Shown here: positions 1 to 64,000 of the stretch, one piece after another
Layout of the letters: each line of letters starts with the position of its first letter
Position numbering within the stretch: position 1 is the stretch's first letter
Source of the DNA: Chloroflexota bacterium
GTDB lineage: Bacteria; Chloroflexota; UBA11872
Length of the DNA: 64,000 bases
Assembly (NCBI GenBank): GCA_022825895.1
Contig: JAJDVX010000003.1
Location: 1 to 64,000, forward strand
Direction: 5' to 3'
The notes under the pieces: model-generated
Told to the model about the DNA's origin: nothing
Database searches by the model: none
The model's input: only the letters and a program-made list of their open reading frames with translations
Translations under genes and position numbers: made by a program

Positions 1-136
1 CCCAGGGAGTAGGTAGTGGGTCACATTGAGACTTGGGCGAAGACCGCTCGCCCGCACGCCCACGTGAGGGATCAAGAGGTGAACTTGCCCCGTGGAGTTG
101 CCGGCCCCCCGCGTGGGTGGTGGGGGTGGCTGCCAC

Positions 137-161
137 CCTCACCCCAGCCCTCTCCCTCAAG
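137..161. repeat. Left half of dispersed hairpin repeat, split by the IS
   Basis: A CCTCACCCCAG lead-in and the 9-base arm CCCTCTCCC (148-156) are followed by TCAAG. The matching arm GGGAGAGGG lies at 1358-1366, on the far side of the insertion sequence. Joined, they give the same palindrome as the intact copy at 1411-1445. Confidence 0.75.
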
Positions 162-229
162 GAGACCTTTGCATAACTGGTCAGTGCGGCGACCATGGAG
201 GCACTGGGTTTTTGGGGTGGAGATGGGGC

Positions 230-1204
230 ATGCATCGGCAGTTGGGAGACGCCTCGTTCGCGGACGCGCTGTTGCCCGAGAAGGTCGGCCGCAATGCGCG
301 GTTGGAGCAAGTGGACGCGGTGCTGGACTGGGACCCGCTGGCGGAGGTCGTCGGCGACCTCTACGCCGCCCCGGAGGGACGGCCCAGCTATCCCCCGCTG
401 CTGATGGTGAAGGTGCTGCTGTTGCAGCAGTGGTACACCGCTTCCGACCCGGAGATCGAGGCGGCGCTGTGGGATCCGCTGTCGTTTCGGCGCTTCGTGG
501 GGCTCGGCTTGCAGGACCCGGTCCCGGATCACTCGACGATCAGCCGCTTTCGGAGCGCGCTGGCGGCGCGGGGCTTGGGCGAGCGCTTGTTCGCGGAAGT
601 GACCCGGCAGTTGGACGCGGCCGGCTGGCTGGTCAAGGCCGGCACGCTCATGGACGCAACGCTGGTGGCGGCCCAGGCGCGGCGGCCACCGCCGCAGGCG
701 GGGCCGGGCGCGGGCAGCCCCACCGACCCGGACGCGACCTGGACCCGGCAAGGGGGGCCGGCACACTTTGGCTACAAGGCGCACCTGGGTGTGGATGCGC
801 AGTCGCGGCTGATCCGGCGGGCCGTGCTGACGCCGGCGCACGTGAACGAAAGCGAGGTGGCGGACACGCTGATCAGCGGCGACGAGCGGGCGGTCTACGC
901 GGACAAGGCCTACGAGTCCAAGGCCCGGCGAGCCCGGCTGCACGCGCGGGGGATCAAGGACCGGATCATGCATCGCTCGCACAAGCACCAGCGCGGGTTG
1001 CCCTACTGGCAGCAGCGGCGCAATGTGCTGATCGCGCCCGTGCGCGCCCCGGTGGAGCACGTCTTTGGGACGCTGAAGCGGAGCTACGGGTACCGGACGG
1101 TGCGCTACCTGGGGCTGGCGCGGAATGCGGTGGAGCTGTGGTTCAAATGCCTGGCCTACAACCTGCGGCGCGCGGCCCGGCTGCAGGAACTGGCGGGTGT
1201 CTAA
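230..1204 (+). CDS. IS5-family DDE transposase
   Basis: A 324-residue transposase that would cut and join the ends of the surrounding IS. The N-terminal third (about residues 45-120) looks like a DUF772-type domain. The catalytic triad appears complete: D142 in MDATLV, D225 in YADKAY and E276 in VEHVFG followed by TLKR, which is the IS5-type spacing. I chose the ATG at 230 because GGTGGAG sits about 8 nt upstream and the conserved region starts soon after. An in-frame ATG at 92 would include residues translated from the IS end and outside it. No frameshift is visible, so the element may still be active. Confidence 0.9.
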   Translation: MHRQLGDASFADALLPEKVGRNARLEQVDAVLDWDPLAEVVGDLYAAPEGRPSYPPLLMVKVLLLQQWYTASDPEIEAALWDPLSFRRFVGLGLQDPVPDHSTISRFRSALAARGLGERLFAEVTRQLDAAGWLVKAGTLMDATLVAAQARRPPPQAGPGAGSPTDPDATWTRQGGPAHFGYKAHLGVDAQSRLIRRAVLTPAHVNESEVADTLISGDERAVYADKAYESKARRARLHARGIKDRIMHRSHKHQRGLPYWQQRRNVLIAPVRAPVEHVFGTLKRSYGYRTVRYLGLARNAVELWFKCLAYNLRRAARLQELAGV

Positions 1205-1268
1205 CGTGGAGTCCGTGCGCCGCCGGAGCGACGGAATCCTCTGGGCAGGCCTGGATATCCCCCGATCG

Positions 1269-1300
1269 GTGGCCCCGCTCGCTACCGCGGGCCGCTTTTT
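1269..1300 (+). terminator. Intrinsic terminator of the transposase gene
   Basis: GTGGCCC (1269-1275) pairs with GGGCCGC (1289-1295), with one G-U wobble, and is followed by five Ts. It lies inside the IS, about 65 nt after the transposase stop. Confidence 0.55.
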
Positions 1301-1352
1301 CGTGCCCATCGCACCCTCTAGGCGATGCATGCCACCGTTACGCAAAGGTCTC

Positions 1353-1372
1353 CTCAAGGGAGAGGGAGGAAG
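1353..1372. repeat. Right half of the split hairpin repeat
   Basis: CTCAAG, which repeats the left flank, runs into the arm GGGAGAGGG (1358-1366) and a GAGGAAG tail. This completes the palindrome begun at 148. Confidence 0.75.
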
Positions 1373-1410
1373 AGGCGGCTCGGTGTGGGTTCGGTGGGTG
1401 CGCGGAAGAC

Positions 1411-1445
1411 CCTCACCCCAGCCCTCTCCCACGGGGAGAGGGAGG
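1411..1445. repeat. Intact dispersed hairpin repeat
   Basis: CCTCACCCCAG leads into CCCTCTCCC (1422-1430), loop ACG, then GGGAGAGGG (1434-1442), a perfect 9-bp stem. It shows what the IS target looked like before insertion. Confidence 0.8.
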
Positions 1446-1474
1446 AAGACGGGCGCGGCTCGCGGGACGAGGGC

Positions 1475-1512
1475 GGTTGCGCAAAGGTCTCCACGGGGAG
1501 AGGGAGGAAGAG
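1475..1512. repeat. Relic: IS right end fused to half a hairpin repeat
   Basis: GCAAAGGTCTCC (1481-1492) matches the right end of the IS and is followed directly by the loop and right arm of the hairpin (ACGGGGAGAGGG). The left arm is missing. It looks like the remains of a second insertion into the same kind of loop. A weaker third end-like sequence (TTTTGCAAGGGTCT) lies near 1540-1553. No gene is visible between 1205 and 1595. Confidence 0.55.
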
Positions 1513-1595
1513 GGGCCGCGCTTCTTGGGGCTCGGGGCGTTTTGCAAGGGTCTGTCGCCGCGATGGACGGGCGAGGGGCGGGGGATGTCCGGTGG

Positions 1596-3581
1596 CTAGG
1601 TTTGTTCGACGTCGGCCGTTGCGGTGTGGCGCTTGAGGTAGACGAGGAGGCCGGCGATGTCGGAGGGGGTGACGCCTTCGAGGCGGGCGGCCTGGCCGAC
1701 GGTGGCGGGGCGGAAGCGTTCGAGGCGGTGGCGGGCTTCGGTGCGGAGTGCGCGGAGATCGAGGTAGGCCAGGTCGGGTGGGATTTGGCGGTCTTCCATG
1801 GCGGCGGCGCGGCGGACCTGGGCTTCCTGCTGGCGGATGTAGCCGGCGTACTTGATCTCGAACTCGACGTGGGCGGCGGCCTCGGGCGGGGGCGGCGGAT
1901 CGCCGGCGAGTTCGGCGATGAGGTCGCAGGTCATGCCGGTGCGGGCGAGGAGTTCGAGGCCGCGGGTGGTCTGGCGGAGCGGGGCAAGTTCGAGGTCGCA
2001 AAGGCGACGGTTGACCGCTGACGTGGCCGGCACGCGGAGACGTTCCAGCCAAGTCTGAGTGGCGTCGGACCGGTCGCGCTGGCGGCGGAGGCGGGCGAGA
2101 CGCCGGTCGGTCGCCAAGCCAATCTCGTGTCCGAGTTCGGTGAGGCGCCGGTCGGCGCTGTCGTGGCGGAGGAGCAGGCGGTACTCGGCACGCGACGTGT
2201 GCAGGCGGTAGGGCTCGGTGAGGTCGCTGGTGACGAGGTCGTCGATCATGACGCCGATGTAGGCCTGCGCGCGGCCGAGTTCGACGGGTTCGCCACCGAG
2301 CGACCGGCGCGCGGCGTTGATGCCGGCCATGAGGCCCTGGGCTGCGGCTTCTTCGTAGCCGGTGGTGCCGTTCACCTGGCCGGCCAGAAAGAGTCCACGG
2401 GCGTTGCGGACTTCGAGGGAGCGACGAAGCTGGCGGGGGTGGACGAAGTCGTACTCCACGGCGTAACCCGGACGGAGCATTTCGGCAGATTCCAGACCGG
2501 GGACGGTGCGAATCATTTCTAGTTGCACGTCGGCCGGGAGGCTGGTGTTGGCGCCCTGGACGTAGACCTCGTGGGTCTGGAACCCCTCGGGTTCGAGGAA
2601 GAGGGCGTGCGAGTCCTTGTGCGCGAAGCGGACGATCTTGTCCTCGATGGAGGGGCAGTAGCGCGGACCGGAGGCCTTGATGGCCCCGTTGTACATGGGC
2701 GCGCGGTGCAGGTTGTCGCGGATGAGATCGTGGGTCTGCGGCGTGGTGTGGACCTGGTAGCAGGCCATCTGGGTGCGCCAGCCGGGAGGCGGGACGTGGG
2801 GGTAGACGGGGTCCGGCGCGGCCTCGTGCCACTCGGCGCGGGGCGGCGGATCGAAGCTGAACCAGAGGGGTTGCTCACTCCCGTGCTGCACGCGCGTCCG
2901 GGTGTAGTCGATGCTGGCGGCGGACAGGCGGGGCGGGGTGCCGGTCTTGAGGCGGCCGAGTTCAAGGCCGGCCTTGCGCAAGTCTTGGGACAGGGCAGTC
3001 GCGGGCGGTTCACCGCGGCGTCCGCCCGGGGACTCGGTGTCGCCCAGGATGATGCGGCCCTGCAGGAAGGTGCCGGTGGTGACGACGGTGGCACGGGCGC
3101 GGATTTCCTGGCCCTCACTCGTTCGGACGCCACGTACGCGCCAAGCGGGCGCTCCTTCCGAGGGTTCGGCATCCCAGATGAGGCCCTCGACGTGGGCTTC
3201 GAGCAGCGTCAGGTTGGCCTGCGTCTCCAACACGCGCCGCATGAGGCGGCCGTAGGCGTGCTTGTCGCACTGGGCGCGGAGGGCGCGGACGGCCGGGCCC
3301 TTGCTGGTGTTCAATTCACGAATCTGGATCTGGGTGCGGTCGGTATTGCGGCCCATCTCGCCGCCGAGGGCGTCGATTTCGCGGACGAGGTTGCCCTTGG
3401 CCGGGCCGCCGATGGAGGGATTGCAGGGCATCTGGGCGACGGTGCCGAGGCTGGTGCTCAGCAGGGCGGTGCGGCAGCCCAGGCGCGCGGCGGCCAGGGC
3501 CGCCTCGCAACCCGCGTGGCCGGCGCCGACAACGACGACGTCGAAGAGACCGGGCACGGTTGAAGTTCGCCGGAGACGCAT
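1596..3581 (-). CDS. mnmG: tRNA uridine-5-carboxymethylaminomethylation enzyme MnmG (GidA)
   Basis: With MnmE, this FAD- and NADH-dependent cytosolic enzyme adds the carboxymethylaminomethyl group to the wobble uridine of certain tRNAs. The protein has 661 residues, slightly more than the usual 620-630. The FAD motif VGAGHAG lies at residues 18-24. It is followed by the family signature with [10 protein letters not shown] and [14 protein letters not shown], and later by the [11 protein letters not shown] block. The C-terminal helical domain that contacts MnmE and tRNA is present and ends with [16 protein letters not shown]. No mnmE is next to it; the IS and repeats lie just downstream. Confidence 0.97.
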
Positions 3582-3706
3582 GGGTACATCTTCCCACGCA
3601 GCAGTGACGATCGATCCGGTTTCAGATTCGGCGGCGATATAAACTCGGATACTCGCGCCGCGGCTGTCGTGTCGCCTCAGAAGCGCCGCTGGAGCCTTTC
3701 ATCGTC

Positions 3707-4435
3707 GTGCAGGACACAGATCCCAACGCCCAGTTCATCGATGCGTTCGTGGTTCCCACGGACACCGGCAGCGCGGTGCTGATCGACACTGACTTCAGGC
3801 GGCTCGATGCCGACGCGGGGCCGTTTCAGATCGCGTTGTATAGCCGGCTGCCGCTCTCGATGGGCGAGCTAGCCGTCATTCGGTCGCGCGTGGAGGCCGA
3901 TCTCTTTGCCCAGGCGGTGCGGAGTGCCGCGAGGGGGCAGCGTTGGGTGCTGGCCCTCCTGACCGGGCTGCTTGAGCTGTCTGTGCTCGGGGTGCTGCTG
4001 GCGTTTCTGTTCTTGAACCGGGAGCCCGTGCACGCAGTGGTGGTCTGGGCGGCGCCGCTGGGCTTCCTGCCGGGCCTGGCGTATGTCTGGCACTCGGTCA
4101 CGGGCCGACAGGCCGGGGCTCGCGCCCGTTCGACGCTCGAACTCGGAGAGTTGCTGCCGAACACGGCCGTTGGACGTGACGGCGACTCGCTGGCACGGCT
4201 GCGCGATCTCTGGCGGCTTGCGGAACAGCGCGAGGAGCCACGCGACCTGATGCGGCTGGAGGGCGTGGCTCGAGAGCGGGTGCGATGGCCGGCGGCCGCG
4301 CGGTTTTATCGCGATCTGGCCAAGGCGCCGGAGGCGTCGGCGCCGCCCGCCCGGCTGGCCTGGCTGCGGGCGCTGGCGCGGTTCCGCCGCGAGCGGCGGC
4401 AGCCCCTCACTCACCTCAGGGCGCGCTCGCGATGA
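3707..4435 (+). CDS. Membrane protein of unknown function, first gene of a four-gene run
   Basis: A 242-residue protein with a GTG start. It has an N-terminal soluble part (1-78), two hydrophobic segments (about 80-104 and 109-129) and an arginine-rich, probably cytosolic tail. I do not recognise the family. The stop overlaps the next start as ATGA at 4432-4435, so the two genes are probably translationally coupled. The genes that follow, also with membrane segments, suggest one complex or pathway. The function is unknown. Confidence 0.7.
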   Translation: MQDTDPNAQFIDAFVVPTDTGSAVLIDTDFRRLDADAGPFQIALYSRLPLSMGELAVIRSRVEADLFAQAVRSAARGQRWVLALLTGLLELSVLGVLLAFLFLNREPVHAVVVWAAPLGFLPGLAYVWHSVTGRQAGARARSTLELGELLPNTAVGRDGDSLARLRDLWRLAEQREEPRDLMRLEGVARERVRWPAAARFYRDLAKAPEASAPPARLAWLRALARFRRERRQPLTHLRARSR

Positions 4436-5130
4436 TGAATCTGGCTTGCTGGGCCGTGCCAATTCGCGACGGATACGTACTTCGCGCCGACAGGTCCACG
4501 GCAACGATCCTGCGAGCGGCTCCGTCCCGCAGCCCGCAGTTCTGGGGCTGGCGCATTGCTCTTATCCAGCCGCAGAGCCAGCAGTTTTCAGCGCCGCTGG
4601 CGGCGCGCGCCGCCGTGTTGGCCGTGGACTATGCGCGCCTGACGGGCGGCGCCGCGCCGAGGGGCGAATGGCCTCGCCGCCGAGCCGCGATCTGGATGGA
4701 CGTCGCGTTGGGGCTGGCCCTGATCGTTGCGTCCGGCGGTCACTGGGTCCCGGCGCTGGCCGGGACGTGGTTGGTGGCGGGGCGCCGCTGGGTGCGTTCG
4801 TTCCTGCGAGTGGACCCACGCGTGCCCAGCGCGCCGGCCGCGCCCGCCCAGTCGCCCCTGGTCAGTTCCGAAGCGCATGCCGGGCTGGCCAGAATCGAGC
4901 GGGCGATGCGTAACGTGAAGGATGACGCGGCGGCATATGCCCTGGGAGCGATCCGGGCGCGGGGTGAAGGGTTGGACGAAGCCGCGGAGATCTACGAGGC
5001 GCTGTCGACCGGAACGCATCCGTCAATGCTGCCGCCCCACATTGGATTCTGGGTCGCGAACGAGACGATGCACGACCCATGGCGGTTGGCGTTGCCAGCG
5101 CCGGCCGCCGCCAGGAACGACGCGACGTGA
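4432..5130 (+). CDS. Membrane-linked protein of unknown function, second gene of the run
   Basis: A 232-residue protein starting at the ATG that overlaps the previous stop. One hydrophobic stretch near residues 85-115 could be a single or hairpin membrane segment. The C-terminal part (about 145-200) is helical and alanine-rich with a pattern resembling one tetratricopeptide unit (AAAYALGAIRARGEGLDEAAEIY). No catalytic motif is seen. The tight overlap with the upstream gene argues for a joint role, which I cannot name. Confidence 0.65.
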   Translation: MMNLACWAVPIRDGYVLRADRSTATILRAAPSRSPQFWGWRIALIQPQSQQFSAPLAARAAVLAVDYARLTGGAAPRGEWPRRRAAIWMDVALGLALIVASGGHWVPALAGTWLVAGRRWVRSFLRVDPRVPSAPAAPAQSPLVSSEAHAGLARIERAMRNVKDDAAAYALGAIRARGEGLDEAAEIYEALSTGTHPSMLPPHIGFWVANETMHDPWRLALPAPAAARNDAT

Positions 5131-5155
5131 CCGCCCGCGCCGACGTGACCGCCAA

Positions 5156-6064
5156 ATGATTGCCGGCAGTGTGCGCGTTGACATTCCTATCGACGAGTCG
5201 CGCTACCGCCGGTTGCTGCGTTTGGCGGCGTGGCGGGACGAGTCGGCAACGCTGGCCGGCGTCTATGCCGAGCGGGTGATCTACGAGGGCCCGATTGCCG
5301 GCTTGCGTGACGGCCGACTGGTGGAGTTGACGGCCGGCGACTCGGCGGCCGATGTGCGCATCGCGATCGACGCCGTGCCGAACACGCTCACGATGCCGGT
5401 GCTGGCCGCCGGCCGAGCCGTGGCTCGCGCGCTTGGCACGCCGGCGAGCGACCGTCAGTCGCTCCTTTCGCGGGTGGCGCTGTTGCTGTACCTGGTCGAG
5501 CCGGCCGCGAATATCCAGGTTCCGCGTCCAGAGCACCCGGCGTTTGGTTTGGCCGCCGCGCTCCGGCTGATGGCCTCGCCGATCCGGCCGCACATCTGGA
5601 CGTCACTGCGCGCCTCCCTGGAGGTTTTCGAGCCCTCGCTTGTGCTGGACCTGCGCGACGGCGGAACGTCCATCAGCACTGCGGAACTGGCCTTGATCGT
5701 GCACGCCGCAGGCCAGCAGACGAACCCGGCGTGGTTTGACGACCGGCGCGCACGAATCGGCGTCGACGAGGGCCAGCGCGTTTCGGACGAAATCCGGCGG
5801 CGCGGTATCAGCGTGATGGAGCCGGACGCCCACGACTTGCATGTCGCCGGCGTGCTTCCGATAGCTCCCGGGGTTTTGGCCACGGCCCCTGGTCAACCTC
5901 CCGATCGGACGCTGGCCGCCTGGTCGGCGCATACCACCGGGGCCATCGGCGCGTCGGCCCTGGCGGTGGGTCGGGTTGGAAGCCAGCGAGCGGCGGCCCT
6001 GGCAGCGGCCGCCGGCGCCGCGTTTATTGCGGGGCCAGCCGCCGTGGCGCCCGAAGGCATGTAG
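5156..6064 (+). CDS. Hypothetical protein, third gene of the run
   Basis: About 302 residues from the ATG at 5156, which lies 25 nt after the previous stop. The sequence alternates helices and strands without a recognisable motif. A small-residue-rich C-terminal segment (about 265-297) could be membrane-associated. The stop codon abuts the ATG of the next gene at 6065, so these two are almost certainly cotranscribed. The frame could extend further upstream, but that would overlap the whole end of the previous gene. Confidence 0.65.
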   Translation: MIAGSVRVDIPIDESRYRRLLRLAAWRDESATLAGVYAERVIYEGPIAGLRDGRLVELTAGDSAADVRIAIDAVPNTLTMPVLAAGRAVARALGTPASDRQSLLSRVALLLYLVEPAANIQVPRPEHPAFGLAAALRLMASPIRPHIWTSLRASLEVFEPSLVLDLRDGGTSISTAELALIVHAAGQQTNPAWFDDRRARIGVDEGQRVSDEIRRRGISVMEPDAHDLHVAGVLPIAPGVLATAPGQPPDRTLAAWSAHTTGAIGASALAVGRVGSQRAAALAAAAGAAFIAGPAAVAPEGM

Positions 6065-7570
6065 ATGCGCGCCAACCACTCGTCCCCAGGCCACGTGCCC
6101 GAACGGCGGGAGGATCCCGCGGCGATTCCGCTGGAGTATGTGCCGCTTCCGGCGGGCCCCAACGGCTCGACGCTGGTGGCGCATGACCGGCAGCGGCTCG
6201 TGCAGGTTGTGGCGCGGGCGCTGGTTCCCGTGCGAACGCTTCGAGTGGAATCGCTCACGCCTGACGGCGACATGGTCCGGAGGATTGAAACCAAGGCCGT
6301 GACACACCTACGACGCCTGCGTCGCCACGCGCGTGCCCGGCAGTGGGCGCAACTGATCGCTTCGCTGGGACTGCCGTTCCTGGTGGCGTCGCTGTTGGGG
6401 CTGGTGTCGGCGCCAATTCGCAATGTTCCCGCCGTGGGCGAGGCCGTTGCGGATTTCATGGGAAGCTCCGGAGGGTCGCTGGGTGGTCTTCCGCTGGCCG
6501 CGGTGATCTCGCTGCTGCCGTCGGTCTGGCTGTTCCGCCGGGCACGCCGACAGGTGGCGGCGCGTCCGGCGGCCCGAGGTTCCGAAAAGACCCTGCAGGT
6601 GGCAGAGCTTGCGGTCCGGGACGACGCCAGCCAGTTTCTGACGGCCGCCGATGCTCTGCTGGCGGAGATTGGAAGCCTGATGAGCGGGCGGCCACGCATC
6701 GATGGCCAGCGCGCGCTGCGTCTGGCGACAAGATTCGACCACCTCACGCGATTGGCGGCCCACTACCGCGTGCCTGCGGTGCAAGCGTTTGGGGCCGACA
6801 TGGCTGCGCAGTTTCGCCACGCCGGCCGCCCACCGCGCCGGTTGATTCCCGGGCTGTACGCCAAGAGGAATTCGGTGCACGTTGCAACGATTACGTCGCC
6901 ATACGACCCCTCTTCAAGGTCACGAGCCCCGACGTTTGTCACCGTTCCGGCAATTCTCCTGCTGGGCGCGCTGGCCGCGATTACGACGTTTTTTGCCGCC
7001 GGCGTCTTTCGGTTGAGCGCTGACGACGCGCTGGTGCTGCTTCAAAACGAGGCGGTTGTGTTTCCGGGCAGCGCCGGCGTGTTTTCGCTGGGCCAGGGGT
7101 TCGACCAACCGAGCGAATCCGGGGCCGGCACGCTGAGCGTTGTGGAGGGGCCAGGCTTCTTCTGGAGCTGGCCGCAGCCCGTGACGGATCGACGTCTCAT
7201 CAACCTGACCGACCGTGAGGCGCCGGTGACGCTGATCCTTCCGACGGAGGCGGAGCCCGAGGATCTCGACGTGCAGTTTCAGTACGACGTGACCGACCTG
7301 ACAGCATTCATCCGGCTTGGAGTGCCGGAGTTTGCCGACCAGTTCATAGCGGCCATCCTGCACGAGGGACTGACGCAACTGCTTGCCTCGTGGCGGGAGT
7401 CCCTGGTCGCCGAATTCGACGGCGACAGCGCGCGGGTGAACCAGGAAATGGCGTCAGGCATGGGTGAATTCCTCGGCGACTTCGTTGACATTGCCAACCA
7501 GAACGAGCGTCTGACGGGCCTGGGAATCATTCTGAAGCCTCAGCCGAACTTCAACATTCAGCGAACCTGA
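6065..7570 (+). CDS. Membrane protein with SPFH/HflK-like C-terminal region
   Basis: A 501-residue protein with hydrophobic segments near residues 95-120, 138-157 and 297-318. After the last one, the segment TLSVVEGPGFFWSWPQP followed by VTDRRLINLTDREAPVT resembles the start of SPFH (band 7) domains such as HflK, where a proline/glycine-rich loop precedes a strand listing cytoplasmic targets. The following part (DVQFQYDVTDLTAFIRLG) fits the same fold, and the tail is helical. The extra membrane segments and soluble domain in front are unusual for this family. The assignment is inference from motif similarity. It ends the four-gene run that starts at 3707. Confidence 0.55.
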   Translation: MRANHSSPGHVPERREDPAAIPLEYVPLPAGPNGSTLVAHDRQRLVQVVARALVPVRTLRVESLTPDGDMVRRIETKAVTHLRRLRRHARARQWAQLIASLGLPFLVASLLGLVSAPIRNVPAVGEAVADFMGSSGGSLGGLPLAAVISLLPSVWLFRRARRQVAARPAARGSEKTLQVAELAVRDDASQFLTAADALLAEIGSLMSGRPRIDGQRALRLATRFDHLTRLAAHYRVPAVQAFGADMAAQFRHAGRPPRRLIPGLYAKRNSVHVATITSPYDPSSRSRAPTFVTVPAILLLGALAAITTFFAAGVFRLSADDALVLLQNEAVVFPGSAGVFSLGQGFDQPSESGAGTLSVVEGPGFFWSWPQPVTDRRLINLTDREAPVTLILPTEAEPEDLDVQFQYDVTDLTAFIRLGVPEFADQFIAAILHEGLTQLLASWRESLVAEFDGDSARVNQEMASGMGEFLGDFVDIANQNERLTGLGIILKPQPNFNIQRT

Positions 7571-7611
7571 GATTCGCGGCCCTTCGACGTTGAGCCGCGC
7601 GATAATCGTGC

Positions 7612-8286
7612 ATGGCGACGATGGGTGAAATGTTGCGCGCGGCGCGGAGCCAGGCCGGGTTGAGTCTTGAAGCCGTGTCGAGCGCCACTCGAATTCCTCG
7701 ACATAACCTGATTGCGCTGGAGACCGACGACATTGATGTCCTGCCGGCGGAGCCGTTTACGCGGGGGCTGATCCGCGTCTACGCGCGGGCACTGGCCGTG
7801 CCCGAGGAGCCTGTGCTGAATGCTTACGCCGCGGCGTTGAGCTCACGGCGCCTTGCCGCCGCGGAGCCTGACCGAGCCTTGCGGCGTCGCCAAGGGCGCC
7901 TGGCGGCCGGGGTAACGGCCGCCGCGGCCGTGATCGCCGTCCTGGTGCTGCTGATTGTCCGGTCCGGCGGACTTCCCGTCCTTATGGCCCCGGAATCTCG
8001 AACCCCGGACCCGGAACCAACGGGCATTGGGCTGCGCGCGGAGAGCACGCTTGCCCTGGTTGCCGTGCGGCCAACCGCCATCGAGGTCATCGTCGACGGC
8101 CAGTCGGTATTCGACGGCCAGCTCGCTACCGGTTCCAGCCAGACGTACTCGCCACAGCGGGAGATCGCGGTGCGGGCCGAGGATCCCGACGCGATCGAGG
8201 TGCGGATTGATGGAGCTTCGATCGGATTCCTGGGTCCACCTGGCGGTTCGTATCAGCGGACCTGGCGAGTTGTTGTCGGTGGCTGA
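7612..8286 (+). CDS. RodZ-like cell-shape/helix-turn-helix membrane protein
   Basis: A 224-residue protein with the RodZ layout. There is an N-terminal Cro/CI-type helix-turn-helix domain (about 6-70, with LRAARSQAGLSLEAVS and PAEPFTRGLIRVYARAL), an alanine/arginine-rich linker, one membrane helix (about 103-122) and an extracytoplasmic DUF4115-like beta domain (about 140-222). In well-studied species RodZ links MreB to the wall-synthesis machinery. Many bacteria with this architecture keep it next to pgsA, as here, where the downstream gene starts 4 nt after this stop. Confidence 0.85.
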   Translation: MATMGEMLRAARSQAGLSLEAVSSATRIPRHNLIALETDDIDVLPAEPFTRGLIRVYARALAVPEEPVLNAYAAALSSRRLAAAEPDRALRRRQGRLAAGVTAAAAVIAVLVLLIVRSGGLPVLMAPESRTPDPEPTGIGLRAESTLALVAVRPTAIEVIVDGQSVFDGQLATGSSQTYSPQREIAVRAEDPDAIEVRIDGASIGFLGPPGGSYQRTWRVVVGG

Positions 8287-8290
8287 CGGC

Positions 8291-8902
8291 ATGACGCCGC
8301 TGCAAGCGGATGAATCCGGTCAACTCCCGACGGGCCGGGGCGCGCCCCAATGGATTGCCGGCCTGCCGAACCTGCTGACGGGATTCCGGGTCCTGGTGAT
8401 TCCGCTGGTGATTGGGTTGCTGCTGTGGGACGGCCAGGCGTCCAACCAGGCGGCGGCGTGCGTGTTCATCGTGGCGGGCATCACCGACGTGCTGGATGGT
8501 CTGATCGCGCGTCGGTACGGGTCCGGCTCGCAACTGGGGATTTTCTTCGACCTGGTGGGCGACAAGCTGGTTGTGGCCGCGCTGGTGATCACGATGGTGG
8601 AACTGGGCTGGATTCCGGGATGGATCGCGGTTGGTTTCATTGGACGCGAGATTTTCGTGATGGGAATGCGGGCCTACGCCGGGGCGCAGGGCGTGACGGT
8701 GAGCGCGGGCCAACTGGGCAAGATGAAGATGATGTGGCAGTACATCGGGCTGGCCGCGCTGATCTGGGACCGGGTGCCGCTGACCTGGGCGCTGGTGATG
8801 TTCGCGCTGGTTATGACGGTGGCTTCCGGACTGCATTATGTTTTCAGCGTGTCGCGCGAGTTGCGCGGACGGCCAGCACCGGATGTTCCGGACCCGGTCT
8901 GA
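8291..8902 (+). CDS. pgsA: CDP-diacylglycerol-glycerol-3-phosphate 3-phosphatidyltransferase
   Basis: An integral membrane enzyme that makes phosphatidylglycerol phosphate from CDP-diacylglycerol and glycerol 3-phosphate. The CDP-alcohol phosphotransferase signature is complete: D66, D69-G70, A73-R74, G83, D87 and D91. Several hydrophobic segments make up most of the 203 residues, a normal length. The ATG at 8291 is my choice; a GTG at 8279 overlapping the upstream stop is possible. A closely related CDP-alcohol transferase cannot be fully excluded, but the rodZ-pgsA pairing is common. Confidence 0.88.
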   Translation: MTPLQADESGQLPTGRGAPQWIAGLPNLLTGFRVLVIPLVIGLLLWDGQASNQAAACVFIVAGITDVLDGLIARRYGSGSQLGIFFDLVGDKLVVAALVITMVELGWIPGWIAVGFIGREIFVMGMRAYAGAQGVTVSAGQLGKMKMMWQYIGLAALIWDRVPLTWALVMFALVMTVASGLHYVFSVSRELRGRPAPDVPDPV

Positions 8903-8914
8903 GGTGACACCGAC

Positions 8915-10057
8915 ATGAGTGAACGGACCGTGTTGCGAATGGGCGTGGTGGGGGCGACGGGGCTCTTTGCGCCGACCTATCTGAATCCGGCCATCGACCT
9001 GCCGGAGCTGGAATTGCGTGCCATTGCCGCGCGACGGGCGGGGCCGCTGGCGGAGACCGCGGCGGCTTACGGGAATCCCGACACCCATACGGATTGGCGC
9101 GAGCTTGTGGCACGGGACGATCTGGACGTGGTGGCGATCGTGACCAGCAACGCGATGCATCACCCGGTGGCTATTGCCGCGCTGGCGTCAGGCAAGCACG
9201 TGCTGTGCGAGAAGCCGCTGGCGAACACGGCCGCGCAGTGCGCCGAGATGGTCGCAACAGCGGAACGCACCGGGTTGGGCCATGGCCTGGGGCACTACAT
9301 GCGGTTCGCGGAACCGATGCAGACGGTGCGGCGGCTGATCGACGACGAGGAGATCGGCGAGGTGCAGGCGATGTTCGGCCGCATCTGGCAGCCGCGCGCC
9401 CTGCACGAACCGGTGCAATGGTGGATGACCGAGGAGGAGTGCCCGGCCGGGTCGATCGGCCTGCTGGGCGTGCACCTGCTGGACCTGGCGCGCTACCTGA
9501 CCGGCAGCGAGATCACCGCGGTGTTGGGCCACCTGCCCATCGTGGTGCCGGAGCGGCCGGATATGGGTGACATTTCGCGAGTCGACGCCAACCGCTGGTC
9601 GGCCGAGAACCCGCAAGGCGTGGCCCCGGGAACGCCGATGGCGCAAGTGACGGCGAGCGACTTTGGGACGATTCACGGTGAGATGGCCTCGGGGGCGCTG
9701 TTCACATTCACCGCAGGGCAAACCACGTTTACGCGACCCGGGCCGACACCCGACGTGCAGGTGCATGGGTCGAAGGCGTCGGCGTTTGTGAGCTACTCAG
9801 GGGGCAACCGGCGGGCCGGCCAGGTGCGCCTGGTGCGCGGGGTCGACACCGAGGTGATCGACGTACCGGTACGGGTCCACGAGTCGCCGCGGGCGCAGAA
9901 CACGGCGATGTTCCGGGAGATTGTGATACCGGGTCTGCGGGCGCGTGCCGCCGGCGAAGCTGCACGGCTAGCCAGCTTTCACGATGGGCTGGCGGTGGCG
10001 CGGGCGGTGGACGCGGCGCGGGAGTCGGAGCGGGAGCGGGCGTGGGTGGCGGTGTAG
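8915..10057 (+). CDS. Gfo/Idh/MocA-family oxidoreductase
   Basis: A 380-residue NAD(P)-dependent sugar or inositol dehydrogenase. The N-terminal Rossmann domain opens with MGVVGATGLFAPTYL. The family block HVLCEKPLANTAAQCAEMV holds the conserved EKP lysine, followed by GHYMRFAEPM and an alpha/beta substrate domain. The substrate is unknown. It starts 12 nt after the pgsA stop, so it may be cotranscribed, though no functional link is evident. Two further members of the family lie at 57.5 and 58.9 kb. Confidence 0.9.
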   Translation: MSERTVLRMGVVGATGLFAPTYLNPAIDLPELELRAIAARRAGPLAETAAAYGNPDTHTDWRELVARDDLDVVAIVTSNAMHHPVAIAALASGKHVLCEKPLANTAAQCAEMVATAERTGLGHGLGHYMRFAEPMQTVRRLIDDEEIGEVQAMFGRIWQPRALHEPVQWWMTEEECPAGSIGLLGVHLLDLARYLTGSEITAVLGHLPIVVPERPDMGDISRVDANRWSAENPQGVAPGTPMAQVTASDFGTIHGEMASGALFTFTAGQTTFTRPGPTPDVQVHGSKASAFVSYSGGNRRAGQVRLVRGVDTEVIDVPVRVHESPRAQNTAMFREIVIPGLRARAAGEAARLASFHDGLAVARAVDAARESERERAWVAV

Positions 10058-10183
10058 CTGAAGATGAAGCGAGTCTCAATCTCGCCGAACTGAGGCCGGG
10101 CTCGATTCACCCAGATTCTCACCTCGTGTCCGCCACCGATTGAAGTTGCGCACTTGGGTTTGCGCGCCAGGTGAAATAGTCGA

Positions 10184-10226
10184 TTTACTCAGTCAATTGA
10201 GTAAAATTACTCAACCCCCTGAGTAA
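10184..10226. promoter_or_regulatory. Two phased palindromes upstream of the AAA/DUF4143 gene
   Basis: TTTACTCA-N6-TGAGTAAA (10184-10205) is followed by TTACTCA-N6-TGAGTAA (10207-10226). The spacer is the same length in both and the centres are 22 bp apart, about two helical turns. The second site ends 14 nt before the ATG at 10241. The arrangement suggests cooperative binding of a dimeric repressor. Confidence 0.6.
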
Positions 10227-10240
10227 ACAGTCATAGTTCG

Positions 10241-11431
10241 ATGCGATATGTCCGTCCGCAGGCCGACGACCTATTGGCTCGGCTGTGTGAGCCGCGACGG
10301 TTCATTCAGCTTGTGGCCGGCGCCCGACAGGTCGGCAAGACGACGCTGGTTGGGCAGGCGGCCGAGCGTTCGGGTCTGCCTCATCACACCGCCAGCGCCG
10401 ACGAGCCAGCCATGCGCGGCAGCGGGTGGCTGGCCGCTCAGTGGGAAACCGCGCGGCTACTGACGGATGGAAACGCCGCCTCGGATGCGCTCCTCGTACT
10501 GGACGAGATTCAGAAAATTCCGGATTGGCCGGAAACGGTCAAGCGCCTGTGGGACGAAGACACCCGGCGTGGGCGGCCGTTGCGGGTGGTGCTGCTGGGT
10601 TCCGCGCCACTGTTGGTCCAGCGCGGATTGACCGAGAGCCTGGCGGGTCGATTCGAGGTCCTGCGCCTCCCGCACTGGAGCTATTCCGAAATGCACGCCG
10701 CATTTGGATGGACGCTTGACCAGTACCTCTTTTACGGCGCCTACCCCGGGGCCGCGCCGTTGATTGGTCAGCATGATCGCTGGTCAAGCTACATCCGCGA
10801 TGCGTTGGTTGAAACGACGATTTCTCGCGACGTGCTGTTGCTCTCCCGGGTGGACAAACCAGCGCTGCTGCGACGGCTGTTCGAGTTGGGCTGCGCATAC
10901 TCGGGGCAAATCCTCTCGTACACAAAGATGACGGGCCAATTGCAGGAGGCTGGCAACACGACGACGCTGGCCCACTACCTGGACCTGCTGGCGGGCGCTG
11001 GAATGCTGGTTGGCCTGCAGAAATTCGCGGGGGGCGTGGTGCGACGGCGCGGATCCAGTCCGAAGCTGCAAGTTCTCAACACGGCGCTTATGACCGCACT
11101 CTCCGGCCTGTCGCTGGTCGAGGCCCGGGCCGACCGCGAGTTTTGGGGTCGGCTGGTGGAGTCGGCCGTGGGCGCTCACCTGGCGAACGCCGCGGCGGGC
11201 GGCGAGGTGGACGTTTTCTACTGGCGGGACCGGAACCGTGAGGTGGATTTCGTCGTGCACGCCGGACGGCGATTGGCCGCGATTGAGGTCAAAAGCGGGC
11301 GTGCGCGAAATGCACGTTCCGGACTGGACGCTTTTGCGACGTCGTTCCAGCCCGACCGCAGCTTGATCGTGGGCAGCGAGGGGATTGATCTCGAACAGTT
11401 CCTGGCGACACCGGTCGCGAACTGGATCTAG
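10241..11431 (+). CDS. AAA-family ATPase with DUF4143 domain
   Basis: A 396-residue protein of the AAA_14/DUF4143 group. Walker A is GARQVGKTT (27-35) and Walker B is LLVLDEI (84-90). The C-terminal DUF4143 region ends in a PD-(D/E)XK-like core (EVDFVV, then AIEVKSG). Family members are widespread in accessory DNA, often as single genes, and their role is poorly defined. The gene stands alone between unrelated neighbours and has paired palindromes at its promoter. Codon use is less G/C-biased at third positions than next door, consistent with transfer. Confidence 0.88.
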   Translation: MRYVRPQADDLLARLCEPRRFIQLVAGARQVGKTTLVGQAAERSGLPHHTASADEPAMRGSGWLAAQWETARLLTDGNAASDALLVLDEIQKIPDWPETVKRLWDEDTRRGRPLRVVLLGSAPLLVQRGLTESLAGRFEVLRLPHWSYSEMHAAFGWTLDQYLFYGAYPGAAPLIGQHDRWSSYIRDALVETTISRDVLLLSRVDKPALLRRLFELGCAYSGQILSYTKMTGQLQEAGNTTTLAHYLDLLAGAGMLVGLQKFAGGVVRRRGSSPKLQVLNTALMTALSGLSLVEARADREFWGRLVESAVGAHLANAAAGGEVDVFYWRDRNREVDFVVHAGRRLAAIEVKSGRARNARSGLDAFATSFQPDRSLIVGSEGIDLEQFLATPVANWI

Positions 11432-11487
11432 GCCCTGGTCGACCGGCTGCGTGACGGCACGGGCCAAGGTGCGGCCCTGCGGAAAGG

Positions 11488-13287
11488 TCAGGTGGCGTTG
11501 GGCATCGTGGAGGCGAGAACACCGGCTTCTCGCTCGGGTTCGGCGCTTTCGAGGCGCCAGCGGGCGCTGAGTTGTTGGCGGCGGACCATGTCGGCGTACC
11601 AGCCGCCCGCGGCCACGAGGTCGTCGTGGGAGCCGGCGGCGGCGACCCGGCCATCGCGCAACACGATGATGCGGTCGGCGCGGCGGACGGTGGCGAGGCG
11701 GTGGGCGATGACGAGGGTGGTGCGGCGGAGAGTCAGGCGGTCGAGGGCTTCCTGGATGAGGGCTTCGGTTTCGGCGTCGACCGACGAGGTGGCTTCGTCG
11801 AGGATGAGGATTGGGGCGTCTTTGAGGACGGCGCGGGCGATGGAGATGCGCTGCTGCTGGCCGCCGGAGAGGCGGACTCCGCGCTCGCCGATGCGGGAGT
11901 CGTAGCCGTTGGGCAGGCGCTCGGCGAATTCGTCCACGTTTGCGGCGCGGGCGGCCTCGAGGATTTCTTCCTCGGTGGCGCCGGGACGGCCGAAGGCGAT
12001 GTTGTCGCGGATGGTGCCGGCGAAGAGGAAGACGTCCTGCAGGACCAGCGAGATGTTGGAGCGCAGCCAGACGAGTGGCAAGTCGCGGACATCGGATCCG
12101 GCCACACGCACGGCGCCGTTGTTCACGTCGTAGAAGCGCGGAACCAGGTGGGCGCAGGTGGTTTTGCCGACGCCGGTGGGGCCGACGAGGGCGACCAGCT
12201 CGCCAGGGGCAGCGCGGAAGGAAACGTCTCGCAGGACCGTCTCCTCGGGCTCGTAGCGGAAGTCGACATTGTCGAAGTCGACCGACCACTCGGGTGATTC
12301 CGGCGCCGCCGCCCCGGGCTTGTCCGTCAGATCGGTCTGAATATCCAGCAGTTCCAGGACGCGTTCGGTGCTGGCCATGGCTTTCTGGATGTTCTCGCTG
12401 ATGGCGGCCAGCTGGATGACGGGCTGGTAGATCAGGCCGAGGTAGACGACGAAGACGAACAGGTCGGCCACCGGCACGATGCCGCGCAGGGTGAGGTCGC
12501 CGCCGACGGCCACGACCAGGATGAGGCCGAGGCCGGCGAGGAGTTCGATCATTCCGGCGGGAACCAGGGAGAAGAACTGCGCCTTCTGGATGTCGTCGCG
12601 GTAGCGCTGCCAGTCGCGCTGGACGATTCGCAGCTGCTCCCGCTCGCGGCCGAAGGCCTTGATGACGGCGTAGCCGGCTATTCCCTCGGTGACCGTGGCG
12701 GTGACCTTGGCCACGGATTCGCGCACTACACGCCAAGAGCTACGGATGTGCGGAAACAGGAACCGGCCGGCCACCAGAATGATGGGAATCGGCAAGAGCG
12801 CCAGCAGGGCCAATTGCCAGTTGATGATGAACAGCGCAATCAGCATGGCGGCCGGCAAGGCAATGGCAATGACGGTTTCGGGGATGCCGTGGGCGACGAA
12901 GTCCTCGACCGTTTCCACGTCGCCCACGGAACGCGACACCAACGAGCCCACGCGCCGGTCGGTGAAAAAGCGGTGGGGCAGCGTCTGGATGTGGCGGTAA
13001 AGGTTGACCATCATGGCCTGCTGCACGTTGTAGGCCGCCCAATGGGAGAGCAGGCCGTAGGTGTACCGAGCTGCGGCGCGCACCAGGTAGGCGCCCACCA
13101 GGGCCGCCACCACGACCAGCATGGCGTTCTCGGCGGTGGCGCCTTCGGCGTGCCAGATCAAGATCTGGCGGACGAACAACGGTGGCACCAGCCCGCTGGC
13201 CGTGAAGAGCAAGCCAGCCGCGACCGTGCCGATGAGCATGCTGCGCTCGGGGCGGGTGAAGCGTGACAACTGCCGGAGAAATCTCAC
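11488..13287 (-). CDS. ABC transporter, fused permease and ATPase (exporter type)
   Basis: A 599-residue half-transporter that would act as a dimer in the inner membrane, exporting a lipid, peptide or drug. The membrane domain has about six segments in residues 1-310. The nucleotide-binding domain has Walker A GPTGVGKTT (near 370), signature LSGGQQQR (near 473), Walker B ILILDEATSSVD and the switch histidine in VIAHRLATV. It is MsbA-like in layout, but the substrate cannot be read from the sequence. It is a single gene facing a VOC gene on the same strand. Confidence 0.93.
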   Translation of the reverse strand: MRFLRQLSRFTRPERSMLIGTVAAGLLFTASGLVPPLFVRQILIWHAEGATAENAMLVVVAALVGAYLVRAAARYTYGLLSHWAAYNVQQAMMVNLYRHIQTLPHRFFTDRRVGSLVSRSVGDVETVEDFVAHGIPETVIAIALPAAMLIALFIINWQLALLALLPIPIILVAGRFLFPHIRSSWRVVRESVAKVTATVTEGIAGYAVIKAFGREREQLRIVQRDWQRYRDDIQKAQFFSLVPAGMIELLAGLGLILVVAVGGDLTLRGIVPVADLFVFVVYLGLIYQPVIQLAAISENIQKAMASTERVLELLDIQTDLTDKPGAAAPESPEWSVDFDNVDFRYEPEETVLRDVSFRAAPGELVALVGPTGVGKTTCAHLVPRFYDVNNGAVRVAGSDVRDLPLVWLRSNISLVLQDVFLFAGTIRDNIAFGRPGATEEEILEAARAANVDEFAERLPNGYDSRIGERGVRLSGGQQQRISIARAVLKDAPILILDEATSSVDAETEALIQEALDRLTLRRTTLVIAHRLATVRRADRIIVLRDGRVAAAGSHDDLVAAGGWYADMVRRQQLSARWRLESAEPEREAGVLASTMPNAT

Positions 13288-13349
13288 GCCCGAAGCCTAG
13301 CGAGGTGAGGTTCGAGAGGCCAGTCGGGCCAGCGGTCCGCGAGTTCCGG

Positions 13350-13715
13350 TCAAGGGCCTTTCAGCCCAAACTCGTTCCCATCGGGATCGCGGAAGATTGC
13401 GAAGGTGCCCCAGGCCATGGACTGTGGCTCGCTGGAGAATTCCACCTCTGCGTCACGCAGCCGCGCGTGGGCGGCCCGGCAGTCGGCGCATTCGAAGACG
13501 ATGGAGGGCTTGCGCTCGGCCCAGTCCGGCATCATCGCCTTTGGGTAAATCACGAGGCGTGAGCCGGCTCCGGGCGGTGCGACTTCCAGCCAATCGCCCA
13601 TGCGGCCCATCGATTCGCGCCGCCGCAGCTCGAATCCCACCCGGTCCACCCAGAAGCGCAGGGCCGCTTCCTGGTCATCGACGTAGATTCCGACGGTTGC
13701 GATCCGATCGATCAT
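13350..13715 (-). CDS. VOC-superfamily (glyoxalase/bleomycin-resistance-like) protein
   Basis: A 121-residue single-domain VOC protein with two beta-alpha-beta-beta-beta halves. The first half opens with IATVGIYVDDQEAALRFW and the second ends with TFAIFRDPDGNEFGL, the usual metal-ligand and C-terminal signature. The ATG at 13715 has GGAGGAA nine bases upstream. It lies just before the ABC exporter on the same strand, so they may be cotranscribed. The substrate is unknown. Confidence 0.88.
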   Translation of the reverse strand: MIDRIATVGIYVDDQEAALRFWVDRVGFELRRRESMGRMGDWLEVAPPGAGSRLVIYPKAMMPDWAERKPSIVFECADCRAAHARLRDAEVEFSSEPQSMAWGTFAIFRDPDGNEFGLKGP

Positions 13716-13862
13716 TGCGTTTCCTCCAGAGTGCCGGGCGTACCGGATTCCAGTGTGCGTCGGACACTTGCGCAAGGCACCCAGAGCAACGCCGCTGTGC
13801 CCGGGCGACGGTCCCGATACGCGAGAATGCCAAGTATCGAATCCGGAGCTACCGGGAAACGC

Positions 13863-14192
13863 ATGGCCTACGACGAGGGATTGGCGCAGCGGATTCGCGA
13901 GGCGCTGGCGGACGCCGACGGGCTGAGCGAGCGGCGGATGTTTGGCGGGATTGCCTTCATGCTGCACGGGAACATGGCTGTGGGCATTTCGGGCGATGAG
14001 CTGATGGTGCGGGTAGGGCCGGAGGCTTATGAGGATGCGCTGGCAGAGCCGCACGCCCGGGTCTTCGACATGACCGGCCGGGTGATGCGGGGCTGGGTGG
14101 TGGTGGCCGCCGAGGGCATCGCAGACGACGCGGCGCTGGGCGAGTGGGTTCGGCGAGGCGCCAACTATGCGCGGTCGCTGCCGCCGAAGTAG
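13863..14192 (+). CDS. TfoX N-terminal-domain family protein
   Basis: A 109-residue protein containing only the TfoX N-terminal domain. The conserved block SERRMFGGIAFMLHGNMAVGI near residues 21-41 is clear, followed by GRVMRGWVVV. Proteobacterial TfoX regulates competence, but stand-alone domains like this are common elsewhere and have no proven role. An in-frame start further upstream (near 13731) would add residues with no family similarity. Confidence 0.85.
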   Translation: MAYDEGLAQRIREALADADGLSERRMFGGIAFMLHGNMAVGISGDELMVRVGPEAYEDALAEPHARVFDMTGRVMRGWVVVAAEGIADDAALGEWVRRGANYARSLPPK

Positions 14193-14321
14193 GGCGGGCG
14201 TGTACCTTAAGTCGGAGGCTGCCGAAGACTCTTCGGCCAGGCCCGAGGAAGTTCGCAGCGCGTCCCAAGGGCGGAGAGTCGCGCCGCCGCACGACCCACG
14301 AGGTTGGATTGGAGACTCCCT

Positions 14322-14771
14322 GTGAAGTACACCCGCGAGGTCGTGATCGACCTGCCGCGCGATCGCGTGATCGAGCTGTTCGACGACGCCGACAACCTGA
14401 CGAAGTGGCAGGAGGGCCTGCAGAGATTCGAGCACGTCAGCGGCGAGCCGGGACAGCCCGGCGCCAAGTCGCGCCTGGTGTACGACTACCGGGGGCGCAG
14501 CTTCGAGATGACCGAGACGATCACCGAGCGCAATCTGCCCGACGAGTTCTCCGGCATCTACGAGACCGACGGTGTCTGGAATCTGATGAAGAACCGGTTT
14601 GAGGAAGAAGGACCGGACCGCACGCGCTGGATCGCCGAGTCGGAGTTTCGCCCCCAGGGGATCAAGATGAAGCTGATGGCGATCCTTCTGCGACCGCTGT
14701 TCACTTCGAGGACGCTGAAGACCCTGCGCGACTTCAAGGCATTCGCCGAAGGCGAGGGTCGTGGGGACTAG
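14322..14771 (+). CDS. SRPBCC-fold protein, copy 1
   Basis: A 149-residue single-domain protein of the START/polyketide-cyclase-like fold. It begins KYTREVVIDLPRDRVIELF and continues with a beta-rich core and a long C-terminal helix. Such proteins bind small hydrophobic ligands. I chose the GTG at 14322 because it aligns with the ATG of the next, paralogous gene and has GGAG about 8 nt upstream. The two genes are clearly a tandem duplication. Confidence 0.82.
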   Translation: MKYTREVVIDLPRDRVIELFDDADNLTKWQEGLQRFEHVSGEPGQPGAKSRLVYDYRGRSFEMTETITERNLPDEFSGIYETDGVWNLMKNRFEEEGPDRTRWIAESEFRPQGIKMKLMAILLRPLFTSRTLKTLRDFKAFAEGEGRGD

Positions 14772-14810
14772 CGGCCGTCGGCGGCCACCTGGTTGGATTG
14801 GAGGCTATCC

Positions 14811-15260
14811 ATGAAGTACACCCGTGACGTTGTGATCGACCTGCCGCGCGATCGCGTGATCGAGCTCTTCATGAACCGAGACAACATGCCGAAGTGGCAG
14901 ACGGGGCTGAAGAGCTTCGAACACGTCAGCGGCGAGCCGGGGCAAGCGGGGGAGACCTCCCGGCTGGTGTACGAGCACCGCGGCCAGGACGTCGAGATGA
15001 TCGAAACGGTGACGTCGCAGAGCCTGCCTGACGCGCTGGCGGGCACCTACGAGACCGAAGGCGTGTGGAACTACATCAACAACCGATTCGTGGAAGAGGG
15101 GCCGAACCGCACGCGCTGGATTGCGGAGACGGAATTCCGCTTCTCCGACTGGAAGATGCTGCTCATGTCGATCGTCATGCGCTTCGCGTTCACCGGGCAG
15201 ACCAAGAAGACGCTGGGCGACTTCAAGACGTTCGCCGAGGGCGAGGGACGCGGGGAATAG
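14811..15260 (+). CDS. SRPBCC-fold protein, copy 2
   Basis: A 149-residue paralogue of the gene at 14322, with the same length and the same start KYTRDVVIDLPRDRVIELF and end KTFAEGEGRGE. The duplicated unit repeats with a 489-bp period and includes about 18 bases before the start codon (GGTTGGATTGGAG in both). The middle region has diverged most, so the two may bind different ligands. The substrate is unknown. Confidence 0.82.
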   Translation: MKYTRDVVIDLPRDRVIELFMNRDNMPKWQTGLKSFEHVSGEPGQAGETSRLVYEHRGQDVEMIETVTSQSLPDALAGTYETEGVWNYINNRFVEEGPNRTRWIAETEFRFSDWKMLLMSIVMRFAFTGQTKKTLGDFKTFAEGEGRGE

Positions 15261-15596
15261 CGGCCAGGCCAATCTGCGGTGGGCCGCTATGGGCCGCGAA
15301 GGTCACTACAAAGGGAACGTTCTGTCGACCACCGCGGCGGGTGGATACCGGCCGCGCTCGTGAGCACTCTCGTTGTGTGCCCCATAGCCGGCTGAATCTA
15401 CTTCGAGGCCTTCTGACGGGCCTAAACGGAAGGCGCCGAGACTGTCGGCTTGCCGGGCTCAGCCGGCGTCAGAGTCTCCGCCGTCCTGATCATGCTCATG
15501 CCGGCAACCATGCGCCTCACCTCTTGCCCCGGTGCAGCCAGTGATCCTGGGAAGAATGCGCGCCGTCGGAACGAGTGTTGGCCTACGGCGCGGGCG
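15261..15596. other. Gene-free stretch between convergent genes
   Basis: About 336 bases between the second SRPBCC gene and the end of the cation exporter gene on the other strand. I see no convincing reading frame, RNA gene or strong terminator in it. Confidence 0.5.
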
Positions 15597-16616
15597 TTAG
15601 TGGTTGTGGAGCGGCAGCCCATCATGTTCATGGGCGGATGTTCGATCGTTCGCGGCGCCTGCCTGATCGGCGGGGTCGACATGAATGACTGCCTCTCCCA
15701 GGTACGGGATGGCGTGGGCGAGCTCATGGGAGACGCGCTTCTCGAGTTCGTGCGCCTGCTTCAGCGAGAGGTCTTTGCTAGCCGTGAGATGCACCTCCGC
15801 GTGCAGGCGATGGCCAATCCATCGCGCACGTGACCGGGTTATGGCTTGCACGCCTTGTACGTGCAGGGCCTCGTGCTCCAAGTTGTCGAGTACTTCAGGG
15901 TCGACTCCGTCGAGCATGCGCCCAAATACCGTCTTGGCGGAGTCGTACACAATCTTCGCGATGAGTACGCTGATGCCGAGCCCCGCAATGGGGTCGGCAA
16001 TCGGAAAGCCCGCCCAGATTGCGATTGCGCCGGCTACGACGGCGAGGCTCGCGAGCCCATCCGTCCGGGCGTGGTAACCGTCGGCCACCAGCGCGGCGCT
16101 GTTAATTTCGCGCCCGACGCGGATGCGGAACAGCGCGACAGCCTCGTTACCGATGAAGCCTATGGCCCCGGCCGCGGCGACCGCCCACACCAGTTCAATG
16201 TCACGCGGGTTGAGCAGCCTGTCGATGGACTGGTAGGCGGCCACTATTGCGCTGGACAAGATTACGAGGACGATGACTGCTCCGGCCAGATCCTCGACCC
16301 TGCCGAAGCCATAGCCGAACCGCCTGGTTGGTACGCGGCGAGCAAACAGGAAGGCTATCCACAAGGGGACCGCCGTCAGCGCATCGCCGACGTTGTGAAT
16401 GGTGTCGGCCAGCAACGCCACGCTTCCGGACACTACGAAGACGGCTGCCTGGAGCACTGCGGTAATCGCCAGTCCCACGAATGACCACTTGATGGCCCAG
16501 ATGCCACGACTGGTCGTCGCAATGGACGGGTCGACTGCGCCATGCGTGTGGCTGTGCTTCTCGTCGTCCCCGTGATGGCGGTGATGGTGATGCATGGCGC
16601 TGAATCTAGCCCGCAT
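15597..16616 (-). CDS. Cation diffusion facilitator (zinc-type exporter)
   Basis: A 339-residue proton-coupled metal exporter of the inner membrane. It has six hydrophobic segments and a C-terminal cytosolic domain (about 230-310). The metal site shows HxxxD in the second helix (ADTIHNVGDAL) and HxxxD in the fifth (YHARTDGL), the pattern linked to zinc and cadmium. The N-terminus (MHHHHRHHGDDEKHSHTHG) and C-terminus (HEHDGLPLHNH) are histidine-rich and probably buffer metal. The start may be the ATG at 16616 or the one at 16595; neither has a good ribosome-binding site. Confidence 0.93.
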   Translation of the reverse strand: MRARFSAMHHHHRHHGDDEKHSHTHGAVDPSIATTSRGIWAIKWSFVGLAITAVLQAAVFVVSGSVALLADTIHNVGDALTAVPLWIAFLFARRVPTRRFGYGFGRVEDLAGAVIVLVILSSAIVAAYQSIDRLLNPRDIELVWAVAAAGAIGFIGNEAVALFRIRVGREINSAALVADGYHARTDGLASLAVVAGAIAIWAGFPIADPIAGLGISVLIAKIVYDSAKTVFGRMLDGVDPEVLDNLEHEALHVQGVQAITRSRARWIGHRLHAEVHLTASKDLSLKQAHELEKRVSHELAHAIPYLGEAVIHVDPADQAGAANDRTSAHEHDGLPLHNH

Positions 16617-16674
16617 GCGCAGCTCGTGGCTAACAGGAAGGCCTGGCCAGCGGGGCCTTGGCCGGCCGCGGTGG

Positions 16675-18528
16675 CTACTCCTCGTGGCCGGCGGTTGATT
16701 CCAGTTCGAGGGTGTAGGGCAACGCGCCGACGGGGAGGGGTTCGGGGCGCTCGGTGACGAAGTCTTCGAGATCGGTCTCCGATGGATCGACCCCGAGGTA
16801 TTCCAACGTGTCGGCGTACGGCAGGCCTCGGTCGGGGTCCCAGCCGCGTTCGCTGTAGTAGCCCTGGACGTAGGTGCGGACTTCGTCGCGCGGCAGGCGG
16901 TAGTCGCTGAGCGGTCCCTGGCGGATTGGTTGGTGCAGGCGCTCGGGCAGGCGGTCGTCCTCGGCGGTCATGCCTTCACGCAGGTTGAAAAGGCGCGCCA
17001 TCGTGAGGCCGCGCTCGAAGGTCTCGTGCAGTTCCTCGGGCGACATGTCCCAGCCGGTGGCGGCGTTGAGCAGTTCCAGCGCCTTGGTGTCGTCGTAGTC
17101 CAGGAACTGGCAGAGGCCCACGGTGTTGCGGACGGAGGTGCGCTTGAGACCGGCGCCGGTGTGGTCGCCGCCGGTGGGAGTGATGGGGTAGTTATCGCGC
17201 ATGTCCTTCATGGCCCGGGGGTCGTGCATGGCGACTTCGAGCCCCTTGACGTGGACGACGTAGTCCTCGGCGTCGCCGCCGATGGCACGGGCGGCGCGCA
17301 GGGCGCCTTCGGCGAGGAGATCGCCGATGCCGTCGCGGTAGGCGATCTTCTGGATCAGGTCCAGCAGGTCCTGCGCTGAGCCGAAGCGGAGCGGTTGTCC
17401 GTCCTCGTTGTGGTCGCGCAGGCGGCCCATCTCCTCCATTTCCATCGCCCAGGCAATGGTCGCGCCGGCGGAGATGCTGTCCATGCCCAGGAAGTTGAGC
17501 ATCTCGTTGCCCTTGCAGACCGCCATGATGTCGGTGACGCCGGTGTTGGTTCCGATGGCGGCCAGGGTTTCGTACTCGGGCCCACCGTACTTTGGACGAA
17601 CCTTGACCTTGGGCGTCTCGATCTTGACGCGCTTCTTGCAGCGCACGGAGCAGGCGAAGCAGCGGTCCATGTGGTCGATGACCTGGTCGCGCATGGCGAT
17701 GGCGTCGATGTTGGTGGCGCCGTCCAGTTGCCCATCGCGAAAGTTGTGGACGATGAGGTGGCCTTCGAGTTGCTTTGACTGCACCATTGCGCCGGTACCC
17801 CAGGTGTGCAGGCGGTGGTGCGAGCCACCCTCGGCGAGGGTCTCCCGCGCAACCCAGCGGGCCGTGTCCTTGACCGGTTCGCGGTCGGCCACCTGCACCC
17901 GGGCGCTGCCGCGGACGGCGATGGCCTTGAGGTTCTTGGAGCCCATGACGGCGCCAAGACCGGTGCGGCCGGCGACCTCGTTGAGGTCGTTGACGATGCA
18001 GGCGTAGCGGACGAGGTTCTCGCCGGCGGGTCCGATCTGGGTGACGCGGATCTGCTGGTCGCCGAGTTCCTCGCGGATTGCGGTTTCGACGGGACCGGTG
18101 ATCTTGCCCCAGAGGTGGGAGGCGTCGCGGAACTCGACCTCGTCGTCCTTGATCCAGAGGTAGACGGGCTCCGACGCTCGCCCCTGGATGACGATGCCGT
18201 CCCAGCCGGCTTGCTTGAGCTCTGAGCCCCAATAGCCGCCGGCTTCGGACTCGCCGAAGAGACCGGTGAGCGGCGACTTGGCGCCCACGCTGTGGCGGCC
18301 GGCGCCGGGCAGGGCCACCCCGGTGGTGGGTCCCATGGCGAAGACCAGCCGGTTGACGGGATCGAAGGCGTCGGCGCCGCGCGGCGTCTCGGTGAGCAGG
18401 TAGTGGGCGATGAAGTTGCGGCCGCCGAGGTGCTTGCGAAAGAAGGCGTCGCCGGGGCGCTCGGTCCAGCAGCGGCGCTCGGTCAGGTCCACGCGCAGGA
18501 TTCGGTTCTGGATCGCGGTTGGCGCCAT
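16675..18528 (-). CDS. Aldehyde:ferredoxin oxidoreductase (tungsten/molybdopterin)
   Basis: A 617-residue enzyme oxidising aldehydes to acids with ferredoxin as acceptor, through a tungsten- or molybdenum-bis-pterin centre and one 4Fe-4S cluster. The cluster ligands are CxxCxxxC (CFACSVRC, near residues 289-296) and a distant cysteine in GLCQFLD (near 470). The N-terminal pterin-binding domain has GGRNFIAHYLL and the family block AGRTGLGAVMGSKNLKAI. It overlaps by one base with the MoaD-like gene upstream (TGATG), so the two are coupled. The aldehyde substrate is unknown. Confidence 0.95.
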   Translation of the reverse strand: MAPTAIQNRILRVDLTERRCWTERPGDAFFRKHLGGRNFIAHYLLTETPRGADAFDPVNRLVFAMGPTTGVALPGAGRHSVGAKSPLTGLFGESEAGGYWGSELKQAGWDGIVIQGRASEPVYLWIKDDEVEFRDASHLWGKITGPVETAIREELGDQQIRVTQIGPAGENLVRYACIVNDLNEVAGRTGLGAVMGSKNLKAIAVRGSARVQVADREPVKDTARWVARETLAEGGSHHRLHTWGTGAMVQSKQLEGHLIVHNFRDGQLDGATNIDAIAMRDQVIDHMDRCFACSVRCKKRVKIETPKVKVRPKYGGPEYETLAAIGTNTGVTDIMAVCKGNEMLNFLGMDSISAGATIAWAMEMEEMGRLRDHNEDGQPLRFGSAQDLLDLIQKIAYRDGIGDLLAEGALRAARAIGGDAEDYVVHVKGLEVAMHDPRAMKDMRDNYPITPTGGDHTGAGLKRTSVRNTVGLCQFLDYDDTKALELLNAATGWDMSPEELHETFERGLTMARLFNLREGMTAEDDRLPERLHQPIRQGPLSDYRLPRDEVRTYVQGYYSERGWDPDRGLPYADTLEYLGVDPSETDLEDFVTERPEPLPVGALPYTLELESTAGHEE

Positions 18529-18803
18529 CAGGTCGCTCCCATTCCGCCGGACATCGGGACCAGGACCTCCAGCGTATCGCCATCGCGCAATTGCGTCTCG
18601 CGCGAGGCCAGGACGTCGTTGACGCCGAGGGTCAGGCGGCGCGATTCATCGAGGCCGTGGGCGTCAAGCAGATTGCCAACGGTTGAGCCGGCCGGGGCAT
18701 TGATGACACGGATTCGGCCCTCGCCGGGGAAAAAGCGGGCAAGGTCGGCGTAGGGGCGGACGCGGATGCGGATGTGATCGTCTCGTTCCGCGGGCCGTGG
18801 CAT
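18528..18803 (-). CDS. MoaD/ThiS-family sulfur carrier linked to the oxidoreductase
   Basis: A 91-residue beta-grasp protein that would carry sulfur for making the pterin dithiolene of the neighbouring oxidoreductase. The beta-grasp ending is clear: LRDGDTLEVLVPMSGG. Unusually, the GG pair is followed by MGAT instead of being the C-terminus, so activation would need trimming. I chose the ATG at 18803; an in-frame TTG at 18860 would add 19 residues without similarity. The oxidoreductase start overlaps the last base of this stop codon. Confidence 0.82.
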   Translation of the reverse strand: MPRPAERDDHIRIRVRPYADLARFFPGEGRIRVINAPAGSTVGNLLDAHGLDESRRLTLGVNDVLASRETQLRDGDTLEVLVPMSGGMGAT

Positions 18804-18871
18804 GCGTTTCGAATGATTGGTGCGGCGTTTCGTGGTTACGATATCGGACCCGGACTCCAATTTCGCCGACG

Positions 18872-19105
18872 ATGAGCCAGCAAGAACTTCCCAGAAAAGC
18901 GCGCCGCCGCCTCGGAGCGGCCGATCGCGGAAGTCATCAGAGTACGGATGACGAGGCTCTGACCAAATCTATGGAGCCGTCCTGTCCCGAACCAGTTGAC
19001 CCGCAAGCGTTGCTCGAGGAGATCCGGCGACGACGTGAGGCACTTGGGCTGATCGACCTGAGCGACGAGACCATTCGGGAATTGCGGGACGAAGGCCGGC
19101 GTTAA
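18872..19105 (+). CDS. Small hypothetical protein
   Basis: A 77-residue, charged and probably helical protein. An in-frame ATG at 18971 would give only 44 residues. The C-terminal half (PQALLEEIRRRREALG then LIDLSDETIRELRDEGRR) looks like a short helical hairpin of the kind seen in small antitoxin-like proteins. No partner gene lies next to it. It may be real because the frame is open with plausible composition, but I have no family. Confidence 0.4.
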   Translation: MSQQELPRKARRRLGAADRGSHQSTDDEALTKSMEPSCPEPVDPQALLEEIRRRREALGLIDLSDETIRELRDEGRR

Positions 19106-19119
19106 TCACCGGTCAGTGG

Positions 19120-20094
19120 TTACAAGGGGACCCGGACGCCGGTGGCGTTGGTTTGCAGGCGATAGACGCTGCTGCGGGCAGTGACGAAGAGGGTGGACCA
19201 GGTGGGGCCGCCCCAGGCGAGGTTGGCGGGTTGTTCGGGGAACTTGACGAGGCCGACCACGGTGCCGTCAGGCTCGATCACCCAGACGGCGTTGCCGGGT
19301 CCGGTGGACCAGAGGCGGCCGTTCGTGTCGCACTTCATGCCGTCGGGGTTGTTGGGTTCGGGATAGGGGTCCATGTCGACGAACTGGCGCGGGTTGGCCA
19401 GCGTGCCGTCGTCGGTTACGTCAAAGGCCCAGATATCGCGCGGTCCGCCGGAGTCGCCGATGTAGAGGGTCTGCTCGTGCGGTGCGAAGGCGAGGCCGTT
19501 CGGGCGGATGAAGCGGTCGGTGGCGAGCGTGAGTTGGCCGCCGGCGTCCAGGCGGTAGACGCCGCAGATCGGCTGTTCCTGGACTTCCGGCGGCAGGTCG
19601 ACGATTCCGTAGGGCGGGTCGGTGAAGTAGATGTCGCCGTTGCGCGTCACGACGATGTCGTTGGGGCTGTTGAGGCGTCCGCCGTTGACGTGGGTGGCGA
19701 TGGGTGTGGGCTGGTTGTTCTGGTCGAACCGCAGCACCGCGCGCGCGCCGTGGGTGCAGCCGAGCAGACGACCCTCGCGGTCAAGCGTAAGACCGTTGGT
19801 GGAACCGTTGTAGGCGCGGAAAGTCGTGAGTTCGGGGCCTTCGGGCAGCTGGCGCCAGCGGCAGATGCGGTCGTTGGGAATGTCGCTGAACAGGAGGTGG
19901 TCGCCGCGCCAGACGGGGCCCTCGGTGAAGCCGAGGCCGCCGGCGATGCGTTCGAGGTTGGCGCCGGGCTCGACCAGTTCAGTGAGGCGTCCGGATACAT
20001 CCTCTAGCTCGACGTCGAAGTGCGGGATCGGTTCGGCCACTGCGCGGGCTCCCGGGGGCGAGGAAGCAATTGGCACCGATATTGCCCGATTCAT
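19120..20094 (-). CDS. SMP-30/gluconolactonase-family hydrolase
   Basis: A 324-residue six-bladed beta-propeller predicted to open sugar lactones using one divalent metal. Typical blocks are GGLGFTEGPVWRGDHLLFSDI, with the metal-binding glutamate, then GGRLNSPNDIVV with the metal-binding asparagine, and LYIGDSGGPRDIWAFD. I chose the ATG at 20094; the frame stays open about 60 bases upstream. It faces away from the aldo/keto reductase at 20181, a pairing that suits sugar catabolism, as both act on aldoses or their lactones. Confidence 0.9.
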   Translation of the reverse strand: MNRAISVPIASSPPGARAVAEPIPHFDVELEDVSGRLTELVEPGANLERIAGGLGFTEGPVWRGDHLLFSDIPNDRICRWRQLPEGPELTTFRAYNGSTNGLTLDREGRLLGCTHGARAVLRFDQNNQPTPIATHVNGGRLNSPNDIVVTRNGDIYFTDPPYGIVDLPPEVQEQPICGVYRLDAGGQLTLATDRFIRPNGLAFAPHEQTLYIGDSGGPRDIWAFDVTDDGTLANPRQFVDMDPYPEPNNPDGMKCDTNGRLWSTGPGNAVWVIEPDGTVVGLVKFPEQPANLAWGGPTWSTLFVTARSSVYRLQTNATGVRVPL

Positions 20095-20180
20095 GGGTCG
20101 GCTGCCGGCGCTTCGGGAGCGTCGCGGGTTGCGGCAAATCTGGCGCGGGCGCACGATGAGACCGGCGCTGGCGCTGGAGG

Positions 20181-21125
20181 ATGACTGCTATGGCATCCGA
20201 CCTTCCGCAGGTTCCGCCCGTGACACTGGGGCGCTCAGGCGTGCGGTCCACGAAATTGGCGCTCGGTTCGGCCAACTGGATCGGCAGGGTGGGCGACGAC
20301 GCGTACGTCGAGCTGTTGCGCGAAGCCTTCCGACTGGGCATCCGCCACGTGGATACCGCACCTTCGTATGCGCAGGGATGGCTGGTGGAACGGCTCAAGG
20401 AGTCCGATCCGCCGGACGACTTGCTGATCGTCACCAAGATCGGACGCTACATGGGTGACGACGGGATTGAGTACGACTTCGGTCCTGAGCGGGCGGTGCG
20501 GAGCGTGCACGACAGCCTGGAGGAGTTGGGCTTGGAGTGTCTGCCGGTGCTCAAGGTGCATGACGCCCGGCCCGATCACTGGGACCAGATCATGGCCCCA
20601 AACGGCATGCTGGCGGCGCTGCGGCGATTGCAGTCCGAGGGCCTGGTAGGTGCAATTGGAACGGCGGTGGGGAACGCGGACTTCGCGGCGATGGCGGCGG
20701 AGAGCGGGGAGTTCGACATCATCGGCTCCTACCATCACTACACCTTGCTGAATCAGGACGCGGCACGCCGGATTCATCCGCACGCGCGGCGTCACAACCT
20801 TGGGGTGATCAACATCAGCCCGTTCGGCGGGAACATCCTGGGCACGGGCGCGGTGCAGGGGGCGCGGTACAGCTACCGGGAGGCCGCGCCGGAGGTGCTG
20901 AACGAGGTGCGCCACATGGAGCAGCGCGCCCAGGCTCACGGGATGAGCCTGCCGACCGCGGCTTTGGCCTACTCCCTGGCTTGCCCGGACATTGACGTCA
21001 ACGTGATTGGTCCAACCTCAATCGAGGAGTTGCACGCCGACGTCGCGGCATTGCGGGTGGCCGAGGACTTTGGGAGCTTTCACGACATCGTGTCGCCGGT
21101 GGAGTTTCCGAACGACTGGTTCTAG
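20181..21125 (+). CDS. Aldo/keto reductase, aldose-dehydrogenase-like
   Basis: A 314-residue NAD(P)H-dependent oxidoreductase with the TIM-barrel aldo/keto fold. The catalytic tyrosine lies in HVDTAPSYAQGW and the lysine in LLIVTKIGRY. The overall pattern, with LKVHDARP and SYHHYTLLNQDA, resembles D-threo-aldose (L-fucose) dehydrogenases. Divergent transcription from the SMP-30 gene suggests a dehydrogenase/lactonase pair for sugar oxidation. That link is inference. Confidence 0.88.
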   Translation: MTAMASDLPQVPPVTLGRSGVRSTKLALGSANWIGRVGDDAYVELLREAFRLGIRHVDTAPSYAQGWLVERLKESDPPDDLLIVTKIGRYMGDDGIEYDFGPERAVRSVHDSLEELGLECLPVLKVHDARPDHWDQIMAPNGMLAALRRLQSEGLVGAIGTAVGNADFAAMAAESGEFDIIGSYHHYTLLNQDAARRIHPHARRHNLGVINISPFGGNILGTGAVQGARYSYREAAPEVLNEVRHMEQRAQAHGMSLPTAALAYSLACPDIDVNVIGPTSIEELHADVAALRVAEDFGSFHDIVSPVEFPNDWF

Positions 21126-21171
21126 CGGCAGTACGCTCAAGGCTCAGTCGACTGGTCTGTCGTAGCAAGTC

Positions 21172-21200
21172 TTGACGCAAGCTGGTTCGTGTCGGACAAT
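21172..21200 (+). promoter_or_regulatory. Promoter of the NYN gene
   Basis: TTGACG (21172-21177) and GACAAT (21195-21200) are separated by exactly 17 bp. The DUF3800 gene at 56.5 kb has a near-identical arrangement. Confidence 0.6.
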
Positions 21201-21206
21201 GCCCTC

Positions 21207-21292
21207 ACCCCAATTGAGGGGCAGTTGGTTTCACCCCAATCGCGGGGTTGTTTGCGGAACTCGGAGGGCTCCCACGGGAGCCCTCCTTTTTT
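21207..21292 (+). ncRNA. Leader RNA with terminator upstream of the NYN gene
   Basis: The predicted transcript starts near 21207. ACCCC (21233-21237) can pair with GGGGT (21244-21248). The motif CACCCCAAT occurs twice (21207 and 21232), so alternative pairings with GAGGGG (21216-21221) are possible. The leader ends in a strong terminator. It is probably a cis-regulatory attenuator; no ligand is known. Confidence 0.5.
21263..21292 (+). terminator. Intrinsic terminator 15 nt before the NYN start codon
   Basis: GGAGGGCTCCC (21263-21273) pairs perfectly with GGGAGCCCTCC (21276-21286), followed by six Ts. The ribosome-binding site GGAG (21295-21298) and ATG (21308) come directly after it, so reading through this hairpin decides expression. 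Confidence 0.85.
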
Positions 21293-21307
21293 GTGGAGTT
21301 CGTGCTC

Positions 21308-22156
21308 ATGGCCGACCGGTACTGCGTGTTTATCGACGCAGGCTATCTCTATAAGGCTGGCGGCTTCGCGTGCCTCGGCGTCAGTGACCGCGCTTCGCAG
21401 TTTCTTGACGCAGGTACTTTCGTCCCCGCGCTGTCCAAGTATTGCAACGATCAGGTCTTGGATGGGTCAGGCTCGTTGTTGCGGACCTACTGGTATGACG
21501 GTGCGGAGAGAGACACAGCAGACCACGAGGCAATCGGCCTGCTTCCTCGAGTGAAACTCCGGATCGGGCGTCTGATTGCTGGACAGCAGAAGGGCGTCGA
21601 TTCGCTGATCCTCCGTGATCTCATGGTGCTGGCCGAGCGCCGGGCGATCTCCACGGCGTTCTTGCTGGGAGGAGACGAGGACCTGAGAGAGGGCGTTCGC
21701 GAGGCTCAGGACTTTGGGGTTGAAGTTGTGCTACTTGGAATTGAGCCGCCGACTGGCTCCAACCTGTCAGACACGTTGGTGATGGAGGCAGATGAACTCC
21801 GCCTCATCAATGAGCAGGTTCTGCGCCCTCACTTCTGGGCTCCGTTCTCAAGACCGCCTTTCGAGGCTATCGAAACGCATGCAACCGATCCCTACGAGCT
21901 TGGAAAGGAGTTCGCGTTCTCATATGTAAGTGAGCTCCCTGGATTCGAGCGGACCGTAGTGCTCCGTTCAGTGCTGCGATTCAAGTGGGCACCGCGCGTG
22001 CTTGATTCGGAGCTCAAGAGACGTGTCTCGCCAATTGGGACAGTGCGTGCTTTGCCAATCCAAGCTGCCGTGTCGGCGGCGAGGAATGGATTCGCTGATG
22101 GCTGTCGTTCTCTCGCGGGACAGGCGGAACGGCCAGGACCTTCCACGTCTAGCTAA
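21308..22156 (+). CDS. NYN (PIN-like) domain putative ribonuclease
   Basis: A 282-residue protein whose first 170 residues form a NYN domain, a PIN-like metal-dependent nuclease fold. The acidic residues expected at the active site are visible: D9 in VFIDAGYLY, D98 in KGVDSLILRD and the GGDEDL block near residues 124-129. The C-terminal 110 residues are not recognised and may bind the target. Third-position GC is lower than in neighbouring genes, suggesting transfer. Expression appears controlled by a terminator just upstream. A role in defence or RNA turnover is inference. Confidence 0.8.
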   Translation: MADRYCVFIDAGYLYKAGGFACLGVSDRASQFLDAGTFVPALSKYCNDQVLDGSGSLLRTYWYDGAERDTADHEAIGLLPRVKLRIGRLIAGQQKGVDSLILRDLMVLAERRAISTAFLLGGDEDLREGVREAQDFGVEVVLLGIEPPTGSNLSDTLVMEADELRLINEQVLRPHFWAPFSRPPFEAIETHATDPYELGKEFAFSYVSELPGFERTVVLRSVLRFKWAPRVLDSELKRRVSPIGTVRALPIQAAVSAARNGFADGCRSLAGQAERPGPSTSS

Positions 22157-22209
22157 CCGACCGACTTCGGCACCTGCTGCGAATCTGGGGCCGCAACCGG
22201 CACGCGGAC

Positions 22210-25200
22210 TTAAGCGATGGCGACGCTGTCCTTGCCGAATTGGGCGCTGAGCTCGCGGAGGAGTGATTCGTCGGGCTGGACGGTGTTGGGCCAGCGCAGG
22301 CGGGCGACGGAGCCGTCGGTCTTGACCACGTGGAGATGCAGGGGTGTTGGGCCTTCGTTGGAGGTGACCGCGGCGTTCAGGCGCTTGAGCAGGTCGAGAT
22401 CGAAGCTGGGGTCGGGGCTGCGGCGGAGCGTGACGATCACGAGCGAGGGGGGCGGGGCGGCGGACGCGGCGGGAACAGGCTCATCAGCTTCTTGCTCCGG
22501 TGGCGCGCCATTCGCTGTTCCGTTGGAAGCGCCGCGCGGACCGGCGCCGGGTGCGCCGGGCGCGACGACACGATCCGTACCGTTCGCCGTGCCGCTGGAC
22601 GTGGGCTGTCCAGGTGGGTCGGCTGGGGCGGGCGAACCGGACCCGTTCGCGGCTGCGGTCGCGGGCTCGACGCCGTTCTGGTCGGGCGGTGCTGCCGGCT
22701 CGTATTCGGCGGAAACTTCAGATGCGCCGGTGGTAGGAGACGGCGTCTCATCGTCGGCCGCGAGAACGTCCTCGGGTTCAGGTACGGGTTCCGGGATATA
22801 GACGTCGGTTGACGATTCGTCTTCGCCGGGCATCGGTGGGCCGTCTTCGTTATTGGGCTGGCTGGTCAAGGCTTCGGAGTCATCGTTCGCCGAAGCCGCC
22901 GGCTCGCCGTTCGATGAGGCGGCCGACAACGGGTACAAGTTGTCGGCCAGCATCCGGGGTGAGGCGTCGTCGCCCTCAATGCGTCCACTAGCCACGAACA
23001 CGCGGTCGTTGCTGAGTTCCGGCGAAATCTGCTGCCAGATGCGCGGGAAGCAGATCACCTCGATCGCGCCGGGCGGATCCTCCAGGGTCACGGCGCCCAT
23101 CATCTGACCCTTGCGGGTCATGAATGAGCGCAGATTGGAGACGATTCCGCCGATCGTCATCGACTGTCCGTGGTGTGTGTCTTCGAGTTCGTAGATGCGG
23201 GCGTCTACGTTGGCGGCGAGTTGTTCGCCGATGGCCGGGTCGGAGAGCGGGCTGGGGGTGACGTAGAGCCCAAGCAGTTCTTTCTCCCAGCGGCGACGCT
23301 CGTCTTCGGCTGCCGCGGGCACGTCGGGAAGCTCAAGCGCCGGTTCCGTCGCTTCCGGCAGCAACCCGATGCCAAACATGGTGGTCTGGCCCGCGGCTCG
23401 GTCCGTCTGGGTCTGCTGGCCTCGTTTCATGGCGGGTTCCAGCGCTTCCAGCATGGCCTGGCGTTCGCCGAGTTCGTCCAGGGCGCCGACCTTGATCAGC
23501 GATTCCCAGGCGCGTTTGGGGGCTCGGCGCAGATCGACGCGCTCGCAGGCGTCGGCCAGCGAACTGAATGGGCCGCTGTCCTGCCGCGCCGCTGCGATGG
23601 CTTCGACGGCGGCCTCCCCCACGTTCTTGACGGCCGCCAGCCCGAACACAATGGAGTCTCCGCTTGGCTCGAAGGTGACACCGCTCTGATTGATGTTGGG
23701 CGGCAGGACGTTGACGCCCAGGAGTTCGGCTTCCAGGCGGGTGGTGGCGACCTTGCCGACGTCGCCGGCGTCGGTGTCCAGCAGCGCGGTGAGGAATTGC
23801 ACGGGGTAGTGGGCCTTGAGCCAGGCGGTCCAATAGGCGATGACGGCGTAGGAGACGGCGTGGGCCTTGTTGAAGCCGTAGCCGGCGAAGGGCTCGATGA
23901 GCGCGAAGATCTCCTCGGCGACGTTATTCGGAATGCCTTCCTCAACGCAGCGCGCCACGAACTTCTCGTGTTCGCTCTGCAGGGCTTCGCGAATCTTCTT
24001 GCCGACGGCCCGGCGGAAGTTGTCGGCTTCGTCCCAGGAGTAGCCGGCGAGGTGGCGGGCGATCATGAGCACCTGGTCGGCGTAGACCAGGACGCCGTAG
24101 GTTTCGCGCAGGATCGGCTCGAGCCGTTCGTGGAGGTATTCGGGGGCGGAACGGCCGTGCTTACGGTCAATGTACGTGGGGATATTGGCCATGGGGCCGG
24201 GGCGGTAGAGCGCGATGATGGCGGCCACCTCGCCGATGCTGGTGGGCGCAAGTTCGCGCAGCGTGCGCGTCATGCCGGCGCCCTCCATCTGGAAGACGCC
24301 GACGGTGCGGCCGCGCCGCAGCAGCGCGAAGGCCTTGTCGTCGTCCAACGGGATGTCCTGGGGAGCCAGCGCCTGGCCGGTGGCCTGCTCGACGAGCCGC
24401 AGGGCGTGCTGGATGGTGCGAAAGTTCGAGAGGCCCAGCACGTCCAGCTGCAGCAGGCCGATCTTCTCTATGGTCTGGAAGGTGAACTGCGCGACCGGCC
24501 GGCCTTCGGCGGAGCGCGTGAGCGGCACGTGTTCCTGCAGGGGATCCCGAGACACCACAAGCCCGGCCGCGTGAGTGGACGCGTGACGGGCCACGCCCTC
24601 GATTCGGCGCGCCGAGTCCAGCAGGCGGCGAACAGCGTCGTCCTGCTGGTAGAGGCTCTTGAGCTCTTCGACTTCGTCCAGCGAGCGGCCGATGGTGTAG
24701 GGGTCGACGGGATTGACCGGAATGAGCTTGGCCACGCGGTCCGTGAGGCCGTATTCCATGCCGAGGACTCGTCCCACGTCGCGTACGGCGGCGCGGGCGG
24801 CCAGCGTGCCGAACGTCACGATCTGGGCCACGTGATCGGAGCCGAAGCGCCGGATCATGTATTCGATGACTTCGTCCCGCCGGTCGCTGGGGAAGTCCAT
24901 GTCGACGTCGGGCATGGAGCCCTTGCGGCCGATGGTGAGGAAGCGCTCGAAGATGATGTCGTGCTGGACCGGGTCGATGTCGGACATGTCGGTGGCGAAG
25001 GCGACCAGGCTGCCGTTCACCGAGCCGCGGGGTGCGGTCAACATGCCCTGGTCTCGTGCGAAGGCGAAGATCTCCCGGACCAGCAGCAGGTATTCGCCGA
25101 AGTCGGTCTGGTCGATGACGTCGAGTTCGTAGGCGAGGCGTTCGTGGTAGGCGGCGTCGGCATTCGGGATGCGACGGGCCAGGCCCTCGTTGGCCAGTTC

Positions 25201-26094
25201 GGCCAGGTGGGACTTGACCGACTGGCCATTTGGCACCTCCACGGAGGGCATGGCGATGCGGCCGAAGGGCAGGTCGAGGTCGCAGCGCTGGGCGATGGCG
25301 ACGGTGTTGGCCAGGGCGTCCGGTTGGTCGTCGAAGGCCCGCGCCATCTCCTCGGGGGTCTTGAGGTGCCAGTCGCCTTCCATGCGCATGCGGTCGGCGT
25401 CGGCGACGAGGCTGCCGGTCTGGATGCAGAGCAGGATGTCGTGGGCGTCTTTGTCGTCGGGCGTGAGGTAGTGGACATCGTTGGAGGCCACCAGCGGCAG
25501 GCCAAGACCGCCGGCAAGCTCGATGAGTCCCTCCGTTAACGCCTCCTGCTCGGGCAGGCCGGGGCGCTGGATCTCGAGGTAGTAGTTCTCCGGGCCGAAG
25601 GTATCGGCGTGCCAGCGGGCCACCTCTTCGGCGCGGGCCAGGTTGCCGGACGCGACCGCGCGCGATAGTTCGCTGGATGGACAGCCCGAGAGGCAGATCA
25701 GGCCCTCCGAGTGCGCGGCCAGTAGCGCGCGGTCTATGCGGGGTTTGTAGTAGAAGCCATCGAGGCTGGCCCGCGAGACCAGGCGCACGAGGTTGCGGTA
25801 GCCGGTGAGGTTGCGGGCGAGCAGGGTGAGGTGGAAGGAGCGGCGGTCGAGGGCGGGGTCGCGGTCGGTGTGGGAGCGGGGGGCGACGTAGACCTCGCAG
25901 CCGATGATGGGGCGGACGCCCTTTTCGCGGGCAGCCAGGTAGAAGTCGGCGGCGGCGTACATGGCGCCGTGGTCGGTGACCGCGACCGAGTCCATGCCGA
26001 GCGCGGCGGTGCGCTCGATGAGGTCGGGGATCCGGCAGAAGCCGTCAAGCAGGCTGAATTCGCTGTGGACGTGGAGGTGGGCGAATTCGGCCAA
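22210..26094 (-). CDS. dnaE: DNA polymerase III alpha subunit
   Basis: The replicative DNA polymerase, about 1294 residues. An N-terminal PHP domain opens with AHLHVHSEFSLLDG. The palm aspartates lie in PDVDMDFPSDRRDEVIEY (near residue 395), followed by the fingers, a helix-hairpin-helix region and an OB domain (near 990-1050). About 160 residues of Pro/Ala/Glu/Asn-rich, probably disordered sequence (1055-1214) then precede a folded C-terminal domain. The start is a TTG at 26094 with GAGGAG 7 nt upstream; upstream in-frame ATGs lack family similarity. Confidence 0.96.
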   Translation of the reverse strand: MAEFAHLHVHSEFSLLDGFCRIPDLIERTAALGMDSVAVTDHGAMYAAADFYLAAREKGVRPIIGCEVYVAPRSHTDRDPALDRRSFHLTLLARNLTGYRNLVRLVSRASLDGFYYKPRIDRALLAAHSEGLICLSGCPSSELSRAVASGNLARAEEVARWHADTFGPENYYLEIQRPGLPEQEALTEGLIELAGGLGLPLVASNDVHYLTPDDKDAHDILLCIQTGSLVADADRMRMEGDWHLKTPEEMARAFDDQPDALANTVAIAQRCDLDLPFGRIAMPSVEVPNGQSVKSHLAELANEGLARRIPNADAAYHERLAYELDVIDQTDFGEYLLLVREIFAFARDQGMLTAPRGSVNGSLVAFATDMSDIDPVQHDIIFERFLTIGRKGSMPDVDMDFPSDRRDEVIEYMIRRFGSDHVAQIVTFGTLAARAAVRDVGRVLGMEYGLTDRVAKLIPVNPVDPYTIGRSLDEVEELKSLYQQDDAVRRLLDSARRIEGVARHASTHAAGLVVSRDPLQEHVPLTRSAEGRPVAQFTFQTIEKIGLLQLDVLGLSNFRTIQHALRLVEQATGQALAPQDIPLDDDKAFALLRRGRTVGVFQMEGAGMTRTLRELAPTSIGEVAAIIALYRPGPMANIPTYIDRKHGRSAPEYLHERLEPILRETYGVLVYADQVLMIARHLAGYSWDEADNFRRAVGKKIREALQSEHEKFVARCVEEGIPNNVAEEIFALIEPFAGYGFNKAHAVSYAVIAYWTAWLKAHYPVQFLTALLDTDAGDVGKVATTRLEAELLGVNVLPPNINQSGVTFEPSGDSIVFGLAAVKNVGEAAVEAIAAARQDSGPFSSLADACERVDLRRAPKRAWESLIKVGALDELGERQAMLEALEPAMKRGQQTQTDRAAGQTTMFGIGLLPEATEPALELPDVPAAAEDERRRWEKELLGLYVTPSPLSDPAIGEQLAANVDARIYELEDTHHGQSMTIGGIVSNLRSFMTRKGQMMGAVTLEDPPGAIEVICFPRIWQQISPELSNDRVFVASGRIEGDDASPRMLADNLYPLSAASSNGEPAASANDDSEALTSQPNNEDGPPMPGEDESSTDVYIPEPVPEPEDVLAADDETPSPTTGASEVSAEYEPAAPPDQNGVEPATAAANGSGSPAPADPPGQPTSSGTANGTDRVVAPGAPGAGPRGASNGTANGAPPEQEADEPVPAASAAPPPSLVIVTLRRSPDPSFDLDLLKRLNAAVTSNEGPTPLHLHVVKTDGSVARLRWPNTVQPDESLLRELSAQFGKDSVAIA

Positions 26095-26223
26095 ACGTGT
26101 GCTCCTCAGGTGATGGTTGATTCTAAGTTTCGACCGAAGATCGGGACAAACGACCCCTGGCCGCGAGGAGCGGCTGCCTATACTGGCGGGGCGAGCGAGG
26201 GGCGCCGAAGCGGAGAGGTCGGA

Positions 26224-26439
26224 ATGCCACTTGAAGTGTGGATCATCTTCACGGCGCTGGTGGTGGCCGCAGTGTTGCTGCTGCCGCGCATCCTGCCGCC
26301 GACCGGACCTACGTGCACGCGCTGCGAGGGGACCGGGGCGGTCAACGAGCGATGGCCGGATCCATCCAAACCCGGCGGCTGGCACGAGCTGAGCGGAAAG
26401 TGCCCGAAGTGCGATGGGAAGGGGCGGCTGCGTCGCTGA
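26224..26439 (+). CDS. Small membrane-anchored protein with paired CxxCxGxG motifs
   Basis: A 71-residue protein. One N-terminal membrane helix (about residues 4-22) is followed by CTRCEGTG and CPKCDGKG, the two-knuckle zinc site known from the central domain of DnaJ. It has no J domain. It may be a membrane-tethered zinc ribbon that holds unfolded protein or a partner, but no function can be assigned. It is divergent from dnaE, with 129 bp between the two starts. Confidence 0.7.
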   Translation: MPLEVWIIFTALVVAAVLLLPRILPPTGPTCTRCEGTGAVNERWPDPSKPGGWHELSGKCPKCDGKGRLRR

Positions 26440-26504
26440 GGCGCTGACGCCGGGCCGCGGTTGGGCTTCGGCACGAATGCCGCTGGCAGCGCCCAACCGC
26501 TGAC

Positions 26505-27701
26505 GTGCGCCATCTGAAGGTTCTCGACGGCCGAGAGCTTCCGCCGTTCGTCTGGCTGGCCACGGCCGCGTTTGGCTTTGGCCTGGCCTTTTCGATCTTC
26601 ATCACGGTGTCCACGAATTTCCTGGTGGAGGAGATCGGGATTCGACCCAGCGAACTGGGTCTGCTGGAAACCATTCGCGAAGTTCCGGGTTTGCTGACGA
26701 TCGTGATGGGCGCGGCGGTGATGACGATTGCCGAACCGGTGGTGGGCGCTGTTGCGCTGTTGCTGCTGTGTATCGGCTACGTCAACTATTTTCATGTGGA
26801 GTCGATGGAGGTGCTGATCATTTTCTCGCTGACCCAGAGCATCGGCTTTCACCTGTGGTGGCCGGTGGCCAACACGATTGCGCTGCGGCTGAGCACTGTC
26901 GACACGCAGGGGCGACGGCTTGGACAGTTGCGGTCGCTGATGGCGGGGGCTCAGCTCATCGGCATCCTGGTGGTTCTGCTGGCCGTGACGGTGCTGGCGA
27001 CCGGCATCCGTCCCCTGTTTCTGCTGTCGGGCGGCGTGGCGGCGCTGGCGGCGCTGGCGGTGTGGCAGTTGCGCTCGATCGGGAAGATCGGGCAGCCGCC
27101 CCGGATCGTCTTGCGGCGGAGCTACTGGCTGTACTACGCGTTGACGTTTCTGGACGGCGGCCGTCGGCACATTTTCATGACGTTTGCGATCTTTCTGCTG
27201 GTTGACAATTACGGCGTGTCGGTGCGGACGATCACGATCCTGGCGCTGATCAACAGCATGGTGTCGATCGGCGGCGCCTATGTGTTTGGCCGGTTAATCG
27301 ACCGGGTGGGCGAGCGGCCGATCCTGGTGATTGCGTTTGGCGCTTTGGCGGCGATTTTTGCGGGTTACGCCGTGGTGCCGTGGTTGGGCGTGCTGTTTGT
27401 GCTGTACATCCTGGACCACCTGTTTTTCAGCGCGGAGGTGGGGATTACGACGTACCTGCGAAGAATCCTGGTGACGCCGGACGATCTGCGCCCGAGCCTG
27501 GTGGCGGGGCAGACGATGAATCACGTGGCGGCGGTGGCACTGCCGGTGACCGGCGGAATCCTGTGGGAAGCCTTTGGACACCAGGTGCCGTTTATCGGGG
27601 GCGCGCTGCTAGCCGTGATGGCGCTGATTCTGAGCACATTGGTGCGCCGCAAGGGAGACGTGCCGGTTGAATCGCCGGTGGCCGCCGCGGCGGGTTCCTG
27701 A
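26505..27701 (+). CDS. Major facilitator superfamily transporter
   Basis: A 398-residue membrane protein with about twelve hydrophobic segments in two six-helix halves. The short charged loop GRLIDRVGERP between helices 8 and 9 is a typical MFS motif. The GTG at 26505 is the likely start. The gene stands alone, and the substrate cannot be inferred. It is transcribed toward the parvulin gene on the opposite strand. Confidence 0.85.
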   Translation: MRHLKVLDGRELPPFVWLATAAFGFGLAFSIFITVSTNFLVEEIGIRPSELGLLETIREVPGLLTIVMGAAVMTIAEPVVGAVALLLLCIGYVNYFHVESMEVLIIFSLTQSIGFHLWWPVANTIALRLSTVDTQGRRLGQLRSLMAGAQLIGILVVLLAVTVLATGIRPLFLLSGGVAALAALAVWQLRSIGKIGQPPRIVLRRSYWLYYALTFLDGGRRHIFMTFAIFLLVDNYGVSVRTITILALINSMVSIGGAYVFGRLIDRVGERPILVIAFGALAAIFAGYAVVPWLGVLFVLYILDHLFFSAEVGITTYLRRILVTPDDLRPSLVAGQTMNHVAAVALPVTGGILWEAFGHQVPFIGGALLAVMALILSTLVRRKGDVPVESPVAAAAGS

Positions 27702-27735
27702 GCGCGCAGGACGAGGAAGCTACTGAGCCGGACGC

Positions 27736-28842
27736 CTAGCGCCGAGTTGCCCAGTCGATGATCTCAGGGGTGAGCAAAAACTCAACGTCGGCGGCAGCGC
27801 GCAAGGTTTGGAGCCAGTTGTCGTAGGTGACCTGGCGGCGGCGTTCGGACGTCTCGGGGTCGAGTTCGCGCGAGGACGAGATGTCATGAACCTGGATCAC
27901 GTGCCAGCCCTGCGAGGTGGATACGGGTTTGCTGCGGGCGCCAGCACGGAGAGCGAAGGCGGCTTCGTCCCAGGCGTCGGCCATGAGGCCGCGGGGGAGC
28001 CAGCCGAGATCGCCTCCCTGCGCGGCGCTGGCCGTGTCGATCGATTGCTGTTCGGCGATCAGGGCGAAGGGCTGGAGGGCATCGAGCTGGGCGATGACGG
28101 TTTCGGCCTCCTCCTCGGTCGCGACGACAACCTGGGAAGCCCTGACCTGGGGTGGCGCGGGATCAAGCCCTTGCGCCAAGTAATCGCCTACGGCCTGGGC
28201 CAGAGCCCGGTCGGCGATGAAGCTTCGAATGACGTCTTCGTCGAGCTGGGTTTGGTCGCGGATCTCCGCATACGCGTCGTTGAAGTTGAATTCGTCGTCC
28301 ACCTCGCCCGGGCCGCGCACGAACTCGTTGAGCGCAGCGTCGATTGTGGCGTCGTCAACGAGGACGCCGAGGGCGGAGGCTTCGGAGCGCATGAGCATCG
28401 TATTGGCGAGTTCGGTTACGGCGCTGATGGTGAGTGCGGAGAGTTGCGCCTGGGGGTGACTGGGGTCGCGGGGATCGGCGGACGTTGGTGCGTCGGTGAG
28501 TTCGCGATTGAGCTCGTACCGGCGGAGGGCCAGGAAGTCGGCATAGCGGGAAGATGGAATCGGCTCGCCGTTGACCGAGCTGACCGGTTCCGCGGGCCGA
28601 ACCACGAGTTCGCCATAGAGCGCTACGCCGATGAGGGCACTTACGACCGAGAGGATCAAGGAGGCGGCAACGGCCACGACCTTGGCGGCCGCGGCCGTGC
28701 GCTGGGCGCGAGTTAGCTCGCTCCAGTCGCGAACCGAATTCGGGACATCGCGCCAGCGGACGTGGGCCTCGACGGGCCTTCGGGCCGCCCGACGGCGGTC
28801 GCGCTGGGCGCGGCGGCGTTGGGCCTTGGTGCGCGGGGGCAT
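27736..28842 (-). CDS. Membrane-anchored parvulin-type peptidyl-prolyl isomerase
   Basis: A 368-residue protein with a basic N-terminus, one membrane helix (about 53-76) and an extracytoplasmic SurA/PpiC-like part. The isomerase domain spans about residues 235-325 and contains SQVVVATEEEAETVIAQL and GGDLGWLPRGLM, ending WHVIQVHDI. It would help fold secreted proteins. It lies 18 nt after rpsR and is probably the last gene of the rpsF-ssb-rpsR operon, an unusual position usually held by rplI or dnaB. Confidence 0.87.
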   Translation of the reverse strand: MPPRTKAQRRRAQRDRRRAARRPVEAHVRWRDVPNSVRDWSELTRAQRTAAAAKVVAVAASLILSVVSALIGVALYGELVVRPAEPVSSVNGEPIPSSRYADFLALRRYELNRELTDAPTSADPRDPSHPQAQLSALTISAVTELANTMLMRSEASALGVLVDDATIDAALNEFVRGPGEVDDEFNFNDAYAEIRDQTQLDEDVIRSFIADRALAQAVGDYLAQGLDPAPPQVRASQVVVATEEEAETVIAQLDALQPFALIAEQQSIDTASAAQGGDLGWLPRGLMADAWDEAAFALRAGARSKPVSTSQGWHVIQVHDISSSRELDPETSERRRQVTYDNWLQTLRAAADVEFLLTPEIIDWATRR

Positions 28843-28860
28843 CCGCGCGGTTTCCGGAGG

Positions 28861-29241
28861 CTAGCCGCGGAGGCGGCGCCGCACGATGTAGGGCAGCAGC
28901 CCCAGGTAGCGGGCGCGCTTGATGGCGATGGCCAGCTTGCGCTGGTTCTTGGCCGTGATTCCGGTCTTGCGGCGCGATTCGATCCGGCCGCTGTCGGCAA
29001 TGAAGCGCCGCAGGAGTTGGGAGTTCTTGTAGTCGATGGGTTCGCCGGTTTGCTTGAAGTAGTCGCCGCGACGCCGGAACCCGCGACCGCGGCCGCGACC
29101 TCGACCACGCCCGCCGCCGCGAGGCCCGCCGCCGCGCGGACCTCCGCCACGGGGGGCGCCGCTACGCGGGCCGTCACTGGCCGCGCCGCCGCGCGGTTCC
29201 TCGGTCGTCGTTTCCTGGGTCTGCTGGCCGTCCTGGGTCAT
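28861..29241 (-). CDS. rpsR: 30S ribosomal protein bS18 with long RG-rich extension
   Basis: A 126-residue bS18. The conserved core (about 56-126) has [24 protein letters not shown] and [21 protein letters not shown]. The first 55 residues are an added glycine/arginine-rich tail with repeated RGGGP and RGRG units. Typical bS18 is 70-90 residues, so the tail nearly doubles it; its role is unknown, though RNA binding is plausible. The gene follows ssb by 26 nt in the conserved rpsF-ssb-rpsR order. Confidence 0.96.
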
Positions 29242-29267
29242 CGAAGTGGTTCCTGTGTCACCTGCGG

Positions 29268-29750
29268 TTAGAACGGCAGGTCGTCGGGGCTGATTTCGTC
29301 GTCCTGGGCCGCCGAGCGTCCAGCGGCTTGTCCACCAGCATAGCCGCCACGCTGGCCATCGTAGTCATCGCGCCGTGGTCCTTCTTCGCGCCCGCCCAGC
29401 ATGAGCATCTCCTGGGCGACGACTTCGGTTGTCGTGCGCTCGTTCCCTTCCCGGTCCTGCCACGTGCGGGTGGCCAAGCGGCCTTCGACATAGACCTTGG
29501 AACCGCGGCGCAGGTATTCGTTGGCAATCTCGGCCAGACGAGTCCAGGCGACAACACGGAACCATTCCGTTTCCTCGCGCATCTCGCCGTCACGCGACTG
29601 CCAGCTGCGGCTAACGGCGACGGAAAAGTTGGTGACCGGCGTGCCCCCCTGGGTAAAGCGCATCTCGGGATCGCGCCCCAGGTTGCCGATGATCTGCACG
29701 CGATTGAGTCCTCGCGAGCGACCGCGGCGCTGGCCGCTTTGGTCGGTCAC
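29268..29750 (-). CDS. ssb: Single-stranded DNA-binding protein
   Basis: A 160-residue SSB that protects single-stranded DNA in replication and repair as a tetramer. The OB fold (about 15-120) opens with [20 protein letters not shown] and includes the [12 protein letters not shown] strand-helix. A glycine-rich linker leads to the conserved acidic tip [10 protein letters not shown], which recruits partner proteins. The GTG start at 29750 overlaps the rpsF stop (GTGA), so the two genes are translationally coupled. Confidence 0.97.
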
Positions 29751-30079
29751 CGATGAAGCTCGGCCAGCTGCTTGGCCTCGTACGCGGCCACGTCTGGGTC
29801 TTCGGCGACGATGAGGAAGCGGGTGACGTCTTCGACGAGGCGTAAGGAGCTTTCGAGTTCGCCGATGTTGGCGGGGTCGATGGTGAACTTGAGCAGGACG
29901 TAGTGCCCTTCGCGCTGTTTCTTGATGGGGTAGGCAAACTTGCGACGTCCCCAGGTGTTGGCGGTATCGACTTCGCCGCCGTGCGCGCTGATTCGTTCGG
30001 TTACCGCGTCGATATGGGCGGCGGTGAGTTCGGGGACTTGTTCGACCCCATAGATCACCACAAGCTCGTAGGTGCGCAC
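29747..30079 (-). CDS. rpsF: 30S ribosomal protein bS6
   Basis: A 110-residue bS6, first gene of the rpsF-ssb-rpsR operon. It opens MRTYELVVIYGVE from a GTG at 30079 and has the GRRKFAYPIKKQREGHYVLLKF core that contacts bS18 and rRNA. The frame is open further upstream, but the family start is unambiguous. Length is normal and no C-terminal glutamate tail is present. Confidence 0.96.
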   Translation of the reverse strand: MRTYELVVIYGVEQVPELTAAHIDAVTERISAHGGEVDTANTWGRRKFAYPIKKQREGHYVLLKFTIDPANIGELESSLRLVEDVTRFLIVAEDPDVAAYEAKQLAELHR

Positions 30080-30194
30080 AGGCGGGCTGTTCTCAATAGG
30101 TGGTTTGCGTCGCGCAACGGCAGGCCCGGCGCGACGGGCTGCGAAGATGCAGCCTAGCATAGGGAAGCGAAGTGGCGACCAAGGGAGACTCTGC

Positions 30195-31124
30195 GTGAGA
30201 AAGCTGGCGCTCGCGGCGGCCGTGACGGCGGCGTGGCTTGCCTTTCGCGACCGTCCGGAACCGTATGACATCACGGACCACTTGGAGGACGGACACCGCA
30301 CGCCACTGCGGGAGGGCCGCGTGTATAGCCGTAGTTTCGGCGCCGGACCCGACGTGGTGCTGCTGCCAGGGTTCGCCGGCAATTCACAGACCTGGGAGTT
30401 TGTTACGCCGGCGCTCGCGCGCGAGTACCGCGTGCACTGGCTCGACCCGCTGGGGCACGGCTTGTCTGACAAGCCGGCGGACGCGCGGTATGACGGCGAG
30501 GCGCAGGCGGACCGGCTGCGGGAGTGGATGGACGAACATCAGCTGTCGCGGGTCGTGGTGGCGGCAAGCTCCGCCGGCGCGCAGGCGGCGGTGTCGCTGG
30601 CCGCTATGCACCCGGAGCGTGTGCTTGGCTTGTTGCTGGTCGATCCGTTCCTGGTCGCCGGCCGGTACATTCGATATTCGCTCAAGCTGGGGAAGTTAGC
30701 ACCGGCACTGTCGGCGGCGATGGCGCGGCGGCTGTATGCGCAACGCTGGTACGTGCGCGTGGGGCAGATGCTGGGACGGTACGACGCCTGGGCAACAACG
30801 GAGGCTGACGTGGATCGGCAGTACCTGCCGTACGGAAGCCCGGGGTTTTTTGAGGCGCTGCCGGCGATGCTGCGGGGGGTGGATCCATCGGACTATGAGG
30901 GCGCCATTGCCGCGACGCGGTGTCCGGTGCTGCTGATTTGGGGGGAGGCGGACCGAACGGCGGCCTCGTCGCAGGCTGAGGCGCTGGCGGAGCAGTTTCG
31001 CGATGCGGAAATCCGCATCGTCGAGAAGGCCGGACACCTGGTGCAGGAGGAGAGGCCCGAGGAGTTACTGGCGCTGGCGCGGCCGTTCCTGGAGCGGGTG
31101 ACGCGTTCGGTCGAGGCCGCGTGA
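30195..31124 (+). CDS. Alpha/beta-hydrolase
   Basis: A 309-residue hydrolase. The oxyanion region is LLPGFAGNSQTWE. The nucleophile serine lies in VAASSAGAQ, an AxSxG form of the usual GxSxG elbow. The acid is in LIWGEADRTA and the histidine in VEKAGHLVQEERPEE. A hydrophobic N-terminus (VRKLALAAAVTAAWLAF) may be a signal or anchor. The GTG at 30195 has GGGAG eight bases upstream. Its stop overlaps the next start (GTGA). The substrate is unknown. Confidence 0.87.
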   Translation: MRKLALAAAVTAAWLAFRDRPEPYDITDHLEDGHRTPLREGRVYSRSFGAGPDVVLLPGFAGNSQTWEFVTPALAREYRVHWLDPLGHGLSDKPADARYDGEAQADRLREWMDEHQLSRVVVAASSAGAQAAVSLAAMHPERVLGLLLVDPFLVAGRYIRYSLKLGKLAPALSAAMARRLYAQRWYVRVGQMLGRYDAWATTEADVDRQYLPYGSPGFFEALPAMLRGVDPSDYEGAIAATRCPVLLIWGEADRTAASSQAEALAEQFRDAEIRIVEKAGHLVQEERPEELLALARPFLERVTRSVEAA

Positions 31125-31807
31125 GCGAATTGGCCGCGCTGGCCGGGGAGATTCATGCGTGTTGCCGCTGTCCGCGGCTAGTGGCCTGGCGGGAAGAGGC
31201 CGCGCGGACGAAGCGGGCGGCGTATCGCGACGAGACGTACTGGGGCCGGCCGGTTGCGGGGTTTGGTGACCCCAAGGCTCGGGTGCTGCTGGTTGGATTG
31301 GCGCCGGCGGCGCATGGGGGAAACCGGACCGGACGGGTGTTTACGGGGGATCGGTCGGGCGACTTCCTGTTTGGGGCGCTGCATCGCGCCGGGTTTGCGA
31401 ACCAGGCGGAGAGTCGGAACCGGGGTGACGGGTTGGAGCTGCACGATGCGTATGTGACGGCGATCGTGCGGTGCGCACCGCCGGCGAACCGGCCGTCGGC
31501 CGACGAGCGCGCAGAATGCCAGGGGTGGCTAGAGGCCGAGTTGGATCTGCTGGCGAATGCTCGAGTGGCGGTGGCACTGGGCGGAGAAGCGTGGCGGCAG
31601 TTGTTGCGGGTGTTCAGGGAACGGGGGCTGGCGGCGCCGCGGCCGGCGCCGAGGTTTGGGCACGGGGTGGAAGCGGCAGTTGGGGAGTGGACACTGCTGG
31701 GGGCGTATCACCCGAGCCAGCAGAACACGTTTACGGGGCGGCTGACGCCGGCGATGTTGGATGCAGTCCTTGGCCGAGCGCGGGAGTTGGCCGCGAGTTC
31801 AGCTTGA
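31121..31807 (+). CDS. Type-5 uracil-DNA glycosylase (UDGb-like)
   Basis: A 228-residue base-excision enzyme that removes uracil and related damaged bases from DNA. Family 5 features are present: iron-sulfur ligands near the N-terminus (HACCRCPRL) and in VRCAPPANRP, motif 1 VGLAPAAHGGNRTGR with FTGD, and motif 2 AYHPSQQNTFTG. Like family 5 enzymes, it has no Asp/Asn in motif 1 where families 1 and 4 do. It is coupled to the hydrolase upstream by a 4-base overlap; no functional link is obvious. Confidence 0.92.
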   Translation: MSELAALAGEIHACCRCPRLVAWREEAARTKRAAYRDETYWGRPVAGFGDPKARVLLVGLAPAAHGGNRTGRVFTGDRSGDFLFGALHRAGFANQAESRNRGDGLELHDAYVTAIVRCAPPANRPSADERAECQGWLEAELDLLANARVAVALGGEAWRQLLRVFRERGLAAPRPAPRFGHGVEAAVGEWTLLGAYHPSQQNTFTGRLTPAMLDAVLGRARELAASSA

Positions 31808-32584
31808 GGCGCTGGTGTAGCGGCTGAGGCCGATGCGCCAGAAGCGGGCGGCGGCGAGTAGCGCGAGGATGCCAATGAGGGGCGCCAGCCAGATGGCGAC
31901 GAGGGGTTCGCGGCCGGTGATGGTCTGGGCGGGGACGGTGGTGATGAAGGCGACGGGGAAGACGAAGGTCAAGAGCTGGCGCAGCCAGAAGGGGTAGATT
32001 TCGACGGGATAGCGGCCGGTGTCGAAGAAGAGTTGAAAGATCATGGTGATGTTCTCAACGCGGACGAACCAGAACACCAGGGTGGTGAGCGCCAGCCAGA
32101 TGGAGAACACGATGGCCACGCCGCCGACCATGACACCGACGAAGACGGCGGCAATCCCGACGGTGATCTGGGCTTCCAGGCGGATAAGTCCGATGGCGAT
32201 GATCGCTCCACCCAGCATCACATCGGCGACATGCCAGACGACGAAGCGGCGGGTGCTGGAGAGGAGCAGCGAGGGGACGGGTTTGAGCAGGACGTAGTCG
32301 AAGGTGCCTTTGCGGACTTCGCTGACGACTTCGTTGAGGCTGGGGCTGAGGGCGGTCTGGACGATGCCCTGAACCAGGTAGTAGACGCCCAGGAGAACCA
32401 TGGCCTGTTCGAGGCGCCAGCCGCTCAGCTCGCTGGTGTGGGAAAAGACGACGGCCAGGCCGCCGACGGCCACCCCGATGTTGATGACGCTGCGGAGGAG
32501 GTTGCCCGCAAGCTCGGCGCGGTAGGCGGTTTCCTTGAGGATGGCGGCCCGCAGGAAGGCGGAAACGATGCGCAGGATGCGCAC
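31799..32584 (-). CDS. ABC-2 type permease, subunit 2
   Basis: A 261-residue membrane protein with about six hydrophobic segments, in the family of ABC-2 permeases paired with daunorubicin-type ATPases. The GTG at 32584 follows the stop of the other permease by two bases. Together with 32587-33393 and the ATPase at 33390-34373 it forms a three-gene exporter. The 3' end overlaps the uracil-DNA glycosylase gene tail to tail by 9 bases. Confidence 0.85.
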   Translation of the reverse strand: MRILRIVSAFLRAAILKETAYRAELAGNLLRSVINIGVAVGGLAVVFSHTSELSGWRLEQAMVLLGVYYLVQGIVQTALSPSLNEVVSEVRKGTFDYVLLKPVPSLLLSSTRRFVVWHVADVMLGGAIIAIGLIRLEAQITVGIAAVFVGVMVGGVAIVFSIWLALTTLVFWFVRVENITMIFQLFFDTGRYPVEIYPFWLRQLLTFVFPVAFITTVPAQTITGREPLVAIWLAPLIGILALLAAARFWRIGLSRYTSASS

Positions 32585-32586
32585 GG

Positions 32587-33393
32587 TCAGGCGCCCACGG
32601 CGGAGTACTGGCGGATGCCGGCGCGCCAGACGGTACGAACGATCAGGGCGGCGGCGATGAGCCAGGCGAACTGGAGGACGAAACCGAGGGCCAGCTCGCC
32701 AGCATCGAGTCGGTTGAGCAGGACCTCGATGGGAAAGCCGAGGGTGTAGCGCATGGGGAGGGCGGTGGCGAGGTTCTGGACGAAGCCGGGGAGAAGTTCG
32801 ACCGGCGCGATCTGGCCGCCGAGAAGGAAGGTGAGACCGATCCAGATTTCCCAGAAGGAAAACGAGCGGGTGGTCCAGAAGGCGAGGAGGGCGAAGGTGG
32901 TACCAACGAGGAAGGAGAGAAGGGCGGCAACAACCAGCGCCACCACGAACAGCAGCGCGCTGCCGGCCGTGATCGAGAAGGTTGGCCGCAGGATGATGAC
33001 GAGGCCGATCCAGACGGGGATCAGCAGCAGCATGCTGACGCTCTTGTAGGAAATGTTGCGGGCGGCGGCGACCCAAACGGGGTTCATGGGGCGAAGGAGA
33101 TGGGGCGAGAGTTCGCCCTGCTGGATCATCGGGCCGAAGGTGTAGATCTCGATGGCCGCGGTGACGTGGGACACGAGCATGAAGGTGAGGTAGTAGGCGG
33201 CGAAGTCGCTGAGGCGGAGGCCGCCGACATCGCCCTCGCCGGCAATGGCGCCCCAGACGGCCAGGTAGACGATGGGATGGACGACTTCCCAGAGGGAGTA
33301 CAAGAACAGCACGACCCGGTACTGGAACATGTCGGCGATTTCGGCGCGGGTGAGGGCCAGGGCGCCGGCGAGGGTGGTGCGGCGGAGGATCAC
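32587..33393 (-). CDS. ABC-2 type permease, subunit 1
   Basis: A 268-residue membrane protein with six hydrophobic segments and the loop FGPMIQQGELSPHLLRPMNP, typical of ABC-2 permeases of this group. The start overlaps the ATPase stop by four bases (ATGA). With the second permease it probably forms a heterodimeric channel. The substrate is unknown; related systems export drugs, lipids or polysaccharides. Confidence 0.87.
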   Translation of the reverse strand: MILRRTTLAGALALTRAEIADMFQYRVVLFLYSLWEVVHPIVYLAVWGAIAGEGDVGGLRLSDFAAYYLTFMLVSHVTAAIEIYTFGPMIQQGELSPHLLRPMNPVWVAAARNISYKSVSMLLLIPVWIGLVIILRPTFSITAGSALLFVVALVVAALLSFLVGTTFALLAFWTTRSFSFWEIWIGLTFLLGGQIAPVELLPGFVQNLATALPMRYTLGFPIEVLLNRLDAGELALGFVLQFAWLIAAALIVRTVWRAGIRQYSAVGA

Positions 33394-34373
33394 GGGCCGT
33401 CCCCGCGGAAGACCTGGTCGATCACCTCTTCGAGGGGCGGGTCTTCGACGCTGAGGTCGGCGATGGGGAGTTGGGTTAGCAGGCGGCCTGTGACTTCGGG
33501 GGCGTCGTCCTTGCCGGCGCGGACGGTGACTTGCAAACCCTCGACGCTGAGGACTTCGGCCTGGCCGTTGAGGTCGGGTAGGTCGACGGAGCGTTCGAGG
33601 TGGACGGTGATGGTCTTGTGGGGGGCATAGCGTTGTACGAGGCCCGCGAGGGCACCGTCATAGAGGAGCTTGCCTTGATCGATGACGATGACGCGGCGGG
33701 CCAGGGCCTTGACGTCGGCCATGTAGTGGCTGGTGAGGAGGACGGTGGCGCCGGTTTCGGCGTTGTAGGCGGTGACGAATTCACGGATGCGTTGCTGCAT
33801 GGTGACGTCGAGGCCGATGGTGGGCTCGTCCAAGAAGAGCACGCGGGGGGTGTGCAGCAGGCCGGCGGCGAGTTCGACCTTCATGCGTTCGCCGAGGGAT
33901 AGCTGGCGGACGGGCTTGGTGAGGAGGTCGCCGAGGTCCAATAGCTCGGTCAGCAGGTCGACGGTGCGCTTGTAGACGGCGTCGTCGATGCCGAAGACGG
34001 CCTTGTTGACGAGGAAGGAATCGGCGGCGGGGAGGTCCCAGAAGAGTTGCTGGCGCTGGCCCATGATGAGGGTGATGCGGGAGAGGTACTCGGCGCGGCG
34101 GTCCCAGGGGGTGTAGCCGAGGACGTCGACCTGGCCGTCGGTGGGGTGGAGCAGGCCGCTGAGGACTTTGAGGGCGGTGGTTTTGCCGGCGCCGTTGGGG
34201 CCGAGGAAGCCGACGACTTCGCCGCGTTCGACCTCGAACGAGATGCCGTCGACGGCGCGGACGAGGCGGTGCTTGCGGCGGAGGACGCTGCGAAAGGAGG
34301 CGCGGAGGCCGCCGGCGCGTTCGGGGACGACATAGTGCTTGACGAGTTGGCGGACGGAGATGTCGGGGGGCAT
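33390..34373 (-). CDS. ABC transporter ATP-binding protein (daunorubicin/Nat type)
   Basis: A 327-residue ATPase energising the two permeases downstream. Walker A is FLGPNGAGKTT (about 56-66), signature LSLGERMK, Walker B VLFLDEPTIGLD and the switch histidine is in LLTSHYMADV. The C-terminal extension of about 70 residues ends LEEVIDQVFRGDGP and is typical of this ATPase subgroup. It is the first gene of the operon; no regulator gene is next to it. Confidence 0.93.
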   Translation of the reverse strand: MPPDISVRQLVKHYVVPERAGGLRASFRSVLRRKHRLVRAVDGISFEVERGEVVGFLGPNGAGKTTALKVLSGLLHPTDGQVDVLGYTPWDRRAEYLSRITLIMGQRQQLFWDLPAADSFLVNKAVFGIDDAVYKRTVDLLTELLDLGDLLTKPVRQLSLGERMKVELAAGLLHTPRVLFLDEPTIGLDVTMQQRIREFVTAYNAETGATVLLTSHYMADVKALARRVIVIDQGKLLYDGALAGLVQRYAPHKTITVHLERSVDLPDLNGQAEVLSVEGLQVTVRAGKDDAPEVTGRLLTQLPIADLSVEDPPLEEVIDQVFRGDGP

Positions 34374-34926
34374 GCGTTCAGCCTAGCGAGGCATTGCGGG
34401 TTGGCAATGCCTGAGACCGCCCGGACTCGCGGCCAGTGTAGGGGGATGGCGAGGAGCGAGGGCGGAGGAGTGAGCCGTGAGAGGGACGAGAGGAGGCGGC
34501 GGAGCGCAGACCGCAGCGGGGCTGGACCGGAGAGTCGTAAGGAGTGAGATAAGAAAAAGAGGTGAGAAGAGGAGAGGGGGCCTGGGCGCTTGCGCTGTTG
34601 GGGTTTGTGGTTTGACACGTCCCGGTGGGTACACCCGTCCGGCTCACCATGAACGGGGTGACGAGGAAGGAGTGAGCTTAGATGAGTGAGAGGCGGAGGC
34701 GGAGGTTGGGAGCGTTTGGTCGGGGTGGGTTGCCAGGGGTGGGGTTCGACAGGCTGACCAGGGACGCCGGGCGGGGCGTGGTGGTTGGGCGCCCGGAGGC
34801 GGCCGGTTAGAAACCGGCCAGTACGCAGGAGGGGGCGGAGACGCCGGGATGGCGGAGGGGGAACACGGCGGGTCGGACTGGTGGGTGCGTAGGCTTTAGC
34901 ACTGGTTGTGGGTGTGGGGTTTACGA
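34374..34926. other. Gene-free, purine-rich, repeat-bearing stretch
   Basis: About 550 bases without a convincing gene. It contains purine-only runs (for example 34541-34580), a dispersed repeat at 34612-34656 and a related uninterrupted copy GGTTCGACAGGCTGACCA at 34743-34760. A similar combination of purine tract plus repeat occurs at 45776-45915. Confidence 0.55.
34612..34656. repeat. Dispersed split repeat, copy 1
   Basis: A TTGACACG left part, an 18-base variable centre and a right part CCGGCTCACCATGAACGG. Related copies lie at 35147, 40208 and 45863. Confidence 0.6.
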
Positions 34927-35139
34927 GTGTCTACTCCTGGACCTTTGGTTTTTGTGTTTCTGCTGGCGGCGATTGCGTTTGGGTGGCAGACGGCGCGTGT
35001 GGCCGGAAGGAAGGATCAGCCGGAACATTGGGGTGAGTTCTGGGTGCCGGCGTGGTTTTTCGTGGGGTTTTTGCTGGGACCGATTGGGCTGCTGATTGCG
35101 ATGTCGCTGGCGGACAAGCCGCCACGGCCGCCGTATTGA
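34927..35139 (+). CDS. Small two-helix membrane protein
   Basis: A 70-residue protein from a GTG at 34927. It has two hydrophobic helices (about 5-22 and 40-60) joined by a charged loop with ARVAGRKDQPEHWGE. It resembles small hypothetical membrane proteins of unknown role. No partner is evident; it sits between two repeat copies. Confidence 0.5.
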   Translation: MSTPGPLVFVFLLAAIAFGWQTARVAGRKDQPEHWGEFWVPAWFFVGFLLGPIGLLIAMSLADKPPRPPY

Positions 35140-35146
35140 GGCGGGT

Positions 35147-35194
35147 GGTTCGACACGGGACGCCGAGGACGGCGACCCGGCTCACCACGAACGG
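35147..35194. repeat. Dispersed split repeat, copy 2
   Basis: GGTTCGACACGG, a centre containing GCCGAGGACG, then CCGGCTCACCACGAACGG. The centre motif is shared with copy 4 at 45863. Confidence 0.7.
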
Positions 35195-35249
35195 AGGGCG
35201 GTCGTTTGCCGCGTGGGCGCCAGCACGAGGCGGTAGGCGGGTCTGAGGC

Positions 35250-35966
35250 TCAGGACCAGGACTTGTGCGGCGTGGGGCGGGCGAGGCAGATGTAGCGGTT
35301 GAGGGTGAAGAGGTAGTCGCCGCGGGCGGCGGTGTGGTGGAGGTCGGCGAGGAAGTCGTCGAGCTGGGTGGGGGTGATGTTGCCGGTTTGGCGCAGCCAG
35401 TCGTCGATGACCTGGGCCTGGTGGTGGCCGAGGGTTTGGGGGGCGAATTCGCGTTCGGTAATGACGCGGACGTGGACCCGGATGTCGCGCAGGCCTGCCC
35501 GGCGCATGAATGACGGCGCCGCACGTCCGATCCAGCCGTTGGGGCCGGTGTCGCCGAAGGCTCGCAAGACGCGGCGGGCGAGGGCGGTGTCGGACACCGC
35601 GTAGACGAGGGTGTCCCAGTCGGAGTCGTCGGTGATGACGACACCGTTTGGGACACAGACGCGGGCGGCTTCGCGGAGGTAGCGGACGGGATTCTTGATC
35701 CATTCGAGGGATTCGTTTTCGACGACGCAGTCGAAGGTGTCGGTTGGGAAGGGGAGGCGGTGGGCATCGGCAATGGTGGGGGCGAAATCGCGGTTGGCGG
35801 GGTTCCAGCGGCGTTTGCGTTCGAGGCCGGCGAGGTGGGGGATGCCGAGGTCGGCGGCGACTTGCAGGAGGCGGCCGTCGCCGGTGCCGACGTCGAGGAG
35901 GCGTTGGGGTGGTGGGGTGGGGAGGGTGAGGAGCCATTCATAATGTGAGCGGAGGCTGGCAGGCAC
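35250..35966 (-). CDS. SAM-dependent methyltransferase (class I)
   Basis: About 238 residues from a GTG at 35966. The SAM-binding motif is RLLDVGTGDGRLLQVA, followed by the acidic strand end and a motif IV region FDCVVENESLEWIKNP. The C-terminal part is longer than in minimal Methyltransf_11 proteins. The start is uncertain: the frame is open to 36083, with another GTG at 36008, but the extra residues look non-conserved. The substrate is unknown. Confidence 0.8.
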   Translation of the reverse strand: MPASLRSHYEWLLTLPTPPPQRLLDVGTGDGRLLQVAADLGIPHLAGLERKRRWNPANRDFAPTIADAHRLPFPTDTFDCVVENESLEWIKNPVRYLREAARVCVPNGVVITDDSDWDTLVYAVSDTALARRVLRAFGDTGPNGWIGRAAPSFMRRAGLRDIRVHVRVITEREFAPQTLGHHQAQVIDDWLRQTGNITPTQLDDFLADLHHTAARGDYLFTLNRYICLARPTPHKSWS

Positions 35967-36110
35967 TGATGTGCGGCACGGGCGAGCGGCCGACGGGGAA
36001 TCGCTCACTTGGAGTGCCGCATGCCGAGCTTTCGAACGCCACCGCGATCTCTTGGATCCGTTCGGGTCCAGGGGAGCGCGCAACCACTGATTCCGAGTCG
36101 TTTAGCGCGG

Positions 36111-36150
36111 TTGTATGTCGTGGCTGCTGTAACTACAATAGTGTAGCTAC
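36111..36150 (+). promoter_or_regulatory. brnTA promoter and overlapping operator
   Basis: TTGTAT (36111-36116) and TACAAT (36134-36139) are 17 bp apart. An imperfect palindrome GTAACTAC-N6-GTAGCTAC (36129-36150) covers the -10 box and ends two bases before the brnT ATG, so the message is nearly leaderless. This fits autorepression by the antitoxin. Confidence 0.6.
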
Positions 36151-36152
36151 GC

Positions 36153-36455
36153 ATGGTCGGGCGACTTCGGTGGACATGGGACCGGGAGAAGGATCGAACC
36201 AATCGACTGAAGCACGGGCTGAGTTTCCAGACTGCGGCGCGTGTCTTCGATGATCCCATGGCCATGACGCGGAGTGACCCGTACGAAGGTGAACATCGCT
36301 TGCGAACGATAGGGACCGTGGGTACTGCGATTGTGCTGATCGTTCATACGTGGCCCGAGGACGACTGGCCGACCGGTGATGATGTGGGCCGGATCATCAG
36401 CGCACGGAAGGCCACGTCTCACGAAAGGATGGCTTATGCAGAAGGACACTTCTGA
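36153..36455 (+). CDS. brnT: BrnT-family ribonuclease toxin
   Basis: A 100-residue type II toxin of the RelE-like BrnT family, which cleaves RNA to stop growth. The family pattern is clear: WDREKDRTNRLKHGLSFQTA, VFDDPMA, and RIISARKATSHERMAYAEG near the end. The antitoxin gene begins inside its last 20 bases, as is usual for brnTA. The gene is preceded by its own promoter/operator. Confidence 0.92.
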   Translation: MVGRLRWTWDREKDRTNRLKHGLSFQTAARVFDDPMAMTRSDPYEGEHRLRTIGTVGTAIVLIVHTWPEDDWPTGDDVGRIISARKATSHERMAYAEGHF

Positions 36456-36732
36456 TCTGACAGCGGCCCAGCGAGCGGAGCTTGACGCGCTTGAGGCGTT
36501 GCCGGATGACCAGATCGACACGTCGGACATCCCCGAGTCGCTGGACTGGTCCGGCGCCAAGCGCGGGCTGTTCTACCGGCCGGTGAAACAGCAAATCACG
36601 CTGCGACTGGACGCGGACGTGGTGGCGTGGTTCAAGCAGCAGGCTCCGGGGGGCCGCGGGTATCAGACGGACATCAACCGGGCGCTGCGTTCGCACGTGG
36701 AGCAAGCTGAACGGCAAGCGGCCGGACCGTAG
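36436..36732 (+). CDS. brnA: BrnA-family antitoxin
   Basis: A 98-residue antitoxin that binds and neutralises BrnT and represses the operon. The N-terminal part (to about residue 45, with DTSDIPESLDWSGAKRG) is the toxin-binding region, and the C-terminal ribbon-helix-helix is QQITLRLDADVVAWFKQQ followed by GYQTDINRALRSHVE. The ATG at 36436 overlaps brnT by 20 bases. Confidence 0.9.
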   Translation: MQKDTSDLTAAQRAELDALEALPDDQIDTSDIPESLDWSGAKRGLFYRPVKQQITLRLDADVVAWFKQQAPGGRGYQTDINRALRSHVEQAERQAAGP

Positions 36733-36786
36733 TCACCCGGCACCAGACCGACACGCGTAGCTGAACGCCGCTCGCCGCGTCTCGAG

Positions 36787-37671
36787 CTAGGCGACGGCCG
36801 GGATGGCGAGGCGGGGTTCGGGGCGTGGGGGGTGTTGGGTGGCGAGGGCGGCGGACTGTTGGGCGGGGGTGAGGGGACGGAAGCGGTTGGCGGCGGAGAA
36901 GATGCGGGGGAGCAGCGTGGTCTCGCCCGTTGACGGGGCGGTGTGGACGGGCTGGGAAAGGACCCACCAGAGGGCCTGGTCGATCTGGGGCTGCTCGCGA
37001 TGGGGGTCGTACCAGCAGCTGAGTTCCTGGGGGCCATCGCCCCAGCCGCCGCGGGCGAGCATTTTGATGGTCTGGACGCCGACGTTGCGCTCCCGGCAGG
37101 CAGCGAGCAGGGCCTGGGCGTCGCGGCGGTAGTCGGGGTTGAGGTAGATGGCGGCGGCGAGGGGGAACATGACGGTGTCGAAGTCGAAGCGGTTGAGGGC
37201 CTCGAGCTGGACGGCGGGGGCGAGGGGGCCGTGGCCGGTGATGCCGATGTAGCGGGTGAGGCCCTGGTCACGCATTTCGACGAGGGCTTCGAGGGCGCCG
37301 CCGGGTTGGGTGACCTGGTCGAGGTCGTCGAAGTCAACGACGGAGTGGAGTTGGAAGAGGTGGAAGGTCTCGACGCCGAGGCGTTGCTGGCAGGAGCGGA
37401 TGTTGTCCCAGGCTTCCTCACGGGTGCGGCCGCGGGTCTTGGCGCCGATGAACCAGCCTTCGTCCAGCAGGCGGGGCATCCAGGGGGCCATGTGCTCCAT
37501 GGCGTTGCCGTAGGTGGGGGCGATATCGAGGTGGTTGACGCCGGCGGCGAGGGCTTGCTGGACGGCTGTGTCGACCACGGCCTGGGGGAGGTCCTGGCGG
37601 CCGAGGCCGGCGGCGCCAAGGGTGACGATGGAGCTGCGGTGGTCTATGCGGCCCAGTTTGCGGCGTTGCAT
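36787..37671 (-). CDS. Aldo/keto reductase
   Basis: A 294-residue TIM-barrel oxidoreductase. It starts MQRRKLGRIDHRSSIVTLGAAG, with the catalytic tyrosine in LDIAPTYGNAM and the lysine in FIGAKTRGRT. The C-terminal stretch is shorter and more divergent than usual, with little of the NADP-phosphate-binding loop visible. It belongs to the broad group with predicted oxidoreductase activity. The substrate is unknown, and it has no operon partner. Confidence 0.82.
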   Translation of the reverse strand: MQRRKLGRIDHRSSIVTLGAAGLGRQDLPQAVVDTAVQQALAAGVNHLDIAPTYGNAMEHMAPWMPRLLDEGWFIGAKTRGRTREEAWDNIRSCQQRLGVETFHLFQLHSVVDFDDLDQVTQPGGALEALVEMRDQGLTRYIGITGHGPLAPAVQLEALNRFDFDTVMFPLAAAIYLNPDYRRDAQALLAACRERNVGVQTIKMLARGGWGDGPQELSCWYDPHREQPQIDQALWWVLSQPVHTAPSTGETTLLPRIFSAANRFRPLTPAQQSAALATQHPPRPEPRLAIPAVA

Positions 37672-37799
37672 GGGTGGAGCCTCGGCGTGGGGGTAGGGAG
37701 GACAGTGTAGTCGCCGAGGAAATGAGGGGAGGATTGGCCGCTGGAACTCAACGTCGGCCAGAAAGATTCACGAATTGTTATGATCTTGCCAAAGACTGG

Positions 37800-37815
37800 A
37801 ATCTTTTCTAAGATT
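37800..37815. promoter_or_regulatory. Palindrome upstream of the first AbrB-type/PIN cassette
   Basis: AATCTT-TTCT-AAGATT is a perfect palindrome 18 bp before the antitoxin ATG at 37833, in a locally AT-rich stretch. It is a candidate autoregulatory operator. Confidence 0.45.
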
Positions 37816-37832
37816 ATTCAGAAGGGTTCAAG

Positions 37833-38531
37833 ATGCACGTCGCCAGGGGAAGGAGCTACATGGTGGCGACTCATGGATACACCTACCGCCGGCCGCCGAC
37901 CACAGCGGCTGACACTGGCGTCGACTTCAGCGCAATCGCCAGATCGGATGGTGTCATAACGCCGAAAGAGTTAGCCGCAGCGCTTTGGCCGGACCAGAAC
38001 CACAGGCGCCGAACGAACGCTTTGCGCCGTCTCCTGCGAACCTATGTCGAATCCGACCGACAGCAATACACCCGCTATCAGTGGCGAGTTGATCGTGAGC
38101 CGGATCTTCGGAAGCTCGAAACGATCTGTCAGATCGCTCGGGCCCAGCCCAAAGATCGGCAGGGCACTGCCAGCGAAGAGCGCAGAGGGGTCGGCATCTT
38201 TCCGGACGCGGATCCGCTGATGGATCCGGTCCGAGGCGTCGTAGGCCCCGGCGGACGGGTGGTCATCCCGTCATCGTTTCGTGAGGCGCTTGGCCTGAAG
38301 GTGGGCGATGCCGTGAGCATGCGAATCGAGGGTGAAGAGCTGCGGCTGGTCAACTTCGATACGGAGACGCTTCGGATCCGCGAAATGCTCGCGCGTTATG
38401 TGCCGGAGGGTGTGAGCGTGGTTGATGAGTTGCTCGAGGAGCGGCGTCGCGAGGTCGCGGCTGAGGAGGCTGAGGTTGCGCAGTTGAAGGCGCGGCAGGC
38501 CCAGACTGAAACAGCCGCAGCTAAGGACTAG
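37833..38531 (+). CDS. AbrB-type antitoxin with added N-terminal domain, cassette 1
   Basis: A 232-residue antitoxin, much longer than the usual 70-90. The first 110 residues hold a separate helical domain (ITPKELAAALWPDQNHRRRT...) of unknown family. A SpoVT/AbrB swapped-hairpin DNA-binding fold follows at about 131-175 (GPGGRVVIPSSFREALGL) and then a charged helical tail with YVPEGVSVVDELLEERRRE, which probably grips the toxin. GAAGGG sits 6 nt before the ATG. The PIN toxin gene starts two bases after its stop. Confidence 0.8.
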   Translation: MHVARGRSYMVATHGYTYRRPPTTAADTGVDFSAIARSDGVITPKELAAALWPDQNHRRRTNALRRLLRTYVESDRQQYTRYQWRVDREPDLRKLETICQIARAQPKDRQGTASEERRGVGIFPDADPLMDPVRGVVGPGGRVVIPSSFREALGLKVGDAVSMRIEGEELRLVNFDTETLRIREMLARYVPEGVSVVDELLEERRREVAAEEAEVAQLKARQAQTETAAAKD

Positions 38532-38533
38532 CA

Positions 38534-38920
38534 GTGAGCCGGGTCGTGTTGGACGCTTCCGCGATGCTGGCGTTTGTTTTCGGGGAACCCGGACGCGATG
38601 TCGTGGATGGCTACCTGGACGACGCGGTGGCTTCGGCAGTCAATGTGGCCGAGGCTGGCACGCGCCTGATTGACCGTGGGGCCACCTGGTCCGAGGTGCG
38701 GCGGTCCATTGGCCACCTGTCGCTCGAGGTTGTGCCGTACGACGGACCGCAGGCTCTGGCGACGGCCGGGCTGCGGGAACTCACGCGACATCGCGGGCTG
38801 TCGCTGGGCGACCGAGCGTGTTTGCAGTTGGCGGCGCAACGAGGGTTGCCGGTGGTGACGGCGGATCGGGCGTGGGCGGAGTTGGAGATTGGCGTGGAGG
38901 TGCGGTTGATTCGGGATTGA
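38534..38920 (+). CDS. vapC: VapC-like PIN-domain toxin, cassette 1
   Basis: A 128-residue PIN ribonuclease, expected to cut tRNA or rRNA when free of its antitoxin. The four acidic positions are present: D7, E40, D93 and D111. LSLGDRACLQLA and PVVTADRAW are typical of the VapC group paired with AbrB-type antitoxins. The GTG start lies two bases after the antitoxin stop. It is closely related to the toxin at 39599. Confidence 0.88.
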   Translation: MSRVVLDASAMLAFVFGEPGRDVVDGYLDDAVASAVNVAEAGTRLIDRGATWSEVRRSIGHLSLEVVPYDGPQALATAGLRELTRHRGLSLGDRACLQLAAQRGLPVVTADRAWAELEIGVEVRLIRD

Positions 38921-38934
38921 AGCGGCGACGCCGA

Positions 38935-38987
38935 ATCTATAGAACATATCATTTGCCATCTAAAGGGTTGAATTCCAGTATATAGAT
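38935..38987. promoter_or_regulatory. AT-rich inverted repeat upstream of cassette 2
   Basis: ATCTATA (38935-38941) and its complement TATAGAT (38981-38987) flank an AT-rich stretch before the second antitoxin start at 39027. It is a candidate operator/promoter region for the second cassette. Confidence 0.35.
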
Positions 38988-39026
38988 ACAAGGTCTGATC
39001 GACGGGTTGGTCCTGGGAGTCTAGCT

Positions 39027-39602
39027 ATGGCGTGTTGTGACTGCGACTGTGGTGACGGGTGCTGTGTCTGTTCGTGCTGTCGGGAGCCGGCGGATGAGGT
39101 GGTGGCCGGGCTGACGACGAAGGCGGACAAGATCCGGGCGCTGTTCCGGGCGGGATATAGCCGGTCGGAGATTGCGGGGTTCCTGGACATTCGCTACCAG
39201 CACGTGAGGAATGTGCTGGTGCAGAGCGGGTTTATGGAAACGCAACTGAGCCGGCCGATGCCGGCTGCCGACGGCGAGGCCGAGGATTCGCTGCCGGTCC
39301 TGGTAAGGACGGCGATTGGGCCGGGGGGGCGGGTGGTAATTCCGGCGGCGTATCGAAAGGCGCTGGAGGTTGACGAGGGCGATTACGTCGTGATGCAGAT
39401 GGACGGCGATGAATTGCGGGTGGTGAATGACGAGAAGGAGTTCAAGCGCGTTCAGCAGATGATTGCCAGCTACGTGCCGGAGGGTGTGAGCCTGGTGGAT
39501 GAACTGATTGCCGAGCGACGTCGGGAAGCTGCGGCCGAGGAGGCCGAAATTGCCGAGATCGAGGCGAGGCGGGCCAAGGCTGTGACGACGGAGTCCACGT
39601 GA
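39027..39602 (+). CDS. AbrB-type antitoxin with cysteine-rich N-terminus and HTH, cassette 2
   Basis: A 191-residue antitoxin. The first 20 residues contain ten cysteines (CCDCDCGDGCCVCSCC), suggesting a metal or redox site. A helix-turn-helix follows (about 30-66: IRALFRAGYSRSEIAGFLDI), then an AbrB fold (GPGGRVVIPAAYRKALEV) and a helical tail, YVPEGVSLVDELIAERRRE, nearly identical to that of cassette 1. GGGAG lies 7 nt before the ATG. Its stop overlaps the toxin start (GTGA). Confidence 0.82.
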   Translation: MACCDCDCGDGCCVCSCCREPADEVVAGLTTKADKIRALFRAGYSRSEIAGFLDIRYQHVRNVLVQSGFMETQLSRPMPAADGEAEDSLPVLVRTAIGPGGRVVIPAAYRKALEVDEGDYVVMQMDGDELRVVNDEKEFKRVQQMIASYVPEGVSLVDELIAERRREAAAEEAEIAEIEARRAKAVTTEST

Positions 39603-39985
39603 GCCGAGCCGTCCTGGACGCTTCGGCGATGTTGGCTCTTTTCCGTGGCGAACGCGGGGCTGATGTGGTGGCGGGATACCGAGGCGACGCCGTGGCTTCG
39701 TCGGTCAATGTCGCCGAGGTCGTTTCCAGGCTTTCCGATGAGGGCTTGAACGCGGCGGAGTGGCACTACGCCCTGGCGATGCTTGAACTCGAAGTCGTTG
39801 CCTTTGACGAGAGCCAGGCAATTTCGTCGGGTCGGCTACGGAATCCGACCAGGCACCGAGGTCTTTCGCTGGGTGATCGGGCGTGTTTGCAGTTGGCGGC
39901 AGTGCGGGGGTTGCCGGCGGTGACGGCGGATCGGGCGTGGGCGGGGTTGGATGTTGGGGTTGAGGTGCGGGTGATTCGGGATTGA
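39599..39985 (+). CDS. vapC: VapC-like PIN-domain toxin, cassette 2
   Basis: A 128-residue PIN ribonuclease paralogous to the one at 38534. It has the same length and the same LSLGDRACLQLA and TADRAW blocks, and conserved acidic positions D7, E40, D93 and D111. The middle helices differ, which should matter for antitoxin pairing. Coupled to its antitoxin by a four-base overlap. Confidence 0.88.
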   Translation: MSRAVLDASAMLALFRGERGADVVAGYRGDAVASSVNVAEVVSRLSDEGLNAAEWHYALAMLELEVVAFDESQAISSGRLRNPTRHRGLSLGDRACLQLAAVRGLPAVTADRAWAGLDVGVEVRVIRD

Positions 39986-40296
39986 GGGGGCGAGTGGAGG
40001 GTAGTTGGCAGCGCCAGGGATGAGAGGTTTGCTGCTTCGCGAGGCGTCCAGAGTGACTGAGTTTGGGAGGAAGCCCGCAGTTCGGTGTTGTTAGGGAATG
40101 GCTTTCAATAGCTAAGAACTCGGCTGGCATCGAACGGCACCCGGGGCATCCCTGCGTCGGAGTGAACTGAGAGGCTGCTTGGAGGGCTTGGGTGCTGAGG
40201 GCAGTGTGGTTCGACACGGCCCCATCGACAGGCTCAGGGCAGGCTCTCCGAAAGACACCGGGCCGGCTCACCACGAACGGACGGCGCCCTCCTCGG
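39986..40296. other. Gene-free stretch with a dispersed repeat
   Basis: About 310 bases between the second PIN toxin and the dipeptidase end. Apart from the repeat at 40208-40280, I see nothing recognisable. Confidence 0.5.
40208..40280. repeat. Dispersed split repeat, copy 3 (with nested copy)
   Basis: GGTTCGACACGGC on the left and CCGGCTCACCACGAACGG on the right, separated by 42 bases that themselves contain TCGACAGGCTCAGG, a second core of the same repeat. Confidence 0.7.
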
Positions 40297-41331
40297 CTAG
40301 CCGCAGGCGTCGCGGAAGGCGCGGAGGTGGTTTAGGCCGAGGAATTTGCGGAGGTTGGGTTCGGACCAGCCGCGGGCGGCGAGGCCCTGGGTGATCCGGG
40401 GGACCTGGCGGGCGTCGTCGAGAAGGTATGAGCCGCCGTCGAAGTCGGAGCCGAAGCCGACGTGGTCGATGCCGGCGACGTTGACGGCGTGTTCGATGTG
40501 GTCGAGGTAGAGCTCAAGCGTTGGGTTGGTCCAGTGGACGAAGTGGTGGACGCAGCTGACGGCCACCACGCCGCCGCCGTCGGCGATGGCTTTCATCTGG
40601 TCGTCGTGAAGGTTGCGGCCGTGTTCGTTGAGGGCGCGGCAGGAGCTGTGGCTGGCGATAACGGGGGCCCCGGTGGCCTGCATGGCGTGCCAGAAGGCGG
40701 GGACGCTGAGGTGGGAGACGTCGACGAGCATGCCGAGGTCGTTCATGGCAGCGATGAGGTCGTGGCCGAAGTCGGTGAGGCCTCCGCCTGAACGGTGGGC
40801 GCGCTCGCCGTCGCCCGCGTAGGTGCGGATGGAGTGGGTGATGGTCATGGTGCGGACGCCGACCTGGTAGAGCATGGGCAGGACGTAGAGGCTGCGTTCG
40901 AGGGCTTCGGAGTTCTCAATGGCGAGGACGACGGCGACTTTGCCGGCGGCCCTGGCGGCCAGGATGTCGTCGGCGGTGAGGGCGAGGGCGATCTGGTCCG
41001 AGTGGGCCTGGATTTCGGCGTGAAACCAGCCGAAGCCATCCAACACGTAGGCGAGGTGGTTGCCCCAGGCGCGGGTGTTGTCGACGGCGAAGTAGCCGCA
41101 GTCCACGCCGCCTTCGCGCATGGCGGGGAGGTCGGACTGGATGGGGATTTCAGCGGTGTCGACGGGTCCGCGCAGGTAGCCGATCAGGCTTTCGGGGGTG
41201 TCACGGGACGGGGCGTCGGGCCCGGCCATGCTCTGCCCATCTCGACGGATGAGGCCGACGATGGTGTCGTTGTGGGAGTCGATGACGAGGGCGTCGCGGT
41301 GGAGGGATTGCCAGTCGTAGTCGGGGGTCAT
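40297..41331 (-). CDS. Membrane-dipeptidase-like peptidase, family M19
   Basis: A 344-residue zinc dipeptidase of the renal-dipeptidase family, an amidohydrolase-type barrel. The first metal ligands lie in VIDSHNDT (H20 and D22), with further histidines in SHLSV and IASHSSCRAL, and DHVGFGSDFDGG near the end. It would cleave dipeptides, perhaps with D-residues. The ATG at 41331 is the only sensible start. No partner genes are adjacent. Confidence 0.92.
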   Translation of the reverse strand: MTPDYDWQSLHRDALVIDSHNDTIVGLIRRDGQSMAGPDAPSRDTPESLIGYLRGPVDTAEIPIQSDLPAMREGGVDCGYFAVDNTRAWGNHLAYVLDGFGWFHAEIQAHSDQIALALTADDILAARAAGKVAVVLAIENSEALERSLYVLPMLYQVGVRTMTITHSIRTYAGDGERAHRSGGGLTDFGHDLIAAMNDLGMLVDVSHLSVPAFWHAMQATGAPVIASHSSCRALNEHGRNLHDDQMKAIADGGGVVAVSCVHHFVHWTNPTLELYLDHIEHAVNVAGIDHVGFGSDFDGGSYLLDDARQVPRITQGLAARGWSEPNLRKFLGLNHLRAFRDACG

Positions 41332-41389
41332 GGGTTGGGTGGTTGAGGGGGTGGATAGGGTTGGATGGTGCCATGCGGGGTGGCGATGA

Positions 41390-41719
41390 TCAGTCTTCGG
41401 GTGGTTCTCGCAGCCAGGCCGGGATGTCGCGCGACGCGTGCAGGACCCTCCAGACGTCGATGTCCGCTTCCCGTTCGACGTAGAAAACCAGGTAAGGAAA
41501 GTCCTTGACGACCCACGAGCGAAGGCCTTGGAGGGAGAGTTCGTCCGCGTAGCGGGGTGAGCCACTGGCGGGGTGATCGGCCACGTGGCTGAAGACCTCT
41601 TCCAGCGCGTCGATGAAGTCCAGCGCTTGAGCCGATGTCGCCACAGTCGAATAGTGATCGATGGCCTCGTCGATATCGTGCCGCGCCCGCCCGCGAAGAA
41701 CGACTGGTCTTGGGGTCAC
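41390..41719 (-). CDS. parE: ParE/RelE-family toxin
   Basis: A 109-residue type II toxin. The pattern RARHDIDEAIDHYSTV, FIDALEEVFSHVADHPASG and FPYLVFYVEREADIDVWRVLH is typical of ParE, which poisons gyrase, although RelE-type mRNA cleavage cannot be ruled out. The start overlaps the antitoxin stop by four bases (ATGA). Confidence 0.9.
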   Translation of the reverse strand: MTPRPVVLRGRARHDIDEAIDHYSTVATSAQALDFIDALEEVFSHVADHPASGSPRYADELSLQGLRSWVVKDFPYLVFYVEREADIDVWRVLHASRDIPAWLREPPED

Positions 41720-41955
41720 CGCCGGTCGGCTTCGCGAACGCGATCGCGAAGCTGGTCGAAGAAGGCAGTGTCGGCGGTACCTGCTGGCGGCGAGGCCGCG
41801 CCTTCAAGGAGCAGGCCGCGGAGGTGCTGACGATCCTGATCCTTTCGGATGAGTTCGCGGACGTATTCGCTTGACGAGCTGTAGTCGCGAGACGTGACCT
41901 GCTGGTCAACGAAAGACTTAAGCGCCTCGGGAAGCGAGATATTCATCGTGCTCAT
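41716..41955 (-). CDS. parD: ParD-family antitoxin
   Basis: A 79-residue antitoxin with an N-terminal ribbon-helix-helix (MNISLPEALKSFVDQQV and SSSSEYVRELIRKDQD) and a flexible C-terminal half that wraps the toxin. It is the first gene of the pair. Two tandem 10-bp repeats upstream (41971-41990) may be its operator. Confidence 0.92.
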   Translation of the reverse strand: MSTMNISLPEALKSFVDQQVTSRDYSSSSEYVRELIRKDQDRQHLRGLLLEGAASPPAGTADTAFFDQLRDRVREADRR

Positions 41956-41970
41956 GATGTAACGATATCG

Positions 41971-41990
41971 GGATTGGCAAAGATTGGCAA
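41971..41990 (-). promoter_or_regulatory. Tandem 10-bp repeats upstream of parD
   Basis: GATTGGCAA occurs twice at exactly one helical turn, 16-35 bp upstream of the parD start. The spacing suits side-by-side binding of ribbon-helix-helix dimers. Confidence 0.4.
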
Positions 41991-42101
41991 GACGCAAGAT
42001 CTGCCCTGGAGTAGCTTGATTTCTCCAAGCATTGGGGATCGATCGACTGATTTCCCAGGTGCCTTGCATTGACCTTTTGGATACGACTACCGCCGGGATC
42101 G

Positions 42102-42764
42102 TCAGTCGGGTGTCTTTCGTGGGTTTTTGGTGCCGGTGGTTAGTTTGTTGTGGGTTTCGCGTTTTATTCGGGCGGCGAGGTGGGGTTCGTTGGTGGTGAG
42201 GAAGTGTTGGACGGCTGGTGGGTCGTGGGGGGCGAGGGTTCGGAGGGACCAGGAGAGGGCTTTGACGACCATGTCGTCGCGGTCGTCGGCGAGCAAGTCG
42301 CAGACGGCGAGGGTGCGGGGCGCGTCGCCGTAGCCGCCGCGGGTCTTGGTATTGAGGCCGACGGTGGCGACGAGGGCGGTGCGCCGCCACCAGCGGTCGG
42401 GGGACCTGGCCCAGCGGTGGACGTCGTCATCGCTGATCTGGCGATTCACCCAGGCGGGGCCGGCCACGTAGCCACCAAAGACGTCGACCGAGGCCCAGTC
42501 GGCGAGGCCATGACCGAGGTTCTCGATTGTTGCGGCGTCAAGCGCCCTGAGGGTGGGGCGGTGGTAATGGACGATCTCGTAGGCCCAGATTCGCAGGTCG
42601 AGGTCTACCAGGTGCGCGGCGAACTCGAGCACCTGGTCCGGCTGGGCGGATGCGACTTTCCTGGAGAATTCGCGGCGGATGGGGCGGACACGGGGCACTT
42701 TAGGGGAGGGCAGGGCGTCGACGCCGGAACGGAACTCGCGGGCGAGGGACTCGGTGTCGATCAG
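42102..42764 (-). CDS. DNA alkylation repair (HEAT-like) protein, start unclear
   Basis: About 220 residues of an AlkD-like helical-repeat protein that would excise alkylated bases. Family blocks include GLADWASVDVFGGYVAGPAWVN, RWARSPDRWWRRTALVATVGLNTK and the repeat DMVVKALSWSLRTLAPHDP. The conserved frame reaches back to the stop of the membrane protein gene, where only a CTG (42764) is available. The first standard start is a GTG at 42698, which would remove about 22 plausible residues. Coupling through the TGA at 42761-42763 is likely. Confidence 0.72.
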   Translation of the reverse strand: MIDTESLAREFRSGVDALPSPKVPRVRPIRREFSRKVASAQPDQVLEFAAHLVDLDLRIWAYEIVHYHRPTLRALDAATIENLGHGLADWASVDVFGGYVAGPAWVNRQISDDDVHRWARSPDRWWRRTALVATVGLNTKTRGGYGDAPRTLAVCDLLADDRDDMVVKALSWSLRTLAPHDPPAVQHFLTTNEPHLAARIKRETHNKLTTGTKNPRKTPD

Positions 42765-43477
42765 TTGGGTTTGGCTTCTCGTCTGGTGGGTGGGTGTTCT
42801 TTGGATGATGCCAATCCGCGGCCCAACAGGCCCATGTAGACGAGTCCGGCGACGGACATTGCGGCGAATACGGGGGCGAAGGCCAGCTCCAGTGCGTCCG
42901 AATGCCAGGCGGCGATGAAGACCACCAGCGAGGCCACGGCCAGCACGGCGACGATGACGTTCAGAGTGCGGGGCAGGCGCACGGGCTCGGGGCGGAATGC
43001 GAGGCCCACGGCCAGGATCACGATCCCGACGTAGCCAGCGACGCTGGACGTGAAGTGCAGCCCCCACACCATTCGTTGCATCCCCAGCGCCGATTGCAGC
43101 CATTCGTCCGACCGCGCGGCGTCGCTCTCCAGCGCCGCCAATCCCATGCCGACGATCATGTAGTCGAGTCCCCGCATGGTCATCTGGATGACCAGCGCGA
43201 TAGCCATTGCCAGAAGGCCGAGCCGGGGCAGCGGGCCCGCATACCGCCGCAGGGTCAGGAGTCCGTTGAGCATGAGCAGGGCGCCGCAGATGATCACGAG
43301 AGGCACGGTGTAGGACAGCGTGGCGTTGCGCGCCATGGCCAGCGTGAGATCGTTGAGGCTGGTGCTGGGCACCGTGTCCACCGCGCCGCGGCCGGGCGAG
43401 AGGAGGTAGCCCACGCCCACCGCCGCCGTGCCAAGCAGCAAGGACCAGCCGCCGAGTTGCTTCTCGGTCATCCGCAT
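42761..43477 (-). CDS. Integral membrane protein of unknown function
   Basis: A 238-residue protein with about six or seven hydrophobic helices, starting at the ATG at 43477. It resembles DUF4386-like membrane proteins only in layout, and I cannot assign a family. The repair gene follows immediately, overlapping its stop codon, so the two are probably cotranscribed. Confidence 0.6.
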   Translation of the reverse strand: MRMTEKQLGGWSLLLGTAAVGVGYLLSPGRGAVDTVPSTSLNDLTLAMARNATLSYTVPLVIICGALLMLNGLLTLRRYAGPLPRLGLLAMAIALVIQMTMRGLDYMIVGMGLAALESDAARSDEWLQSALGMQRMVWGLHFTSSVAGYVGIVILAVGLAFRPEPVRLPRTLNVIVAVLAVASLVVFIAAWHSDALELAFAPVFAAMSVAGLVYMGLLGRGLASSKEHPPTRREAKPN

Positions 43478-43768
43478 GGCGCATCCCACGGGTATAGCCG
43501 CGGCGGCCGAGTTAAGGTCGCCGCAAGCGGCAACTGCGGTTCTACGGCGATTGCGGCCGTCGTCAAGGGATCCCCGCACTCGCAGCCACTGGCCATGTCC
43601 GCCCCTTACGCCTCAGCGTCGCAGCCGTTGCGCTTGCAGATCATAGGGTCTGATCGCAGAGCCGTTCGGCTCAACGTGTATAGGGTCGGCAGTTGGACCT
43701 GGAGGCCGGTGAGGCGCCTGGTCGGTTCGACAATGACGTTGGTAACGGAGCCAGCTCTTGCGGCCGTT

Positions 43769-44020
43769 TCAGTCGAATCGGGGCGGCTTTCGCATCGGTG
43801 AACGTGGCGGCAGGTCCAGCTCGACGCCCCCCAGGGGCGCGAAGCGGGCGCGAATGGCGGTTGCCAGGTTCTCCGGCACCGCGGGCTGCTGGCCGAGCGC
43901 CGTTTGCAGGATGTCGCGGACTTCGTCCTCCACGGATCGACCATTTTGAGCCGCCCGGATGCTCAGCCGGCGCTTCAGCCCTTCGTCGAGGTTGCGCAAG
44001 ATGATGCTGGCGATGGTGGC
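43769..44020 (-). CDS. Orphan FitA-like ribbon-helix-helix antitoxin
   Basis: About 75-83 residues with the FitA pattern ILRNLDEGLKRRLSIRAAQ and NGRSVEDEVRDILQTAL. The family N-terminus (DKGATIASII) lies before the first TTG (43999) and has no ATG or GTG in frame; a CTG near 44035 would be needed. No PIN toxin follows in the 290 bases downstream, which hold no clear gene. It may be a decaying remnant of a toxin-antitoxin pair. Confidence 0.6.
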   Translation of the reverse strand, partial: ATIASIILRNLDEGLKRRLSIRAAQNGRSVEDEVRDILQTALGQQPAVPENLATAIRARFAPLGGVELDLPPRSPMRKPPRFD

Positions 44021-44120
44021 GCCTTTGTCTCCCAGATCATGTCGTTATAGCAGTGACTGCGTTCGTATCGCCAAGAATCCTCGGCCGAGAGTCTCGCAGT
44101 CAGACCTTGAAGGCCAGGTG

Positions 44121-44933
44121 TCAGACCTCGAGGCCGGTCATGCGGGAAGTGGCGGAGCCGGGGAGTTCGATGGAGAGGCCGCCGTCGACGACGAGAGATT
44201 CGCCGGTGACGAAGCTGGCGAGGTCGGATACGAGAAACAGCACGGCGTTGGCGATGTCCTGAGCGTCGCCGCGGCGACAGATGGGGTTCTGCAGGGCCTG
44301 GCGAGCATCAAGCTCGGGGGTGGGCGCAAGGGCGGCGGCTTCGTATTTGACGTCGGTCATGATGCCGCCGGGCAGGATGCTGTTGGCGCGGATGTTGTGC
44401 TCGCCGTAGGCGACGGCGACGCTGCGCATGAGGGCGGTGATGGCGGCCTTGGCGGCTTCGTAGGGGCCCTCGATGGCGTTGGCCTGGATGGCGTGGGCTG
44501 ACGAAATGCCGACGATGGATCCGCCGCCGCCAGCGATCATGTGGGGAATGGCCAGCTTGCAGGCCATGAAGTGGGACTTGATCAGTACATCCTGGCTGCG
44601 GTCCCAGTCGGCCTCGGTGACGTCCACGAGCTTGTCGTGGGGGTGCCAGCGGGCGTTGTTGACGAGGGCGTAGATTCCGCCGAAGCGATTGAGGGCTGTT
44701 TGGACCATCAGTTCGCAGCCGGCCATCGTTCCCACGTCGGCGTGGACGTAGGCGGCCCGTCCGCCGGCTTCTTGGATTTCGGCTTCGACGCGACTGCCGC
44801 GGTCGTCGTTGAGGTCGGCGAGGACGACGGGCATGCCGTGGCGGGCCAGGGTGACGGCGGTGTTGCGGCCGATGCCCTGGGCGGCGCCGGTGACGATGGC
44901 GACGCGGTTGTTGAGTTCAGTGAATGGGGGCAT
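44121..44933 (-). CDS. Short-chain dehydrogenase/reductase
   Basis: A 270-residue NAD(P)-dependent SDR. The cofactor motif is TGAAQGIG, the NNAG motif reads NNAR, and the catalytic triad is in GISSAHA (Ser) and PYEAAK (Tyr and Lys). The C-terminal block is FVTGESLVVDGGLSIELPG. It most likely oxidises an alcohol or sugar, but the substrate is unknown. Single gene. Confidence 0.92.
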   Translation of the reverse strand: MPPFTELNNRVAIVTGAAQGIGRNTAVTLARHGMPVVLADLNDDRGSRVEAEIQEAGGRAAYVHADVGTMAGCELMVQTALNRFGGIYALVNNARWHPHDKLVDVTEADWDRSQDVLIKSHFMACKLAIPHMIAGGGGSIVGISSAHAIQANAIEGPYEAAKAAITALMRSVAVAYGEHNIRANSILPGGIMTDVKYEAAALAPTPELDARQALQNPICRRGDAQDIANAVLFLVSDLASFVTGESLVVDGGLSIELPGSATSRMTGLEV

Positions 44934-45029
44934 GGGGCACTCGAGTGTTTGGAGGTGAGTGTGACGTTAGAGCACGGGAATCCCTCACTCTATAGCTCCT
45001 CTCGAGGCCGTGCTGGCTTGTGCGATCTC

Positions 45030-45097
45030 GACCGGAAGACCCCTCACCGATTTCGAGCGAAGACGCCCGAATCTGCCTCTCCCCTTGGAGAGGGTGA
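45030..45097. repeat. Dispersed hairpin repeat, diverged copy
   Basis: ACCCCTCACCG is followed further on by CCTCTCC (45076-45082) and GGAGAGG (45087-45093), a 7-bp stem around CCTT. It belongs to the hairpin family at 1411-1445. Confidence 0.5.
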
Positions 45098-45160
45098 AGA
45101 ACCGTGCCGCCCCTGAGGAAGGTGGGCCTCGGTTGGGGGAAAGGCCAGGCGTGGTTTTGG

Positions 45161-45559
45161 TTAGGTGGGGTCGGGTGGGTGGGTTTGGAGGTTGGTGTGG
45201 CGGGCGAGGGTGTGGAAGTCGGCGTCGTGATGAAGGACGGGCGTGCCGGCGCGGATGGCGACGGCGGCGATGAGGCAGTCGATCAGCTTGCGGACGGTGG
45301 CGCCCTGCCGGCGGCAGCGGCGATTGAGGGCAGCGGCGTCCTCGTAGTCGGCGGGGTGCATTGGTATGACCACGGCGCGAGCGAGCAGGCGCCGGAGGTT
45401 CAGCAAATGGGACTCGTCCCGCGCGCCGGCCAGCACTTCCATGCTAATGGGATCGCAGATGGCGATGTCGCGGTCCAGCAGGTCGTCTACGTGCCAGCAG
45501 GCGGGAGACCCGGTGTCGCGCAGGAACTCGATCCAGGCGGAGGTGTCGATCAGGACCAC
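45161..45559 (-). CDS. vapC: VapC-family PIN toxin
   Basis: A 132-residue PIN ribonuclease toxin. Acidic residues expected in the active site are D5, E41, D94 and D112. The blocks [17 protein letters not shown] and [11 protein letters not shown] are typical of VapC paired with VapB. The GTG start at 45559 lies within the last bases of the antitoxin gene. Confidence 0.92.
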
Positions 45560-45759
45560 GGCGGGCGGGGGGAACGCATGGTTTCAAGATCGCCTTCCCA
45601 GCCGCTGCCGCGAAGGGCGCGAGCCTCGTCAACCGACAAGGGCTCGGCCGCGAGGGTCCGCAGGGCGAAGTTGACGGCGGCGCGCTTGGTGGGGAGTCGA
45701 TAACGCCGCATGACTTCGGCGCAGGCCTGATCGTCGATGTCGATATTGGTGCGTGACAT
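45550..45759 (-). CDS. vapB: VapB-family antitoxin
   Basis: A 69-residue antitoxin starting [20 protein letters not shown], the hallmark of this VapB group, and ending in the toxin-binding tail [16 protein letters not shown]. It overlaps vapC by ten bases. Confidence 0.92.
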
Positions 45760-45862
45760 ACACCAAAGATACACCTGGAAGAAGGAGTGAGCGGAGAGGA
45801 GTGAGAGGTGAGAGAAGAGGGGAACGAAGGGGTCTGCCGGGTGGGTGGGTTGGCGAGGGGGT

Positions 45863-45910
45863 GGCTTCACACGGCCCGCCGAGGACGCTAGGCCGGCTCA
45901 GCATGAACGG
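45863..45910. repeat. Dispersed split repeat, copy 4
   Basis: GGCTTCACACGGC, a centre with GCCGAGGACG, then CCGGCTCAGCATGAACGG. A purine-rich tract precedes it (45776-45830), as with copy 1. Confidence 0.65.
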
Positions 45911-46000
45911 GGTGGGGCCCGACCAGCGTAGGTGGATAGTTTACGAGTGGGAGCGGGGGCGTTAGGTTCAGCGGTGCGAGCGAGCAGGAACGACGCCCCG

Positions 46001-47044
46001 ATGACTTCAGACACGATGCAGTGCCTTATCTGTCCCGGCGATCGAACCGTGGAAGTGACGACGAAGCCGATTCCCGAACCGGGGCCGGAGGACGTGCGGA
46101 TTCGGATCGGGGGATCGGCGATTTGCGGGAGCGACCTGCATAAGTACCGCCAGCCACGGGCCGAGCGGGACGAGCACGGATACAGCAAGCTGACGCTGGG
46201 ACACGAAGGGGCCGGCGTGGTGGACGCGGTGGGTCCGGGGGTGACCCATCCGGCCGTGGGCGACCGGGTGGTGATTTATCACCTGATTGGCTGCGGGCAC
46301 TGCGAGCACTGCCGGCGCGGCGAGCCGGGATTCTGTCGCGACATGGAGGGATTCAACTGGGTGCGCGACGGGGTGAACGCCGACTACGTGGTGGTGCCGG
46401 CGCGCAGCACGCTGCCGCTGCCGGACGACTTCGATTTCGAGGACGGCGCGCTGCTGGCGTGCAACCTGGGGACGGCGTTCGGCGCGGTGCGCAAGGCGAA
46501 GGCCTCGGGCGACATGACGCTGGCGGTGAGCGGGCTGGGTCCGGTGGGGCTGTACACGGTGATGTTCGCGCGGGCGATGGGGGCCTCGGTCATTGGGATC
46601 GACGTGCAGCCGAGCCGCATCGAGATGGCGGAGACGCTGGGGATCGATGCGACGTGCAACGCGGCGGAGACGGATCCGGTGGAGGCCATGCGCGAGTTCG
46701 GGGGCGGCGACGGCGTGCATGCGGCCATCGACACCTCGGGTTTCACGCAGGCGCGGACGGCGGCGCTGGAAGGGCTGCGGCCGCACGGAATCTTCGTGGA
46801 AGTGGGGATCGGCGAGGAGACGGTGTACAAGCTGAGCGCTCCGCTGAACGCGCGGGAGATCACGCTAACGGGCTCGTGGATCTTCAAGCTGTATGAGTGG
46901 GAAGACCTGCTGGATTTCCTGCGGCGTCACAAGCTGCCGGTGAAGGACGTGATCGCGAAGCGCATCCGGATCAACGAGGCGGTGGAGGCGTTCAAGCTGG
47001 CGGACTCGGCGACCACCGGCAAGATCATGATCGATTGGACCTGA
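46001..47044 (+). CDS. Zinc-dependent medium-chain dehydrogenase
   Basis: A 347-residue MDR-family alcohol or polyol dehydrogenase. Catalytic zinc ligands are C42 in ICGSDLHKY and H68-E69 in TLGHEGAG. The structural zinc site has four cysteines at 98, 101, 104 and 112. The NAD motif is VSGLGPVGLYTV. The ATG at 46001 is preceded by AGCAGGAA. The sulfatase gene begins 7 bases after its stop, so both probably serve one catabolic route. The substrate is unknown. Confidence 0.9.
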   Translation: MTSDTMQCLICPGDRTVEVTTKPIPEPGPEDVRIRIGGSAICGSDLHKYRQPRAERDEHGYSKLTLGHEGAGVVDAVGPGVTHPAVGDRVVIYHLIGCGHCEHCRRGEPGFCRDMEGFNWVRDGVNADYVVVPARSTLPLPDDFDFEDGALLACNLGTAFGAVRKAKASGDMTLAVSGLGPVGLYTVMFARAMGASVIGIDVQPSRIEMAETLGIDATCNAAETDPVEAMREFGGGDGVHAAIDTSGFTQARTAALEGLRPHGIFVEVGIGEETVYKLSAPLNAREITLTGSWIFKLYEWEDLLDFLRRHKLPVKDVIAKRIRINEAVEAFKLADSATTGKIMIDWT

Positions 47045-47051
47045 GGTCGGC

Positions 47052-48509
47052 ATGAGTGCCGCGCGACCGCACGTGCTGCTGCTGGTGACGGACCAGCAGC
47101 GCGGGGACTGCCTGGGGATCGAGGACCACCCGGTGTTGCAGACGCCGGCGATGGACGAGATCGGAGCGACGGGGACGCGGTTCCGTCGCGCCTACGCGGA
47201 GTGTCCGCAGTGCATCCCGGCGCGGCGGACGCTGATGTCGGGCCAGGACCCGGCCACGCACGGGATGTTGCAAAACCACCCGGACACCGAGTGGGATCCG
47301 CCGGCGACGCTGGCCGGCGAGTTGCGTTCAGCCGGATACGAGACCTGGCTGAGCGGCAAGCTGCACCTGGCGCCGAAGCGGAAGCGGTATGGATTTGACC
47401 GGATGTCGCTGGCGGACAGCACGCGCGGCGGCGGGAACGATTACCTGGACTGGCTGCACGGGGAGATTCCGCTCAATCGCTGGGCCATGGCGCACGGGGC
47501 GACGCCGAACGGGTGGATCGGGCGGCCGAGCCACCTGGCGGAGGAGCAGACGCATGCGTTCTGGTGCGTGTCGGAGGCGATCAACTTCCTGCAGCGGCGG
47601 GATCCGAGCGCGCCGTTTTTTCTGAAGGTGTCGTTCATCGATCCGCATCCGCCGTTTACGCCGCCGCAGTTCTACTACGACCGCTACCACTGGCAGGACC
47701 TGCCGAATCCGGTGATCGGGGATTGGGCGGACCCGGTGGATGCGCCGACGCGGGGGATCGACATCGAGATGCAGGAGGCGCGCTCGCAGGGGCTCGAACT
47801 GGACGCGCGGGTGATGCACGCCTGCCGGGCGGGGTACTACGGGCTGATCAACCACGTGGACATGCAGATCAGCCGGCTGCTGCAGTACATGAACGACATG
47901 CAGCTGCTGGACGACACGCTGGTGGTGTTCGTGTCGGACCACGGCGAGATGCTGGGCGATCACCGGCTGTTCCATAAGTCGTGGCCCTATGAGGCGGCGG
48001 CGCGGGTGCCGCTGCTGGTGTTGGGCCCGCCCTCAGGGGACTATCCGACGCACGCGGTCCGCGACGAGCCGGTGGGATTGCAGGATGTGATGCCGACGAT
48101 CCTGGACGGGGTTGGGCTGGAGGTTCCGGATTCGGTGACGGGGCGGAGCCTGATGCCGTTCGTGCGTGGCGACACACCGACGTGGCGGGAGACGCTGCAC
48201 GGAGAGCATTCGGGCGGGAAGAACCGTCCGGAAACGGCCTGGCACTTCATTACCGACGGGCAGACCAAGTACATCTGGTACAGCCAGTCGGGTCGGGAGC
48301 AGCTGTTTGACATTGCGAACGATCCGGACGAGACGCGGGATCTGGCAGGGACGGCGGACCTGGGGCCGTGGCGTGAGCGGTTGATGGATCGGCTGAGGGA
48401 CCGGCCGGAAGGGTTTACGGACGGGTCGCGGCTGATCGCGGGACGGCCGCATGAGCCGATGGTGCCGGGGACGCCAAGGGAAGGGAATGCGGCGGGGGTG
48501 TACGGGTGA
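47052..48509 (+). CDS. Cys-type sulfatase
   Basis: A 485-residue member of the alkaline-phosphatase-like sulfatases, hydrolysing sulfate esters with calcium and formylglycine. The motif C54-I-P-A-R58 marks the cysteine that becomes formylglycine. Metal ligands include D14 in LVTDQQRGD and the VSDHGEMLGDH block near residue 300. No signal peptide is visible, so it may act in the cytosol. A phosphonate hydrolase of the same fold is the main alternative. No maturation enzyme is in the window. Confidence 0.88.
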   Translation: MSAARPHVLLLVTDQQRGDCLGIEDHPVLQTPAMDEIGATGTRFRRAYAECPQCIPARRTLMSGQDPATHGMLQNHPDTEWDPPATLAGELRSAGYETWLSGKLHLAPKRKRYGFDRMSLADSTRGGGNDYLDWLHGEIPLNRWAMAHGATPNGWIGRPSHLAEEQTHAFWCVSEAINFLQRRDPSAPFFLKVSFIDPHPPFTPPQFYYDRYHWQDLPNPVIGDWADPVDAPTRGIDIEMQEARSQGLELDARVMHACRAGYYGLINHVDMQISRLLQYMNDMQLLDDTLVVFVSDHGEMLGDHRLFHKSWPYEAAARVPLLVLGPPSGDYPTHAVRDEPVGLQDVMPTILDGVGLEVPDSVTGRSLMPFVRGDTPTWRETLHGEHSGGKNRPETAWHFITDGQTKYIWYSQSGREQLFDIANDPDETRDLAGTADLGPWRERLMDRLRDRPEGFTDGSRLIAGRPHEPMVPGTPREGNAAGVYG

Positions 48510-48563
48510 GAGCCGGCTAGCGGAGATTCCGCGTTGGACGTCGGCGGTCTCTGAGTTTCCCGG

Positions 48564-48710
48564 CTAGGTCCGACTCCACTCGGCGTGAACAGTGCAGGTG
48601 GAGAGTTGAACTCTCCTCACCGTGATCTTTGCGCCGGACCTATCGATGACGAACTCAATCTTGGCTGGTGAGAACGTGTCGAGTTTGGCCTTGAGTTCTG
48701 CGAGCGTCAC
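48564..48710 (-). CDS. Tiny ORF coupled to the methyltransferase gene
   Basis: A 48-residue frame whose GTG at 48710 overlaps the methyltransferase stop (GTGA). It reads VTLAELKAKLDTFSPAKIEF and ends HAEWSRT, an amphipathic helix followed by beta-like segments. The four-base overlap and open frame suggest real translation. I know no family; it could be the stub of a lost restriction gene or a small partner. Confidence 0.4.
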   Translation of the reverse strand: MTLAELKAKLDTFSPAKIEFVIDRSGAKITVRRVQLSTCTVHAEWSRT

Positions 48711-49654
48711 CGACCGCCCATTCGGCGTTCGATCAGATCCACGAATGCCGGCTTGATCTCAACGCCTACCCAGTCGCGTTCCAATTCGCGGGCCGCCAAG
48801 AGCGTGGTGCCCGAACCGGCATAGGGGTCGAGCACGACGCTGTTGCGCTTGCTGGTGATCGAGAGGCAGCGACGCGCCAGGGACAGGGGCATCATGGCCG
48901 GGTGGTCATCGGCGTTGCCGTTCGTGCGCCGGAGCGGTTCCGTTGGGATGTTCCAGACGGTTCGCAGGCGGCGACCACGCGGGCCTTTGACGGCTTCCTG
49001 GTCGTAGTAGTAGTCCTGCTGCTTCGACAGGAGGAACAGCGTTTCGTGCGCCTTGGTCGGGCGATCGCCCACCGATTCAGGATGCGCGTTCGGCTTGTGC
49101 CAGATCACTTCGCTGCGTAGCCACCAGCCGGCTTCCTGAAGCGCGAAGGCCAGGCGCCAGGGGACGCCTATCAGATCTTTTGGCTTTAGACCCTCTGGCG
49201 TTGGCGGACGGACGCTCATGGCGCGGGCGCTGTTCTTTCGATCGGGAGCGCGGTATCTGCGATTGCCGGACGTGTATAAATCGCCGACATTCAGCCATAC
49301 CGTCCCGTCGGATCGCAGAACCCGGTGGATCTGCTCAAAGACAGCCACGATGGCATCTAGATATGCGTCAAGGCTGTCGTCGCGGCCAATCTGGTCCTCA
49401 ACTTCGTAGTCCCTCAGTGACCAATAGGGCGGCGACGTAACTACGGTCTGCATGGACTCGTCGGGTAGAAGCGACAGCCCCGCGCGGGCGTCGCCGCAGA
49501 GCAGAAGGGGTCGGCTAATGGACTTGAAGGGCTCTCGGTCCAGGTCATCGACTCGAAGGTAGGGCTGCCACTCTCCAACATCGGACTCTGGGCGCGCGAC
49601 AGCCGGAAACAGTGTGCTCTGGTGGGCGGGTGCGGCTACGACCTTGTCGCGCAC
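48707..49654 (-). CDS. Beta-class DNA methyltransferase (N4-cytosine or N6-adenine)
   Basis: A 315-residue site-specific DNA methyltransferase. The catalytic motif TSPPYW (73-78) comes before the SAM-binding motif VLDPYAGSGTTLLAA (about 275-289), the order of the beta class. TSPPYW leans toward N4-cytosine. The target recognition region lies between them. No restriction nuclease is found nearby, so it is probably an orphan or the remains of a restriction-modification pair. Confidence 0.88.
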   Translation of the reverse strand: MRDKVVAAPAHQSTLFPAVARPESDVGEWQPYLRVDDLDREPFKSISRPLLLCGDARAGLSLLPDESMQTVVTSPPYWSLRDYEVEDQIGRDDSLDAYLDAIVAVFEQIHRVLRSDGTVWLNVGDLYTSGNRRYRAPDRKNSARAMSVRPPTPEGLKPKDLIGVPWRLAFALQEAGWWLRSEVIWHKPNAHPESVGDRPTKAHETLFLLSKQQDYYYDQEAVKGPRGRRLRTVWNIPTEPLRRTNGNADDHPAMMPLSLARRCLSITSKRNSVVLDPYAGSGTTLLAARELERDWVGVEIKPAFVDLIERRMGGR

Positions 49655-49749
49655 GCCAAGCCCTCCCGGGGGGCGCCGTAAGTCAACCGGCCCCCGATGA
49701 CGCCAATCTGCCGCATGTCTTCAGTGTCGCGCCTTGATCCCATTTCTGG

Positions 49750-49989
49750 CTAGCGGAAGAAGCGGAGGATGATGTTGATGAGGATGGTGAGGATGAGGCT
49801 GAGGATGAGCATGGAGGCGAGGGGGAAGAAGAAGGAGAAGCGTTCGCGTTCGATGGCGATGTCGCCGGGGAGACGGCCGAAGAAGGGGATCTGACCGAGG
49901 AGGACCAGTAGGACGCCGGCCGCGAGAAGCAGGCCGCCAAGGATGATGAGCAGGCGGCCGAGGCCGCCTACGTTGAAGCCGCCGTCCAT
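49750..49989 (-). CDS. DUF2905-family small membrane protein
   Basis: A 79-residue protein with two membrane helices around the family signature GQIPFFGRLPGDIAIERERFSFFFPLAS. The function of DUF2905 is unknown, but it is widespread in Gram-positive and Chloroflexota-type bacteria. The ATG at 49989 is my choice; a GTG at 50010 is possible. Confidence 0.88.
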   Translation of the reverse strand: MDGGFNVGGLGRLLIILGGLLLAAGVLLVLLGQIPFFGRLPGDIAIERERFSFFFPLASMLILSLILTILINIILRFFR

Positions 49990-50069
49990 GCGTTCATGGT
50001 AGGTCTCCACCGGCTATGAGCTGAAGTGCGCGTGTGAAACGATGCGCAGGGATCGGCTAGACAGAACGG

Positions 50070-52130
50070 ATGCGGGCGATGGGCGCTGAACCAGTGACAG
50101 CGACGCAGACCGACGTGGCGGTGATTGGGGGAACGCCGGCGGGGGTGGCGGCGGCGATTGCGGCGTCGCGGGAGGGGCTGAAGGTGGTGCTGGTGGAGCC
50201 GTCGCGGCACCTGGGTGGGTTGATGACGAGCGGGCTGGGGGCGACTGATATTCGGCCGAATGAGTCGGTGGGCGGGATCTTCCGGCGGTTCGTGGTGTTG
50301 GTGCGGGAGCACTACGCATCGACGTACGGCGAGGACTCCGAACAGGTTCGGGTCTGTAATGACGGGTACCGGTTTGAGCCTTCGCTGGCGGAGCGTCTGG
50401 TGGTCGAGCTAGTCGGGGAACAGGAGCGGCTGGAGGTCTGGCGGGGATGGCGGCTGGCCTGGGACGGCGGGCCGTCGATGCCGGAGGGCGGGCGCTGGCT
50501 GGTGCATACGGAGCCGGGCGCGGACGTGTCGCGGATTGACGAGACGCCCGAGCGGCGGGTCACGGCGGTGACGCTGGCGGCGGTAGACGAGCAGGGGCGG
50601 GCCACGGGTGAGCAGGCGCGGCTCGAGGCGCGGGTGTTTGTGGACGCGACGTACGAGGGTGACGTGGCGCTGGGCGCGGGGGCGGCGTACCGGATCGGGC
50701 GCGAGGGTCGGGAGGAACTGGGCGAGTCGCATGCCGGGGTGGTGTACCAGGACTTTCACGACCGGATGACGTATCCGGGGTCCACTGGGAAAGCGGATCG
50801 GCGCATCCAGGCGTACAACTACCGGCTGTGCCTGACCGACGATCCAGAGAACCGACGTGACGTTGAGCGGCCGGCGGATTACGAGCGCAGTGCGTACGCC
50901 CCGCTGGTGGACGACGTGCGCAGCGGGCGGATGCCGGGGTTCTGGGGTCCGCGTGGCGGGACGGCGGTGCTGAACTTTGTGCCGATGCCGAACCGGAAAT
51001 CGGACGCGAACAACCACCACTACTGTTTGACGTCCAGCGACTGGGCCGAGGCGAACTTCGACTACCCGGAGGCGGGACCTCAGCGTCGCCTGGAGATCGC
51101 GGCGGCGCACCGCGCCTTTACCGAGGGTCTGGTGTGGTTCTGTCAGAACGACGAGGAGTTGCCGGCGGACTTCCGGGAGGCGGCGCGGGCGTGGGGACTG
51201 GCGGCGGACGAATTTCAGGACAACGGCGGGTTTCCGCGGCAGATGTATGTGCGCGAGGGCTGCCGCATCCTGGGCGGCTACCTGTTCAGCGCCAGCGACG
51301 CGCTGCTGGACAGTTCGGGCGGGCGTTCGCCGGTGCACTGGGACAGCGTGGCGTCGGGCGGTTACCAGATTGACTCGCACGCGACGCGGCAGCGCGAGGA
51401 CCTCGGACTTGAAGACACAGTGGCTGCCGATGGGCGGCGGGTGGCGCTGGAGGGTTTCATCGGGCTGCACGAGGAGACGGTGCCGTACCAGATTCCCTAT
51501 CGGGTGATGGTGCCGGAGGGCATCGACGGGCTGCTGGTTCCGGTGGCGGTATCGGCGAGCCATCTGGGGTACGGGACGATCCGGATGGAGCCGGTGTGGA
51601 TGGCGCTGGGCAAAGCGGCGGGTCAGGCAGCGGCGTTGGCGCTGGCGCGGGGCGTGCGGGTGCGGGACGTGCCGCGTGGGCGGTTGCAGCGGGCTCTGCT
51701 GGATCACGGGCAAGTGGTTACGTATTGCAGCGATGTTGCGCCGGCGGGGTTTGAAGGGTTCGAGGAGCAGGCGGCGAGCCTCTCGGAGGCGGCGCAGTTT
51801 TGGGGCGCCCGGGGGTTCTTCCCGCACTACGCCGTACGGCCCGACGAGCCTCTGACGCTGGGCGAGGCGCAGCGGTGGGCCTGGCTAGCGCGGCGAGCGG
51901 TGGACCCGTGGCGGCCGGTGGAGGTGGACGCGAGGCTGTTTGACGATCAAACGCCCTGTAGCCGGTCGGCGTTTACGGACATCGTGCGCGAGTGGATGGT
52001 CGAGCCGTCGCCGCTGCGAGCGTCGATGGGAGGGTTGCCGGAGTGGCCGAGACCGGAGCAGCCCGAAGCGACGATCAAACGCGGCGAGGCCTGCCGGTTG
52101 ATCGACCGGCTGTACGGCGAACTGACCTGA
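50070..52130 (+). CDS. FAD-dependent oxidoreductase (FAD_oxidored family)
   Basis: A 686-residue flavoprotein. The FAD-binding motif IGGTPAGVAAAIAASREGLKV lies at residues 19-39, followed by HLGGLMTSGLGATD, typical of this family. A second FAD contact, GTIRMEPVWMALGKAAGQAA, lies near residue 500. The C-terminal 150 residues resemble a helical module and are less conserved. Family members oxidise diverse small molecules and are frequent in polysaccharide-degrading bacteria. The substrate is unknown. Confidence 0.87.
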   Translation: MRAMGAEPVTATQTDVAVIGGTPAGVAAAIAASREGLKVVLVEPSRHLGGLMTSGLGATDIRPNESVGGIFRRFVVLVREHYASTYGEDSEQVRVCNDGYRFEPSLAERLVVELVGEQERLEVWRGWRLAWDGGPSMPEGGRWLVHTEPGADVSRIDETPERRVTAVTLAAVDEQGRATGEQARLEARVFVDATYEGDVALGAGAAYRIGREGREELGESHAGVVYQDFHDRMTYPGSTGKADRRIQAYNYRLCLTDDPENRRDVERPADYERSAYAPLVDDVRSGRMPGFWGPRGGTAVLNFVPMPNRKSDANNHHYCLTSSDWAEANFDYPEAGPQRRLEIAAAHRAFTEGLVWFCQNDEELPADFREAARAWGLAADEFQDNGGFPRQMYVREGCRILGGYLFSASDALLDSSGGRSPVHWDSVASGGYQIDSHATRQREDLGLEDTVAADGRRVALEGFIGLHEETVPYQIPYRVMVPEGIDGLLVPVAVSASHLGYGTIRMEPVWMALGKAAGQAAALALARGVRVRDVPRGRLQRALLDHGQVVTYCSDVAPAGFEGFEEQAASLSEAAQFWGARGFFPHYAVRPDEPLTLGEAQRWAWLARRAVDPWRPVEVDARLFDDQTPCSRSAFTDIVREWMVEPSPLRASMGGLPEWPRPEQPEATIKRGEACRLIDRLYGELT

Positions 52131-52151
52131 CGACGCCGAGATCCCCGGGGC

Positions 52152-52910
52152 TTAGAAGCCGATGTTGCGGAGGATGCGGCGGAAGAAGCCGACGTGTTCG
52201 CCTTCGCGGAAGGTGAGGACGTGCACGTCGCTGCCAGACCAGACCGCTTGGGCGCTGTGGGCTTCCAGGAACTTCGGGTTTCGGGGGTCCTCGCGGATCT
52301 GGACCATCTGCGAGGCGCCGGGACGCACGTTGAACTCGAGCTCGCTGCCCACCAGGTCGTCGACCGGGACGGTGAAGAGTTCGGCGGCGGCCGGGTTGGC
52401 GAAGAGCACCTTGCGGGTGGAGTCGGCCACGATGACGCCGTCGGGCTGGTTCATGACGATGTCGGCGAAGCCGGGCTCTTCGGCGACGAGGGTGCGGATG
52501 CGTTCCTCGGCGGTGGCGGCGCGGCGCTGGCGCTCGATCGAGTAGCGGATGGTGCGGCGCAGCCGTTCTTCCTCGAATTCGCCCTTGACCAGGTAGTCCT
52601 GGGCGCCCTGGCCGACCGCGGCGGTTGCCACGGCTTCGTCGCCAAGACCGGAGAGGATGACGATCGGGACGCCGCCGGCGCGTTCCTGGGCCGCGGTGAA
52701 CGTGTCGAGACCCTGAGTTTCGCCAAGGCCCAGATCCAGCAGGATCACCGATGGCGAGTAGTCGGCGATGGCGTCGAGTCCGCTATCGAGCTTGGCGTAG
52801 CTCTGGACTTCGTACTGCACATCGCCGGTAGGGACGAGCATCTCTTCGAGCAGGCGAACGTCGCCGGGGTTGTCTTCGATGACCAGGATTCGGAGCGTTT
52901 GTGCGGCCAT
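52152..52910 (-). CDS. Response regulator with receiver and PAS domains
   Basis: A 252-residue protein. The receiver domain (about 1-125) shows [16 protein letters not shown], the phosphoacceptor in ILLDLGLGETQ and the lysine in DYLVKGEFEE. A PAS domain (about 145-210) follows: MNQPDGVIVADSTRKVLFAN. There is no DNA-binding or kinase output domain. GAGGGG precedes the ATG at 52910. It diverges from the histidine kinase at 53062 and probably takes phosphate from it. Confidence 0.9.
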   Translation of the reverse strand: MAAQTLRILVIEDNPGDVRLLEEMLVPTGDVQYEVQSYAKLDSGLDAIADYSPSVILLDLGLGETQGLDTFTAAQERAGGVPIVILSGLGDEAVATAAVGQGAQDYLVKGEFEEERLRRTIRYSIERQRRAATAEERIRTLVAEEPGFADIVMNQPDGVIVADSTRKVLFANPAAAELFTVPVDDLVGSELEFNVRPGASQMVQIREDPRNPKFLEAHSAQAVWSGSDVHVLTFREGEHVGFFRRILRNIGF

Positions 52911-53061
52911 TAGTCCCCTCCCCGCGGGCGCCGTGTCGTCGCGGCGTCGATCATTCAACGTCGAAGTGTGCCCAAACTGTAACAATTGCCGCGGTGCTTC
53001 CGCGCATTGGGAGGAGTGGAGCTTTGGCGATGCGGGCGGCGAACCAAGCCCAGCGGTACGG

Positions 53062-54351
53062 ATGAACGTGACGGAACCTGGAAGTCCAGGCAAAGGGGCC
53101 GACCTTGACCTGACGCAGATCGAGGTCGAATTCGCGCCGTTGCTGGCCCAGCTTGGGCGAATCATGACGTCGGCGTCGGACATCGACGAGGTCTACGAAC
53201 GCTTTACCGACGCGGTGACGTCGGTGATTCCGGCGGATCGGCTGTCGATCGTGGTCGTCGACAGCGAGGCTTGGCAGCACAAGGCGCGCTACTACGCCGG
53301 GATCGACGTGCCGCTGGCCACGCTGGACGTCTGGCGTCCGTTGGACGGCCAGGTCGTCGAGACGGTGGTGCGGAGCAAGCGACCGCAGATCGTGGACGAG
53401 AGCAATGTCGCCGCGGTCCTGGAGCAGTCGCCGCGCCTGCAGGACGGAATCGCGGCCGGCCTACGGACCTGGATGGACGTTCCGGTCATCCTGGAGCAGA
53501 CGGTGGTCGCCGTGATGCGGTTCATGTCCAGGACGCCGAACGCCTACGAGGCGCGCGATCAGGCCGTGGCGGTGCTGATCGCCGGGCAGATTGCGGGGGC
53601 GGTGGCCAACGCGCAGTCGATCGAGTCGCTGCTGGCCACGCAGGCCGAACTGGCGCGGTCCAACGAGGAACTGGAGCAGTTTGCCTACGTGGCCTCGCAC
53701 GACCTGCAGGAGCCGCTGCGGATGGTGGCCAGCTACGTGGGACTGCTGGAACGGCGCTATCGGGGCCGACTTGACTCGGACGCGGACGATTTCATCGAGT
53801 TTGCGGTGGACGGCGCACGGCGAATGCAGCTGCTGCTGAATGGGCTGCTGGACCTGTCGCGCGTGGGCACACGTGGGCGCGAGCTTGAGCCGACCGAGAG
53901 CGAAGCCGCGCTGGGGGACGCCCTGATCAACCTGGAACAGGCCATCGGCGAGGCTGGCGCGGAGGTGTCGCACGAACCGCTGCCGACGGTGCTGGGCGAC
54001 CGGATGCAACTCACGCAGTTGTTTCAGAATCTCATCAGCAACGCGGTCAAGTTCAACACCAGTGACCGGCCGCGGGTGGCAGTGTCAGTGAGCAGGGCGG
54101 GTTCGATGTGGGAGTTCGCGGTTGCCGACAACGGCATTGGCATCGATCCGGCGCACTTCGACCGGATCTTCCAAGTCTTCCAGCGGCTGCACACGCGGGA
54201 GACCTATGAGGGTACGGGGATCGGACTCTCGGTGTGCCGGAAGATCGTGGAACGGCACGGGGGGACTATCCGGCCGGAGTCGGCCAAGGGCCAGGGCACG
54301 ACATTTCGGTTTACGCTACAGGCCGTTGAGGCGGCGCCCGCCGCTCGTTGA
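53062..54351 (+). CDS. Soluble GAF-domain histidine kinase
   Basis: A 429-residue cytosolic sensor kinase. A GAF domain (about 25-185) is followed by a HisKA helix with the phosphorylated histidine in YVASHDLQEPLRM (near 213). The ATPase domain has NLISNAVKF, DNGIGID and GTGIGLS. There is no membrane segment. The SHDLQEPLRM signature is shared with phytochrome-type kinases, but no bilin-binding cysteine is evident, so the signal is unknown. Regulators lie on both sides. Confidence 0.93.
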   Translation: MNVTEPGSPGKGADLDLTQIEVEFAPLLAQLGRIMTSASDIDEVYERFTDAVTSVIPADRLSIVVVDSEAWQHKARYYAGIDVPLATLDVWRPLDGQVVETVVRSKRPQIVDESNVAAVLEQSPRLQDGIAAGLRTWMDVPVILEQTVVAVMRFMSRTPNAYEARDQAVAVLIAGQIAGAVANAQSIESLLATQAELARSNEELEQFAYVASHDLQEPLRMVASYVGLLERRYRGRLDSDADDFIEFAVDGARRMQLLLNGLLDLSRVGTRGRELEPTESEAALGDALINLEQAIGEAGAEVSHEPLPTVLGDRMQLTQLFQNLISNAVKFNTSDRPRVAVSVSRAGSMWEFAVADNGIGIDPAHFDRIFQVFQRLHTRETYEGTGIGLSVCRKIVERHGGTIRPESAKGQGTTFRFTLQAVEAAPAAR

Positions 54352-54432
54352 GCCGCGGCGGCGGGACCGGCGACACTCCCCAAGGAGTGCGGCAGCAGGC
54401 TTTGGGAGACTCGACGCGAAAGGAGGCCTGAG

Positions 54433-54876
54433 GTGGCCCAGGAGAGCGGCGCCCCGATAGAGATTCTGCTGGTGGAGGACAACCCGGGTGACGTGCGCCT
54501 GACGCAGGAGGCGGTGCGCGAGGCCAAGATTCGCAACACGCTGAACGTGGTCAACGACGGTGAACAGGCCATCGCCTACGTGCGCCGTCAGGGCGAGTAC
54601 GCCGACCGGCCGCGGCCCGACCTGATCCTGCTGGATTTGAACCTGCCCCGGAAGGACGGACGGGAAGTCCTGCAGGATTTGAAGTCGGACCCGGACCTGC
54701 ACCGGATCCCGGTGGTGGTGCTGACCAGTTCAGCGGCCGAGCAGGACATCCTGCGCACCTATGACCTGTACGCGAACGCCTACGTGACGAAGCCGGTGGA
54801 CCTGGAACAGTTCATGCGCGTGGTGTCGTCGATTCAGGACTTCTGGCTGAACATCGTGAAGCTGCCGCCCGAGTAG
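54433..54876 (+). CDS. Single-domain response regulator (Rcp1-like)
   Basis: A 147-residue receiver-only protein. The acidic pocket is [13 protein letters not shown], the phosphoacceptor lies in [13 protein letters not shown] and the lysine in [12 protein letters not shown]. The pattern is that of Rcp1-type partners of phytochrome-like kinases. A perfect AGGAGG is six bases before the GTG start. Downstream of the kinase, it is its likely phosphate acceptor. Confidence 0.93.
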
Positions 54877-54877
54877 G

Positions 54878-55678
54878 GTGAGGCAGCGGGGAACCGAACC
54901 GGACGACGCGGGCGGCGTCTACGACAATCTGGAGCTTCCCAGCGGCGCGTGGCGTCCCTACACCGCGATCCAGATGGTGATGACGGTCGACGGGGCGATC
55001 ACGGGGCCAACCGACGACTACTGGCCGATCAGCCTGGACGCGGACCAGCGCACATTCCGCAGGTTTCGCATCCATTTCGACGCGGTGCTGCATGGAGCGC
55101 GCACGCTGGGGATGCGGATCGACCGGTACATGTGGAGCGAGGAGCTGCAGCGGGAACGGCGGCGGCGAGGTTTGCGTGAGCCGCCACTTTTCGTTGTGGT
55201 GTCGAACTCCGGGCAGATCGACCCGAAGGATCGAGTATTTCAGCGCCGCAGCTATCCGACGGCGCCGCTGGCGGTGGTGCCCGAGGTTGCCGAAGTCACG
55301 AAAGGTCTATCGGAGGTGGCGGAGATCGTCAGGATCGGCAACGAGCGCGTCTGTCTTGAGGACCTCGTGCGCTACCTGGCGGCCGAACGGGGTGTTCGGC
55401 GGCTGGTCTGTGAAGGCGGAGCAATCCTGAATTACCACATGCTGACGGCCGGGCTGGTAGACGAGTTCTTCATCACGGTGACGCCTTCGATCATTGGTGA
55501 GCCGAGGCCGCGCACGGCCGTGGAGGGTCCGGCGGCGCTGCCCAGCGATCAACTGCAACAGTTGGAGTTGGTTAGCACCGCCACGCACGGGGGCGAGGTA
55601 TTCCTTCGCTACGGCGTGCGCGGTGTACGTCCGCTCGCGCAGGCGGGCACGGGAGGGCCGGAATCGGCCGTTCGCTAA
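54878..55678 (+). CDS. RibD C-terminal-domain reductase
   Basis: A 266-residue protein of the dihydrofolate-reductase-like RibD C-terminal family. It starts with PYTAIQMVMTVDGAITGP, a strand-loop that binds NADPH, and contains LVCEGGAILNYHMLTAGLVDEFFITVTP, the usual second half. Without the deaminase domain it is unlikely to be the main riboflavin enzyme and may reduce another pterin- or flavin-like substrate. It follows the regulator stop by one base. Confidence 0.85.
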   Translation: MRQRGTEPDDAGGVYDNLELPSGAWRPYTAIQMVMTVDGAITGPTDDYWPISLDADQRTFRRFRIHFDAVLHGARTLGMRIDRYMWSEELQRERRRRGLREPPLFVVVSNSGQIDPKDRVFQRRSYPTAPLAVVPEVAEVTKGLSEVAEIVRIGNERVCLEDLVRYLAAERGVRRLVCEGGAILNYHMLTAGLVDEFFITVTPSIIGEPRPRTAVEGPAALPSDQLQQLELVSTATHGGEVFLRYGVRGVRPLAQAGTGGPESAVR

Positions 55679-55709
55679 CGTCAGGTCACCTGACGCGAGG
55701 TAGGCGCAT

Positions 55710-56126
55710 GTGTGCCGCCAGCGTGGGTGGGCCGTGTCGAGTCCAACATCACCCATTTCGGAGAACCTGGTGAGACCACGAGGGATCGACTTCTTCGTCT
55801 ACAACGTCAGCGATATCGCCAGGAGCGCGGACTTCTACGAGAACACGTTGGGTTTGACACTCAGGTCCCGGGAAGGTCCCGGCTGGGTCGAGTTCGCGGT
55901 CGGCGACACGCCGACGGTGCCGGCGCTTCGGCCGGATCCGGAAGGCGCCGGTGCGGCCGTTCAGGGCGGCGCCATTGCCATTGCCGTGGACGACGTCGGG
56001 CAGGCCGTTGACAAACTTCGCCACCACGAGGTGGACATCCTCTTTGGGCCCGGCGCACAGGCTTCGTGCTACACGGCCGGGACTTCCGATTCCGACGGCC
56101 ACCTGCTCCTGCTTCATAGCCGCTAG
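55710..56126 (+). CDS. VOC-superfamily protein
   Basis: A glyoxalase-like protein. The conserved part begins GIDFFVYNVSDIARSADFYENTLGL and ends with SDSDGHLLLLHSR, both typical of one VOC module. The ATG at 55710 has GAGGTAGG upstream; a GTG at 55770 with GGAGAA gives a 118-residue product closer to the family length. The metal ligands are partly visible. The substrate is unknown. Confidence 0.82.
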   Translation: MCRQRGWAVSSPTSPISENLVRPRGIDFFVYNVSDIARSADFYENTLGLTLRSREGPGWVEFAVGDTPTVPALRPDPEGAGAAVQGGAIAIAVDDVGQAVDKLRHHEVDILFGPGAQASCYTAGTSDSDGHLLLLHSR

Positions 56127-56344
56127 GACGGGACAGCCGGCTAAAGCCAAGGCTGCGAACCGACTGCGGAGCACCCACGTAGCGATCAGGAGCAACGCGC
56201 TCGGGAGTGAGGGGCTTTGGCCGGCGGACCGGGTGGTAGGTCACCTAGATCCAATCACTCCCACGCAGGCGCTGGTGGATCGCAGGTCTCCATGCCCTAC
56301 TGGGACATCAAAATGACCCACTAGCCACCTCCCCCGACCACTGC

Positions 56345-56373
56345 TTGACAGTCATGGTCATGATCTGGACGAT
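56345..56373 (+). promoter_or_regulatory. Promoter of the DUF3800 gene
   Basis: TTGACA (56345-56350) and GACGAT (56368-56373) are separated by 17 bp. The -10 box differs by one base from that of the NYN gene promoter. Confidence 0.6.
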
Positions 56374-56379
56374 TGTGGT

Positions 56380-56490
56380 GGCTGGCAGGACTGCTCGGGT
56401 ACCGAAGGTCCGCAGGGCTTACGCCCAGCCGGCTGCATTCTGGAGATCTTTTGTCGGCCTATGGGCGGCCCGGTGGGTCGCCCTTTTTTT
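56380..56490 (+). ncRNA. Structured leader RNA upstream of the DUF3800 gene
   Basis: A three-way junction is possible: GGCT (56380-56383) with AGCC (56427-56430) closes it; GGAC (56388-56391) pairs with GTCC (56408-56411) around an inner TCGG/CCGA; and GGGC (56415-56418) pairs with GCCC (56423-56426). A terminator ends the leader. Conserved RNA motifs upstream of DUF3800 genes have been described, and this may be one of them or a relative. Confidence 0.55.
56463..56490 (+). terminator. Intrinsic terminator 22 nt before the DUF3800 start codon
   Basis: GGGCGGCCC (56463-56471) pairs with GGGTCGCCC (56475-56483) including one G-U, with loop GGT, followed by seven Ts. AGAAGG and the ATG at 56513 come right after. 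Confidence 0.85.
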
Positions 56491-56512
56491 GTTGTTGGCA
56501 GAAGGCATTTTC

Positions 56513-57301
56513 ATGCACCTGTTGTATCTGGACGAGGCCGGCACGCATCCAGGCACGAATCATGTGGTGGTGGGCGGTCTTGCGATTTTCGAGCGCAGCG
56601 CGTACTGGCTTAAGCAAGATCTCGATTCGCTGGTACAGCGTTTCTTTCCGGAAACCTATGCCTCTGTCGAATTGCACGCGTCACCGCTTCGCGTCAGGAA
56701 CGGTCAGCGCGCTCGGCCGCCGTATGACCAACTCACCGGGTCAGAGCGCCGTGAGTTGCTGACAGCCGCATATACGGCACTTCGCGACTCGCCACATCCC
56801 GTTCTCTTCGCCACGGTGGTGGACCGGGTGCACGTCTCTTCCCGTGACCCCTATGAGGTCGCGTTCGAAGACGTGATTAGCCGCTTTGATCTGATGCTGA
56901 GTCGCCGTCACCAGCTAGGAGACACACAGCGCGGCCTCGTGATCGTTGCGGAGTCGAACTATCGTGAGCGCCTGGAAACGCTGGGCGACCGGATCCTACG
57001 CGACGGCACGCAGTGGAGTCGTACCCGCAACCTTGCCGACGTTCCGCTCTTCACCCGTGCTGCACGAACGCGGTTGCTGCAGGCAGCCGACTTGGTAACA
57101 GACGCAACGTGGGGGAGCTATGAGAAAGGGCTGGCATGGGACTTCAACACAATCCTGCGGAAGTTCGATCGCGAGGATGATCGACTTCACGGTCTAACTC
57201 ACATCAGCGCGAGTGCGGCGCAGTGCATGTGTCACGCTTGCTATTCCTGGCGACTCCACCGAACTTCGCCTGAGGGTGAAACCTCAGGATTGGAGCCGTA
57301 G
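56513..57301 (+). CDS. DUF3800 protein (RNase H-like fold)
   Basis: A 262-residue DUF3800 protein. The first acidic motif is MHLLYLDEAGTH, and the last block is LLQAADLVTDATWGSYEKG, both hallmarks of the family, which has an RNase H-like core and is common in phage-related and defence-type contexts. Catalysis is unproven. AGAAGG precedes the ATG by 7 nt. Third-position GC is below that of neighbours, suggesting transfer. Expression appears gated by the leader and terminator upstream. Confidence 0.85.
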   Translation: MHLLYLDEAGTHPGTNHVVVGGLAIFERSAYWLKQDLDSLVQRFFPETYASVELHASPLRVRNGQRARPPYDQLTGSERRELLTAAYTALRDSPHPVLFATVVDRVHVSSRDPYEVAFEDVISRFDLMLSRRHQLGDTQRGLVIVAESNYRERLETLGDRILRDGTQWSRTRNLADVPLFTRAARTRLLQAADLVTDATWGSYEKGLAWDFNTILRKFDREDDRLHGLTHISASAAQCMCHACYSWRLHRTSPEGETSGLEP

Positions 57302-57545
57302 GTTCCTGCCGCACCGCGCCAACCGAATCCATCCCCCAAGGCTCGCGGCGTTGCCCTCGGGGCACGTGCAACTCATCTACCGGTGCCGCACGCCGTTTCC
57401 GGCAACGCGAAGGGACTTTGGCCGTCCGCCGGACAAAATGCTCGCAGGGCTCAATCCGCCAGGGGATTGGGGGCACGTGGCCGACGTTTCGACCGCAGGC
57501 TCGACTACCATGCGCGGAACGCCAGCGTGTGAGGGGGATTTTGAC

Positions 57546-58574
57546 ATGGCCACCGTCGCATTGATTACCGAGGAGGGCGCCGCCCACCAGCAGCCGTACC
57601 GCGACGCGATTCGCGACCTCGACCTGATCGAGCGGGCAGAGTTGATGGATCCGGGCGGGATGACGTTTGGCGACTCCGTCGCGACTGTTGGGGACAAGGC
57701 GGGCGGCACGCACACGACGATGGATTCGCTGCTGGCGGCCGGGAAGCCGGACATGGCGATAGTGACCATGATCGCGGCACATGCCCCGGACGTAATCCGG
57801 CCGTTGCTGGAAGCAGGAGTGCACGTGATGGCCGAGAAGCCGGCCTGCGTGAACGTGGGGCAGTTCGAAGAGCTGGCTGGGCTGGCCGACGCGAACGGCG
57901 CGCACCTGATGTTGGCGTTGGCCAACCGCATCAGCCCCAGCGTCGCGGACGCTCGCCGCATCATCCAGGGCGACGGCATTGGCGACCTGTACGCGGTACG
58001 CGCGGTGCAGGTGGACGACCAAACGCGCATCCAGCGGCGGCTTGGCGATCCCGACTGGACGTTTCAAAAGAAGCTGGCCGGCGGCGGGCACCTGAGCTGG
58101 CTGGGCATCCACCGCCTGGACATGTTGAGCTACCTGGTGGGTGAGGACATCGCCGAGGTGACGGCCATGACGGCAGTTGCGGGCGGCGCGCCGATTGACG
58201 TGGAGGACTTTGGCATCGTGACGTTCAAGTTTGCCGGTGGTTCGCTGGGGGTGCTGTTCAGCGGCTACCTGATGGACCAGAAGGGACACAACGGCTTTAC
58301 GGTGTACGGCTCCGAGGGCTGGGTGCGGGCGCATGAGGGCGAGGCGGACGCGCTGGAGTGGCGTTCGATCTCGCCGGCCATGGTGGGCTCCAACGACCGA
58401 CGCTTTGAGTACGACGGCCGCGGCGGGGGCTACACCCCGTGGGTCGAATGCACGGTGCGCGCCTGCCTGGGCGAGATCGATCCGCCGATCACCGCCGAGG
58501 ACGGCCTGAAGGTGCTGCGGGTCGTGCATGCCGCGTACGAGTCGTCGGCGTCGGGTCGCCGCGTGGTGCTGTAG
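57546..58574 (+). CDS. Gfo/Idh/MocA-family oxidoreductase
   Basis: A 342-residue NAD(P)-dependent dehydrogenase. The cofactor-contacting block HVMAEKPACVNVGQFEELA holds the conserved lysine, and the substrate-domain block is AGGGHLSWLGIHRLDMLSYL. The N-terminus deviates from the usual GxGxxG (ALITEEGAAHQQPYRD), so the cofactor site may be altered. GAGGGGGA precedes the ATG at 57546. It is distantly related to the enzymes at 8915 and 58859. Confidence 0.87.
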   Translation: MATVALITEEGAAHQQPYRDAIRDLDLIERAELMDPGGMTFGDSVATVGDKAGGTHTTMDSLLAAGKPDMAIVTMIAAHAPDVIRPLLEAGVHVMAEKPACVNVGQFEELAGLADANGAHLMLALANRISPSVADARRIIQGDGIGDLYAVRAVQVDDQTRIQRRLGDPDWTFQKKLAGGGHLSWLGIHRLDMLSYLVGEDIAEVTAMTAVAGGAPIDVEDFGIVTFKFAGGSLGVLFSGYLMDQKGHNGFTVYGSEGWVRAHEGEADALEWRSISPAMVGSNDRRFEYDGRGGGYTPWVECTVRACLGEIDPPITAEDGLKVLRVVHAAYESSASGRRVVL

Positions 58575-58858
58575 CGCGCGACGTTCGCCTTTACGGCGCC
58601 TGGACGGGGCTTCTGTCCTGGGGGAGTCGAAGACTGCCATCTTCTTCGCGCTGGACTAACGTGCGTCGGAAGCGGCCGTAACGCTCCCGACACGCTTGCG
58701 CGTGGCAGCCTGATGACTCGATCTGCTCCGCGCGCGACTGCGGCGGTCTAACCCGGCGGCGTTCAACCGTGCGGCTTGCGACGGGGGCCTGCTTGTCATT
58801 GGTCGCACGCCACGTCGGCGCCGATAATGGCGGCGCTCACGCGTCAGGGACGAGACCC

Positions 58859-59842
58859 ATGGCCATCCGCACCATCCACGTCGGCGCCTGGAACCGCGCC
58901 CGCTCGCACCTGGGCGTCATGACCCAGTCGGAAGACTTCGAACCGGTCGCCCTTGTCGACGTCAACGACGATTTCATGGCCCAGGGCCTCGACCTGGCCG
59001 ACCTGGGCTCCGATGCCGCCCACACGTCCCTGTCCGAGGCCCTGGACACGCACGACTGCGACGCCGTCGTGGTCGTAACGCCCGTGGTGATCCACGCCCC
59101 GTTCATCGACGAGGCGCTGGCGGCGGGCAAGCACGTCATGGTCGAAAAGCCGTTTACCGTGAGCCTGGAGGACGCCGAACGCGCCGTGGCCACGGCCGAG
59201 GCCGCCGGGTTGCAGCTGCTGGTGACCCAGAATGACCGGCTCAACCCGGTGTACCCCACCATTCGCCGCCACCTGATCGAAGAGACCTACGGCCCGCCTG
59301 GCTACGCCGTGATGATCCACCACAAAGCGCGCGGCGGTCCGTATCACGACTCGCCGCACATGCACCTCTGGCAGCAGGGCGTGCACCAGATCGACACGCT
59401 GCTCAGCGCCATTCCGCGCACTCCGGTCCGCGTCCGCGGCATCAGCGTCGAACCCGCCTGGGGAACCTGGCCGACGCCGTCCCTGGTGCACTCCATCATC
59501 GAGTTTGACGACGGTACCTCGGCCACATACGTGGGCACCTCGCAGGCCCGGCATAGCGAGTTCCAGTTCACGGTCGAATGCGAGGAGGCCGCGCTGGCCA
59601 CCTCCGGCCTACGGACCAACGACTCGTTGCTGCTCAAGCGCGGCGCCGAGGTCGAATCGATCACGACCGATCCCCCGCCCGGCGGCATGTCCCCGGAGGA
59701 ACAGATATCCGACATGTTCGCCAGGCAGATCAACGAGGGCGTCGACACCCAACTGTCGGGCCGCAACAACCTCACCACGATTCGCGTCATCGACGCGATC
59801 GCCCGCTCAACCGCTTCCGGGGAGGCCGTGGACCTGGGCTAG
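58859..59842 (+). CDS. Gfo/Idh/MocA-family oxidoreductase
   Basis: A 327-residue dehydrogenase. It starts IRTIHVGAWNRARSHLGVM, a variant glycine motif, and has the typical block GKHVMVEKPFTVSLEDAERAV. The substrate domain includes SPHMHLWQQGVHQIDTLLS with the likely catalytic histidine. The coding strand uses C at third positions more than the genes before 53 kb. It may act with the preceding dehydrogenase in sugar or cyclitol use. Confidence 0.87.
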   Translation: MAIRTIHVGAWNRARSHLGVMTQSEDFEPVALVDVNDDFMAQGLDLADLGSDAAHTSLSEALDTHDCDAVVVVTPVVIHAPFIDEALAAGKHVMVEKPFTVSLEDAERAVATAEAAGLQLLVTQNDRLNPVYPTIRRHLIEETYGPPGYAVMIHHKARGGPYHDSPHMHLWQQGVHQIDTLLSAIPRTPVRVRGISVEPAWGTWPTPSLVHSIIEFDDGTSATYVGTSQARHSEFQFTVECEEAALATSGLRTNDSLLLKRGAEVESITTDPPPGGMSPEEQISDMFARQINEGVDTQLSGRNNLTTIRVIDAIARSTASGEAVDLG

Positions 59843-59851
59843 CGCACCGCC

Positions 59852-60124
59852 CTATCGCCGGTCCACCGGGTCGATATCAACGACTTCCACGGTCGGCCCT
59901 CGCTGCCAACGGCGATAGGCGCGGGCGGCCCGGCCGGCGCGCCATAAGCCCACGATTACGCGTCGCAGGTCAGGGCGGAACAACGAGGCCACGGCCAGCA
60001 CCAGCGTCGCCGCGACCAGGAATACCAGGCCCACGGCAACGACGATCAGGCCGCCAACCGCCGCGATCAGAAATAGCGGCAGCGCAGCCAGCGAGCGGCC
60101 AAACGAGCGTGCGTCGTCAATCAT
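59852..60124 (-). CDS. Small membrane protein of unknown function
   Basis: A 90-residue protein with one long or two short hydrophobic segments (about 15-48), followed by an arginine-rich stretch and an acidic tail. No family is recognised. It is convergent with the dehydrogenase, with ten bases between them. Confidence 0.5.
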   Translation of the reverse strand: MIDDARSFGRSLAALPLFLIAAVGGLIVVAVGLVFLVAATLVLAVASLFRPDLRRVIVGLWRAGRAARAYRRWQRGPTVEVVDIDPVDRR

Positions 60125-60245
60125 TCAGCACAGGTTAGGACACCTCGGGCAACTGGAGCCGCACGGCCATTGAATCGGCGCATCCCTGAGTAGACATTGG
60201 CGTTCCCGTAGACTGAACCGGTCGTCCACCAGATCACCCAGCCCG

Positions 60246-61073
60246 TTGCCAACCTACGAAGTCCGCGAACTCCAGCATCAGCAGAAGGTCTACGTTGACG
60301 GTCACTACCTGGCCGCCGTCCAGCAGGGGAAATTTCGCCCCTACATTCACCCGGTGTTGACGCCAGGCGGCCACGTGGTCACCGAGATCGCGACAGCCGA
60401 TCACCTGCATCACCTCGGCATCTGGTTTGCCCACGAGGACATCGACGGCGTCAACTTCTGGGCGCCGGAGTCCCGATGGACCGTCCCTTGTCCGCGCATG
60501 CTGGTGACCGCGACTGACGTTGAGATTGCGGACGATGGGGTGACATTCCGGCAGGAGGTCGATTGGCTGGACGGCGACGAGCGTCGCTGCATGCGAGATT
60601 CCCGGGTGATCGCCATTGGGGAGCGTCCCGGTCACACGATGATCGACGTCACGGTGACCGTGCGCGCGGACGAGCGCCCAATCCGAATGGGTCAGACGAA
60701 GGAAGCCGGCCTGGCTCTGCGAGTGTCAGACCAGATCGACGTGCTGGACGGGGGGCGTATCACCAACGCCAACGGCCAGGTGAACGAGGCCGAGACGTTT
60801 GACCAGGTTTCCGACTGGGTGGACTACTCGGGCCCCGTCAGCCGAAGTCAGACCGCGGGCATCGCGATCTTTCCGCACGCCGGCAGCGATGGCATCCCAT
60901 GGTTCACCCGCGACTACGGTCCGCTGTACGTCAGCCCCTGGTGGCACGAGGAAATCACCCTGGCAGCCGGCCAGTCACGCACGGTGGGTGCGCGATTCGC
61001 GGCGCATGACGGATCCTGCGAGGAGGCGGACGTGGCCGGCCTTTATGCGCGATTCCTAGAGGAAATCGCCTAG
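60246..61073 (+). CDS. DUF6807 (PmoA-like) protein
   Basis: A 275-residue protein starting at a TTG. The signature RPYIHPVLTPGGHVVTEI and ADHLHHLGIWFAHEDIDGVNFW is clear for the DUF6807/PmoA family, often found beside Gfo/Idh/MocA dehydrogenases as here. The histidine-rich loop suggests a metal or sugar site. Its role is unknown; a part in carbohydrate breakdown is inference from context. Confidence 0.85.
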   Translation: MPTYEVRELQHQQKVYVDGHYLAAVQQGKFRPYIHPVLTPGGHVVTEIATADHLHHLGIWFAHEDIDGVNFWAPESRWTVPCPRMLVTATDVEIADDGVTFRQEVDWLDGDERRCMRDSRVIAIGERPGHTMIDVTVTVRADERPIRMGQTKEAGLALRVSDQIDVLDGGRITNANGQVNEAETFDQVSDWVDYSGPVSRSQTAGIAIFPHAGSDGIPWFTRDYGPLYVSPWWHEEITLAAGQSRTVGARFAAHDGSCEEADVAGLYARFLEEIA

Positions 61074-61856
61074 GGCCGGTCCTCGATCGCCGGCGTCCAG
61101 CAGCCCGGCCTCGGCCACCAGGCTGACGAGCGCGGCCGTCGCGGCGGCCTCCGCGTCGATGAACACGATCTCCTCGGCAATCTCCTCGATCACGGCCGGC
61201 GTGGTGGGGCTGGCCACGGCCACCAGGTCGCCCTCGTCCTGCAGCTCGCCGCCGGACAAGTCCACCAGGTAGAAGGCCGTATTGCTCAGACCGTGCAACT
61301 CGGATTCCTGCCCGGTCTTAATCAGACCCACGCTGCGCGGCGAGGCCACGATGATCCGGTTGTGACGGCCAGCATCCAAGGTGCTCAGCAGCATGTCCTG
61401 GCGAGCGAGCTGGCCGATCCGCGCGAGGCTCGCCAGGCGCTGCTCACCCGAGTCCACGTATTCGTTGACGGCCGCCGGGTCGACTTCGGCTTTGCGAAGC
61501 TCAGCGGGCTCAGGCAGGCGCAGAAAACGCCATAGGCCGGCATTGGAAGCCAGCGACGCCTCGCGCAGAGCCATGCGAGCCGATGATGCGTCGGCCTGAA
61601 GCCGCGCCTGGAGCAACGATAATCCGAATCTCTCACGGACCGCCACATAGAGAAATCCAATCGAAAGCAACGCACTCACGCGCGACTGCATGAGGCGCGT
61701 GCTCAAGGCCTTTCTCAGGTTGCGATCGTCGGCCTGGCGAATGGCGGCCACGAGCGCGCGCGCCTCCACCCCATGGATGGAGGACACCCAGCCGGCGTAG
61801 TCCCGGAGATAGGCTCGGTCGGCGATCAGCGATGCTTCAGGTGACCTGGGCCACAT
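61056..61856 (-). CDS. Hypothetical protein, partner of the gene upstream
   Basis: A 266-residue, mostly helical protein with one hydrophobic stretch (SALLSIGFLYVAV). The C-terminal 60 residues are rich in alanine and glutamate. No family is recognised. The ATG overlaps the stop of the gene at 61856-62287 (TGATG). The 3' end overlaps the DUF6807 gene tail to tail by 18 bases. Confidence 0.6.
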   Translation of the reverse strand: MWPRSPEASLIADRAYLRDYAGWVSSIHGVEARALVAAIRQADDRNLRKALSTRLMQSRVSALLSIGFLYVAVRERFGLSLLQARLQADASSARMALREASLASNAGLWRFLRLPEPAELRKAEVDPAAVNEYVDSGEQRLASLARIGQLARQDMLLSTLDAGRHNRIIVASPRSVGLIKTGQESELHGLSNTAFYLVDLSGGELQDEGDLVAVASPTTPAVIEEIAEEIVFIDAEAAATAALVSLVAEAGLLDAGDRGPALGDFL

Positions 61857-62287
61857 CAGCCAGCCTCCGCCGGGCCGCCGAACTCGCCCTCGTGCTGATC
61901 GGTGTTCACGCCATCAGAGGCGCGCAGACGATAGGTCCAGGCGTCATCCAGCATCACGCGGCCCATGCCGCGCAGGAGTTCGTCCAGCTCGTCCAGCAGT
62001 GCCGCCGGCGGTTCGTCGCCCGGATCGAAGCCGATCATGGTCATGCCATCGGGCATCACGCTGGGCAAGCCCAGGTCGATTTCAATCAGCCCGGTGGCGG
62101 CGGCAAAGCGGGTAATCCGCCACGACCAGAAGTGCTGCCGAATCGCCACGATGAATGGCATGGCGGCCGTGTCATAGCGTTCAGGGTCCCACTCGATCGG
62201 GACGCCGTTGTAGCTGGACGGGAACTCTTCGACGTTCCAGACCGGGCCAGATTCCGGGCCGCTCACATTGCTCCCCACGACGCTCAT
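61856..62287 (-). CDS. Hypothetical protein
   Basis: A 143-residue protein from the ATG at 62287. It combines PFIVAIRQHFWSWRITRFAA, an acidic helix DEPPAALLDELDELLRGMG and a glycine/proline-rich end. No family is recognised. Coupled to the next gene by a one-base overlap, so the two products probably act together. Confidence 0.6.
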   Translation of the reverse strand: MSVVGSNVSGPESGPVWNVEEFPSSYNGVPIEWDPERYDTAAMPFIVAIRQHFWSWRITRFAAATGLIEIDLGLPSVMPDGMTMIGFDPGDEPPAALLDELDELLRGMGRVMLDDAWTYRLRASDGVNTDQHEGEFGGPAEAG

Positions 62288-62382
62288 ACTGAAGGCAAAG
62301 CCTACTCCAGTCTGTCCGATTCCGCGCACCCGTACCGCGAAGCTTGCATCGGTAGTGTCGGGGCTATCGAATTGGCAAGAAT

Positions 62383-63207
62383 GTGGCGGCTGTCGCCGAC
62401 GTGACCGCGATTACACACTCAGACAAGCGAATCGAACGCCCCTGCCTTCCGGCTGATCCGCCGCCCGCGCCGGCGGGCGGCTGGGGCGTGGCGGAACTGC
62501 ACTGTCATACGACGGCCAGCGACGGTGTGGTCTCTCCCGAGGACGTGGTTGCGATCGCAGAGCGCCTGGGTATTGATGTATTGGCCGTGACCGACCACGA
62601 CACGGTCGAAGGGGCCCTGCGTGCGCGGGATCACGCACGGGCTATTGACGCGCGGGTTGACGTGATCGTTGGGATGGAGATTACGACCCGACGGCAGGAC
62701 CACATCGTGGGTCTGTACCTGGATCGCGCGCCAGGGATCTTCCGGTCGGTGCCAGACACGGTGGACGAGATTCACGCCCAGGGCGGACTGGCGATCGTGG
62801 CGCATCCGTTCCTCGGTCTGCCGTCATCCATTTCGGCCAACCGATTGCGCACGGCGCTCAGGCGCTGTCGCTTCGATGGCATCGAGGCCGAGAATCCGTA
62901 CCTGCGACAGGGTGCGCGCAACCGGTTGTCGGCGTTTCTCCGCGACCATGCTGACGAGGTGGGTGCGCGGATCGGCGCCAGCGATGCGCACTTTGGCGAC
63001 CTGGCCAAGGCCGTCACTCTGTTTGAAGGGCGGAGCGCCGCCGATCTGCGACGGGCCATTGGGACGAGGTCAGCCGTGCCTGCCGTGGGCCGGGTCAGAC
63101 ACCCCAGGCCGGGGTTGACCGCGCACCTGCACAATCAATATCGAAGCCTGCTGCGGCTCCCGGTACTTCGGGCCGGCACCTTGTGGCGACAGTGGCGATA
63201 TGGCTGA
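62383..63207 (+). CDS. PHP-domain metal-dependent phosphoesterase
   Basis: A 274-residue protein. The PHP metal motifs are visible: AELHCHTTASDG (H40, H42), VTDHDT (D71, H72), VGMEITT, VAHPF and GASDAHF. It resembles stand-alone PHP phosphatases such as nucleoside 3',5'-bisphosphate phosphatases (TrpH/YciV type). The GTG at 62383 is the likely start. It is divergent from the gene pair at 61056-62287. Confidence 0.88.
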   Translation: MAAVADVTAITHSDKRIERPCLPADPPPAPAGGWGVAELHCHTTASDGVVSPEDVVAIAERLGIDVLAVTDHDTVEGALRARDHARAIDARVDVIVGMEITTRRQDHIVGLYLDRAPGIFRSVPDTVDEIHAQGGLAIVAHPFLGLPSSISANRLRTALRRCRFDGIEAENPYLRQGARNRLSAFLRDHADEVGARIGASDAHFGDLAKAVTLFEGRSAADLRRAIGTRSAVPAVGRVRHPRPGLTAHLHNQYRSLLRLPVLRAGTLWRQWRYG

Positions 63208-63243
63208 GAAGCTCGCCCGACGTCCAGGGCGGCGAAACGGGCG

Positions 63244-64000
63244 CTAGACGGCGCCTTCGGCAGGGCGGGGTTTGGGACTGGGCGGGAGCTTGATGTCCGG
63301 AGCTTCGGCGGCCTCCGCGTCGATTGGGTCGGACTCGGGCGCCGGCTCGGGCACGTCGGGTGGAGTCAGCGGCGCCCGGCCCTCGTGCTGGTCAATGAGC
63401 AGCGTGAACTCTTCGGCGTCCAGGGTTTCCACCTCGATCAGCCGCTCGGACAGCTTGTCCAGCAAATCGTGATGGCGGGAGAGGATGTCCATCGCGCGAC
63501 GGTGGGCATCGTCAATGAGGTGGGAAACCTCTTTGTCGATATCCTCCGCCACTCGCTCGCTGTAGTTGCGCTGCTCCGCGATATCCCGGCCGAGGAAGAC
63601 CAGTTCCTCGCGGCGGCCAAAGGCCCGCGGGCCGAGCTTGGGCGACATGCCGTACTGCGTGACCATGCGGCGGGCGGTTTCGGTGGCTTGCTGGATGTCG
63701 TTGCTGGGACCCGTTGACATCTCGCCAAAGACCAGCACTTCGGCGGCGTGGCCGCCCATGATCATGGCCAGCATGTCCTCGAAGAACGACTTGGTGTACA
63801 GGTGTCGGTCTTCCGGCGGCTGCAGGCGCGTGTAGCCGCCCATCTGACCGCGCGGCAGGATGGTGACCTTGTAGACCGGATCGGACCGCTTGAGCATGTG
63901 CGCGACCAGGGCGTGGCCGATCTCGTGGTAGGCGGTCACGCGCTTTTCCTGGGCGCTCATGACGCGACTCTTGCGCTGCGGCCCCGCGATCAGACGGTCG
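63244..64000 (-). CDS. ftsH: ATP-dependent zinc metalloprotease FtsH, C-terminal part
   Basis: The peptidase part of the membrane-anchored AAA protease that degrades unneeded membrane proteins. The zinc-binding motif HEIGH is in VTAYHEIGHALVAHM, with the third ligand region FEDMLAMIMGGHAAEVL. The frame continues through the window edge (DRLIAGPQRKSRV), so the ATPase and membrane parts lie outside. The C-terminus has a proline- and acidic-rich tail of about 50 residues. The ATG at 63960 is internal. Confidence 0.95.
   Translation of the reverse strand, partial: DRLIAGPQRKSRVMSAQEKRVTAYHEIGHALVAHMLKRSDPVYKVTILPRGQMGGYTRLQPPEDRHLYTKSFFEDMLAMIMGGHAAEVLVFGEMSTGPSNDIQQATETARRMVTQYGMSPKLGPRAFGRREELVFLGRDIAEQRNYSERVAEDIDKEVSHLIDDAHRRAMDILSRHHDLLDKLSERLIEVETLDAEEFTLLIDQHEGRAPLTPPDVPEPAPESDPIDAEAAEAPDIKLPPSPKPRPAEGAV

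Follow-up and report, generated by a model that had tools for sequence, protein, structure and literature searches.

A three-way-junction RNA and a transcription stop in the leader of a Chloroflexota DUF3800 gene, and their recurrence in related leaders

RNA motifs of DUF3800 genes were reportedly the subject of a 2017 study by Weinberg et al. In literature that mentions DUF3800, as far as the parts covered here extend and with the motif-naming paper excluded, we found no tested function for these RNAs; the protein is called an RNase H-fold nuclease in the relevant parts of PMC10910872 and PMC12669027. Two described arrangements resemble the one reported here. According to the parts of PMC12373285 that treat them, the AbiF/RCd22 system of Clostridioides difficile runs promoter, noncoding RNA, terminator and toxin gene, with an RNA that neutralises the toxin both in cis and in trans, and in type III modules the RNA is kept in excess by a terminator that separates it from the toxin gene.

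The window analysed here, the whole stretch of 64,000 nucleotides, carries a DUF3800 locus arranged like AbiF/RCd22, in which a structured RNA and then an intrinsic terminator stand between a single promoter and a protein gene reached by read-through (PMC12373285, in part). It differs in having one junction where RCd22 has two abiF motifs and a protein with a predicted RNase HII-like fold where AbiF belongs to the Abi_2/AbiD/F family; moreover, neutralisation, demonstrated for AbiF/RCd22, is here a proposal. The promoter, RNA, terminator and protein gene order is also that of the type III toxin-antitoxin systems (ToxIN, AbiQ, CptNI, TenpNI), but the locus (L002) has a single junction without tandem repeats, and by Pfam and PADLOC its protein is DUF3800 only, an unrelated family, and not of the ToxN/AbiQ type. 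Its features are as follows.

56345-56350, + strand: -35 hexamer TTGACA, read from the sequence
56368-56373, + strand: weak -10 hexamer GACGAT, 17 nt from the -35; the two hexamers score 9/12 in all
56345..56373, + strand: promoter (TTGACA-17-GACGAT), from the sequence, hexamer-pair shuffles and comparison with relative G016
56379..56435, + strand: three-way junction RNA, predicted 5' end, from the RF02915 match, fold and pair counts
56379-56386/56428-56435, + strand: P1, helix of the junction
56388-56392/56407-56411, + strand: P2, helix of the junction, with a 14-nt loop
56415-56418/56423-56426, + strand: P3, helix of the junction, with a UUAC loop
56436..56462, + strand: linker between junction and terminator hairpin, from the fold
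56463..56490, + strand: intrinsic terminator, a 9-bp hairpin (56463-56483) followed by T7 (56484-56490)
56500..56505, + strand: Shine-Dalgarno AGAAGG, from the sequence
56513..57301, + strand: DUF3800 gene, 262 aa, predicted RNase HII-like fold, from Pfam (PF12686), AlphaFold2 and Foldseek

Promoter, junction and Rfam assignment

An earlier sequence-only reading had described a clear promoter, a leader able to fold into a three-way junction, and a 9-bp terminator with seven Ts followed 22 nt later by the start codon. The terminator scan and the sequence agree with the last of these: the hairpin has 9 pairs, 8 of them G-C, a loop of 3 and an energy of -17.6 kcal/mol, and the ATG at 56513 lies 22 nt past the T-run and 77 nt past the junction. 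TTGACA, a 17-nt spacer and GACGAT are indeed present, but "clear" is somewhat strong for a promoter with a weak -10, and a sigma-70 scan of 55500-58000 listed no site. Nonetheless, the highest-scoring pair of hexamers ends 5 nt upstream of P1 and was equalled by 1 of 300 shuffles, and both hexamers are kept in G016 although the spacer differs there. A promoter-like pair whose -10 ends 5–9 nt before P1 was found by hexamer search in 21 of 22 leaders of the set described below, a range set in part by the search itself, which sought the -10 at 2–14 nt from P1; three of the 21 (Paraburkholderia D15, Citrobacter and E. coli) were reached by more than 5% of shuffles. Since the -10 sits so close to P1 in nearly all of them, the junction should be the 5' end of the transcript. 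The DUF3800 reading frame is open across the whole leader (56345-57301, 318 codons), and an automatic caller may place the start of the gene too early.

Folded up to the start codon, the leader does form the proposed junction, together with the terminator in one minimum-energy structure with P(P1)=0.96, and the junction is also what the 5' part prefers when folded by itself. For a leader that ends directly behind the T-run, the computation favours another long helix (z -2.4; 2 of 200 shuffles fold as well). The linker (56441-56458) can also pair with 56494-56504 and 56507-56513 in the present leader and in that of relative G010, hiding the Shine-Dalgarno sequence (z -2.3, with 8 of 200 shuffles as good, in the present leader and z -1.1 in G010); we treat this stem as a local feature of these two genomes, because the pairing differs in G016.

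The nearest Rfam family is DUF3800-VI (RF02915), which the junction matches over the full model (1-52/52) at 28.4 bits (E 6.3e-4 when 351 bases are searched), under the gathering score of 35; a search of the 64-kb window at gathering scores gave no RNA. The covariance search that had been suggested as a check returned a full-length match, but one that falls short of Rfam's own threshold. In 7.1 kb that included the genome's other DUF3800 locus, RF02915 at E up to 0.5 matched the present junction (E 0.013) and nothing else, so that the other locus is without a match. A family search of 41 genomes of the class, whose first pass was lossy, gave no match in the present genome despite the copy there. 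The three-way junction plan, the full-length match and the position directly 5' of a DUF3800 gene are those of DUF3800-VI; the copy differs in its score and its longer P2 loop (14 nt). It is a divergent copy nearest to that family, in line with the suggestion that it might be a new variant of the DUF3800-associated motifs. The RF02915 model comprises 52 positions, the junction only, and the terminator found here lies outside it; the RNA type is already known, and the stop signal that is usual in relatives goes beyond the Rfam model.

Recurrence of the junction and of the stop

Two close relatives lie on contigs titled Chloroflexi. By protein search, 9 of the 41 genomes of the class have the DUF3800 gene, and their leaders, when read, all contain the junction (the present genome, G010, G016, G006, G012, G018, G004, G002 and G037); identity to the present protein is 93% in G010 and 89% in G016. 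Covariance model R1, built from the same Chloroflexota leaders that it then found, places the junction at 8 of the 21 DUF3800 loci of the class, plus the interrupted copy of G004. Given the Chloroflexota relatives at E up to 2, RF02915 listed G010 alone (26.8 bits) and left G016, G004, G006, G018, G037 and G002 unlisted.

More distant DUF3800 homologues matched 47 plasmid and 2 phage records, 13 of which were examined (29.6–35.8% identity). Seven of the 13 reach the RF02915 gathering score, two fall below it, and four enterobacterial ones are unlisted, yet their leaders still fold as junctions; of three further IMG/VR leaders, L082 reaches gathering (44.3 bits) and L084 and L085 are unlisted. 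The RF02915-unlisted leaders are joined to the others by fold, place and the models of this analysis and not by Rfam. Model R3, made from the proteobacterial and phage copies alone and run unfiltered, gave 17 rows for the 7 loci supplied; the best six fell on the junctions of six of these loci, with the present one last (11.2 bits, E 0.31, versus 11.0 bits for the best other row) and that of G002 missed. With filters on, the narrow models R2 and R3 did not find the present junction, R3 giving no hit either in its own locus or at this place in the window; nor did R2 find it without filters. A pattern scan of viral contigs gave five stretches, three of them on contigs already known to carry DUF3800; the remaining two lie within other sequence and were taken as chance. 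A second pattern gave none, and searching these contigs with the present DUF3800 protein and with protein alignment A2 confirmed no relative.

In a hand alignment of 22 junctions (20 distinct), made by eye for this structure and hence leaning towards it, pairing is canonical in 333 of 339 pair cells, and both sides have changed at 15 of the 17 pairs. Because many of the leaders come from close kin (among them four Rhizobiaceae and three enterobacterial ones), these counts are not independent events. Klebsiella was omitted from the alignment (its junction is that of Citrobacter); L076 (leader identical to L075), G012 (identical to G006) and L081, L083, L086, L087 and L088 (contig or sequence shared with L068 or L082) were dropped before counting, and L089 was left out of the leader set. 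The counts indicate that the junction is under selection, and compensatory changes, whose absence from homologous leaders the sequence-only reading had named as grounds for giving it up, are plentiful.

To score terminators we required, in the 117 nt before the start codon, a stem of at least 6 pairs, at least 4 of them G-C, and at least 5 T in 8. Such a hairpin terminator precedes the start codon in 16 of 23 DUF3800 leaders: 14 of the 15 from Proteobacteria plasmids and phage contigs versus 2 of the 8 from Chloroflexota (the present one and, weakly, G010). Between 2 and 33 of 200 shuffles per leader also match this loose rule, the present leader being the one with 33; for this reason a terminator in one leader says little by itself, and the strength of the evidence lies in the comparison with relatives. 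The hairpin is kept in G010 and G016, with a T-run that is weakened in the former and lost in the latter, and G002 likewise has a hairpin without a T-run. Of the seven leaders outside this rule, five (G004, G006, G018, G037 and IMGVR_3300021060) carry a U-rich tract, with 6 or more T in 8, no further than 3 nt past P1; 4% of positions in these leaders are as rich in T. Altogether, 21 of 23 leaders thus place a hairpin terminator or a U-rich tract between the RNA and the start codon; as a control, 3 of 13 readable DUF3800 genes without the junction (14 tried) match the terminator rule, each with 4 or 5 G-C pairs. The sequence-only reading had missed that a transcription stop is mostly kept between RNA and gene in relatives; comparison of the leaders establishes both the layout and its recurrence. 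In L084 (IMGVR_UViG_3300021060_000007) CC and then T8 come after P1, as though the junction doubled as the terminator.

The DUF3800 protein and a similar RNA before ATPase genes

Pfam assigns the protein to PF12686 (DUF3800; 2.3e-11, 45 bits) and to no other family. The AlphaFold2 model used has a pLDDT of 78.6 (the other four, 36–59), and rows 1–33 of its Foldseek search are RNase HII, HIII or H2 or complexes containing one, with a best E of 4.2e-3, no match at E <= 1e-3, and TM by query length of 0.30–0.43 in the first ten rows; the best PDB sequence match (E 0.053) is to another protein. Residues 7–10 read DE-x-G, which we take to resemble the RNase HII active-site motif. An RNase HII-like fold is tentatively predicted from the consistent top Foldseek rows; the E values, none better than 4.2e-3, and the TM values set the protein apart from RNase HII/H2. 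PADLOC gave zero matches to it. A C-x-C-x2-C motif near the C terminus (238–243 in the present protein) is found in 8 of 8 aligned Chloroflexota DUF3800 proteins and was not seen in 5 aligned plasmid and phage ones.

Run over the class, R1 marked 18 places, of which 9 precede DUF3800 genes, 5 precede AAA_15 ATPase genes and 2 have no gene recognised after them on the strand (L113, G016:C9:3704-3754; L114, G004:C3:269764-269815). The DUF3800 places give no independent support, eight being R1's own rows and the ninth (G012) being identical to G006; the remaining two places (E 0.004–0.005) were taken as chance. DUF3800 genes are thus not the only ones that such RNAs precede, a point that the sequence-only reading had also missed. 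The ATPases (528–545 aa, 56–64% identity to the first) are those of the present genome (G000, contig C2), G001, G004, G005 and G010, and in 4 of these 5 genomes a 157-aa gene comes next; the one 157-aa protein tested had no Pfam match. The second junction RNA of the present genome lies at G000:C2:116526-116576 (L103; L108) and scores 59.3 bits with R1. Of 116 PADLOC families that match the ATPase, PD-T4-4_A ranks first (5.5e-32), which may reflect the ATPase class only.

Over the span from the -10 box to CACGTTCTTT, the ATPase leaders are near-identical to those of DUF3800 in G004, G006 and G018; the flanks on either side differ. RF02915 left the four ATPase loci given (L109–L112) unlisted, and their kinship with the present junction rests on R1 and the shared plan. 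Three genomes have both genes: the present one and G010 with different leader subtypes, and G004 with one subtype and an interrupted DUF3800 gene. Such a subtype split fits RNAs that must not cross-talk, in numbers that are tiny.

Possible modes of action and mobility

Our preferred reading, held tentatively, is that the RNA is made in excess over the message of the RNase HII-like protein and also binds that protein. The promoter would yield an RNA whose first nucleotides fold as the three-way junction, the intrinsic terminator would stop most transcripts at about 110 nt, and rare read-through transcripts would carry the DUF3800 message, leaving the short RNA in excess of the nuclease-like protein. 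Most likely the RNA would then restrain the protein doubly, with termination acting in cis and binding in trans, as RCd22 does with AbiF and as antitoxin RNAs do in type III systems. Transcript start, efficient termination and the nuclease fold are here predictions, and the binding we infer from the layout and from precedent. We counted for this reading the promoter, junction, terminator and DUF3800 order, the terminators in 16 of 23 leaders and the U-tracts in 5 of 7 others, the promoter-like pair close to P1 in 21 of 22 leaders, the selected junction, the RNase H2-like fold and the missing antiterminator (below). Against it count the single junction where type III systems have repeats, the hairpin terminator in only 2 of 8 Chloroflexota leaders, the T-run lost in G016 and lacking in G002, the lack of Foldseek matches at E <= 1e-3, and the closely similar RNA before ATPases in five genomes, which an antitoxin specific to DUF3800 does not predict.

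The ATPase leaders speak for another reading, possible but more doubtful, in which junction and stop form a portable cis gate: several unrelated defence-type genes would be kept almost silent until some shared event, such as infection or an altered RNA polymerase, raises read-through, and the RNA would not act on the protein. Near-identical leaders before DUF3800 genes (G004, G006 and G018) and before ATPase genes (five genomes), set in unlike sequence, would be expected of such a gate, and the ATPase's PD-T4-4_A match would suit a defence role. However, the DUF3800 protein has no PADLOC match and that of the ATPase may reflect its class, the candidate trigger is only hypothetical, and the present genome and G010 pair the two genes with different RNA subtypes, which a shared trigger would not need. 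Restraint by excess RNA and portability could be combined: promoter, 5'-terminal junction and stop would be a portable module fitted before unrelated defence-type genes (the RNase HII-like DUF3800 protein; the AAA_15 ATPase with its 157-aa partner), excess RNA would restrain the encoded protein, and subtypes would keep two modules in a cell apart. As a joint reading we regard this as rather unlikely. The recurrent stop between RNA and gene turns the DUF3800 motifs into a testable RNA-protein module, and the RNA before the ATPase offers a second, independent gene with which a gene-specific antitoxin could be separated from a general gate.

A riboswitch or ligand-gated attenuator, in which the junction binds a small molecule and chooses between terminator and antiterminator, appears improbable. 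A compact three-way junction ahead of a terminator, Rfam's typing of DUF3800-VI as Cis-reg, and the different best fold of the leader that ends after the T-run would suit it. However, upstream pairing of the terminator arm was above chance in none of 16 leaders, judged against shuffled leaders or permuted arms. In all 16 leaders, blocking the 5' arm cost less than it did after shuffling, a result flattered by the shuffling, which also destroys the junction; with the upstream sequence kept and the arm permuted, pairing was weaker than the mean in 11 of 16, the strongest was matched by 44 of 200 permutations, and none was in the top 5%. Antiterminator pairing is thus at chance, with no switch visible, which argues weakly against a riboswitch; a ligand- or trigger-driven switch between two exclusive folds is so far not supported. 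The P3 loops, moreover, are exchangeable among leaders (UUAC/UCAC, UUCG/CUCG, GUAA, GAUU), and the downstream genes are nuclease-like or ATPases. Least probable is an element at the 5' end that would shield the message or help elongation, for which the 5' stem-loop and put-type antitermination RNAs are models. The position of P1, which in 21 of 22 leaders coincides with the predicted start of the transcript, would suit it, but the terminator would then have to be incidental, and terminators or U-rich tracts shared by 21 of 23 leaders do not look so.

The locus lies in a stretch whose presence varies between genomes.

56202..57498, no strand: variable stretch, in the present genome and G010, from comparison with G001, G005 and G004

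In G001 and G005 the site is nearly empty (about 50 and 39 bp, respectively), and G004 carries a different sequence there. In G016 the gene is located elsewhere; its BLAST likeness to the present locus spans window positions 56367-57261, with TTGACA at an equal distance by eye, so promoter, RNA and gene seem to travel together. The site itself (L036) lies between two ordinary genes and is a possible insertion hot spot. On two Rhizobiaceae plasmids, an ar15 sRNA (112.6 and 116.8 bits; L078 573-682 and L080 571-680) lies ~115 nt upstream of the DUF3800-VI RNA.
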